Below are positions 1-31,442 of a stretch of DNA of 31,442 nt, in pieces. Origin of the DNA: a virus; IMG/VR virus record IMGVR_UViG_3300031787_000551, positions 1 through 31,442 of that record, one strand, 5' to 3'. A program made the position numbers and the translations under genes. Position 1 is the first letter of the stretch, and the number at the start of each line of letters is the position of its first letter. The notes below the pieces were generated by a model. It ran no database searches. It was given only the letters and a program-made list of their open reading frames with translations, and was not told where the DNA came from.

Positions 1-160
1 TACGGTTACGGTTCCGGTTGCGGTTACGGTTCCGGTTCCGGTTACGGTTTCGGTTGCGGTTACGGTTTCGGTTGCGGTTACGGTTCCGGTTCCGGTTACG
101 GTTTCGGTTGCGGTTACGGTTTCGGTTACGATTCCGGCTACGATTCCGGCTACGGTTACG
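1..160 (+). repeat. CGGTNN hexamer array, left-end copy
   Basis: The contig begins inside an array of hexamers of form CGGTTN in which the last base is A, C, G or T while the other five are constant. Read as codons it is GGT alternating with TAC, TCC, TGC or TTC. TTACGG recurs at 6, 24, 42, 60, 78, 96 and 114, exactly 18 bp apart, so three hexamers form a higher-order unit; a 54-bp block (25-78) is also repeated almost exactly at 79-132. The array ends with a 12-bp unit present twice (127-150), where the right-end copy has it once. Assembly broke here, as expected for a long or polymorphic repeat. Confidence 0.95.
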
Positions 161-232
161 GCGAGGCGACCCTATGAGCAAATTCGACGCATTCTTGGCC
201 CGCGCAGTTGACGCGCACATGACCGGCAACGA
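135..232. repeat. 98-bp terminal identity, left copy
   Basis: Bases 135-232 are identical to 31345-31442, the last 98 bases of the window. Upstream of 135 the two copies diverge within the hexamer array. This is the signature of a contig covering a circular or circularly permuted phage genome once. Trimming at this overlap gives about 31,210 bp, with the array length uncertain. Confidence 0.95.
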
Positions 233-509
233 TGAGGCCGACGAACTGGCCTATCAACTGGCGTATGACGACGCCGCGAATCAGGAGGCCGCCGCGCAGG
301 CTGCTTGCGAGGATGAGGCCGTAGACGTTGCAGCGCTTGCGCTGCGTCTCTACAAGGCCAAGCACGCCGACCGCGCAGGCATCGCCGCCGACTTCGCCAC
401 GGCGGTTCTGGCGAACTTTGTACTGGCCCTCGACCGCATCGCGCAGGACACCCAGTCGAACTTCCTTGACGACGCCATCGACCAACTGAACGAGAGGGGC
501 GCCCCGTGA
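174..509 (+). CDS. Hypothetical early protein, 111 aa
   Basis: This is the first gene of the plus-strand early run after the hexamer array. I do not recognise the family. The protein is acidic and alanine-rich, mostly predicted helix, without a signal peptide or membrane segment. ATG at 174 is preferred: it overlaps by ATGA the stop of the glycine-rich frame coming out of the array (177), and every other junction in this operon is built the same way. An upstream TTG at 18 would add 52 Arg-Leu/Arg-Phe residues encoded by the repeat and is very unlikely to be used. Its own stop overlaps the next gene by GTGA. A partial second copy of its 5' end lies at 31384-31442 because of the contig overlap. 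Confidence 0.75.
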   Translation: MSKFDAFLARAVDAHMTGNDEADELAYQLAYDDAANQEAAAQAACEDEAVDVAALALRLYKAKHADRAGIAADFATAVLANFVLALDRIAQDTQSNFLDDAIDQLNERGAP

Positions 510-862
510 GCGACCTGACCCTGCTCGACGCCATCGACAGTGCGATTTTCCGAGTCCGTGAGCGCATCGCCGCCGCCATCGTTGCAGGTGATGACTTGGA
601 GGCGGGCCGGATCATCCGCGAGGCGGTGAACGCTCGCTTGGCCGACTGGCGCGAGGCTGAAAAGCCGGACGTTGGCGACGAGGAATTGGCCGCAGCCTTC
701 CGCGATGTGTACGCCGCTCAAGCTGCGATGGATCGCGCCGATGGAGCTGTGCGGAAGCTGGCCGATGATGCCGCCGCGCACCGCGAAAAGCAGCGCGAAC
801 AGTGGGCGGAAATGGCGGAGGGAATCTGGCGAGGATTTCGCGCGCACGAGGCGGGCAAATGA
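506..862 (+). CDS. Hypothetical early protein, 118 aa
   Basis: An alpha-helical, charged protein of unknown function. Roughly residues 60-110 are rich in Ala, Glu, Arg and Lys and look like a coiled coil, ending in a Trp-containing tail. No catalytic or metal-binding motif is visible. The start is GTG at 506, overlapping the preceding stop (GTGA), and the stop at 862 overlaps the next ATG, so the three genes are probably translationally coupled. It lies in the accessory part of the early operon upstream of the ERF recombinase, where phages commonly carry unconserved host-takeover genes; that role is inference only. Confidence 0.7.
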   Translation: MSDLTLLDAIDSAIFRVRERIAAAIVAGDDLEAGRIIREAVNARLADWREAEKPDVGDEELAAAFRDVYAAQAAMDRADGAVRKLADDAAAHREKQREQWAEMAEGIWRGFRAHEAGK

Positions 863-1167
863 TCGCGCATACGCCGGGGCCGTGGATTTTGGCAAAAGGC
901 CATCGCGGCTTGTATGGGGCAGGTCCAGACAATGCCGTTTTGGATTACGCCCACTACGAGGGCATGTGGCTCGCCTCGCCCAATGAGGTCCCCAACGCCC
1001 GCCTAATCGCCGCCGCGCCGGAGTTGCTGGAGGTTGCGCGGCTTCTCGAATCCCTGTGCGTATGGATGCTGCACAGATACCCAAGCAATTCCCCGGAGTT
1101 TGCCGAGGCATTGAGTCGGCACAAGTTTGCCGCCGCCGCCATCGCCAAAGCGGGGGGCCGCGAATGA
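859..1167 (+). CDS. Small phage protein of the HTPGPW / NARLIAAAPELL type, 102 aa
   Basis: The N-terminus carries HTPGPW (residues 4-9) and the middle carries NARLIAAAPELLE, the two hallmarks of a very common but functionally uncharacterised phage and prophage family found in early operons of many proteobacterial phages. The C-terminal third is a helix with conserved-looking hydrophobic positions. ATG at 859 overlaps the previous stop by ATGA. Function is unknown in the family; recognition is by these motifs only. Confidence 0.8.
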   Translation: MIAHTPGPWILAKGHRGLYGAGPDNAVLDYAHYEGMWLASPNEVPNARLIAAAPELLEVARLLESLCVWMLHRYPSNSPEFAEALSRHKFAAAAIAKAGGRE

Positions 1168-1304
1168 GCGCTGACGCCATTTGGCTCCTGTTAGCCGCCT
1201 ACGTGCTGGCCCTGAATGTCGCCGCTTTCGTCATGTCCTGGCGCAACCGGCACACCTACCGCGCCAAAGACCGGCGCTATTATTTGCAGAGGGACGACGA
1301 ATGA
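1164..1304 (+). CDS. Single-span membrane peptide, 46 aa
   Basis: Residues 4-24 form one continuous hydrophobic helix, followed by a strongly basic tail with SWRNR, RAKDRR and a YYLQ segment, so the C-terminus should be cytoplasmic. The start at 1164 overlaps the previous stop (ATGA), and the stop at 1304 overlaps the next start (ATGA), which supports it as a true gene despite its length. Small inner-membrane proteins in early phage operons can affect superinfection or host physiology, but nothing here shows which; function unknown. Confidence 0.65.
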   Translation: MSADAIWLLLAAYVLALNVAAFVMSWRNRHTYRAKDRRYYLQRDDE

Positions 1305-1492
1305 TCTTGACCACTGAACACCCGGCATCGAACCGGGAACGCCTCGCGGGCTGGTATGGCCGCGCCGCCCTCACGGGCTTCCCGCTGATGCTCGGGCCGC
1401 GCTTTCAGGCGGAGCTTGGTCGCCAGTTTGCGCGTGAGTACGAGGCGGAACAAATCGCGGACAGCGCGCCCAGCATCGGAGGCGAACGATGA
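1301..1492 (+). CDS. Hypothetical early protein, 63 aa
   Basis: A short soluble protein with no recognised motif. It is linked on both sides by ATGA overlaps (1301-1304 and 1489-1492), the last of which couples it to the ERF recombinase gene. The middle contains an amphipathic stretch (GRQFAREYEAEQIAD) that should be helical. It may act with the recombination genes because of position, but no sequence evidence supports a specific function. Confidence 0.65.
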   Translation: MILTTEHPASNRERLAGWYGRAALTGFPLMLGPRFQAELGRQFAREYEAEQIADSAPSIGGER

Positions 1493-2172
1493 ACGTTTAC
1501 AAGGCAATCGCCGCCGTGCAAGCCGAACTGGCGAAGGATGGCATCAGCAAGGACCGCAAGAACGAACAGCAGGGCTATAAGTTCCGAGGCATTGACGACG
1601 TATACAACGCGCTCGCGCCGATCCTGGCGAAGAACGCGCTTTGCATCCTGCCGCGCTGCAAGTCCCGCGAAGTCGTGGAGCGCGTCAACAAGAACGGAAC
1701 CGCGCTGTTCTACGTGACGGTCGAAGCTGAGTTCGACTTTGTGTGCGCCGAGGACGGCAGCAAGCACACCGTTGGGCCGATGTATGGCGAGGCAATGGAC
1801 AGCGGCGACAAGGCCACCAACAAGGCCATGAGCGCCGCTTACAAGTACGCCGCGATGCAGGCGTTCGCCATCCCGACCGAAGGCGACAACGACGCCGACG
1901 CGACGACGCATGAGGTTCAGCCCCGCGCCAAGCCCGAAGGCCAGCCCACAAGCGGCGCATGGGAGGCGGTTGACCGCGAGACGCAGGCCGGTTTGCTCAA
2001 GTGCGCCGCCACGATTGTCGAGTTCATCGAGTCGGGCGACTCCGCTGGCGCGTGGGAGTTCATCGAACGTCAGGCATTCAACACGGATGAAAAGGCGGCG
2101 TTGTGGACGCGCCTTGATTCCAAGACCCGAACCGCGCTGAAAAAGGCGCATGAAGCGAGAAAGGCGGCGTAA
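1489..2172 (+). CDS. erf: ERF-family single-strand annealing protein
   Basis: A 227-aa protein with the ERF signature: an N-terminal MNVYKAIAAVQ helix, QQGYKFRGIDDVYNAL at about 28-43, and the conserved block MYGEAMDSGDKATNKAMSAA at about 98-117 followed by YKYAAMQAFAIPTEGDNDAD. ERF proteins such as P22 Erf and Rad52-like annealases pair complementary single strands and promote recombination and circularisation of phage DNA. Residues after about 145 form a linker and a helical C-terminal domain. The gene is directly followed by an SSB-like gene (TAATG at 2170-2174), the usual partnership of annealase and single-strand-binding protein. No matching exonuclease gene is evident in this operon. 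Confidence 0.92.
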   Translation: MNVYKAIAAVQAELAKDGISKDRKNEQQGYKFRGIDDVYNALAPILAKNALCILPRCKSREVVERVNKNGTALFYVTVEAEFDFVCAEDGSKHTVGPMYGEAMDSGDKATNKAMSAAYKYAAMQAFAIPTEGDNDADATTHEVQPRAKPEGQPTSGAWEAVDRETQAGLLKCAATIVEFIESGDSAGAWEFIERQAFNTDEKAALWTRLDSKTRTALKKAHEARKAA

Positions 2173-2453
2173 TGAGCGACAAGGAAAAATTCATCCCCGG
2201 CCTGTACTTCAACCTCCCGCGCGACGGTGCGCCGGAGTACGTCTTGGGCGCGCTCAAGATTGAGCCGGAACGCATCATCGAATGGGCGAAGCGCCAGAGC
2301 GGCCCGGTTTACGTCGATTTGAAGCGCAGTCAGGAAGGCAAGGGCTACGCGCAGATTAACGACTGGAAGCCCAGGGGCGAAGGTAAGCCACTGCCTGCGG
2401 CTCCGCCAGCCCAGAGCAACGACCAGCCCCCGGACGATGACATCCCATTTTGA
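2172..2453 (+). CDS. SSB-like protein with DDDIPF acidic tail, 93 aa
   Basis: The C-terminus is a Pro/Ala/Gln linker ending in DDDIPF (88-93), the same tip found in E. coli SSB, which recruits replication and repair proteins. The first 65 residues (FIPGLYFNLPRDGAPEYV, then YVDLKRS and YAQINDWKP) look beta-rich, consistent with a small OB-like or phage-specific ssDNA-binding fold; full bacterial SSB is about 170 aa. It begins at the TAATG overlap with the ERF gene, so annealase and SSB-like protein are probably made together. Inference: it coats ssDNA or docks the annealase system to host SSB-interacting proteins. The tail is seen directly; the fold is inferred. Confidence 0.72.
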   Translation: MSDKEKFIPGLYFNLPRDGAPEYVLGALKIEPERIIEWAKRQSGPVYVDLKRSQEGKGYAQINDWKPRGEGKPLPAAPPAQSNDQPPDDDIPF

Positions 2454-2475
2454 TTCCGCAAGTGTCGCGCTAGTA

Positions 2476-2616
2476 AAGGTCGGCGCAAGCCGTCAGCCCG
2501 CAAGGGCCGAAACCTTGAAGCGAAGGCGGAAGGAGTCGCGCCGGACTCAGAGCGGCGATTGGTGGGGTCAAGCGATGCTTGGAACCGATACCCGCGTGGC
2601 CCCGGCGATACGGGGC
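2476..2616 (+). ncRNA. Candidate structured RNA with two GCAA-tetraloop hairpins
   Basis: The 181-nt gap 2454-2634 is the longest gene-free stretch of the early operon. AAGGT (2476-2480) pairs with ACCTT (2512-2516) and encloses two adjacent hairpins: CGGC-GCAA-GCCG (2481-2492) and GCCC-GCAA-GGGC (2496-2507), a three-way junction with GNRA loops. Downstream, ATTGGT (2558-2563) pairs with ACCGAT (2584-2589), closing over CAAGC-GAT-GCTTG (2569-2581), and GCCCCG-GCGATA-CGGGGC occupies 2599-2616. A fifth stem, CGCCG/CGGCG (2539-2543/2553-2557), is also possible. I do not recognise the class. It could be a riboswitch-like leader, a ribozyme or a small RNA. The pairing is seen; that it functions as RNA is inference. 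Confidence 0.5.
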
Positions 2617-2634
2617 ACCTAATCAGGACACCAC

Positions 2635-2757
2635 ATGAACACCAAGCGAAAGAAATTGACCGTAGCGCAACGACTGGCCCTTCTCGGCCCCGTTCGCGTC
2701 CCGCAGGGCAAGCAAGTGCCGTGGCACTCGCGCATGGGGATTCGCGCCAATGGCTGA
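2635..2757 (+). CDS. Small basic protein, 40 aa
   Basis: A short frame starting MNTKRKKLTVAQRLALLGP with a basic N-terminus and a Pro/Gly-rich end. An AGGA ribosome-binding site (in AATCAGGACACC) sits at suitable distance from the ATG at 2635. Its stop overlaps the following gene by 8 bp, as expected for this compact operon. No family is recognised; the basic composition would suit nucleic-acid binding, and it follows directly on the structured RNA candidate, which may be its leader. Confidence 0.55.
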   Translation: MNTKRKKLTVAQRLALLGPVRVPQGKQVPWHSRMGIRANG

Positions 2758-3196
2758 CCTTTCCGCCGCGATTGCGGCAGCGCGTGAGGCTGTAGCAGAA
2801 GTTGAAAGAATCAAAGCGGAATACAAAGAAGAGCCACTCGTTAAGGCTTTTGTGTTGACCGACCTTCTCGACGCCCTCGACGCGGCGCAGCCGGCGGCGT
2901 GGGTTGACGCTGACACGGTGCTGAAAATCGAGCCGCAGTACTGTGTCAGGGGATTCATCTACGGCAGCAACACCACTGGAGACAGGGCGCCCCTCTACCT
3001 CGCTCCCCAAGCCCCGCCCGCTGCGGTGCCTGCCGCGAACGTAACGCCTATGCGCCAGCCACGCGCCGACCTTGCGCGGCTTGTCGAGTCGATCAATGCC
3101 GCCGTCTACGCCAACGGCGACGGACTCAGCGTGACCGAGGCAATCGGAGCGCTTGAGCTTGCCAAGCTGGAACTGTTGAAGGAGCAGGGACAATGA
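2750..3196 (+). CDS. Hypothetical early protein, 148 aa
   Basis: The N-terminal 45 residues are a charged helix (AAREAVAEVERIKAEYKEE), probably coiled coil. The middle has a WVDADTVLKIEPQYCVRGFIYGS segment and a proline-rich linker QAPPAAVPA, and the C-terminal 45 residues form a second helical part. The linker is encoded by a 28-bp sequence (3008-3035) that recurs exactly in the next gene (3343-3370), suggesting the two genes exchanged or share a module. ATG 2750 has no strong ribosome site and may depend on coupling to the 40-aa gene upstream. Function unknown. Confidence 0.7.
   Translation: MADLSAAIAAAREAVAEVERIKAEYKEEPLVKAFVLTDLLDALDAAQPAAWVDADTVLKIEPQYCVRGFIYGSNTTGDRAPLYLAPQAPPAAVPAANVTPMRQPRADLARLVESINAAVYANGDGLSVTEAIGALELAKLELLKEQGQ
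3008..3035 (+). repeat. 28-bp direct repeat, copy 1
   Basis: An exact 28-base match to 3343-3370, 335 bp downstream. In both places it is read in the same frame and encodes QAPPAAVPA, a linker between a helical part and the C-terminal part of each protein. Confidence 0.95.
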
Positions 3197-3495
3197 GTTG
3201 CGAGAACTGCGAGGAAGGTGCCTACGTCATCGATAAGCTGGCGAAGCTGCTGGCCGAGATTGCCGTCATCGTCAACGGGCCGGAGCCTCACGACACGCTG
3301 TGGAGCTACCACGACCTGCCGGAGAAGGTGCGCGCGCTGAAGCAAGCCCCGCCCGCTGCGGTGCCTGCCGGGTACGACGAAGACGAGATTGCTGACGCCT
3401 GCATGATGGCGGAGGTGCCTGACTCAAAGTACGAGGCGATCATCGCGTACTTGGGCGATAACCGCAGGCGCGCCGCCGCGCGGAAGGGGGAGTGA
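3193..3495 (+). CDS. Hypothetical early protein with CxxC N-terminus, 100 aa
   Basis: Starts MSCENCEEGAYVIDKLAKLLAEIA, giving a CxxC pair at residues 3 and 6 that could bind metal or form a disulfide, followed by a helix. Residues 51-59 are the QAPPAAVPA linker shared with the gene upstream, and the end is acidic then basic (DNRRRAAARKGE). ATG 3193 overlaps the preceding stop (ATGA). No family is recognised. The shared linker suggests the two proteins arose by duplication or shuffling of a small module. Confidence 0.68.
   Translation: MSCENCEEGAYVIDKLAKLLAEIAVIVNGPEPHDTLWSYHDLPEKVRALKQAPPAAVPAGYDEDEIADACMMAEVPDSKYEAIIAYLGDNRRRAAARKGE
3343..3370 (+). repeat. 28-bp direct repeat, copy 2
   Basis: Identical to 3008-3035 and in the same codon phase. 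It is a possible substrate for recombination that would delete 335 bp and fuse the two neighbouring genes in frame only if the spacing is a multiple of three, which 335 is not. Confidence 0.95.
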
Positions 3496-3899
3496 TGATC
3501 ACGCCGGTTCTACTAATGACAAACGCCGAGCTTGCCGAAGCCATCGACTACGCATTCGCGGCCATCCATAAAACGGCGCAAGCTCAAGACGAAAGGCGAA
3601 AACTGATGGCCGCGCACCTCGCCCAGCTTCTCGATGTTCAAGTTCAGCGCGCCAGGACGCTGGCCGAGCGCGCGGAGGGGGCCGTGAGTAGCTTGAAGAT
3701 CGACACCGGAGGCGGGAACGTCCTCGACTGCGTCCAAGTTGTCGAGGATGTCGTGATGAAGCACGGCGACGAGATCGATGCCGTGTGCTGGCAGCGCCTC
3801 AAGCCGCGCCTTACGCCGGGGCGTGTCGCAATCACTAGCGAGGAATGGCCTGCGCTCCGCGACGCCATCGAGAAGATGCTAAATGAGTGCCAGCCATGA
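3495..3899 (+). CDS. Hypothetical early protein, 134 aa
   Basis: Two starts compete: GTG at 3492 (overlapping the previous stop as GTGA) and ATG at 3495 (TGATG). Both are served by the purine-rich GGAAGGGGGAG just upstream; I chose the ATG. The first 70 residues are helical (NAELAEAIDYAFAAIHKTAQ, then a Gln/Arg/Ala-rich stretch). The rest contains KIDTGGGNVLDCVQVVEDVV and ITSEEWPALRDAIEKML. No known domain or catalytic motif is seen. Function unknown. Confidence 0.68.
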   Translation: MITPVLLMTNAELAEAIDYAFAAIHKTAQAQDERRKLMAAHLAQLLDVQVQRARTLAERAEGAVSSLKIDTGGGNVLDCVQVVEDVVMKHGDEIDAVCWQRLKPRLTPGRVAITSEEWPALRDAIEKMLNECQP

Positions 3900-4270
3900 T
3901 CACGCCTGAACTGCCGCCGCTGCGCCCGTTTTACACCTACCAGGGCAACGGCTACACGGGAAAGGACTACTGCGACACTGGCCCGTACGTCACCGTCGAG
4001 GAAGTCGAAGCCCGCGAGCGCATATTCCTCGCCCGCGTTGCGGAGTTGGAACGCCTGTGGCAATCGGCAGAAGCGTGCTATGCCGAAGCTGACGCCGCCG
4101 CTATGTCGCACGCCAAGCGCATCGCGGAGCTGGAGGCCGAACGCTGGCCGTACAAGCCGACGCCAGCCATGCGTGACGCCTTGCGAACTGGGTCGCGGCG
4201 CGACTATCCGAGCGATGAACTGTGCGATGTGCGCTATGCAGCATTGCTCGCCGCGAGGTGTGCGAAGTGA
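3896..4270 (+). CDS. Hypothetical early protein, 124 aa
   Basis: Starts MITPELPPLRPFYTYQGNGYTGKDY and has a central coiled-coil-like helix (about 40-90, with VEEVEARERIFLARVAELERL and KRIAELEAERW). The C-terminus ends DYPSDELCDVRYAALLAARCAK. ATG 3896 overlaps the stop of the previous gene by ATGA; an ATG 9 bases upstream would add three residues and is less likely. The protein is linked to a downstream HTH gene by GTGA. Function unknown. Confidence 0.68.
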   Translation: MITPELPPLRPFYTYQGNGYTGKDYCDTGPYVTVEEVEARERIFLARVAELERLWQSAEACYAEADAAAMSHAKRIAELEAERWPYKPTPAMRDALRTGSRRDYPSDELCDVRYAALLAARCAK

Positions 4271-4554
4271 GCACCGCCGCACGCAAGAACGCCGAGCAGT
4301 CGGGAAACCTCGACGGCTTCTTGGCGAAGAAGTACCGCGCCAACGGCTTCCACATCGAAACCGCCTCGCGCGAGTCTGCGCTTCGAGGTTCTGCCAAGCG
4401 CGCCGCGCTTTACTGCATCGAGGGGCAATACTTCAACGCCGACCAGCTAGCGGAACGCCTCGGCCTTGAGAGGTCGAAGGCGGTGGCGCGAGTCAACCGC
4501 GCGAAGGCAAAGCCGGGGCCGATCACCTGGGCGAAGTTGGGGGTGAATGGATGA
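4267..4554 (+). CDS. Small HTH DNA-binding protein, 95 aa
   Basis: The C-terminal half, YFNADQLAERLGLERSKAVA (54-73) followed by RVNRAKAKPG, reads as a helix-turn-helix with a basic recognition helix. The N-terminal half (ARKNAEQSGNLDGFLAKKYR) is basic. The start is GTG at 4267, inside the GTGA overlap with the preceding gene. It could be a DNA-binding accessory or regulator of the early operon. The HTH is an inference from sequence pattern, with no specific family recognised. Confidence 0.6.
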   Translation: MSTAARKNAEQSGNLDGFLAKKYRANGFHIETASRESALRGSAKRAALYCIEGQYFNADQLAERLGLERSKAVARVNRAKAKPGPITWAKLGVNG

Positions 4555-4707
4555 ATCCGCTGAAGAAGATGATCCCCGGATGGCCTCAAACGCTTCCTTC
4601 CGAGTCGGCAGCAAAGCCTGAGCCATCGGTGAGCCTTGAGCAGCTAATGGTCGAGCTCGCGCGCTACGGCAAGCCGCGCCTTTCGATGGTTCGTCCCGGT
4701 CTATGGT
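4551..4707 (+). pseudogene. 3'-truncated early gene fused to integrase antisense
   Basis: The reading frame MNPLKKMIPGWPQ...LEQLMVELARYGKPRLSMVRPGLW (52 residues) looks like the beginning of a conserved phage early protein. The ATG overlaps the previous stop (ATGA). After Trp at about 4706 the frame continues to a stop at 4799, but this part is Arg/Ala/Pro-rich and is the antisense of the integrase fragment, so the natural 3' end is missing. The truncation point coincides, within about 25 bp, with the loss of the integrase C-terminus on the other strand. A deletion or illegitimate join at 4707-4732 explains both. Confidence 0.65.
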
Positions 4708-5082
4708 CGGCGCGCTGCTCGGCTGCGAGCCGCGCACGGAGGCCGGGGCCACCTGCTTCAGGCGCTCGTCGCGCCACGCGGCGATGGCGGCCGTGGTGAG
4801 CTTCTGGATCGGCGTGGCGGCCATTGGGTGCCGTGCCAGCTTGTTGAGGCGCACGACCTCCCAGCGCTCGCCCTTGTGGCCGGGGGAGACTTCGGCGGCG
4901 TACCGGCGCAGGACCTGGGCGAGCGTCGCTTCGCTGGGGTCGGCCAATTCGCCGGCCTGGTACTCGCGCAGCCACGCGCGGGCCTCGGCCTGCGTGCGGA
5001 AGGTCTTCGACGGGCGCCGGCCATCCGGCAATGCGTCAAGGCGCACGCGCCACGATGGGCCGTGCTTTTCGATGGTCGCCAT
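4708..5082 (-). pseudogene. int: Tyrosine integrase, N-terminal fragment only
   Basis: From ATG at 5082 the frame gives MATIEKHGPSWRVRLDALPD, KTFRTQAEARAWLREYQAGE, then a SAM-like core-binding domain ending WRDERLKQVAPASVR at residue 117 (4732). This matches the arm-binding plus core-binding part of phage integrases, which normally run to 330-400 aa with an R-H-R-Y catalytic domain. After SVR the sequence departs from family pattern and continues into antisense of the plus-strand early gene. No catalytic domain with an HxLRHT-like motif occurs elsewhere in the window. The fragment might still bind arm sites but cannot recombine DNA. Its start has only a weak ribosome site. Confidence 0.8.
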
Positions 5083-5432
5083 CCCTGTTCCCGTGGGGCA
5101 AATCGTGGGGCAAGGATACCGGCGAGGATGGGGGCTTGTGGGGCTATGTGGGGATTGTGAAGGCACCGGGAAGCCGCACGGATAGGGCCTTGTCGGGCCA
5201 TCGTGGGGCACTTCGGGGCAGAGGGGAGGGGGTGGGATTGCCTCTCCTGGGCACCACTGAAGGCCGCGCAATGCGGCCTTCAGCGTTTATGGGGCAATCG
5301 TGGGGCACCGGCACAGCTTCGAGGGGGCTCATTCCTCGTGGTCGCGGGCGAGCTCCGCGCCGTGCTTCCGGTGCCAGCGCATGATGCCGAGCCGGGGGCG
5401 CCTCCGCTGTAGGAGATCGCCCCGGCGTCGCG
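5083..5432. other. Putative attP region with integrase arm-type boxes
   Basis: This 350-bp stretch holds no convincing gene. It contains three exact copies of TCGTGGGGCA at 5103-5112, 5201-5210 and 5298-5307, spaced 98 and 97 bp. Each has a degenerate partner about 10-12 bp away (5091-5100, 5211-5220, 5287-5296), making three pairs; single TGTGGGG boxes also occur near 5137-5154. Directly repeated boxes upstream of an integrase gene are the usual form of arm-type sites in attP. A core crossover site cannot be located without the host attB. The 11-bp hairpin at 5257-5283 lies inside. Confidence 0.5.
5257..5283. terminator. Hairpin, 11-bp perfect stem, between convergent operons
   Basis: CTGAAGGCCGC (5257-5267), loop GCAAT, then GCGGCCTTCAG (5273-5283): a perfect 11-bp stem. 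On the plus strand it is followed by CGTTTATGG, on the minus strand by TGGTGCC, so the U-tract is poor on both sides. Its place downstream of Rz1 on the minus strand and between converging operons fits a bidirectional transcription stop. A structural element of attP is an alternative. Confidence 0.5.
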
Positions 5433-5741
5433 TCAGCGGATGATGCTCTGCGCCCTCAGACGATCAAGGCACTCGTGCTCGGCGGCGCGCAAGGCCCGCT
5501 CCTGCCGGAGCGTCCCCAGCACCTCGGCCACCCATGCCGGGCCATCGGCCCACCAGTCGGCAGGAGGCTCGCCCACGGGCCTCGTTTTACCTTGCTGGCA
5601 CGAAACTATTGGCGGCTCGGGTAGCGTCGGAGATTGTGTCTTGCACCCCTGAAGGAAGCTCAGTGGGGCAGCCAGAAACAACAGGCACTTCAATGGTGCG
5701 GATGCGCTCGACGTAGCGAACGGTCTCGGACTCGATTTCAT
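5433..5741 (-). CDS. Rz1: Rz1-like outer-membrane spanin lipoprotein
   Basis: A 102-aa frame overlapping the 3' half of the Rz gene in another frame, the classical embedded Rz/Rz1 arrangement. A basic start, a hydrophobic segment CLLFLAAPLSFLQG and Cys33 form a lipobox (L30-Q31-G32-C33), followed by a proline-rich region (PTLPEPPIV, PPADWW) typical of o-spanins. ATG 5741 has a GAGGAAG ribosome site; a TTG at 5693 would give a shorter signal peptide and is an alternative. The mature lipoprotein would join the Rz protein across the periplasm to fuse the two membranes at the last step of lysis. Confidence 0.82.
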   Translation of the reverse strand: MKSSPRPFATSSASAPLKCLLFLAAPLSFLQGCKTQSPTLPEPPIVSCQQGKTRPVGEPPADWWADGPAWVAEVLGTLRQERALRAAEHECLDRLRAQSIIR

Positions 5742-5973
5742 TTACGGCTTCCTCTGCGTCTTCCTTTGTCTCTCGCGCAATCTCGATTGCCTTCACTTCG
5801 CGGGCGGCGGTCACGCGGTCAACGTCGGCCACCATGCCGGCGATGCGTGATGCGCACCGCGCATCAGCTTTCCCAGCGCGGTTGAACTGCCAAGCGTTAA
5901 GGGCGACGGACGCTGTTAGCAGGATTGCTAACACGCCCACGGTGCCAAGTTTGGCTAGCCATCGTTCAAGCAT
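5587..5973 (-). CDS. Rz: Rz-like inner-membrane spanin
   Basis: A 128-aa protein with an N-terminal membrane segment (about 11-28, VGVLAILLTASVALNAW) and a long periplasmic, charged coiled coil (about 45-100, with AAREVKAIEIARETKEDAEE), the design of i-spanins. It follows the lysozyme gene and carries the Rz1 gene embedded out of frame. The ribosome site before ATG 5973 is poor (run of C), and an 84-bp gap with two direct repeats separates it from lysozyme, so it may have separate control. Outer-membrane disruption in Gram-negative hosts is the known role of the pair. Confidence 0.85.
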   Translation of the reverse strand: MLERWLAKLGTVGVLAILLTASVALNAWQFNRAGKADARCASRIAGMVADVDRVTAAREVKAIEIARETKEDAEEAVNEIESETVRYVERIRTIEVPVVSGCPTELPSGVQDTISDATRAANSFVPAR

Positions 5974-6003
5974 TGGGGGGCCCCGAAAGTTATAGAAAAC
6001 GCC

Positions 6004-6032
6004 TCACATGCCATATAAGAATTCACATGCCA
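6004..6032. promoter_or_regulatory. Two TCACATGCCA direct repeats in an A/T-rich pocket
   Basis: TCACATGCCA occurs at 6004-6013 and again at 6023-6032, 19 bp start to start, about two helical turns. Between them is ATATAAGAAT, unusually A/T-rich for this genome. The pair sits in the only gap of the lysis cassette, upstream of Rz on the minus strand. It could be an operator or a relic of a recombination boundary; promoter elements are not convincing. Confidence 0.35.
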
Positions 6033-6057
6033 AGGCAAAGCGCGCGCTCTACAGCGG

Positions 6058-6645
6058 TCACGGGATCACACCGGTGAGGCACCAGCGCACCTCGTCTTGG
6101 CGGCGGTTGAACAGCCCTTGCACGAATCGGAACTCCGGCTGGCCGTTCGGAAGGGTTCGGCCGGTGCGCACGCTAGACCACACCGGGCGGCCCGAGTCGG
6201 AGAGGGCGATGCGGTTACAGCCAAGCTCCCACTGGCCCGCGTTCCAAGCCTGCATCGCCCCGCTGCCGCAGGTGTTGGGCGCTCCGACGTTCCAGGCGTG
6301 CGAGCTAGCGGCATCGAACACGGGCTGCGGCGGGAGGCGCTTGAAGCACTGGAGTAGCTGGCGCTGCACGCGGATCATGGCCGCTTGTTCCTCAGCGGCG
6401 CACATCTCCGGCGTCCACGTTTCACCGACGACGATTGGCGTCGTGGTGACGTGGCGCGTTAGGCCACTGCACACCGTTGGCAGGCCACCGGCGAGGCGGT
6501 CGGCGTACACCGTGAGATGCAGTCTGCCGCCGCTCTCCCAGCGATCCGTGAGCGTCCACGTGCCGGCCCCGCCGAGCACCAGCGTGCCGCCGAGGAAGGC
6601 GACAAGCAGCGGCGTGCGGCCCGGCTTACTCGTCGGCTGCGTCAT
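6058..6645 (-). CDS. GH24 lysozyme, probable SAR endolysin
   Basis: A 195-aa protein with an N-terminal weakly hydrophobic segment rich in Gly, Ala, Leu and Thr (about 12-33), the kind found in signal-anchor-release endolysins that reach the periplasm by Sec. The catalytic region has VYADRLAGGLPTVCSGLT (46-63), giving Asp49 and Thr57 of the E-D-T triad. The usual Glu nine residues before Asp49 is Gly40; Glu37 is three residues further away and may take its place. Later CxxxxQ and Cys residues could form regulatory disulfides. It overlaps the holin-like gene by ATGA and would cut peptidoglycan during lysis. Confidence 0.82.
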   Translation of the reverse strand: MTQPTSKPGRTPLLVAFLGGTLVLGGAGTWTLTDRWESGGRLHLTVYADRLAGGLPTVCSGLTRHVTTTPIVVGETWTPEMCAAEEQAAMIRVQRQLLQCFKRLPPQPVFDAASSHAWNVGAPNTCGSGAMQAWNAGQWELGCNRIALSDSGRPVWSSVRTGRTLPNGQPEFRFVQGLFNRRQDEVRWCLTGVIP

Positions 6646-6854
6646 TCCTTGTCCACCTTGCGGTCTAGCTTCGCCTCAATGCGCTCTAGAACTTCATAGA
6701 TGCGGGCCTCGAAACCGTCGAGGCGTTGCCTTAGCGCCTCCCGTAGTGCGGTCTCTGTATTGATGCGGCCTTCAAGGCGAATGAGCCAAACGAGGCCGGC
6801 GAGGAGTGGCGAGCCCGCGCCGACAACTGCGCCGATGATGTAAACAGCGTCCAA
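6642..6854 (-). CDS. Holin-like single-span protein, 70 aa
   Basis: Residues 4-25 form a hydrophobic helix (VYIIGAVVGAGSPLLAGLVWLI) and the remainder is a charged helix (ALREALRQRLDGFEARIYEV, then LERIEAKLDRKVDKE) that looks like a coiled coil. The start is TTG at 6854, supported by GGAG seven bases upstream; no ATG is available. Position directly before the lysozyme, with ATGA overlap, makes it the best holin candidate, and the form resembles XhlA-type haemolysin/holin accessory proteins. It could instead be a holin partner, with the true holin elsewhere. Confidence 0.6.
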   Translation of the reverse strand: MDAVYIIGAVVGAGSPLLAGLVWLIRLEGRINTETALREALRQRLDGFEARIYEVLERIEAKLDRKVDKE

Positions 6855-6903
6855 GGTCAGTCTCCGCTGGCGGCCGATTCGCCGTGCTGGTAGTGGTCGG
6901 TCA

Positions 6904-8169
6904 TCAGTTGATCGTCCTGTAGCGAATCCAAGAGCCGGCTTTCACCGTCACGTTTGACCCTGAAATTTCCGATTGCAGCGTGAAATTCAGCGTTCCAGAC
7001 GGAGAAGCGCCACAAACCATCGTCACCCAGAGCCAAAACGGCCAAGATGCCGTTGTGTTAGCGGTTGCGACAGAACTGTTAAAGAACGCGCCGGCAGTTA
7101 CGTTCGAATTCGCCTCGACATTTGCGGTGCTGGCATTGCCGTTCAGGCTTTGAACAACGCCATCATCTATGGTCGGCCAGCTAATGCCGGGGCGAACGCC
7201 AGTAGTTGTTGCAAAGGATCGAGTGAGGAAGTGCGCCTCAATGACGATCACTTTGTTAGCAACTGGCGAAACGGAAAGGCCGGTGATGTTTGATGGCGTA
7301 TTGGCGGTAGTGGAAAAGTCCGACGTTAGGACAACGTAAGTCCAAGGGTCGGAGCCGCCACCAGCCGAAGCCCACGCGGGCTCGCCCAAAACAACCGTCA
7401 GCACTTGGCCGGCAGTGCCAACCCCAAGTCGCTTAGGCGTCCCGCCCGTGTCGCCCGTGATGATGTCGCCAAGCGTCGTCATCGGGTTCGTGAGGCCACT
7501 TGGCGAGGCCCATCCGACAGCGCCGGAGGTCACGGTAAGGACTTGCCCATTAGAGCCAACCGGAAGCCTTGTAGGCGCTCCGGCAGTGCCGCCCTTAATC
7601 AAGTCCTCGGCGGTTGTCATGGGGTTGCTAAGGGCCGTGCTTGTGGCCCACTCAGGCTCGCCGGAAACGACGGTCAAGACCTGCCCATTCGTGCCAATCG
7701 GCAAACGCTCGGGGTCTCCCGATGCGTCGGCTCGGATCAAGTCGCCAAGCGTCGTCAGTACGTTTGGGTTGTCGTTGATGACCTCGATTTGCTCAGGGTC
7801 GGCCGTGTCGTCAATCGTGATTCCGTCGCCAGCGACGACAGGCCGCAGCCCGATGACGCGGCCCCATTGGTCTGTGCTGATCCCGAACAGCGCCCCATCC
7901 GTGACAGCGACAACCGGCGCAAGGCTGAGGCGGCCATCGGTGAGCGTGATTGGCGCAGCGACAGACATCCCGACGGACTCAGGGATGCCGTCAATCGTGC
8001 CGTCTGGACTTCCCAGCTTGCGGGCGATGGCCTCAGTCTCTGCGGCTAAATCCGTGCCGGTTTCGCGTGCCTCGCGGTCGCGTTCGCGCAGCCAGCGGTA
8101 CCAGGTCGGGTCGATGCACTGCCCGCCCGCAATAGGCTGCTGCGGTTGCGGAATGCTATTGACCGTCAC
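6904..8169 (-). CDS. Tail fibre / receptor-binding protein with three tandem repeats
   Basis: A 421-aa protein starting at GTG 8169, in a GTGA overlap with the preceding fibre gene. After an N-terminal helical section, three tandem repeats of about 44 residues occupy roughly 137-270, each with TT-x-D-x-I, then RLPxGxNGQVLTVxSGxxxWA, a pattern typical of phage fibre shafts. The C-terminal 150 residues (SDPWTYVVLTSDFSTTANTP to VKAGSWIRYRTIN) form a Ser/Thr/Asn-rich beta domain of the kind used as a receptor-binding tip. It probably attaches via the 265-aa protein encoded just upstream. Long GC-rich frames on the opposite strand are shadows. Confidence 0.8.
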   Translation of the reverse strand: MTVNSIPQPQQPIAGGQCIDPTWYRWLRERDREARETGTDLAAETEAIARKLGSPDGTIDGIPESVGMSVAAPITLTDGRLSLAPVVAVTDGALFGISTDQWGRVIGLRPVVAGDGITIDDTADPEQIEVINDNPNVLTTLGDLIRADASGDPERLPIGTNGQVLTVVSGEPEWATSTALSNPMTTAEDLIKGGTAGAPTRLPVGSNGQVLTVTSGAVGWASPSGLTNPMTTLGDIITGDTGGTPKRLGVGTAGQVLTVVLGEPAWASAGGGSDPWTYVVLTSDFSTTANTPSNITGLSVSPVANKVIVIEAHFLTRSFATTTGVRPGISWPTIDDGVVQSLNGNASTANVEANSNVTAGAFFNSSVATANTTASWPFWLWVTMVCGASPSGTLNFTLQSEISGSNVTVKAGSWIRYRTIN

Positions 8170-8963
8170 GCGGACACCGCACCAATGGCGATCCACGAGA
8201 ACGGAAACGATGCGTTGATGTAGTTCTCGGCGTTGCCTGCAAAGTGCCGGTCGGCGGTGTCAAACGTCGCCGTGCAGCCGGTCGTGGTGATGTTCGTGAT
8301 CGCAGTGGCGACAAGGGCCACGCCGGAAATCGGCACCTTGTTAACCTTTACGTCGATCCAAATCGGCGGGGTGAGGAACGTCACGCCGAACGTGATGGCC
8401 TTGGTCGTCTGATTCGTGCCGGAGGAAGGCGCGGTATCCGTGCCGCAGATGATCCGGAGGCTCTGCGATCCGTCACCGATGCTCACGCCGTTGGCCGTAA
8501 CGTCAATGGGCAGCGTCGGTGCTTCGGGGAGGTTCGTGAACAGGTAGTTGGCCCCGTCCGTGGTCACGACCTTGCCGCCCTGCCCCGTGGGGTCGGGTAG
8601 CTGGCGAATCGTCGCCCACGAAAGGCTTGTGCCGTTGTTCGTGAGGAACCGCCCCGAGACAAGGCTCGGAATCGTCGTTCCGCCCGTAGCAGGGTCGCGC
8701 AAGTCGAACGTGTCAATCGTGACGCCGTCCGAATCGCGAAGCGTGACGCTGTAATCCCCGTCAAGCCACAGGGGGACGCTGGGACGGCCAGCGCTGTCCA
8801 GCGGCACGGGGTTGGCGTTCAGCGTGGTGCGGGCGAAGTCCGACCACGTGTTTTTCGGGGTCGTCGTGCCGATGGCATAGAACTGAATGGAGCCCCCGGC
8901 AGCGGGCTCGATGGGGTTCAGCTCCCAGAGAACCGGGGCGGGGTTGTAGAACTGGAAGGTCAT
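8166..8963 (-). CDS. Tail fibre/spike with P22-like head-binding N-terminus
   Basis: The first about 100 residues (LWELNPIEPAAGGSIQFYAI at 12-31, LNANPVPLDSAGRPSVPLWL, DGDYSVTLRDSDGVTIDTFD) match the head-binding domain pattern of podovirus tailspikes and fibres. The C-terminal half is Thr/Ile/Val-rich beta sequence with LPIDVTANGVSIGDGSQSL. At 265 aa it lacks the enzymatic or receptor domain of a complete spike, so it may be an adaptor onto which the 421-aa fibre, its GTGA-coupled neighbour, is mounted. A hairpin terminator lies just before its start. Confidence 0.78.
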   Translation of the reverse strand: MTFQFYNPAPVLWELNPIEPAAGGSIQFYAIGTTTPKNTWSDFARTTLNANPVPLDSAGRPSVPLWLDGDYSVTLRDSDGVTIDTFDLRDPATGGTTIPSLVSGRFLTNNGTSLSWATIRQLPDPTGQGGKVVTTDGANYLFTNLPEAPTLPIDVTANGVSIGDGSQSLRIICGTDTAPSSGTNQTTKAITFGVTFLTPPIWIDVKVNKVPISGVALVATAITNITTTGCTATFDTADRHFAGNAENYINASFPFSWIAIGAVSA

Positions 8964-8974
8964 GTATGCTCCGG

Positions 8975-9003
8975 GAAGCAGAAGCCCCGCGCTGGGCGGG
9001 GCT
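8975..9003 (-). terminator. Hairpin terminator before tail-fibre genes
   Basis: On the minus strand AGCCCCGC, a five-base loop and GCGGGGCT form a perfect 8-bp stem (9003-8983) followed by TTCTGCTT. It lies downstream of the ejection-protein operon and just before the ribosome site of the fibre gene at 8963, so it could lower fibre transcription. On the plus strand the same hairpin precedes the small gene at 9015. Confidence 0.55.
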
Positions 9004-9014
9004 GGGAGTGGGTT

Positions 9015-9230
9015 ATGGGCTTGCCGAAAGACGTTGAACGAATGGCCGTTCGTGACAGCCTGCTAAACAGTCAGCGCATGGCAGACTTCCAGCGCGAAAG
9101 CGAAAGCCGGAAGGCCGGACTTCGCTGGTGGCACGACATCACCATTCCCGCAACGTTTATCGGCCTGGCGGCTGCTGCGCTGGCGATAGTGATCGGGGCG
9201 GCGTGGTGGCTTGCTGGCGTGATCGGTTGA
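9015..9230 (+). CDS. Plus-strand membrane protein in the late region, 71 aa
   Basis: The only plausible plus-strand gene inside the minus-strand late operon. Residues 1-40 are amphipathic and charged (LPKDVERMAVRDSLLNSQRM), residues 44-66 form a membrane helix (PATFIGLAAAALAIVIGAAWW) preceded by RWWHD. GGGAGTGG lies before ATG 9015. Its last 74 bases overlap the 3' end of an ejection-protein gene in antisense. It resembles a moron, an independently expressed accessory gene, and may be a superinfection or lysis-modulating membrane protein; no specific family is recognised and no strong promoter is visible. Confidence 0.5.
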   Translation: MGLPKDVERMAVRDSLLNSQRMADFQRESESRKAGLRWWHDITIPATFIGLAAAALAIVIGAAWWLAGVIG

Positions 9231-11226
9231 TTTCTTCCAGCAGCGCGGCGGCGTCCTCGTCCGTTTCCGCGATGCGCTGAAGCTGAGTAATCGCAGCGGG
9301 AAGCGCCGAGGTCGGAGCCTGCGTCTGCGTCGCCATCCAATTCACAATGCGCGGATTCGTGAAGGCCCGGCCGGCAAGGTTGCTGCTCGCCAGAGCGCCA
9401 GAAATCAGCGCAAAGGCTGTTGGCTCAAGTGACAGCGCGCTAAGGCCAAGGCCGCCGTAAGCCGTGAACTGTGCGATTGCTTGGCCGCTCCCCGAGGGGT
9501 TGCCCGCGACCTCGTTAGCCTGACGAATGCGCGCCGTCGCTGCGGTGATCCGCTCCAAGTCTCGGCGGAACTGCGGGCCGAATCGGTCAAAGATTGCCGA
9601 GCGGGCCTGTGGCGACATGCTCGCCAAGTTCGTAAGAAACCGCTCCGTACTGAACACTTCGCTCAAAGTGTCGTCTTGGTTGCTCGGATTGGCGCGGCCA
9701 AGCCTGCGAAGCGTTGCCGCTGCAAAGTCCTTCTGTTGCTGCGGCGCAAGGCTTTGCATGACGCGGCGAATAGTCGTGCCGCCCTCGCGCGAGTTGTTGA
9801 ACATGGCCCTATAGACCGCTTCCGGCCCGCCAGCCTCGCGGGAAAGTGCCGCCTGTAGCGCTTCGACGCGAGCCTGCCCGACACGGTAGAACATGTTTGC
9901 GCGGTTGGCTGCGCGGATCGTCGCCGGGTCGCCCGTGGCGACAGCGGCCCGCGTCATATCTTCCGTCATTGCGCCATACAGCCGGGAAAGCTGGCGAACG
10001 CTAACGTCCGGCGACAGCGCGGAATCGTCCATCAGGTTTCCGACCTCAGTCCGCAGCGCCTTCAGCGAAGCGTAGGGAAGCTGGCCGTTGTTCTCCGCAA
10101 GGTCATCCGCGAAAGCCCTGGCGATGTTCGCAACCTTGGCATTCTGCAAAACCTTGGCCGTCCGCTGCGCGCCCTGAACCGGAGCCGTGAGGCTGCGGAG
10201 CATTTCAACGCTAGACTGCGCGGGCACGGTCGTGCTAGGCGGCAAAAGCCTTTCGACCTCATCGTAGAGCGCGCCGGAAGTCGCCCGGAACCGCTCCATA
10301 AATCCGCCATCGCCAGTGATCCCGCGAATGACGGCGCGGCCACCCTTTTCGGCACCGGCAGACGGGGACAGGGAATCCGCAAGCTGGTTGACACTTCGGC
10401 CAATGTCTTCGGCCTGAGTGTTCAAGCGCTCAGCCATAAGGCCGACACTTCCAGGCGCACCGCGAAGCCTTGCCTCCACAACCTTCGCGGCATTCCCCGG
10501 CGACGCCTGCCCGAGAGTCGGGGAGGCCCCAGCCGTAGAAAATGCGTCGATGTTCTGCCGCATCTGCAAGCGGCCAGCCTCGCCGCCACGCAAAGAGCGC
10601 CGCAGGACTTCGGAGGTTCCGGCAACGCCAGCAGTCGGAGCAAGCGCGCCCAAGAGGCTTGCGCCAACCTGAGCGCCCGGAGTTCCGCCAGCCTCGCGCA
10701 CGATGCCGCCAGAGCCCGCGCCGGTTGCGGAACCGACAAGCTGAAGCGTCGGCTGTGCGGCCATGCTCTGCCCGACACTGGACACCAGCGGGCTAGCCGC
10801 GCCAATCAGATTGCGAGCGCCGCCAAGGAATCCAGCCCCGCCCGTAACGGCCTGCTGAATGTCGCTAACGACTCGCTCTGTGCCCGTCTCCGGCTTCGGC
10901 AGGCCGAGCGCATCGGCAAACTGCCCCGCCGTGTCTTTCATGCCCGCGAAGTTCTGCCCCGTGGCAGCGCCCGCGCCATACACAAGCGGATCGGTAACGA
11001 TGCCGACAAGCCCGCCAGCACCCTCTAGAACGTCACGGCCAAGCAAGCCGGCAGCGCGGCCAAAGCCCTGAGCGGTCGTGCGCGGTGCAGGTGCTGGCGC
11101 AGTAGGGGCGGGTTGGCCCTGCTGGCGAACAGTCTGTATGCGCCGAGCGATAGCCTGCGCGGCGGCGGTGTCGCCAGCGGCATCGGCGCGGCGAAGCGCT
11201 TGGATTAGTTCAGCTTCGGTCGCCAT
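9157..11226 (-). CDS. Large DNA ejection (internal virion) protein, gp16-like position
   Basis: A 689-aa, Ala/Gly/Arg/Gln-rich protein, third of three genes after the gp10-like tail hub, where P22-like phages encode ejection proteins gp7, gp20 and gp16. After a helical N-terminus (ELIQALRRADAAGDTAAAQA) and a Pro/Ala linker there are Gly-rich, weakly hydrophobic segments (about 60-200; GAGGLVGIVTDPLVYGAGAA), then long helices and another hydrophobic stretch near 590-640 that could enter the host membrane. It starts in a TAATG overlap at 11226. The assignment rests on position, size and composition, not on a catalytic motif; no lysozyme-like motif was seen. Confidence 0.65.
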   Translation of the reverse strand: MATEAELIQALRRADAAGDTAAAQAIARRIQTVRQQGQPAPTAPAPAPRTTAQGFGRAAGLLGRDVLEGAGGLVGIVTDPLVYGAGAATGQNFAGMKDTAGQFADALGLPKPETGTERVVSDIQQAVTGGAGFLGGARNLIGAASPLVSSVGQSMAAQPTLQLVGSATGAGSGGIVREAGGTPGAQVGASLLGALAPTAGVAGTSEVLRRSLRGGEAGRLQMRQNIDAFSTAGASPTLGQASPGNAAKVVEARLRGAPGSVGLMAERLNTQAEDIGRSVNQLADSLSPSAGAEKGGRAVIRGITGDGGFMERFRATSGALYDEVERLLPPSTTVPAQSSVEMLRSLTAPVQGAQRTAKVLQNAKVANIARAFADDLAENNGQLPYASLKALRTEVGNLMDDSALSPDVSVRQLSRLYGAMTEDMTRAAVATGDPATIRAANRANMFYRVGQARVEALQAALSREAGGPEAVYRAMFNNSREGGTTIRRVMQSLAPQQQKDFAAATLRRLGRANPSNQDDTLSEVFSTERFLTNLASMSPQARSAIFDRFGPQFRRDLERITAATARIRQANEVAGNPSGSGQAIAQFTAYGGLGLSALSLEPTAFALISGALASSNLAGRAFTNPRIVNWMATQTQAPTSALPAAITQLQRIAETDEDAAALLEEINRSRQQATTPPRSLSPAQQPPGR

Positions 11227-12707
11227 TACTGCCCCTGAAGATAGCGATTAATAAGCGCCTCATCGTCTGCGCTTGCTGCGCTCCCGCCTCGCGCCTCCAT
11301 ATCTGCGAACAGGCGACGCTGGCGCGACCATTCGGCCATGCGCCCCGGAAGGTCACGCGAACGGCCACCTTCGCGCATGAAACGCTCGGCCTCTTCCGCC
11401 TGCTCCTGCGCGGCAGTCGCAAGGCGGCGGCGAATCTCGATCATCTGCCGCCAGCCGTTGGGTGAGTTCTGAATGCTCGGGATAGTCGAAACGAGGAAGT
11501 TACGGTCCGCGTCCGACATTGCGCCCGGCATACCTTCGCCGCCCGCAGGATTACGGAGGGCCAGCGCGAGGCGGTTGGCGATAGACGCGGCAGCTTCAGC
11601 CGCCGAGACTTCCGCGCCGTCACTGAAGCCAAGGAAACTAGCAGCGCGGCCAAGGTTGATACGGGTTTCAGCGAATGCGCCCGTATTGACCTGAGACAGC
11701 AGGCGCTCAAGCTCGGTAAGCGATGCCATTTCAGTGGCGGCGACGCGAGCCGCGCCGCGAATCTCCCCAAGGCGCTCGGTGCCCATGCGGCTCAAGTCTT
11801 CCTGTTCGCGCACAAGGCCCGCTTCCTCGGCCTTCGCCGCTGCGCGGCTGGCGTTTGTCGCCTGACCAGCCCGGGGGCCGTAGGTCTGCGCGTCAAGCGT
11901 CGAATTGGCGCGGCGATCCATTTCGGCAGCACTCGGGCCACTAGCCGCAGGGCGCGTCATGGTCGGAGCGCCCGTAGGCGGAACTGCCACGCTAAACGGC
12001 TGGCCCGAGGCCATCCCCGCCATGATCTGCTCCAAGGCGGAGCCGGTGGGCATGGGCACTTCGCCGGCCGGTGTGATCTGAATGTCACGGCGCGGAGCGG
12101 GCGCGGGTGCGCCAGCGACATTCCCGCCAATCGTCGGGATTCGGTCATATCGAACGGTGCCGTCATCGAGTTCCGTTGACTGCACGGAGTAACGCTGGTT
12201 TTGCGCTGCGGCGTCCTGCCGATTCAGGATGCGAACGGCCTGGCGGAACTCGTCATCGCTAATGATTTTGTTCTCACGCTGCCAAATCAGAGATTGCATG
12301 GAAGGCGTAAGCGATGCCTGCTGAGACTGTCCGCCGCCCAGCTGCTGCACAACCGGCAGCAAAGAGTCGTCCCACGCTTCCGGCGCCTCGTAGCCCATCT
12401 GCTGCAAGCCGGGGCGGATGCGTGACCACAGATTGCCGCGAGCCTCGGACGGGGCGACGGATAGCAGTTTCGCCATGTTGCCAAGCCTGCGCTCACTCTC
12501 CGCCTGCATCGCCTGCTGCTGCCGCTGAATGCCCTGATCGAACGAGAACCCCGCGTCAGGGTCAATCGCCGCGATCTGCGAGGCGAACTGCCCGCGCTGC
12601 TCGACCGGGGCCGACAGTGCCGCGCTGGACAGCTCCGCGAGACGGTTGCGAGCGGTGCGCGCCCTGCCCTGCTCAAAGGCTTGGATGCCGCGTGCGTAGA
12701 AGTCCAT
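11226..12707 (-). CDS. Ejection/internal virion protein, 493 aa
   Basis: Begins MDFYARGIQAFEQGRARTAR and is helical and Gln/Ala/Arg-rich throughout, with long coiled-coil-like stretches and a Pro/Ala-rich linker around 220-270. It matches the gp20-type position among P22-like ejection proteins, which leave the particle with the DNA. ATG 12707 is chosen because it overlaps the stop of the preceding gene as TAATG; a longer frame reaching 12770 would overlap that gene by 64 bp. No enzymatic motif is seen. The end carries an acidic DDEALINRYLQGQ tail. Confidence 0.65.
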   Translation of the reverse strand: MDFYARGIQAFEQGRARTARNRLAELSSAALSAPVEQRGQFASQIAAIDPDAGFSFDQGIQRQQQAMQAESERRLGNMAKLLSVAPSEARGNLWSRIRPGLQQMGYEAPEAWDDSLLPVVQQLGGGQSQQASLTPSMQSLIWQRENKIISDDEFRQAVRILNRQDAAAQNQRYSVQSTELDDGTVRYDRIPTIGGNVAGAPAPAPRRDIQITPAGEVPMPTGSALEQIMAGMASGQPFSVAVPPTGAPTMTRPAASGPSAAEMDRRANSTLDAQTYGPRAGQATNASRAAAKAEEAGLVREQEDLSRMGTERLGEIRGAARVAATEMASLTELERLLSQVNTGAFAETRINLGRAASFLGFSDGAEVSAAEAAASIANRLALALRNPAGGEGMPGAMSDADRNFLVSTIPSIQNSPNGWRQMIEIRRRLATAAQEQAEEAERFMREGGRSRDLPGRMAEWSRQRRLFADMEARGGSAASADDEALINRYLQGQ

Positions 12708-13297
12708 TAGTACCCCTTGCCCTGCTTGCCGAGGCTGTTGCCGCCAAGCCAATCGCTGCCGAAGCTCCAAACATTGCCCAGCGTGTTCTGCCAGTTCTGG
12801 CCGCGCTGCATTGCCGTGCCGGCCGCAGCGTTGCCTGCGTCAACCGCGAGGCCTGCGCGCTGGCCGAGGATGTTGGACACCGCGCCCTGCGCCTGCATGC
12901 CCATGCCGGCCTGCCCCATCATCCGCCCGAGGTAGTTCTGAAGGTTCTGCGAGGCGAGGCCGGAAGCAAGCTGCATCCGGTCGGCATCAGCGCCGCCAGA
13001 GTAAAGCGAGCCACGCGCGGCGGCGGAGCGGTCGTTGGCCCGCATCGACTGGTCAAGCGCAAATTGATAGTCGGGCGCGTTTTCAAAGGCGCTGTAATCG
13101 CCACCCTCTACCGCAGACAGTCGGCCCAAGGCGTTCTGGCCGAACTGCGTGTAGGGCGTATAACCGGCCTGCGCGTCCGAAAGGAAGTTCTGGCCCTGAG
13201 CAAGTCCGGCCTGCTGTGCGCGACCTGCGCGACGGGCTGCGCTGTTGCCAAGCAAGCCGCCGAGGACGGACACGCCCATTCCGAGTGCATTCAACAC
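12707..13297 (-). CDS. Small ejection protein, gp7-like position, 196 aa
   Basis: A Gly/Ala/Gln/Asn-rich protein with a hydrophobic start (MLNALGMGVSVLGGLLG), then AQAGYTPYTQFGQNALGRLS, a pattern often found in phage DNA-ejection proteins, and many MQ/GQ repeats. The start is GTG at 13297, supported by TAGGAG five bases upstream. It is the first of three overlapping genes following the tail hub, the position of the ejection proteins in P22-like phages. Function is assigned by context and composition. Confidence 0.62.
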   Translation of the reverse strand: MLNALGMGVSVLGGLLGNSAARRAGRAQQAGLAQGQNFLSDAQAGYTPYTQFGQNALGRLSAVEGGDYSAFENAPDYQFALDQSMRANDRSAAARGSLYSGGADADRMQLASGLASQNLQNYLGRMMGQAGMGMQAQGAVSNILGQRAGLAVDAGNAAAGTAMQRGQNWQNTLGNVWSFGSDWLGGNSLGKQGKGY

Positions 13298-13305
13298 GTA
13301 AGCTC

Positions 13306-14541
13306 CTAGCCCGCCGATTCGACGGTGACAGATGCGGAAAGAAGATCGCGGCGGCGCGGATCACTACACCGGATGCGCCAGACACGGGCGCGGGAAGACC
13401 CGAGACGGTGAAAGCGGATGCGCTGTGCATAGGCACCTAGCGCGCCCATCGAGCCTTCGCGCCAGTTCGTCCAGTTTCGTCCGCCGTCGTCGGAATACTG
13501 TAAAACGACTTTCTGCTCGGCGTTGCCGTTGCCGCTGCCGGTGTCCATGACAAGCTCAAGGCCGGAGAAAACCAGCCGGTGCTGCGAGTCCGAGAACACG
13601 CCCGAGGTGCGCTCGCATACCAGCGGGCCGCCCGCCTCGTCGTAGGCGTCCCATGCGAGTTCGTAGATGCCGCCGCTGTAGATATCGCCGGCAATCCACT
13701 TGCCGCTCCAGCGTTCAAGGTGGCCGATGCGCCAGCCCGGAAGGCCCTGCGACTCGCGGCGGTGCCAAAGTCCGGTGGACGCATCGAAGCCGAACGTCAC
13801 GCCGTTAGGGAAGCCGAAGTAAACGACGCTGTGCCCCTCGTCTTCCCACGTGAACGCGAAGCACTGCGACCAATCCAAGCCGCGAATGGCCTGTTCAACC
13901 GGAGGCGTGCTGATCGGCGCGGGGTTGTAGCCCTGTGCTGAGTACATGCGCCCATCGCCGCCAAGCCAAAAGAGGCCGGCATTGCTGCGAGCGACCGCAA
14001 AGCGGCCAGCGCAGCCCACGTTCAGCACGGTTGAGCCGGCACGCTGAAACGTGCCGTTCAGTGCCCCGGTATTGACGAAAACTTCCGTGGTGTCGCGGCC
14101 AAAGACCCAAACCTCACGGTTGAAGACCTTTAGCGCCTGAATCGGGTCGGGGCGGGCTTCCGCCTGCGCGCGGTCAAAGCTGCTGTAGCTCAGCGCGTCC
14201 GCAAGGTCTGACCAGAACCAATAGCGCCCGAACGGTTCAACGCCGAGGATGAAGCCGTCTAGGAACTCGGCAACGAATGAGCCGGGAAACTGATCGTCGG
14301 TGACTTGGGCAAAAGAGCCGTCCGCAGTGTTGTAGACGTAGCGCGAAAACCCGTTGTCGATGGCGACTTGGTTTCCGCCCGCGACTTGGTTGTAATCGAT
14401 GCTAACGCGGCCAATGCCCGGAATCGTCCCACGAACTATCGCCTCGCCGCCAGGCCCAAGTTGGTAAAGTTTGTTTTCAGCCACGATTAACAGCGAGCCT
14501 TCGACATTGCGAAGTCCACGAATGGGGGCGGTGATACTCAT
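13306..14541 (-). CDS. P22 gp10-like packaged-DNA stabilisation / tail hub, main part
   Basis: The sequence starts MSITAPIRGLRNVEGSLLIV and contains FVAEFLDGFILGVEPFGRYW, FWSDLADALSYSSFDRAQAE and EVWVFGRDTTEVFVNTG, hallmarks of the P22 gp10-like family, beta-propeller-like tail hub proteins that close the portal after packaging. Family members normally carry about 50 more N-terminal residues, with a strand-rich INL...NWLP segment and a PGL motif. Those residues are found instead at the start of the upstream gene. ATG 14541 overlaps the stop of that gene by ATGA, so this gene supplies the rest of a split gp10 and is probably translated by re-initiation. Confidence 0.82.
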   Translation of the reverse strand: MSITAPIRGLRNVEGSLLIVAENKLYQLGPGGEAIVRGTIPGIGRVSIDYNQVAGGNQVAIDNGFSRYVYNTADGSFAQVTDDQFPGSFVAEFLDGFILGVEPFGRYWFWSDLADALSYSSFDRAQAEARPDPIQALKVFNREVWVFGRDTTEVFVNTGALNGTFQRAGSTVLNVGCAGRFAVARSNAGLFWLGGDGRMYSAQGYNPAPISTPPVEQAIRGLDWSQCFAFTWEDEGHSVVYFGFPNGVTFGFDASTGLWHRRESQGLPGWRIGHLERWSGKWIAGDIYSGGIYELAWDAYDEAGGPLVCERTSGVFSDSQHRLVFSGLELVMDTGSGNGNAEQKVVLQYSDDGGRNWTNWREGSMGALGAYAQRIRFHRLGSSRARVWRIRCSDPRRRDLLSASVTVESAG

Positions 14542-15917
14542 GCCAGTAGGTAAGTCCCGCAGTTAACTCCAATGGAGCTAGTCAGTCCGGTAGATTCACC
14601 AGCCGTCCACGTTACGCCGTCATCGCTGTAGTACGGGACCGGGGGCGCAAATGCGGCCGGAGGCCCAATCGCCACCCATCGGCCGCCGCCGTAGACAACG
14701 CACGTAATGCTTTGCGCGCCAATGTTGCTAGCCGTCCACGTAGCGCCGGAGTCATCCGTATACACGGCCTCGCCAGAAGCGCCGACAATGACGAACTCTC
14801 CGGCCGCCCCTGCGGCAATCCCCCTAGAAGTCGGGGTGTTTGACAGCGGGGCGACGAACGGCAATGTCTGGGGCGAACTCCATGACGAACCAGAGTTAGA
14901 GCTAGTGCTGAATCGCGGCACGCCGGAGCCGTCAAGGAAGGCCAGCATAAACGTGGTGCCGTCACAAGCAATGCCACGGCTGCCGCTAGTCTGAGTGCCG
15001 GACACGGTGCCAGCCGCAGCGAACGATGCGCCGCCATTGGAACTAACGCGACTCTCTAGGCTGTTGACGAAGAACCCGACGATAGTGCCGGCGGTGTTGC
15101 GCGCCACGATTCGCACGGGCGAGCCGGTCGAGTTAGACCACGTTTCGCCGTCGTCGTCGCTGTATTGGGCATTGGTGTTGGTCGCACCAAGGCACCAGCG
15201 GCCGTCAACCTTGACCGGGCCGGAAATGTCAGTTCCAAAGGCGCGGGCGACGGAGTGCGATGTGAACGTCAGGCCGCTGTCAGTCGAGCGCAGAATGATA
15301 TTGCCGTCAGTCGCGCAAAGGATCGTCCCTTCCGCAGAAGCGGCGGCGCGCTGCGTGGCATTGAATCCGTATTCCAGTTCTTCCGCGTAGTCAAGCGACT
15401 CGCCAGAAACCGAAGTATCAGCGCCGGCAATGGCGGGCGAGAACTGAAGCGAGCGCCAGAAGAACACAAACCGGCCAGCAATCGGCACGGTAGAGATTTC
15501 TATATCGTCCGGCCGGGAATCTTCCTGACCATCGAAATCGGAAACCTTCGGCCTAAACGGATAAAGTCCAGCCGTGGTGGGCGTGCCGGTAATCGCGCCA
15601 GCGTTGAACGTCAGCCCCGGGGGCATTGACCCAGAGGCCAGCGAGAACGTGTAAGGCGGCGTGCCGCCCGTGGCGGCGTAGGAGAACGAATAGGGCGTTC
15701 CCACAACGCCGTCAGGGGCGAAGCCGACAAGCCTAAGCTGTTCCACTACGGACTCGCCAAGCGGCGAAAGCCCCGGCACGCCGCGCAGCTTCATCGGCGA
15801 GCGCGTGCCGCTCTCCTGCGCCGGAACGGGAAGCCAGTTCACCGTGTCTTGTGCTGACCACGGCAGCGACGAGTCTTTGTAGAACCCGCCGATCAGATTG
15901 ATCTCGCGGCGCGTCAT
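14538..15917 (-). CDS. gp10 N-terminal piece fused to Ig-like and Asp-box repeats
   Basis: A 459-aa protein. Residues 1-50 (MTRREINLIGGFYKDSSLPW, NWLPVP, GVPGL) are the N-terminus expected of gp10-like hubs. Residues 70-130 form a putative Ig domain (GVVGTPYSFSYAATGGTPPY, MPPGLTFNAGAITGTPTTAG). Residues 150-459 contain six Asp-box-like motifs: STDSGLTF (211), SDDDGETW (253), SSNGGASF (292), SSNSGSSW (339), TDDSGATW (387), SDDGVTW (431), indicating a sialidase-like propeller. The stop overlaps the next gene by ATGA. The start is in a TGATG overlap with the gp4-like gene. Likely a surface or carbohydrate-binding decoration inserted into the hub. Confidence 0.75.
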   Translation of the reverse strand: MTRREINLIGGFYKDSSLPWSAQDTVNWLPVPAQESGTRSPMKLRGVPGLSPLGESVVEQLRLVGFAPDGVVGTPYSFSYAATGGTPPYTFSLASGSMPPGLTFNAGAITGTPTTAGLYPFRPKVSDFDGQEDSRPDDIEISTVPIAGRFVFFWRSLQFSPAIAGADTSVSGESLDYAEELEYGFNATQRAAASAEGTILCATDGNIILRSTDSGLTFTSHSVARAFGTDISGPVKVDGRWCLGATNTNAQYSDDDGETWSNSTGSPVRIVARNTAGTIVGFFVNSLESRVSSNGGASFAAAGTVSGTQTSGSRGIACDGTTFMLAFLDGSGVPRFSTSSNSGSSWSSPQTLPFVAPLSNTPTSRGIAAGAAGEFVIVGASGEAVYTDDSGATWTASNIGAQSITCVVYGGGRWVAIGPPAAFAPPVPYYSDDGVTWTAGESTGLTSSIGVNCGTYLLA

Positions 15918-16270
15918 CAGAAGTACGCGGCCCGCGTCGTGGCGTCGATCTGCGTCTGATCGCGCAGCGCCCACAGGTCGCGCATACCTTCAGCGGATCG
16001 CGCAAGGGTCAGATCGGCGCGACTCTGCACGCCATAAGCCGCCATCAGTTCGGCGGCAATCACCTTGACGAGCGGGCGCATGAAGCGCGCCGGGATGACG
16101 CCGTCGAGGTCGAACGGGATCAAGCCTTCATCGTACAGCCCTTCCATGCGCTGCTGTACGATGGAATCCGTAGCCTCGTAGTCTTCGGCAGACGGCGACT
16201 CGTTCGGGTCGAGGATGCCGATTTCAATGAGGCAGTCGCGCACCAATCGCTGCCGGTTATAAGTCGCCAT
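15917..16270 (-). CDS. P22 gp4-like head-tail adaptor, 117 aa
   Basis: MATYNRQRLVRDCLIEIGILDPNESPSAED with YEATDSIVQQRMEGLYDEGL and ARFMRPLVKVIAAELMAAYG is the usual pattern of the P22 tail accessory factor gp4 family, which binds the portal after packaging and starts tail assembly. Length is shorter than P22 gp4 (about 165 aa) but common in related podoviruses. The gene follows the capsid gene and precedes the gp10-like pair, the same order as in P22. A GGAGG ribosome site lies before ATG 16270. Confidence 0.75.
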   Translation of the reverse strand: MATYNRQRLVRDCLIEIGILDPNESPSAEDYEATDSIVQQRMEGLYDEGLIPFDLDGVIPARFMRPLVKVIAAELMAAYGVQSRADLTLARSAEGMRDLWALRDQTQIDATTRAAYF

Positions 16271-16285
16271 GCCGCCTCCTTAACA

Positions 16286-16311
16286 GGGGGGATAGGAATC
16301 CCCATCCCCCC
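16286..16311 (-). terminator. Hairpin between capsid and gp4-like genes
   Basis: GGGGGGAT (16286-16293) and ATCCCCCC (16304-16311) form a perfect 8-bp stem with a ten-base loop immediately after the capsid stop. On the minus strand it is followed by TGTTAAGG, so the U-tract is weak. A partial terminator just after the capsid gene would raise capsid output relative to tail genes, a common late-operon device; this is inference. Confidence 0.5.
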
Positions 16312-16321
16312 GCATAGCCGA

Positions 16322-17407
16322 TTAGGCGTCGAGCGGAGCCGCGACGAAGCCCGTGACCATGCTCCAGTCTTTCGCCGTGGTGAGGTTGCCCTGCCCCCAG
16401 AGCACCTTTTCCACGCCGCGCAGCTCGTAGAAGCCAACGCCGTTTCGGAAGCCGTAGTCGTCTTCCTTGCGGACGGTGGTCTTGGTCGGCTGGGCATACG
16501 CCACGCCGAGCGCCTGCGCGCCGCAAAGGTAGACCGGAGCCACGCGAGCCGAGGCCGCGCCCACGTTGCCCGTCGCCGGGATTTCCGGGATTTCACGGAC
16601 AACGACGCCGTCCCAAAAGAGCGAGGTCGTTCCGGTGAACAGCGGGTTGTCGATGCTGCGCTCGCGGGCATCGCGATGCACGCTTTCAAGGTCGGTCTTG
16701 AGGTCGCGGAAGGCCTCGGTGCCGGCAAACAGCACATAGGTTTCCTCGTCCTCACCGAAGGTGAACGGGCGGATGCCTTCGCCGTTCGCCGTGATGGCCG
16801 ACTGTGCGCGACGCTTCAGCAGCGAGACGATGCTACGCGACAGGCGCATGGTGCCGGTGATGTTGGCGAGCGCCGTGGCGTGCGTGGCGTTGTAGAGCGA
16901 CACGCTATTGCCGAACAGAACGCGGTCAACGTTGGCGGCGTTCCACTGGTTGCGCTGGGTCGCCGTGGCAGTGGCGTAAGACACGCCCTGAATCGACCCC
17001 ATCGCGGTAATGATGTCGTTTCGCAGATAGCGGCCCGCCAGGTCCTTCAGCGAGACCTTGCCAGCGTCACGGATGGCGATTGGCGATGCCTGCTCTTCTT
17101 CCATGCTAACGACAACGGCGTCGCGCACCACGCGAACGGCGATGCGGTGGCCGTCGTTCGGCAGGGCCTTTTCAGCGCCGACAAGCGTGGTACTGCCGTT
17201 GTTCGGACCGGCTGCGGCGTTCAGCGCACCAACAAGCGGAATGGTGATCGCATCGCCCTGCTTCTTAGTCAGGTCATTCTGCACCTGAATAATCGAGTTC
17301 TCGGACGAACCCATGTACCGCTTGAAGCGGTGCTGGCGGATGTACTCCTTGAAGAAATTGGAGTCCCACTGCTTTACGCGGTTTGCCGCGCTTACAATCG
17401 TGGTCAT
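16322..17407 (-). CDS. Major capsid protein (N4 gp56 / Phage_capsid_3-like)
   Basis: A 361-aa protein between scaffold and gp4-like genes. The features WDSNFFKEYIRQHRFKRYMG near the N-terminus, QNDLTKKQGDAITIPLVGAL, AVRVVRDAVVVSMEEEQASP and DLAGRYLRNDIITAMGSIQG match the N4 gp56 / DUF4043 capsid family with an HK97-type fold. VVREIPEIP and FYELRGVEKVLWGQGN appear in the C-terminal region. It has its own ribosome site and short flanking gaps on both sides, as expected for the most highly expressed gene. It should assemble on the scaffold protein encoded directly upstream. Confidence 0.88.
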   Translation of the reverse strand: MTTIVSAANRVKQWDSNFFKEYIRQHRFKRYMGSSENSIIQVQNDLTKKQGDAITIPLVGALNAAAGPNNGSTTLVGAEKALPNDGHRIAVRVVRDAVVVSMEEEQASPIAIRDAGKVSLKDLAGRYLRNDIITAMGSIQGVSYATATATQRNQWNAANVDRVLFGNSVSLYNATHATALANITGTMRLSRSIVSLLKRRAQSAITANGEGIRPFTFGEDEETYVLFAGTEAFRDLKTDLESVHRDARERSIDNPLFTGTTSLFWDGVVVREIPEIPATGNVGAASARVAPVYLCGAQALGVAYAQPTKTTVRKEDDYGFRNGVGFYELRGVEKVLWGQGNLTTAKDWSMVTGFVAAPLDA

Positions 17408-17423
17408 GTTCTAGCCTCTAGTG

Positions 17424-18170
17424 TTATTTCGGGAAAAGTTCGGTGAACAGTTCGACGGGGGCTGCGCCCTTTGCGATGGCGGAGCGCGAACCGGCGAGGT
17501 CCGGGGGAATGGCTCGGGCGGCTGCGGCCTTGGCTTCCGCCTTGGCTACAAACTCGGATTCAAGCTCGGCCTTGATGCGCGCACGCATCTGTGCCTCATA
17601 GGCAACGGGGTCCTGCATCGACTCCATTGCCTTGATGCGCTGGGCAAGCTGATACGCGGCCTTCGCCGGGTTCGGACTGCTGAAAATCTGCTGGCGCAAC
17701 ACCGGGTTGTTCTGCACAACCGGCACTAGGCCTTCCATCAGCTCGTCGTAGTCGGGGAGGGAATCGCGGGCCTCGGCTTCCAACGCGGCGTACAGTCGGG
17801 CTTCCGCCTGCTGCTGCGCCTTGGTGACGACGTTGGAGACGTAGCCTTCCGGGTCTGCGTAAAAGTCCAGCGGCTGCGTCGGCGTCTGCGGCTGGGTCGG
17901 CTGCTGCCGCAACGCGGCAAGCTCGGCTTCCAATCGCTGGCGTTCGGCCTCGGCACGCTGGCGCTTTTCACGCTCCGCCTTGAGCGATGCGAGCGGGACA
18001 GTGGTGCTTTCCTTCGCTGGTTCGGGGGTCGGCGTCACCTCCGGCTCGTCTGCCGTCTCCGGCTCGCCCGTTTCGACTTCGGACTCTTCCGGCTCGGGCG
18101 TTTCGGCCTGCTCCGGTTCGTCCTGCATCATTTCGCTGAGGAAATCGTTGTCGTCCTTTTCGCTGGTCAT
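17424..18170 (-). CDS. Scaffolding protein, 248 aa
   Basis: The first 60 residues are very acidic (DDNDFLSEMMQDEPEQAETP, Glu/Pro repeats), followed by a coiled coil (SLKAEREKRQRAEAERQRLE), a central DFYADPEGYVSNVV region and a helical C-terminus ending AAPVELFTELFPK. This composition, and the position between portal and capsid genes, are those of phage scaffolding proteins, which direct capsid assembly and leave before packaging. GAGG precedes ATG 18170. No protease domain is seen. Confidence 0.83.
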   Translation of the reverse strand: MTSEKDDNDFLSEMMQDEPEQAETPEPEESEVETGEPETADEPEVTPTPEPAKESTTVPLASLKAEREKRQRAEAERQRLEAELAALRQQPTQPQTPTQPLDFYADPEGYVSNVVTKAQQQAEARLYAALEAEARDSLPDYDELMEGLVPVVQNNPVLRQQIFSSPNPAKAAYQLAQRIKAMESMQDPVAYEAQMRARIKAELESEFVAKAEAKAAAARAIPPDLAGSRSAIAKGAAPVELFTELFPK

Positions 18171-18259
18171 GTCTTGCCTCTAGTTCGACCGTCCGCCGTC
18201 GTCGCGCACCGGGGTTCATCCCGCCCCGAACGGGTCGCCCTTTTCCGGGCGCTGGAAAC

Positions 18260-18288
18260 GCGAAAGCCGACCGAAGGCGGCTCTCTGT
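18260..18288 (-). terminator. Hairpin with cTTCGg loop between portal and scaffold
   Basis: On the minus strand AGCCG, then CCTTCGGT, then CGGCT followed by TTTCGCGTTT forms a short stem capped by a CTTCGG tetraloop with one mismatch. It lies in the 137-bp gap between the portal stop and the scaffold start, in which no gene is seen. It may be a weak terminator or an RNA-stabilising hairpin. Confidence 0.4.
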
Positions 18289-18307
18289 GTGTGGTTGTTG
18301 GCTTGGG

Positions 18308-20245
18308 TTAGCCGAATGTCGCCATCGGCTCGGCGGGAACGATCACGGGGGCCGCGTACCGCTGTTGAACTTCAAGCATCTGCGCCTGTGCTTTCAGTAA
18401 CTCGGCCTGCGCCTTGATACGGTCGGCCTCGGCCTTCGCGGCATCGACCTGCACCTGCTGCTGCTCAATGGCGAGTTTCTGCGCCTCTAGCTGCGCCTGT
18501 GCGGCCATCTGCTGCGCCTGCTGCTGCGCCTGCATGGCAGCGGCTTGCGCGGCCTCTAGCGCGGCCTGCATCTCGGCCATCTGCGCCTGCACCTGCGGCG
18601 GGATGCCGCCCGACTTCAGGTGCTCGATGATGCGGTCTTTGTTCCGCAGGCTGGACGCCTCGATCACCATTTCCATCGGGATGGCGGACGGGTCGGCCTG
18701 CTTCAACTGAACCAGCGCCTCAAACTGCTCACTCTGGATCGTGACACTATCGGGGCCTTCATCGACAATGATGTCAACGTCAAGCGCGGCCACCTCATTC
18801 TGCACGCCCACCGGCTCGGCCATCATCGGGTCGGCCTGAATCTGCGCAAGCTGCTCGGGCGTCAAGGCCATCCCCCGCGCCTCGGCTTCCTTCACCAGCA
18901 TCTCGCCGCGCGTGATCGGCGTGTTCAGCCCAACCCATCGCAGGTTGCGCTCGTCGTCCGTGATGCGTACCCACTTCGGCCCCGTCCAATGCTGGCGGAT
19001 GCGGTTCCACACGCTGCGATAGACGCGCAGTGACCAATCGCGCAGGGCGTCGAAGATGATCGCCTGTTCACTCAGCGCAGCAGCCTGCGACACTTCCTGC
19101 GCGCGGCCACTCGGGGCCATCATGTTGCCTTCAAGCGACGGATTCACGCCGCTGGCGTCAATCTCGGCCTTAGCCTCGCGCAGCAACTCAAATTCGCCTT
19201 GGAGCGGCATCGAGCCATCGAGCAGCTCAAAGCGAGCGTTATGGCGCACCACGACGAACCCGTCGGGCTTGGCAAGCTCGGCCTTCGCCTGCGCCTTGTT
19301 CTCTACCGCGCCATCCTCGGCAACAACTTGGCGCATGGTAAGGCGGTGAAGGGCCTTGCTACGGCGCTTGTTGATCTCGTCCTGCGCCGACAGCATGGCT
19401 TTCACCGCGCCATAGCGGCGGTTCTCGCGGTCAACGTAGGCGGAAACGGCAATCAGCGGGCACTCGGGCCGGCCCTTGTCGTCAAGATAGGGCGAAGGCT
19501 GCGGGTCGCGCAGATAGCCGCCACGACAGAAGATGGCAGTGTGCCAAACGCCGCCCTCGAGGTAATAATGCTGCATCACGCGCACGCGCTTGCGGGCAGA
19601 GTCGGCCCACATGAAGCGCGGGCGATCCTCGTACGTGTCGCCTACGTCGTCGGAGTTGCCGCCATACGACGCCTTTATGTGTTCCTCGGCGTCGGGGAAA
19701 CGCTCGTAAAGCTCGGCCTCGTCCATCCAAATGACGACGCCCATGTACTTCGCGTCACTGAAATCACGCTGGCGACTGTGCGGATCGCGGTAGAAGCGGT
19801 CCCACGGGACCAGGTTGATCTTGATGTCAAACTCGCCCTTGCCATCCGGGACAACCGTCACCGTGCAGGCACCCGCACCCTCGATGATGAGGTTTTCTGC
19901 AACGTCCGACTTGATCGACGTAAAGCGGTTCTGCTCGCACACGAACCGCAGGGCGTCCGTCGCGGCATCGGCCTCGGCGTCATGCTTCGGCGTGCGCGGG
20001 TAGCACTTGGGATCGGTGCGGCCGCGCTTTTCAAAGCCGATCAGGCTATTGACCTTCGGCGCGATGCGGTTCGACACGATGACGGGCTGGCCGCGCTTTT
20101 GCAGCGACTCGATCTCGTCATCCGTCCACTGCTTGCCGTCGCGATAGTCGCGGCACTGCTCGGCGGTGTCGCGCTCTTCCTGCGTCTCGTCGATGGCGTC
20201 GCGGAACTGCTGTACGCAGCGCTCCAGCGTGTCTTTGTCTTTCAT
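18308..20245 (-). CDS. Portal protein, P22-like
   Basis: A 645-aa protein with the P22 portal pattern: RCVQQFRDAIDETQEERDTA, CRDYRDGKQWTDDEIESLQK, RGQPVIVSNRIAPKVNSLIG, then DRFYRDPHSRQRDFSDAKYM and YVDRENRRYGAVKAMLSAQD. The last about 100 residues are Gln/Ala-rich repeats of type AQAQMA/QQAQQMAAQAQ, the coiled-coil barrel of P22 portals. ATG 20245 is chosen because it overlaps the terminase stop by ATGA; an in-frame start four residues upstream is less likely. Twelve copies should form the DNA channel at one capsid vertex. Confidence 0.92.
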   Translation of the reverse strand: MKDKDTLERCVQQFRDAIDETQEERDTAEQCRDYRDGKQWTDDEIESLQKRGQPVIVSNRIAPKVNSLIGFEKRGRTDPKCYPRTPKHDAEADAATDALRFVCEQNRFTSIKSDVAENLIIEGAGACTVTVVPDGKGEFDIKINLVPWDRFYRDPHSRQRDFSDAKYMGVVIWMDEAELYERFPDAEEHIKASYGGNSDDVGDTYEDRPRFMWADSARKRVRVMQHYYLEGGVWHTAIFCRGGYLRDPQPSPYLDDKGRPECPLIAVSAYVDRENRRYGAVKAMLSAQDEINKRRSKALHRLTMRQVVAEDGAVENKAQAKAELAKPDGFVVVRHNARFELLDGSMPLQGEFELLREAKAEIDASGVNPSLEGNMMAPSGRAQEVSQAAALSEQAIIFDALRDWSLRVYRSVWNRIRQHWTGPKWVRITDDERNLRWVGLNTPITRGEMLVKEAEARGMALTPEQLAQIQADPMMAEPVGVQNEVAALDVDIIVDEGPDSVTIQSEQFEALVQLKQADPSAIPMEMVIEASSLRNKDRIIEHLKSGGIPPQVQAQMAEMQAALEAAQAAAMQAQQQAQQMAAQAQLEAQKLAIEQQQVQVDAAKAEADRIKAQAELLKAQAQMLEVQQRYAAPVIVPAEPMATFG

Positions 20246-21522
20246 GCCACCTTCCAATTGGATTCTTGTCCGTCGCCATCGCCGGGGCCGTAGTCGTCCA
20301 ACCGGCTGCGCCGCTTCGGCTCGTCGCCGCTTCCGCTGGCGTTGTGCATGTGGTCAAGTCCGCGCCCGATTAGGCTGCAAACGTCCACCGCGTCGTCTGG
20401 CCTGCCATCCTCGCCCGTGAAGCTGCAAAGCTGGTTCAGCAGGCGCGTGGCCCATAGAGGGCCGCTTGGCAGGTACACCGCGCCGGCAGACGCGCGAGCC
20501 GCGAAGCCCAAGGCGCGCTCCGCTTTGGCACCGGCAGACGCTAGAGCCGTTCGACGTGTGAACGTCTGCGTTTCCCTCATCCGCTTGGTGATCGACCCAT
20601 CCACCGCGCGAAGGATCACGCCCGCTTCCTCAAATGCGTTGAGCGGGCTCCACTTCTTGCAAAGCTCAATCCACGCATCGATCCACGTGGCGGGGTCGGT
20701 CTGGCCGTGCCACCAATCCAGCGCGTACAGGTCGCCGGTATCCGACAGGCCCCATACGCCGTGTTCCGTGTAGTCGCCGCCGTCAGGCGTCACCGCATAA
20801 TCGGACGCGATGTAAATCGACAGGCGTTCCGGCTTGCGCTCGTAGAACTTGAACCAGTCGCGCTTGAACAGGAGGCCCGCATTGCTGCGGCATTCGCCCT
20901 CCCACACATGGCGATAAAGGTCCTGATTCAGCCCCAGCAGCTTCCTGCGCTCTTTCTCTAGCTCGCTCGGAAACCACGGATTGTCACGCCAGTTCATCGT
21001 CACGACGAGTGTGTCGTCGTCGGGACGCTCGGCCAACTGGTGAACGAAATCATCCTCCTGGTCGGGGTTGTAATCCCACCAGAGTTCCGACCCCGGCTTG
21101 CGGATCGTCGGAATCAACACCGTGGCCGACCGCTCGGAAACGCTATGTGCCTCGGCAATCCATGTGCCGTCGAAGCCCTCATAGGACTTCAGACTGTCGG
21201 CGGTATGGTCGCGCAGGCCAGCGAAGGCGAATTCCGAGCCGTTAGCCCCACGGATGGAGTCGCGCAGTACCTCGAAGTGCGACGACAGCCCAAGGGCCGC
21301 AACCTGATCCTCTAGCAGCCGCTTTGAGGATTCCTTGATCGACTTCTGGACCTCGCGGCAGCACAGCCACCGGATCGGCTCGGCGTAAGCCCTTACGATA
21401 AGTAGCTGGGCGATGCTCCACGACTTGCCGGAACCCCGCCCTCCCCGCGCGACCTTGTGCCGCATCCGCTGAGTAGCGAACGGCAGCATCGGCCTCGGGA
21501 TTTGCACCCGAAGCGTGGTCAC
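20242..21522 (-). CDS. terL: Terminase large subunit
   Basis: A 426-aa PBSX/Terminase_3-type packaging ATPase. Walker A is RGGRGSGKS at 26-34; the Walker B region is GFDGTWIAEAHSVS, with Ala where a second acidic residue is often found (IEEAH). The nuclease domain begins IYIASDYAVTPDGGDYTEHG with its acidic residues, and a later acidic motif is RPDDAVDV. The last about 30 residues are charged and probably disordered. It overlaps the small terminase by ATGA and the portal by ATGA. The headful versus cos mode cannot be read from sequence; P22-like relatives use headful packaging. Confidence 0.93.
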   Translation of the reverse strand: MTTLRVQIPRPMLPFATQRMRHKVARGGRGSGKSWSIAQLLIVRAYAEPIRWLCCREVQKSIKESSKRLLEDQVAALGLSSHFEVLRDSIRGANGSEFAFAGLRDHTADSLKSYEGFDGTWIAEAHSVSERSATVLIPTIRKPGSELWWDYNPDQEDDFVHQLAERPDDDTLVVTMNWRDNPWFPSELEKERRKLLGLNQDLYRHVWEGECRSNAGLLFKRDWFKFYERKPERLSIYIASDYAVTPDGGDYTEHGVWGLSDTGDLYALDWWHGQTDPATWIDAWIELCKKWSPLNAFEEAGVILRAVDGSITKRMRETQTFTRRTALASAGAKAERALGFAARASAGAVYLPSGPLWATRLLNQLCSFTGEDGRPDDAVDVCSLIGRGLDHMHNASGSGDEPKRRSRLDDYGPGDGDGQESNWKVA

Positions 21523-21908
21523 TCGGCGGCCTTGGCCTCCACGGCCACAATCTCAACCCGGTTGACCGTGCGTACAGGGTTAGCAGCGTCACCGGACAGA
21601 ATGACATTCTTCGGCTCGCTGTAGTCCTCACGGAAGCGACACGACACGTTCTTAGCCCACAGCGAGGCGTTAAAGCCCTGCATGGTCAGGCCAGCTTGGC
21701 CCATGCCCTCCCACCACGCCTGCGCCTCGTCCCTCGCGTGTGTCATTGCGGCCAGAAATTCTGGATGCGAGGCCTCCCAATTTTGGATTGTGGCCTTGGC
21801 AACGCCTAGCGCGCTGGCAATCTGCGCCCGGCTCTTTCCCTCCATGCCAAGCTCGACAACCCGTTCGCAATACGCGGAGTCATAGAGCGTCGGGCGACCG
21901 GCAGCCAT
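21519..21908 (-). CDS. terS: Terminase small subunit
   Basis: A 129-aa protein with an N-terminal HTH: GRPTLYDSAYCERVVELGME followed by KSRAQIASALGVAKATIQNW (25-44), then EFLAAMTHARDEAQAWWEGM and GFNASLWAKNVSCRFREDYS, the regular pattern of phage small terminases. It recognises the packaging site and hands DNA to the large subunit, encoded immediately downstream with an ATGA overlap. Its ATG overlaps the preceding stop as TAATG. Confidence 0.88.
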   Translation of the reverse strand: MAAGRPTLYDSAYCERVVELGMEGKSRAQIASALGVAKATIQNWEASHPEFLAAMTHARDEAQAWWEGMGQAGLTMQGFNASLWAKNVSCRFREDYSEPKNVILSGDAANPVRTVNRVEIVAVEAKAAE

Positions 21909-22222
21909 TACGCAGCGACCTCAAAGACGCCGTCCTGAACGTGGACGCCGTCAGCCGTAAGGCGGTAGGCGTAGGTGCCCGGGAAAAGGGTTCGCTTCAC
22001 CTCGCTGGCCGTCACGGTGAACGTGACCTTCCCCAAGGCGTCACCCGTCGCGGGGAACGTACTCACCGGCACCTGACTGCCAAAGCGGCGCATGGACACC
22101 AGCAGCACGGGGGCAGACTCGCCCGTCAAAACGGCGCGGCCTTCCTCCGTGCGCACGTAAAGCGTCAGCGGCGTGTCCGCGTCCGCATACGCTTTGAGGT
22201 AGCCGGTAGTGGGGGTGCCCAT
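21908..22222 (-). CDS. Hypothetical beta-rich protein upstream of terminase, 104 aa
   Basis: A Thr/Val/Gly-rich, strand-alternating protein without charged helices (TPLTLYVRTEEGRAVLTGES, VTFTVTASEVKRTLFPGTYA, YRLTADGVHVQDGVFEVAA). It looks like a compact beta sandwich such as those of BppU-type or capsid-decoration proteins, but no family is firmly recognised. It stands at the head of the late operon just before terS. A structural or decoration role is plausible by context only. Confidence 0.6.
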   Translation of the reverse strand: MGTPTTGYLKAYADADTPLTLYVRTEEGRAVLTGESAPVLLVSMRRFGSQVPVSTFPATGDALGKVTFTVTASEVKRTLFPGTYAYRLTADGVHVQDGVFEVAA

Positions 22223-22223
22223 A

Positions 22224-22472
22224 TCAGTTCTTGCGGACGGGCTTAGGGCCAGCGTCGGAAATGTCGATGCTCTCCCAGCGGCGGCGAGGCGTCAGCCACA
22301 GAAGGCCCTTTTCATGCGCCCAGAAGGCAAGCGGCACGTCCCCAAGGGCTTCGGCCAGCGCGTCAATGTCTGGAATCACGATCTGGCCTTCCGGCACGTC
22401 GAAAGTGACGGCGCGCGGCTCTGCGGCCTCGAACTCAATGTCGAGCTCTTCGCTTTCCGTCTCGTCGATCAT
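22224..22472 (-). CDS. Acidic hypothetical protein, 82 aa
   Basis: Starts MIDETESEELDIEFEAAEPR and contains a central VPEGQIVIPDIDALAEALGD segment and a basic end (TPRRRWESIDISDAGPKPVR). ATG 22472 has GAGG upstream; a longer frame reaching 22628 would run through the terminator hairpin and is rejected. This is the first gene after that terminator, so it should depend on late transcription passing the hairpin. Function unknown. Confidence 0.62.
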   Translation of the reverse strand: MIDETESEELDIEFEAAEPRAVTFDVPEGQIVIPDIDALAEALGDVPLAFWAHEKGLLWLTPRRRWESIDISDAGPKPVRKN

Positions 22473-22479
22473 GGTCGCC

Positions 22480-22517
22480 TCAAAGAAAGAACCCCCAGTT
22501 GCCCGGGCAGAGCTGGG
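22480..22517 (-). terminator. Strong hairpin terminator at the head of the late genes
   Basis: On the minus strand CCCCCAG (22517-22511) and CTGGGGG (22498-22492) close a hairpin with an inner GCCCGGGC palindrome, followed by TTCTTTCTTT. This is the most convincing minus-strand intrinsic terminator in the window. It sits between a candidate late regulator gene and the first late gene, an arrangement like lambda Q and tR'. Confidence 0.7.
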
Positions 22518-22761
22518 GGCCGTGTTTAGATTTGCGGGGCGGCGCATCGGCCGGGAACCCCCAGCCCACGCCCCGCGTCCGGGGCCGCTTTCCGCCGTCT
22601 GCACTGGGGCTATGCCTGCCCCGCTCAAGGCCGCAGTAGTGGGCGGATGCGCGGGGCCATTTGGGCGTCACCAGTGCCGCAAATAGTTGCCCCGGCCCAT
22701 TGGCAAGCGGCGTTTCTTATCCGCAACGGGGCATGTAGGAATCGTCCCACTGATTCCGGCG
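22518..22761 (-). other. Intergenic region upstream of the late operon
   Basis: About 240 bp without a supported gene. On the minus strand it contains TTGCCA, a 15-base spacer and TATTTG near 22723-22680, a weak promoter match, and an inverted pair TGCCCCG/CGGGGCA around it. A second small GC hairpin (GCCCCG/CGGGGC) lies near 22570-22585. It is the natural place for a late promoter, an antitermination site or a packaging site, but none can be proved from sequence. Confidence 0.3.
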
Positions 22762-23289
22762 CTATCCGCCAATCCGGCGCACCTTCCAGTAGAAATAGAA
22801 CAACTGCGCCCGGTACGCCTCTAGCCCGATGGTCATTCCGCCCGCCACGCTGTCACGGATGCGCTGGTAAGTCTCATTGGACACGCCAAGCTGTGCGGCG
22901 CGAGCATTGATCCCCACGGGGGGCTTGCCGTGAATCACCATGAAAAGGGCGTCGCGTGCGGCCTGCCCAATCCAGTCGTTACGCCTCGCCCTGCGCGCTA
23001 CCTCGGGGTGTCCGGTCTTCCGCTGCGCGCGGGTCAAGGCGCGGGCCATGCCGATGGCGTACGCCTCTAGGCGGCGCAGAAAGATGGTGTCGCCGGAAAC
23101 GACCGTCCGGTAGATTTCCCATCCGGGGAAGCCCTCGCCAAAGGTTTTGGAGGCCATGCGCGAGGCGTCTAGGGCGGTGTCCGACAGACGGCCCGAAAAG
23201 GCGGCGTCGAGTCCTGGCCCCTTGATATCCCAACATCCGGTGAAGTCGGGGCCGTCCGTGGCCCCCGCGCTTCCTTGCGCCTCGTCCAT
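22762..23289 (-). CDS. Candidate late-gene regulator (Q-like by position), 175 aa
   Basis: ATG 23289 is preceded by CAGGAG; the longer upstream frame is antisense-like and rejected. The N-terminal third is low complexity; residues 60-110 are helical with basic patches (ALTRAQRKTGHPEVARRARR). Residues 125-160 (GKPPVGINARAAQLGVSNET, YQRIRDSVAGGM) read as a helix-turn-helix. It is the last gene before the strong terminator that heads the terminase operon, the place of antiterminator Q in lambdoid phages. No zinc-binding cysteines of Q are seen, so the role is inferred only from the HTH and position. Confidence 0.5.
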   Translation of the reverse strand: MDEAQGSAGATDGPDFTGCWDIKGPGLDAAFSGRLSDTALDASRMASKTFGEGFPGWEIYRTVVSGDTIFLRRLEAYAIGMARALTRAQRKTGHPEVARRARRNDWIGQAARDALFMVIHGKPPVGINARAAQLGVSNETYQRIRDSVAGGMTIGLEAYRAQLFYFYWKVRRIGG

Positions 23290-23291
23290 GC

Positions 23292-23453
23292 TCACTCCTG
23301 CGAATCCTCCACGGCCTGCCCCAGTCGGAACGCCAAGACCAGCGCAATCGCCCCTAGCGGGAACTGCGCGACCGATGGCATAGCGGCAAGCGATAGCGCC
23401 CAAGCTGCGACGAACAGCAAAAGGGCGGCGATGACTCCAAGCGCTGCGTTCAT
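23292..23453 (-). CDS. Two-helix membrane peptide, 53 aa
   Basis: A short gene starting [20 protein letters not shown] with two hydrophobic segments (about 4-24 and 30-44) separated by MPSVAQFP, then a charged tail [11 protein letters not shown]. The ATG overlaps the methylase stop (ATGA, 23450-23453), and the stop lies two bases before the next ATG, sharing its ribosome site, so it fits the operon exactly. Its hairpin topology resembles small class II holins or other phage membrane peptides. It is far from the lysis genes, so a holin role is uncertain. Confidence 0.6.
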
Positions 23454-23794
23454 GCGACCTCCCCGAAGATCGGCAGAACCGCCGCCTGAATCCGTGCGCG
23501 GGCGATTTCCACGTACTCCGCCTCGCGCTCGATGCCGACGAACCGGAATCCCTCGAGCACGGCGGCCTTGCCAGTGCTGCCGCTGCCGGTGAACGGGTCA
23601 AGGACAACGCCGCCGGGCTTCAGGACGCGCAGGCACTCGGCCCAAATCTCGACGCTCGGCACGTCGTAGTCCCAGCGCTTGCCCATGAACGACAGCCCAT
23701 AGGGCGGGTCTGTCACGATGGAGTCTATGCTCGCATCCGGCATCGTGCGGAGTACGTCGAGGCAATCGCCGTGGTGAAGGGTGAAGGCGTCCAT
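23450..23794 (-). CDS. Shortened DNA N-methylase lacking target-recognition region
   Basis: A 114-aa protein with [20 protein letters not shown], the catalytic motif DPPY (29-32), [20 protein letters not shown], then LRVLKPGG (55-62) joined directly to [16 protein letters not shown] (63-78), the AdoMet-binding motif I, and GIEREAEY. Phage DNA methylases of this type are usually 220-300 aa, with about 100 or more residues between LKPGG and the DPFTGSG motif. Here they are absent without a frameshift, so the target-recognition region is missing. Catalytic and cofactor motifs remain. It may be inactive, non-specific or need a partner. It sits between the phosphoesterase and the two-helix peptide. 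Confidence 0.78.
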
Positions 23795-23796
23795 GC

Positions 23797-24636
23797 TTAC
23801 GGCTTCCGTGCCAAGGTGAAACGGTGTTCCGCGTTCTTGTAGTTGCGCCGCAGCCATTCGCCCACGCTGATTCCCTCAGCCCAGCGGCACAAATAATTTG
23901 CAGTAAGCGGCATCACGCAATAGCGGCCTTCCTCGACCTCGTTCAACACGACGATGCCGCGCCAATGGTCTTGCCCCTGCGCGCCCCGATAGCCTTCGTC
24001 GTGGAGGTAGAACGAACCGGCGACCAGCCCATGCCATTCGGTGCCGCTGGCCTGCTGCCGCATCCCGTAGCGCATCCCCTGTTCGTGGCCTTGCACGAAC
24101 GACGCGCCGATTTTGTTCAAGCGGTTGTCGATGCTTCCGCCGATGGCGTGGCTAGAGTGCGACGACTGGAAAAAGTGAGAGTAGACGATGCCGTCAATCC
24201 AGAGACGCTCTAGATAAGCGTGCCGCTTCCACCCCTGCGTATTCAGGTGGTGATAGCCAATCATTCCCGCGAACTTGGGGTTCTGGTTCAGCGCCCGATC
24301 AATGCGGTTTTCATGGTTGCCGAACAGGAAATGTCGCTCGGGCTCCCATGCGCGCTTTTTGTTCCGCTTGATGCGGCGGACTTCTGCCTCTACGGGGCCG
24401 GAAAGGAGCTTAAAGGCATCATTTCCTGCCTCTACGTCGTCCTCGTAACGCTGCCCCTCGGCCTTGAGCGTGCCGGGAAGGTCATACGCCGACAGCGATG
24501 GGCAATCCCAGTGATCCCCCATGTGAACGATAACGTCGGGCTTGTGTTCCACGATCCACGCCGCAGCCCACGACAAGTGGGCCGTGGGATCGCCCTTGCG
24601 AACTTGCGTGTCCGAAATGACTACGTGCCGACGCAT
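23797..24636 (-). CDS. Calcineurin-like metallophosphoesterase, 279 aa
   Basis: Metal-binding motifs appear in order: SDTQ (Asp9), GDHWD (40-44), GNHENR (106-111), YSHFF at about 152-156 and GHEQG near 180, the signature of the calcineurin-like phosphoesterase superfamily. The family hydrolyses phosphate esters in nucleotides, DNA or proteins; the substrate here is unknown. Phage members are often found among replication and recombination genes, as here. It overlaps the preceding gene by one base and lies two bases from the methylase. Confidence 0.85.
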
Positions 24637-24920
24637 CAGAGCAAGTCATCCGGTCGCGCCGTGCCAGCCCGAAGCGGCGGCTCTTCGTCATCGAACGGGA
24701 TGCCCACATTGGGCGGAACCATGCCCACAACGGGCACTTCTACCGTTCGCGTGCCGAACTCAATCGTTCCGTGATAGCCCAGCGCGCGGGCTGCGATGGC
24801 AATAGACCCGTAAAGCGTCGGCTCTGCGGTTCTGCGCCAGCCGTCAAACCCGCCCCATTCGTCGCGCTTCTCGGCGGAAACGACGAACCCGGAATCAAGT
24901 TGCTTGATTGTGACTTTCAC
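24636..24920 (-). CDS. Hypothetical protein, 94 aa
   Basis: The N-terminus KVTIKQLDSGFVVSAEKRDE looks like a beta-hairpin, followed by a YGSIAIAARALGYHGTIEFG helix-strand segment and an acidic Pro-rich tail. The start is GTG 24920 with AAGGA upstream, just downstream of a good promoter (24943-24972), so it is the first gene of a separately transcribed block. Function unknown. Confidence 0.65.
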   Translation of the reverse strand: MKVTIKQLDSGFVVSAEKRDEWGGFDGWRRTAEPTLYGSIAIAARALGYHGTIEFGTRTVEVPVVGMVPPNVGIPFDDEEPPLRAGTARPDDLL

Positions 24921-24942
24921 GGCCCATCCTTGCCTTTGGATG

Positions 24943-24972
24943 AGTATACAGTCTCCGGCTAACGTGTCGCAA
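24943..24972 (-). promoter_or_regulatory. Sigma70-like promoter on the minus strand
   Basis: TTGCGA (24972-24967), an 18-base spacer and TATACT (24948-24943), followed about 20 bases later by the GTG start at 24920. The -10 differs from consensus by one base. The sequence CTGTATACT around the -10 resembles half of a LexA-type box, but no second half is present. It lies in one of the few gaps of the leftward operon and should drive the phosphoesterase-methylase-regulator block. Confidence 0.5.
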
Positions 24973-25225
24973 GTTCTCGCGATTTGCGCGACAATCGCTT
25001 GGCCCTGCGGTAGATGGTTGAGCGGTGGCAGCCCTGCGCCTCTGCGGCCTTAGTCGCGCCGCGAACCATTGCCCTAGCCGCGTCCGCGTCGGTCTTCGCT
25101 TTCCGCCCCTCATTCGCGAGGAAGGACAGAATCAGCGCTTCCGCGTCCATCGCACAGTGGACGGGGTAGCCCTCGGCCACCATTTGACGTGACAGCTCGC
25201 CTATGAGGCGGTGAAGTTCGGTCAT
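24959..25225 (-). CDS. Small HTH protein, 88 aa
   Basis: MTELHRLIGELSRQMVAEGY starts at ATG 25225, which overlaps the stop of the upstream gene. The C-terminal part, AARAMVRGATKAAEAQGCHR followed by STIYRRAKRLSRKSRELATR, reads as a helix-turn-helix with a basic recognition helix and tail. It ends at the promoter for the following block. It may be a regulator acting near its own 3' end, but this is inference. Confidence 0.55.
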   Translation of the reverse strand: MTELHRLIGELSRQMVAEGYPVHCAMDAEALILSFLANEGRKAKTDADAARAMVRGATKAAEAQGCHRSTIYRRAKRLSRKSRELATR

Positions 25226-25512
25226 TTGCCCTCCCTCATTTTCCGGTCGTGTCGGCGGGTAAGCGCCAGGTCTACGTAGTCGCCGGGAAAGTACGTACAA
25301 CCGCCACACCTCCACCCCTCCGCCAGCGGTACGGGGTCGGTGGACGGGTCGGCCAGCCACGATTTACAGCCCTCGGAAAACGCCCACGGAATGACGACGT
25401 TCACCAACTTACCGTCGATGAATCCAGCGTTGGCGACGTAGGTTGCGCGCGCCTCGCGGTTGAAGCAGAGCGGACGGCCATCCGGCCCGAAGCCTTGGCG
25501 GTGAGCGTTCAA
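25222..25512 (-). CDS. Hypothetical protein, 96 aa
   Basis: A protein with Cys residues at CFNRE, CKSW and the pair WRCGGCTYFPGD, a CxxC that could bind zinc with another Cys, and a basic C-terminus (LTRRHDRKMREGK). It overlaps both neighbours by ATGA. No family recognised. Its place next to a nuclease gene suggests a DNA-metabolism role, without direct evidence. Confidence 0.62.
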   Translation of the reverse strand: MNAHRQGFGPDGRPLCFNREARATYVANAGFIDGKLVNVVIPWAFSEGCKSWLADPSTDPVPLAEGWRCGGCTYFPGDYVDLALTRRHDRKMREGK

Positions 25513-25913
25513 AGGGCCTCCCTAACGATCATGGCGAAACACGCGGGGCCTACGTCTACGGTGAACTCGAAGTCGTGACTCCACTCCCCTTGCGCGCTGG
25601 TGTGCGGCAGGACAAAGCGCCAGCCAAGCTTGACGCCCGCAACCCGATACGCGAGAACGGGGATTGCATCGGCTTTCTTCGCTTGTTCCGCCGCTTGCTT
25701 CCACCATTGGCGAACACTAAGCCGCTTGTGATTCTTCGCTTCAATGCAGAATGGGCCAATGACAATGTCCCCAAGCTGAGACTCTGCGTACTGCTGTAGG
25801 TTGCGGGTTGCCATGATTCCGAGTTCATCTCGGAACCAGCGCACAAGCTCGCGCTCGCCCCGCGCACCCTTGGCTCGGCTGCTCTTTCCCTTGGCGGATG
25901 CGCCCTTGGTCAT
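25509..25913 (-). CDS. PD-(D/E)XK nuclease, Hjc-like resolvase candidate
   Basis: A 134-aa protein with the nuclease-fold pattern: KGARGERELVRWFRDE (Glu20), an aromatic/Gln-rich stretch, GDIVIG (Asp49) and IEAKN (Glu58, Lys60), spaced as in archaeal Hjc-type and phage Holliday-junction or VRR-like nucleases. Basic Lys/Arg residues cover the N-terminus. It lies downstream of the NinB- and Ref-like genes and may take the place of lambda Rap or RusA in resolving recombination intermediates. The substrate is inferred from the fold. Confidence 0.75.
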   Translation of the reverse strand: MTKGASAKGKSSRAKGARGERELVRWFRDELGIMATRNLQQYAESQLGDIVIGPFCIEAKNHKRLSVRQWWKQAAEQAKKADAIPVLAYRVAGVKLGWRFVLPHTSAQGEWSHDFEFTVDVGPACFAMIVREAL

Positions 25914-26557
25914 GTGATTGCGTCCTGAATGTCTTGAATGTCCGCGCCTTCATCGAAGCGCCCCAAAAACTCGCCGTCCGCGATTTGCTCCGACGCTGCG
26001 CGCACACGGATTCCGCCGCATGGCTCGCGGTAGATGTCAACGGGCCGCGCGCCAATCCATCCGGCAATCCGCGTCGCCATATCCGCAGGCTCCCCTGCTC
26101 GGACAATGCGGCCTTCAGATGGCTTGCGCTTTGCGGTCTTGCGCTTAGCGCCGACCGGCTCTGCGTCGATCTTGAAGGCCGAATCTTTCAGTGCCGAAAA
26201 GATGGTCGCAGCCTTGGTTCCTCTCGGAACGTCGAACTGAACCGCCCAGCCTGCGGGCACTTCCTCGCCCTTGCGGATGGCGCGGTATCCGCCATCAAGC
26301 GTGCGGACGATATGGCAGGCGTGATGCTTGCAGTACGGGGCGAGGCCGATAGCCACGCCAGACAACGGGCCAAACAACCCGCGATCCTCAATTTTTCGCT
26401 TCAACAATTCGTTTTCTCGGCCAAGGCGCGCGAGGCGGTCGGCGGCTTCGAGAATGACGGCGATAAGGTCGCGGCTCGCGCCGTGTTCGTGCATCAGCTT
26501 GGCGCGCTTTCGAAGTTTCGCGCCGATGATTTGTCCTTCGCTGCGATTTTCGTTCAT
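25910..26557 (-). CDS. Hypothetical protein with coiled coil, 215 aa
   Basis: ATG 26557 is chosen because it overlaps the preceding stop (ATGA); the open frame extends far upstream, but over real genes. Residues 10-60 are helical and basic (AKLRKRAKLMHEHGASRDLI, RLARLGRENELLKRKIEDRG), followed by CKHHACHIVRTLDGG with a Cys/His cluster, then a basic KRKTAKRKPSEGR linker and an acidic end (DEGADIQDIQDAIT). No family recognised; the Cys/His group might bind metal. Confidence 0.62.
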   Translation of the reverse strand: MNENRSEGQIIGAKLRKRAKLMHEHGASRDLIAVILEAADRLARLGRENELLKRKIEDRGLFGPLSGVAIGLAPYCKHHACHIVRTLDGGYRAIRKGEEVPAGWAVQFDVPRGTKAATIFSALKDSAFKIDAEPVGAKRKTAKRKPSEGRIVRAGEPADMATRIAGWIGARPVDIYREPCGGIRVRAASEQIADGEFLGRFDEGADIQDIQDAIT

Positions 26558-26898
26558 TTGCTTAGGAGTTCGTTCTGGATGGTTAGGAGTTCTGCGTCTG
26601 TGCCGAACGCTGCGCGAAATGGCTTTGAGCCCTTCGCCAGCGACGGGCCTAGGTAGTCGAGGGATTCCGCGTCGCCCCATCCGAAGGGCGGGATGCCTCG
26701 GTGATGCCACTGGCAGAGAGATACAGTCGCCATGTGGCCGATGCGCCTGTTCCCGCTGAGTAGGTGGTGAATCTCGATGTGCTGCGCGTACTCCGGTTGA
26801 GTGCCGCGCAACATGCAGGCGATGCAAACGCCTTTCTCTTTCATCGCGTCGAATCGGGCTTGTTCGGCCTTGGTCGGCTTTCCGGTGCTGTGCTTCAT
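26554..26898 (-). CDS. Ref-like HNH nuclease, 114 aa
   Basis: The sequence has GVCIACMLRG (Cys pair), EYAQHIEIHHLLSGNRRIGH and ATVSLCQWHHRG, an HNH-like metal-binding pattern matching the Ref family (recombination enhancement, RecA-dependent nuclease) known from phage P1 and many prophages. These proteins cut DNA in RecA-bound D-loops. The length is typical of the short phage members. It follows a NinB-like gene, in a nin-type region downstream of the helicase, with ATGA overlaps on both sides. Confidence 0.8.
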   Translation of the reverse strand: MKHSTGKPTKAEQARFDAMKEKGVCIACMLRGTQPEYAQHIEIHHLLSGNRRIGHMATVSLCQWHHRGIPPFGWGDAESLDYLGPSLAKGSKPFRAAFGTDAELLTIQNELLSK

Positions 26899-27083
26899 TC
26901 CGGCACAACCTCGTCAAGCGGCTTGCAGTAAAGCCATTCCTCCGGGTCGCGCCAGTCGGAATAGCTAGAAACGAATCGACCATATGCGCCGTCAACGCCA
27001 GCGGACAGCACAAGCGCGGAGGGGTCGTCTTTCTGCTCGGCAAAGCGGAACGCCTGCCCTTTTCTGAGTTCATAAAACTTCAT
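26895..27083 (-). CDS. Hypothetical protein, 62 aa
   Basis: A short protein MKFYELRKGQAFRFAEQKDD with SSYSDWRDPEEWLYCKPLDE at its C-terminus, a small beta-rich pattern seen in phage nin-region proteins of unknown role. It is tied by ATGA overlaps to the NinB-like gene upstream and the Ref-like gene downstream, which supports it as a real gene. Function unknown. Confidence 0.6.
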   Translation of the reverse strand: MKFYELRKGQAFRFAEQKDDPSALVLSAGVDGAYGRFVSSYSDWRDPEEWLYCKPLDEVVPE

Positions 27084-27466
27084 CGCGGTTCACTCCACTT
27101 AACGTCACGCTCCGCGCCAAACGCGGCGATGATTTCCATAACGTCCGAACACTCGGACACGCTCAGGTCACGCGACGACGCGCCCAAAACCACGAATCCG
27201 CCGTCGATCCCCGGCACGGCGCGCTGCCCCTTGCGGTAGGACGCAACGAACATGTGCCGCCAGTCGTCTTTGCTGAGCCGCTGGCCGTGCCACACAACGG
27301 CGCGGGATACGTCCTGACACATGGCGTTAAGTCGGGCGTTCTGCTCAAGCGTGCGGGTGTCCAGCTTTCGGCAGGACAGCGCGACGGCATGGCCTTGGTT
27401 AACGAAGGCTTCGGCCTGGGCGCAAGCGGCGCGGACTTGCGCCGGAGTGCGGCAAACGCGGGTCAT
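27080..27466 (-). CDS. ninB: NinB-like recombination protein (lambda Orf family)
   Basis: A 128-aa protein with LDTRTLEQNARLNAMCQDVS, RLSKDDWRHMFVASYRKGQR and GFVVLGASSRDLSVSECSDV and MEIIAAFGAE, the usual order of conserved parts in the NinB/Orf family. Lambda Orf binds single-stranded DNA and SSB and helps load recombinase, replacing RecFOR. Length is close to family norm (about 140 aa). In this phage it may work with the ERF annealase and the DDDIPF-tailed SSB-like protein, although those are encoded in the opposite operon. Confidence 0.83.
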   Translation of the reverse strand: MTRVCRTPAQVRAACAQAEAFVNQGHAVALSCRKLDTRTLEQNARLNAMCQDVSRAVVWHGQRLSKDDWRHMFVASYRKGQRAVPGIDGGFVVLGASSRDLSVSECSDVMEIIAAFGAERDVKWSEPR

Positions 27467-27765
27467 GCAGCCTTCCCGCTGTCGCGAATCTCAATCACAA
27501 CGTCCACGCCGGAATCCACGCGGGCCTTGAGTGCGGCGTCACGCTGGCGCGATCGGTACATATCCGCGAGGTATTCGCGCACCTCTTCCCGAATGTCGGC
27601 GGGCGCGTCCGCGATCTTTTCGCGCCAGTCGCTAACCGGGTGATACGTGGCGATTTCGTAAGCCTCGCCCGCGATGCGCGACAGGCGGGCCATATCCTTC
27701 ACGCTCTTCGGGGCGCTCGGGATGCTTCCGATAGCCTCGGCCATTGCCTTTCCGATGTGCTTCAC
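27463..27765 (-). CDS. Hypothetical protein, 100 aa
   Basis: The start is GTG 27765, in a GTGA overlap with the DnaB stop; a longer frame to 27831 would overlap the helicase gene and is rejected. The protein is helical (AKAMAEAIGSIP, APADIREEVREYLADMYRSR) with a central HPVSDWREKIAD. No family recognised. It lies between helicase and NinB-like genes and may be a replication accessory. Confidence 0.62.
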   Translation of the reverse strand: MKHIGKAMAEAIGSIPSAPKSVKDMARLSRIAGEAYEIATYHPVSDWREKIADAPADIREEVREYLADMYRSRQRDAALKARVDSGVDVVIEIRDSGKAA

Positions 27766-29120
27766 GCGGCGTCCTTTTTGCCCCAGCGCGGGGCCGCTTT
27801 GATCTGCGGGGCCGGGAGCGATCCAACCCAATCAAGGGCGCGCATCCGGCGATAGTCGTTTTGGAGATTCACCACGACGCCGCGCTCACCGTCGCGGGCC
27901 TTTGCCACATGGACTTCGATCAATCCGGGGCGGTCGGCGGGGTCGTAGTAGTCGGGGCGGTGCAGCAGCAGCACCGTGTCGGCCACTTCCTCAATGCCGC
28001 CAGAGCCGCGAAGGTCGGTCAGCGTCGGGGCTGCGCCCGTAGCGCCAGCGCGGGACAACTGCGCGAGGCACAGCACCGGAACCTTTAGCTCCTTCGCCAT
28101 GCGCTTGAACTCGCGCAGGGCTTCGGGGCGCTCGATCACTTCGCCCTGCTTTCCGGAAAGGCGCAGTTCGTGAAGGTGGTCGATGATGACGAGGCCAAGC
28201 GAGTTGCGAAGGTGGTCGCGGCGGCAGCGGGCGACGATCTGCGGAGCCATCAGGCCCGCCGTGTCGTCAATGCGGAGGTATTGCTCGCAGGCGGCAAGCT
28301 CGCGCATCGCAGCGCCTACGCGGGCGGTGTTGCTTTCGTCCTGGTCTTGCGGCTGGCGAATCCAGCCGTAGTCAACGCCCGAATGTGCGGCAAGCATTCG
28401 ATTGATAACGGAAGACCCCGGCATTTCCAGCGAGAACACCGCCGTGCGGAGTTTCCACAGGAAGTGATGCAAGGCCACCTGAAACGCCAGCGCCGACTTG
28501 CCGACACTCGGGCGCGCAGCGAGCAACGTCACTTCGCCGGGAACCAGCCTACAAGCCCGCGTAAGCCCTTCCCACGGCCACGCTAGGCCAAGGTCGGCAT
28601 TGCCCTCGTAACGGTCTGCAAACGCCGCGTATGCGGCCTGAATCGCAGCCTTGCCCGACACCAGCCCGCCAACGGTGGCCGGGGCCATTTCGCGAATGAT
28701 CGCTTCCGCCTCGGCGGCAACGTCAGCAGACGGGCGGGCGCTGGCAGACAAGGCCTGTTCCGCGATCCGCGTGCCAGCTTCAGCGAGTCGGCGCAGACGG
28801 GCTTTCTCGACCACGATTTCCGCGTAGGCCGTGACGTTCGCGGCGCTCGGCGTGGTCTGCGCGAGGTCAACGAGGTACGCCAGCCCGCCAACGTGCTGCC
28901 CAAGCTCCACGCCCGCGAACCAATCCGCCAGCGTCACCGGGTCAACCGGCTGACCCTTCGCGGCCTGCTCGGTGATCGCCTGGAAAATCAGCGCGTGATC
29001 GCGGCGGTAGAAGTCACCGGAGGTCAGCCAATCCGAAACGTCGTGAATGCGGCTGGCGTCCAGCATCAGGCCACCGAGGACGGCGCGTTCCGCGTCGATG
29101 TTGTGCGGAAGGACGTTCAT
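27762..29120 (-). CDS. dnaB: Replicative DNA helicase, DnaB family
   Basis: A 452-aa protein with an N-terminal DnaB domain (MNVLPHNIDAERAVLGGLML) and a RecA-like C-terminal ATPase: Walker A RPSVGKS (203-209), VFSLEM, LGLVIIDHLHEL as Walker B, LCLAQLSR and DLRGSGGIEEVADTVLLLHR. Length is normal for the family. It unwinds DNA at the phage origin as a hexamer. The adjacent upstream gene encodes a probable replisome organiser that would load it, as P22 gp18/gp12-like pairs do. A P22-like phage bringing its own DnaB does not need to hijack the host helicase. Confidence 0.94.
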   Translation of the reverse strand: MNVLPHNIDAERAVLGGLMLDASRIHDVSDWLTSGDFYRRDHALIFQAITEQAAKGQPVDPVTLADWFAGVELGQHVGGLAYLVDLAQTTPSAANVTAYAEIVVEKARLRRLAEAGTRIAEQALSASARPSADVAAEAEAIIREMAPATVGGLVSGKAAIQAAYAAFADRYEGNADLGLAWPWEGLTRACRLVPGEVTLLAARPSVGKSALAFQVALHHFLWKLRTAVFSLEMPGSSVINRMLAAHSGVDYGWIRQPQDQDESNTARVGAAMRELAACEQYLRIDDTAGLMAPQIVARCRRDHLRNSLGLVIIDHLHELRLSGKQGEVIERPEALREFKRMAKELKVPVLCLAQLSRAGATGAAPTLTDLRGSGGIEEVADTVLLLHRPDYYDPADRPGLIEVHVAKARDGERGVVVNLQNDYRRMRALDWVGSLPAPQIKAAPRWGKKDAA

Positions 29121-29923
29121 GCGGCCACCCCAAGGTCACGGGCGAGGGCCTTGTCCATGACCTTGCCGAAATGCTCGTCGCGCAGCAGAACTTCGATGTT
29201 CTGCTTCCACGACGGGTTCTGCGGGTTCGGGCGGTTGCCACTGAGCCACGGGTCGTCGGCGCACTCGGCAAAGTAGCCGTCCCAAAATTGCGCCAGCGTC
29301 ACGCCAAGTTGGCGGTGTGAAATCAGCGCCCTTGCGTTTTTGTTCGCCCCGAGAATCAGGCGGCGGCGCTTCGGGGTCAGCGTCAGAACCGCTTGGCAGT
29401 TCGGAAGGTTGCGGTGGTAGGCGTCGAGGACGGTTTCGACAACCGGGTCAGACTTCGGGGGGGGTGTCTCGTCGGCGTCAGCCGGCGAGGGAGTGAGCGA
29501 AGCGAACGGTAGCTCCTGCTCTTGATCCTTTCCCTTCCCTTCCTTTCCAGCCACGAACATTCGCGAATCCTCGCGAGGGCTCGGGTAGCCTTCATCGAAT
29601 CCGGGGAATTGAGGCTTGCTCGGCTTATCAATCTTCTGATGATTCAACCAGTTACAGACTTCAAGGAAGGTTGAGCCGTCCACGACGTAACGACGGATGC
29701 AGCCTTCGCGCTCCAGCTCGGCCAACCAGCCGTCGATGAGCTTCGGGGCGTCGTCGTCATAGGGGAAAAGAAGGCTCGCGAGCATTCGCGAGGCCGCGCG
29801 AGTCCTCCCGTGGTCGTCGCAAATGGGCCAGAGCATCACGAACAGCAGGCGGGCATCGCGGGACACGCGGCCCATGCTTTCGCTCTGCGGGAACTCAGGC
29901 TTGATGGTGCGAATCCTGGCCAT
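29117..29923 (-). CDS. Replication initiation / replisome organiser protein
   Basis: A 268-aa protein starting MARIRTIKPEFPQSESMGRV, RDARLLFVMLWPICDDHGRT and KLIDGWLAELEREGCIRRYV, a winged-helix N-terminus common to phage replication proteins of the DnaT/O-like type. The centre is a Pro/Ser/Glu linker (about 115-160) and the C-terminus has LTLTPKRRRLILGANKNARA and WLSGNRPNPQNPSWKQNIEV, a DnaT-like helical part. It overlaps the DnaB gene by ATGA. It should bind the phage origin and load helicase. No iteron-type repeats are apparent within this gene. Confidence 0.8.
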   Translation of the reverse strand: MARIRTIKPEFPQSESMGRVSRDARLLFVMLWPICDDHGRTRAASRMLASLLFPYDDDAPKLIDGWLAELEREGCIRRYVVDGSTFLEVCNWLNHQKIDKPSKPQFPGFDEGYPSPREDSRMFVAGKEGKGKDQEQELPFASLTPSPADADETPPPKSDPVVETVLDAYHRNLPNCQAVLTLTPKRRRLILGANKNARALISHRQLGVTLAQFWDGYFAECADDPWLSGNRPNPQNPSWKQNIEVLLRDEHFGKVMDKALARDLGVAA

Positions 29924-30117
29924 TAGCCCGCCGACCTCTTGGACGGCGATAGGGCAGACGAAAGCGCGGCGATGATGCGGATGGCCTCATCAGGGTGAAG
30001 CATTGCCATCGACGGCGCGGCGGTGCGGGCCTCGCGCACTTCAATGACGATTGCGCCGGGGGCGATTTCACTGTTTCGCACGCGAACCTTGTCCGCGATA
30101 AACGGCTTCTTGCTCAT
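29923..30117 (-). CDS. Hypothetical protein, 64 aa
   Basis: ATG 30117 overlaps the previous stop by ATGA. The sequence SKKPFIADKVRVRNSEIAPG, then IVIEVREARTAAPSMAMLHP and DEAIRIIAALSSALSPSKR suggests a beta-strand segment followed by a helix. No family recognised. The stop overlaps the replication protein start, so it belongs to the replication block. Confidence 0.62.
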   Translation of the reverse strand: MSKKPFIADKVRVRNSEIAPGAIVIEVREARTAAPSMAMLHPDEAIRIIAALSSALSPSKRSAG

Positions 30118-30344
30118 GCGAAGCTCCAATCCAGTTCAGGGGTGTAGCGCGGGCGCTTGTTCTTCACAGTCGCCGTGCCGTGCCCAATGTGAAAGGCGTG
30201 GCAGACGGTGCAGCGGTAGACCATCGACGCGCCGCGATGCCACTGGGCCGACTTCTGGCCTGCGTGGCGTTTGTCCATCTTCTGCATCACGCGAGCGGCA
30301 GCGGTGCTGGTGGCGTACTGCGCTTTTCCGGTCGGGCACGGCAT
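30114..30344 (-). CDS. Small zinc-finger-like protein, 76 aa
   Basis: Basic N-terminal half with RVMQKMDKRHAGQKSAQWHR; the second half has VYRCTVCHAFHIGHG, a CxxC followed by two His that could form a small zinc site, and a conserved-looking TPELDWSFA end. A good AAGGA ribosome site precedes ATG 30344. Similar small Zn-ribbon proteins occur next to cro-like genes in many phages; function unknown. Confidence 0.65.
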   Translation of the reverse strand: MPCPTGKAQYATSTAAARVMQKMDKRHAGQKSAQWHRGASMVYRCTVCHAFHIGHGTATVKNKRPRYTPELDWSFA

Positions 30345-30369
30345 GGCGGTTTCCTTTTGCGGCTTGAAC

Positions 30370-30603
30370 TCAGAGGGTGACGGTGTAGCTAACGAGGCGC
30401 CCGCGCTTGTCTCGCCGCCATTTTAGGTCTGGGCGCAGCGATTCGGCAGAAACGCCGCCAGCCGTTGCGCGGTCGATTGCCGCAACATGCTCAGGCGTGG
30501 GCTGAGTCTTGCCGCTGACCCAATGGCGCGCAGCCTCGCGGGACACGCCTGCGGCGCGGGCTAGGTCGGCGGCGGTTTTGAAGTGAATCGACAGTGTTTT
30601 CAT
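30370..30603 (-). CDS. Cro/YdaS-like HTH repressor, 77 aa
   Basis: The sequence IHFKTAADLARAAGVSREAA followed by RHWVSGKTQPTPEHVAAIDR is a clear helix-turn-helix of the YdaS/Cro type (7-45), then a short basic tail. It is the first leftward gene, facing the divergent rightward gene at 30762, the position of cro in lambdoid phages. A perfect 14-bp palindrome (30611-30624) lies directly before its start and is its probable operator. There is no Shine-Dalgarno sequence before the ATG, so the message could be leaderless. Confidence 0.82.
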   Translation of the reverse strand: MKTLSIHFKTAADLARAAGVSREAARHWVSGKTQPTPEHVAAIDRATAGGVSAESLRPDLKWRRDKRGRLVSYTVTL

Positions 30604-30610
30604 GCAGTCA

Positions 30611-30624
30611 CCGTAACTTTACGG
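30611..30624. promoter_or_regulatory. 14-bp palindromic operator CCGTAACTTTACGG
   Basis: CCGTAA-CT-TTACGG is a perfect inverted repeat 7 bp upstream of the HTH gene start. A minus-strand TTGACG lies at 30638-30633, with a poor -10 (TACGGT, 30615-30610) overlapping the palindrome. Placement over the promoter suggests autorepression by the HTH protein. Half-site TTACGG also recurs in the hexamer array. Confidence 0.6.
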
Positions 30625-30695
30625 GGGCGATCCGTCAAGCCCGCATTTGTTGCGAAAATAAAACGCTGCGTTTCACTATTGGAGAGCAAATGGTG

Positions 30696-30724
30696 TTGAC
30701 GGACTCGGGCTACTGCGGTTTACT
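30696..30724 (+). promoter_or_regulatory. Rightward early promoter
   Basis: TTGACG (30696-30701), a 17-base spacer and TTTACT (30719-30724) give a good sigma70-type promoter reading toward the gene at 30762. The -35 overlaps the first of two GACGGACTCGG repeats (30698-30708). The second (30738-30748) covers the expected transcript start, so a repressor bound to both would block it. Confidence 0.65.
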
Positions 30725-30749
30725 AGCAACACGCCGAGACGGACTCGGC
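30698..30749. promoter_or_regulatory. Two GACGGACTCGG direct repeats, candidate operators
   Basis: Identical 11-bp sequences at 30698-30708 and 30738-30748, 40 bp apart. The second is part of an inverted repeat GCCGAG-ACGGA-CTCGGC (30733-30749). They bracket the -10 of the rightward promoter. The DNA-binding partner is unknown and could be the HTH protein or a lost repressor. Confidence 0.55.
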
Positions 30750-30761
30750 ACGGAGGCAGCA

Positions 30762-31097
30762 GTGACCACTCGCAATACCAAGACCCAGGCCAAGAAGACG
30801 GCCCCCGAGACGGCAGAGGTGATTCCGGTCGTCGTTTGCACTGACAAGCGCGGCGTCGTGTTCGGCTACACGAACAAGCCCAACGCCCGACCTGTCGTCC
30901 TGACCAATGCGCGCATGTGTCTGTATTGGTCTTCGGCTGTCGGCGGCGTGTTCGGCCTTGCTGACGTTGGCCCGGACACTCAGAGCAAGATTTCAGCCAC
31001 TGCGCCGAGTATCACGCTTGAAGGCGTGACCGCTGTCCTCGGGGTCACTCCGCAGGCCGCCGCCGCCTGGACGGCTGCGCGGGTTCAGGGGCGCTAA
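30762..31097 (+). CDS. Conserved small early protein, DUF6948-like
   Basis: A 111-aa protein from GTG 30762, with GGAGG upstream; a longer frame from 30594 would cross the promoter and is rejected. After a Lys/Thr-rich start, the core is VIPVVVCTDKRGVVFGYTNK, PVVLTNARMCLYWSSAVGGV and a C-terminal helix (TPQAAAAWTAARVQ). The VVLTNAR-x4-YWS pattern resembles the uncharacterised DUF6948 family of phage early proteins; this is from memory and uncertain. It is the first gene of the rightward operon and is followed at once by a terminator-like hairpin. Confidence 0.72.
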   Translation: MTTRNTKTQAKKTAPETAEVIPVVVCTDKRGVVFGYTNKPNARPVVLTNARMCLYWSSAVGGVFGLADVGPDTQSKISATAPSITLEGVTAVLGVTPQAAAAWTAARVQGR

Positions 31098-31099
31098 CC

Positions 31100-31387
31100 G
31101 TGGCCGCCCTGATTAGCGGCGAGCTTGCCGGGGCGGCTTTTTGCTCCGGTTCCGGTTACGGTGACGGTTCCGGTTGCGGTTCCGGTTACGGTGACGGTTC
31201 CGGTGACGGTGACGGTGACGGTGACGGTGACGGTTTCGGTTTCGGTTTCGGTTGCGGTTACGGTTCCGGTTTCGGTTTCGGTTACGGTTACGGTTCCGGT
31301 TGCGGTTACGGTTCCGGTTTCGGTTTCGGTTACGGTTACGGTTTCGGCTACGATTCCGGCTACGGTTACGGCGAGGCGACCCTATGA
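31100..31387 (+). CDS. Glycine-rich (Gly-X)n low-complexity protein, 95 aa
   Basis: Frame from GTG 31100, two bases after the previous stop: MAALISGELAGAAFC, then Gly alternating with Ser, Tyr, Asp, Cys or Phe for about 70 residues, ending YGYGEATL with an ATGA overlap to the next early gene. The overlap and the ribosome-like AGGGGC argue for translation. Against it, the repeat has no stops in several frames, GGT is not the favoured Gly codon in this genome, and a terminator-like hairpin covers the start. If real, the Tyr/Phe-Gly composition resembles disordered, self-associating domains such as FG or GYG repeats. Confidence 0.35.
   Translation: MAALISGELAGAAFCSGSGYGDGSGCGSGYGDGSGDGDGDGDGDGFGFGFGCGYGSGFGFGYGYGSGCGYGSGFGFGYGYGFGYDSGYGYGEATL
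31102..31142 (+). terminator. Rho-independent terminator before the hexamer array
   Basis: GCCGCCC (31103-31109) pairs with GGGCGGC (31131-31137), with an inner CGGC/GCCG stem, followed by TTTTT (31138-31142). This is a typical intrinsic terminator just after the first rightward gene. Genes beyond the array would then need readthrough or antitermination, as in the lambda pL and pR operons. Confidence 0.65.
31145..31370 (+). repeat. CGGTNN hexamer array, right-end copy
   Basis: About 37 hexamers of CGGTTN or CGGTGA. Sub-structure: a 30-bp unit twice (31151-31180, 31181-31210, last hexamer changed), five consecutive CGGTGA (Gly-Asp) units around 31202-31231, three CGGTTT, then a 48-bp unit twice (31253-31300, 31301-31348). 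The end has one 12-bp TACGATTCCGGC unit, where the left-end copy has two. None of the 18-bp periodicity of the left copy is present, so the two ends show different array versions. Confidence 0.95.
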
Positions 31388-31442
31388 GCAAATTCGACGC
31401 ATTCTTGGCCCGCGCAGTTGACGCGCACATGACCGGCAACGA
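31345..31442. repeat. 98-bp terminal identity, right copy
   Basis: Identical to 135-232. It includes the array end and the first 59 bases of the 111-aa early gene (start at 31384). It marks the closing overlap of the contig. Confidence 0.95.

Follow-up and report, generated by a model that had tools for sequence, protein, structure and literature searches.

The array of CGGTNN hexamers present at both ends of a phage contig is probably the coding repeat of a hypervariable (Gly-X)n protein, encoded behind a predicted Sm/LSm-like protein of the DUF6948 family, and the two versions of the array at the contig ends would be co-existing alleles of one gene. The contig, IMG/VR record IMGVR_UViG_3300031787_000551, was analysed over its entire 31,442 bases (hereafter, the window). 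It represents a phage with a P22-like portal, a Terminase_3-type large terminase, and a DnaB-like helicase. The dipeptide-repeat gene and its array are referred to below as the GX gene and the GX array.

The array as a gene in the window

The array lies in frame within an open reading frame (ORF), and a stop codon follows directly after it, a feature absent from the earlier note on this DNA. The in-frame translation of the right-hand version begins with MAALISGELAGAAFCSGSGYGDGSGCG and ends with GYDSGYGYGEATL before the stop. The coordinates of the features are collected in Table 1.

Table 1. Features of the window that bear on the GX array
Feature	Position	Strand	Remarks
(Gly-X)n gene, left-hand version, 3' part	1..177	+	59 codons including stop; cut by contig start; array 1-161
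98-bp shared block, left copy	135..232	+	array edge, stop codon, first 59 bp of next gene
Next gene (MSKFDAFLARAVDAHMTGND...)	174..509	+	ATG overlaps GX stop; no family match
ERF-family single-strand annealing protein gene	1489..2172	+	Pfam ERF E 1.9e-22; in same rightward run
DUF6948 gene (PF22253), predicted Sm/LSm-like beta-barrel	30762..31097	+	Pfam E 1.4e-23; stop 2 nt before GX start
(Gly-X)n dipeptide-repeat gene, right-hand version, 95 aa	31100..31387	+	GTG start, AGGGG upstream; TGA stop overlaps next ATG
Hexamer array, right-hand version, ~38 units GGT-NNC	31145..31371	+	X = Y, S, F, D, C
98-bp shared block, right copy	31345..31442	+	ends at contig end; k-mer graph merge at 31345

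The DUF6948 protein of the window scores 83.3 bits, above the Pfam gathering cut-off of 27. The (Gly-X)n protein has no match in Pfam, and its array matches phrog_18306 weakly (E 0.0025, in low-complexity sequence).

Three other genes of the window may be mentioned. A YdaS/Cro-like regulator (30370-30603, minus strand) is divergent from the DUF6948-GX operon, which suggests that a lysogeny switch region controls the operon. An integrase-like ORF (4447-5271, minus strand) matches only positions 119-230 of the 611 of phrog_1 (E 3.7e-10) and lacks the catalytic part; it is a truncated or frameshifted integrase. A gene of the RecA-dependent nuclease family (Ref-like; 26554-26898, minus strand; Pfam E 3.5e-20) lies beside the replication genes.

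Comparison of the two contig ends

The earlier note described a flank of 98 identical bases preceded by two arrays of different structure, and this description is borne out. A base-by-base check gives a shared block of exactly 98 bp. In the left array, the 18-bp periodicity (described as TTACGG) is seen in TAC units, which recur with this spacing from unit 2 onwards, and the 54-bp repeat is an exact 59-bp match at offset 54 (15-73 against 69-127). In the right array, the 48-bp repeat is an exact 47-bp match at offset 48 (31249/31297), the 30-bp repeat is an exact 28-bp match at offset 30 (31147/31177), and CGGTGA occurs five times consecutively from 31201. The right end also has one 12-bp edge unit fewer, TACGATTCCGGC being present twice next to the flank on the left and once on the right.

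The internal repeats exceed those expected from shuffles of the units in both the left (p 0.0002) and the right array (p 0.0014). A 37-bp block is common to the two arrays (starting at 1 on the left and 31283 on the right). At the level of units, the common block of six units has p 0.026 and the edit distance between the arrays has p 0.15. Beyond the common edges, the unit-level likeness of the two arrays thus appears weak.

No other contig with an array at both ends was found among the matches listed. Neither a blastn search of the right contig end against phages nor an exact scan of viral contigs for the flank gave a match, in collections that may lack near relatives.

Variation of the array among related phages

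The clearest comparison is offered by two isolates, the Pectobacterium phages Ymer and Amona, which are free of mismatches over 2,000 bp upstream and 800 bp downstream. Their GX genes (222 and 204 nt) differ by 13 mismatches and 18 gap columns. The identity runs for ~1.7 kb downstream before the sequences diverge again, the genomes being mosaics. Among eight Ymer-type phages the GX gene varies between 162 and 270 nt, and seven of the arrays are distinct.

Metagenomic pairs behave similarly. In the IMG/VR contigs L088 and L108, the upstream 597 bp are identical and the downstream 1,497 bp contain one mismatch (one in 2,094 flanking bases), while the arrays differ in length by 162 bp (27 units); the junction homology is only 5 bp, and repeat collapse is therefore disfavoured. 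L044 and L110 have different arrays next to 1,500 bp of identical downstream sequence. In L026 and L027, the 600-bp flanks align without gaps, with 10 and 5 mismatches, and the array shows 18 mismatches and 36 gap columns. Each metagenomic pair may hold an assembly error, but the isolate pair Ymer/Amona is independent of these. The length differences between alleles are multiples of 6, so that the frame is kept. On the evidence of these alignments, the array changes in 6-bp units and far faster than its flanks.

There are counter-examples. The arrays of Ymer and Abuela are identical, and those of L095 and L121, contigs that are 99.7% identical, are a single unit apart. Change of the array therefore appears to be fast, yet not to occur at every step.

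In the Ymer-genus phages L162-L169, the gene that follows the GX gene directly, for a membrane protein, varies from phage to phage (Sabo, Setonix), and a module boundary therefore lies within ~100 bp of the array.

Origin of the difference between the contig ends

The earlier note had offered two interpretations, rapidly changing array alleles or one long array of which the contig shows two parts. The first receives strong support from the near-identical relatives, including isolates, although for this contig the support is indirect. The second fails as stated: each array leads into one and the same unique flank, stop codon included, and a duplication of array and flank together would be needed.

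A k-mer graph bears on the same question. With one version, the graph is unbranched over the k range of 55 to 141, and neither array contains a repeated k-mer at k of at least 77. When the second version is added, a single merge appears, at 31345. Because a single version is unbranched at k of at least 55, a clonal population would be expected to yield a closed circle. In fact the contig stops at 31442, exactly 98 bases beyond the point where the two versions turn identical. These comparisons of sequence strongly indicate that the ends of the contig represent two alleles of the GX gene that were present together in the phage population sampled, and the assembler would have stopped where the paths of the two alleles merge. 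Many assemblers leave overlaps of k. The overlap of 98 bp corresponds to k-1 for k = 99, a fit that is only suggestive.

Breakage at the array is not peculiar to the window. The array lies within 100 nt of an end in 12 of the 26 contigs examined in full (0.69 expected by random placement), and of the 28 viral contigs anchored on DUF6948, 7 terminate no more than 350 nt downstream of that gene. Array-linked breakage is general; taken alone it is not evidence of heterogeneity, for which the pair comparisons are needed.

Two other explanations of the unlike ends may be considered. The phage could carry GX genes in tandem, at least two of them, that differ in their arrays but not in their flanks and that the assembler was unable to order. 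Such an arrangement exists in L062, where five tandem GX genes (1659-2968), ~0.7 kb downstream of a DUF6948 gene, have identical flanks of 44-190 bp and five different arrays. The duplicated unit in L062 is, however, the GX gene alone, whereas the 98 bp shared here take in 59 bp of the next gene, a stretch that would need to be part of the duplicated unit. Moreover, L062 is the only one among 121 loci to have tandem GX copies with long identical flanks, and this explanation seems quite improbable for the window.

The second explanation is an artefact of the library or the assembly, in which only one array is real and the other is a product of mis-joining, of a chimera, or of slippage during PCR. 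Repeat arrays readily undergo such slippage and often lie at contig ends, and one of the loci examined (L012) is apparently chimeric past its array. The two versions differ, however, in unit types and long-range order and not in copy number alone, the lack of repeated k-mers at k of at least 77 applies to both, and a difference of this kind is also seen between the genomes of isolates. An artefact is accordingly judged to be rather unlikely, and co-existing alleles are retained as the preferred reading of the two ends.

Association of the array with DUF6948 across phages

A profile scan for DUF6948 yielded 28 viral and 2 bacterial-bin loci, to which L020 is added. A clear GX ORF lies downstream at all of these loci except four. 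In L011 the contig ends 22 nt past the DUF6948 stop, in L012 seven GXG are followed by the apparently chimeric sequence, and in L032 and L035 the downstream ORF is unclear or encodes a different repeat. At the typical junction, the DUF6948 stop is followed by the GX start in the form TRA-N-ATG, and the GX protein begins with a short segment of the type MxxhhhG.

In the reverse test, 80 arrays were fetched by a DNA pattern blind to DUF6948, of which 68 had enough upstream sequence. An iterated HMM finds a DUF6948-like domain upstream in 57 of these 68, typically ~100 nt before the array, and Pfam confirms DUF6948 upstream in 14 of 22 representative arrays. In L051, DUF6948 and the array are fused in one ORF. 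The profile of phrog_18306 is matched by the array at positions 54-136 and by DUF6948 at 153-231; other DUF6948 proteins match it with E values down to 2e-8, and that of the window gives no match. Searches in both directions thus establish, at the level of gene order, that the DUF6948-(Gly-X)n pair occurs in many phages.

Searches with single proteins gave mixed results. By tblastn, neither the DUF6948 of the window nor that of L033 has a match in phages, and that of the window has none in plasmids; a divergent DUF6948 used as query finds 15 phage records. The PADLOC profiles for anti-phage defence match neither DUF6948 nor the GX protein. In the open-access papers searched DUF6948 is named nowhere and the string GYGDGYG is absent, and the Ymer-genus paper (PMC11445585) has no match for glycine or variability.

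In the public records of Chlorobiaceae phage CV-1-33 (L171) and Iodobacter phage PhiPLPE (L170), the array is annotated in another frame (MAMAMAL...) or is unannotated, and the GX gene family is therefore under-annotated. Other short-repeat proteins also adjoin DUF6948, at L035:3240-3569 and downstream in L019 (LSGDVTGLYGNV-type and pentapeptide-type), and these are perhaps alternative partners of DUF6948.

Evidence for translation of the array

In all, 110 arrays with 3,561 units were compiled, and the counts of frame opening are for 100 arrays. In 86 of the 100, an ATG leads into the array in the Gly-X frame; the other two frames have such an ATG in 23 and 13. The stop after the array comes at a median of 3 codons in the Gly-X frame, and of 24 and 16 in the others.

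The first position of the dipeptide is Gly in 97.5% of the units, and X is Y (42%), S (23.5%), D (23%), or N (7%), which together make up ~95%; residues such as A, T, H, and V each account for less than 1%. Deviations from the array consensus occur in 0.03-0.04 of the units at synonymous third positions, and in 0.34 and 0.27 at positions 1 and 2 of the X codon. The X residue is therefore ~8 times more variable than the synonymous sites, but within a narrow set, which indicates that the alternation of Gly and the mix of residues are kept, and the order and number of the units are not. The third positions are nearly uniform within an array and differ among phages (GGC TAC, GGC TAT, GGT TAC). The comparative evidence establishes translation of the array in the Gly-X frame.

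It might be argued that the array acts as DNA (an iteron, a packaging site, or a recombination site) and that its coding capacity is incidental. The array does consist of direct hexamer repeats, and genes for ERF, SSB, and exonuclease lie near the pair in several phages. Against this, the DNA words vary in the manner just described while the Gly-X pattern is constant, the frame bias is strong, and fusions to DUF6948 occur, all of which make a purely DNA-level role very unlikely. Targeted hypermutation by a diversity-generating retroelement, which might be suspected from the left array, where variation is confined to the middle base of TNC codons, is largely refuted and is regarded as extremely improbable: the reverse transcriptase (PF00078) is absent from the window and from four relatives, and the changes extend beyond A (T/G at position 1 of X) and include indels of 6-bp units.

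Predicted fold of DUF6948

AlphaFold models were obtained for the DUF6948 protein of the window (pLDDT 84) and for a divergent DUF6948-like subfamily (pLDDT 92.7). Each is a small barrel of five strands in which strands 3 and 4 are separated by a helix, and for both the top matches from Foldseek and VIA are almost all Sm/LSm chains. The best E values (5.5e-3 for the window protein and 1.8e-2 for the divergent subfamily) are weak individually, and the best Z values (7.0 and 8.0, respectively) fall in the range of 7-8 that the tool rates as middling. PDB 3by7, an Sm-like protein of metagenomic origin, is the best or a near-best match of both models (Z 7.0 and 7.3). A search of PDB sequences for Sm1/Sm2 likeness with profiles A1 and A2 gave no match up to E 10.

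These models suggest that the DUF6948 protein probably has an Sm/LSm-like fold. The fold alone shows no function, and RNA binding and condensation are putative. Rof, the inhibitor of Rho, is also Sm-like (PMC11018626), and a Rof-like inhibition of Rho was considered for DUF6948; Rof is absent among the matches listed, which counts neither for nor against that role.

Proposed mechanism and significance

We infer that the arrays may change by replication slippage together with recombination between short repeats, and that the ERF-type annealing protein of the phage itself (Table 1) perhaps assists the change. Genes for Erf, SSB, and exonuclease are also near the DUF6948-GX pair in the Ymer genus. 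With moderate to low confidence, selection may keep the composition of the protein (Gly at alternate positions with a mix of Tyr, Ser, and Asp) and not its order or length; the GX protein may, at the same level of confidence, resemble a disordered sticker-and-spacer chain; and, likewise with moderate to low confidence and by analogy with the low-complexity tails of Sm/LSm/Hfq proteins, among them the glycine-rich tail of Acinetobacter Hfq, this chain and its Sm-like partner would together bind RNA and cluster it in the early phase of infection.

A wider proposal, which is tentative and on balance doubtful, is that many tailed phages encode a two-part device for clustering RNA, made up of an RNA-binding protein of Sm/LSm type and a (Gly-X)n chain that is hypervariable. 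The composition of the chain would be selected while its order and length drift in the population, and each phage would constitute a natural library of sticker-spacer polymers that act, at an early stage of infection, on RNA of the host or of the phage.

The findings describe a common and mostly unannotated phage gene pair, a predicted Sm/LSm-like protein and a dipeptide-repeat protein that is rewritten amid identical kilobases. The GX arrays provide a natural set of variants for asking what selection sees in low-complexity proteins, and a fast intrinsic marker of phage microdiversity. They are also a practical cause of many breaks in phage contigs, since about half of the array contigs examined in full end at or near the array. 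According to a published statement (PMC4893331), variable number tandem repeats (VNTRs) are not generally found in phages; the statement does not hold for the GX-array phages.

Comparison with known systems

One of the close entries in the databases is phrog_18306 (PHROGs, unknown function), in which the array and DUF6948 are apparently in one protein, whereas in the window they are separate adjacent genes; no function or variability is recorded for it. The upstream gene of the window is a clear member of DUF6948 (PF22253), but the Pfam description covers the domain only, without the (GX)n partner or the Sm-like fold. PDB 3by7 matches the DUF6948 models in structure without detectable sequence similarity, and no repeat partner is known for it.

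The bacterial coding VNTRs and contingency repeats likewise change rapidly in repeat number by slippage or recombination, and the GX array is itself a coding VNTR, in that the number of units differs between close relatives and the flanks are conserved. The contingency repeats differ in that they switch genes on and off, whereas the 6-bp unit of the GX array keeps the frame and only the length and order of the protein vary. A phase-variable contingency locus was rejected for this reason, the changes in array length being multiples of 6 with no frame shift.

The Hfq proteins of Acinetobacter and other Moraxellaceae combine an Sm fold with a repetitive glycine-rich tail that varies in length between species (PMC5663733; title of Sharma 2018, as cited in PMC12802169). 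The DUF6948-GX pair shares with this Hfq the glycine-rich repeat and, as predicted here, the Sm fold. Hfq differs in being cellular and fused and is not known to have a strict Gly-X dipeptide repeat, and no sequence relation between the two is apparent. In eukaryotes, SmD1, SmD3, and LSm4 carry an Sm barrel with a low-complexity, dipeptide-like tail that is linked to RNP assembly or condensates. Their tails are rich in Arg-Gly or Gln/Asn, whereas the phage GX protein is composed of Gly-Tyr/Ser/Asp and is usually encoded by a separate ORF.
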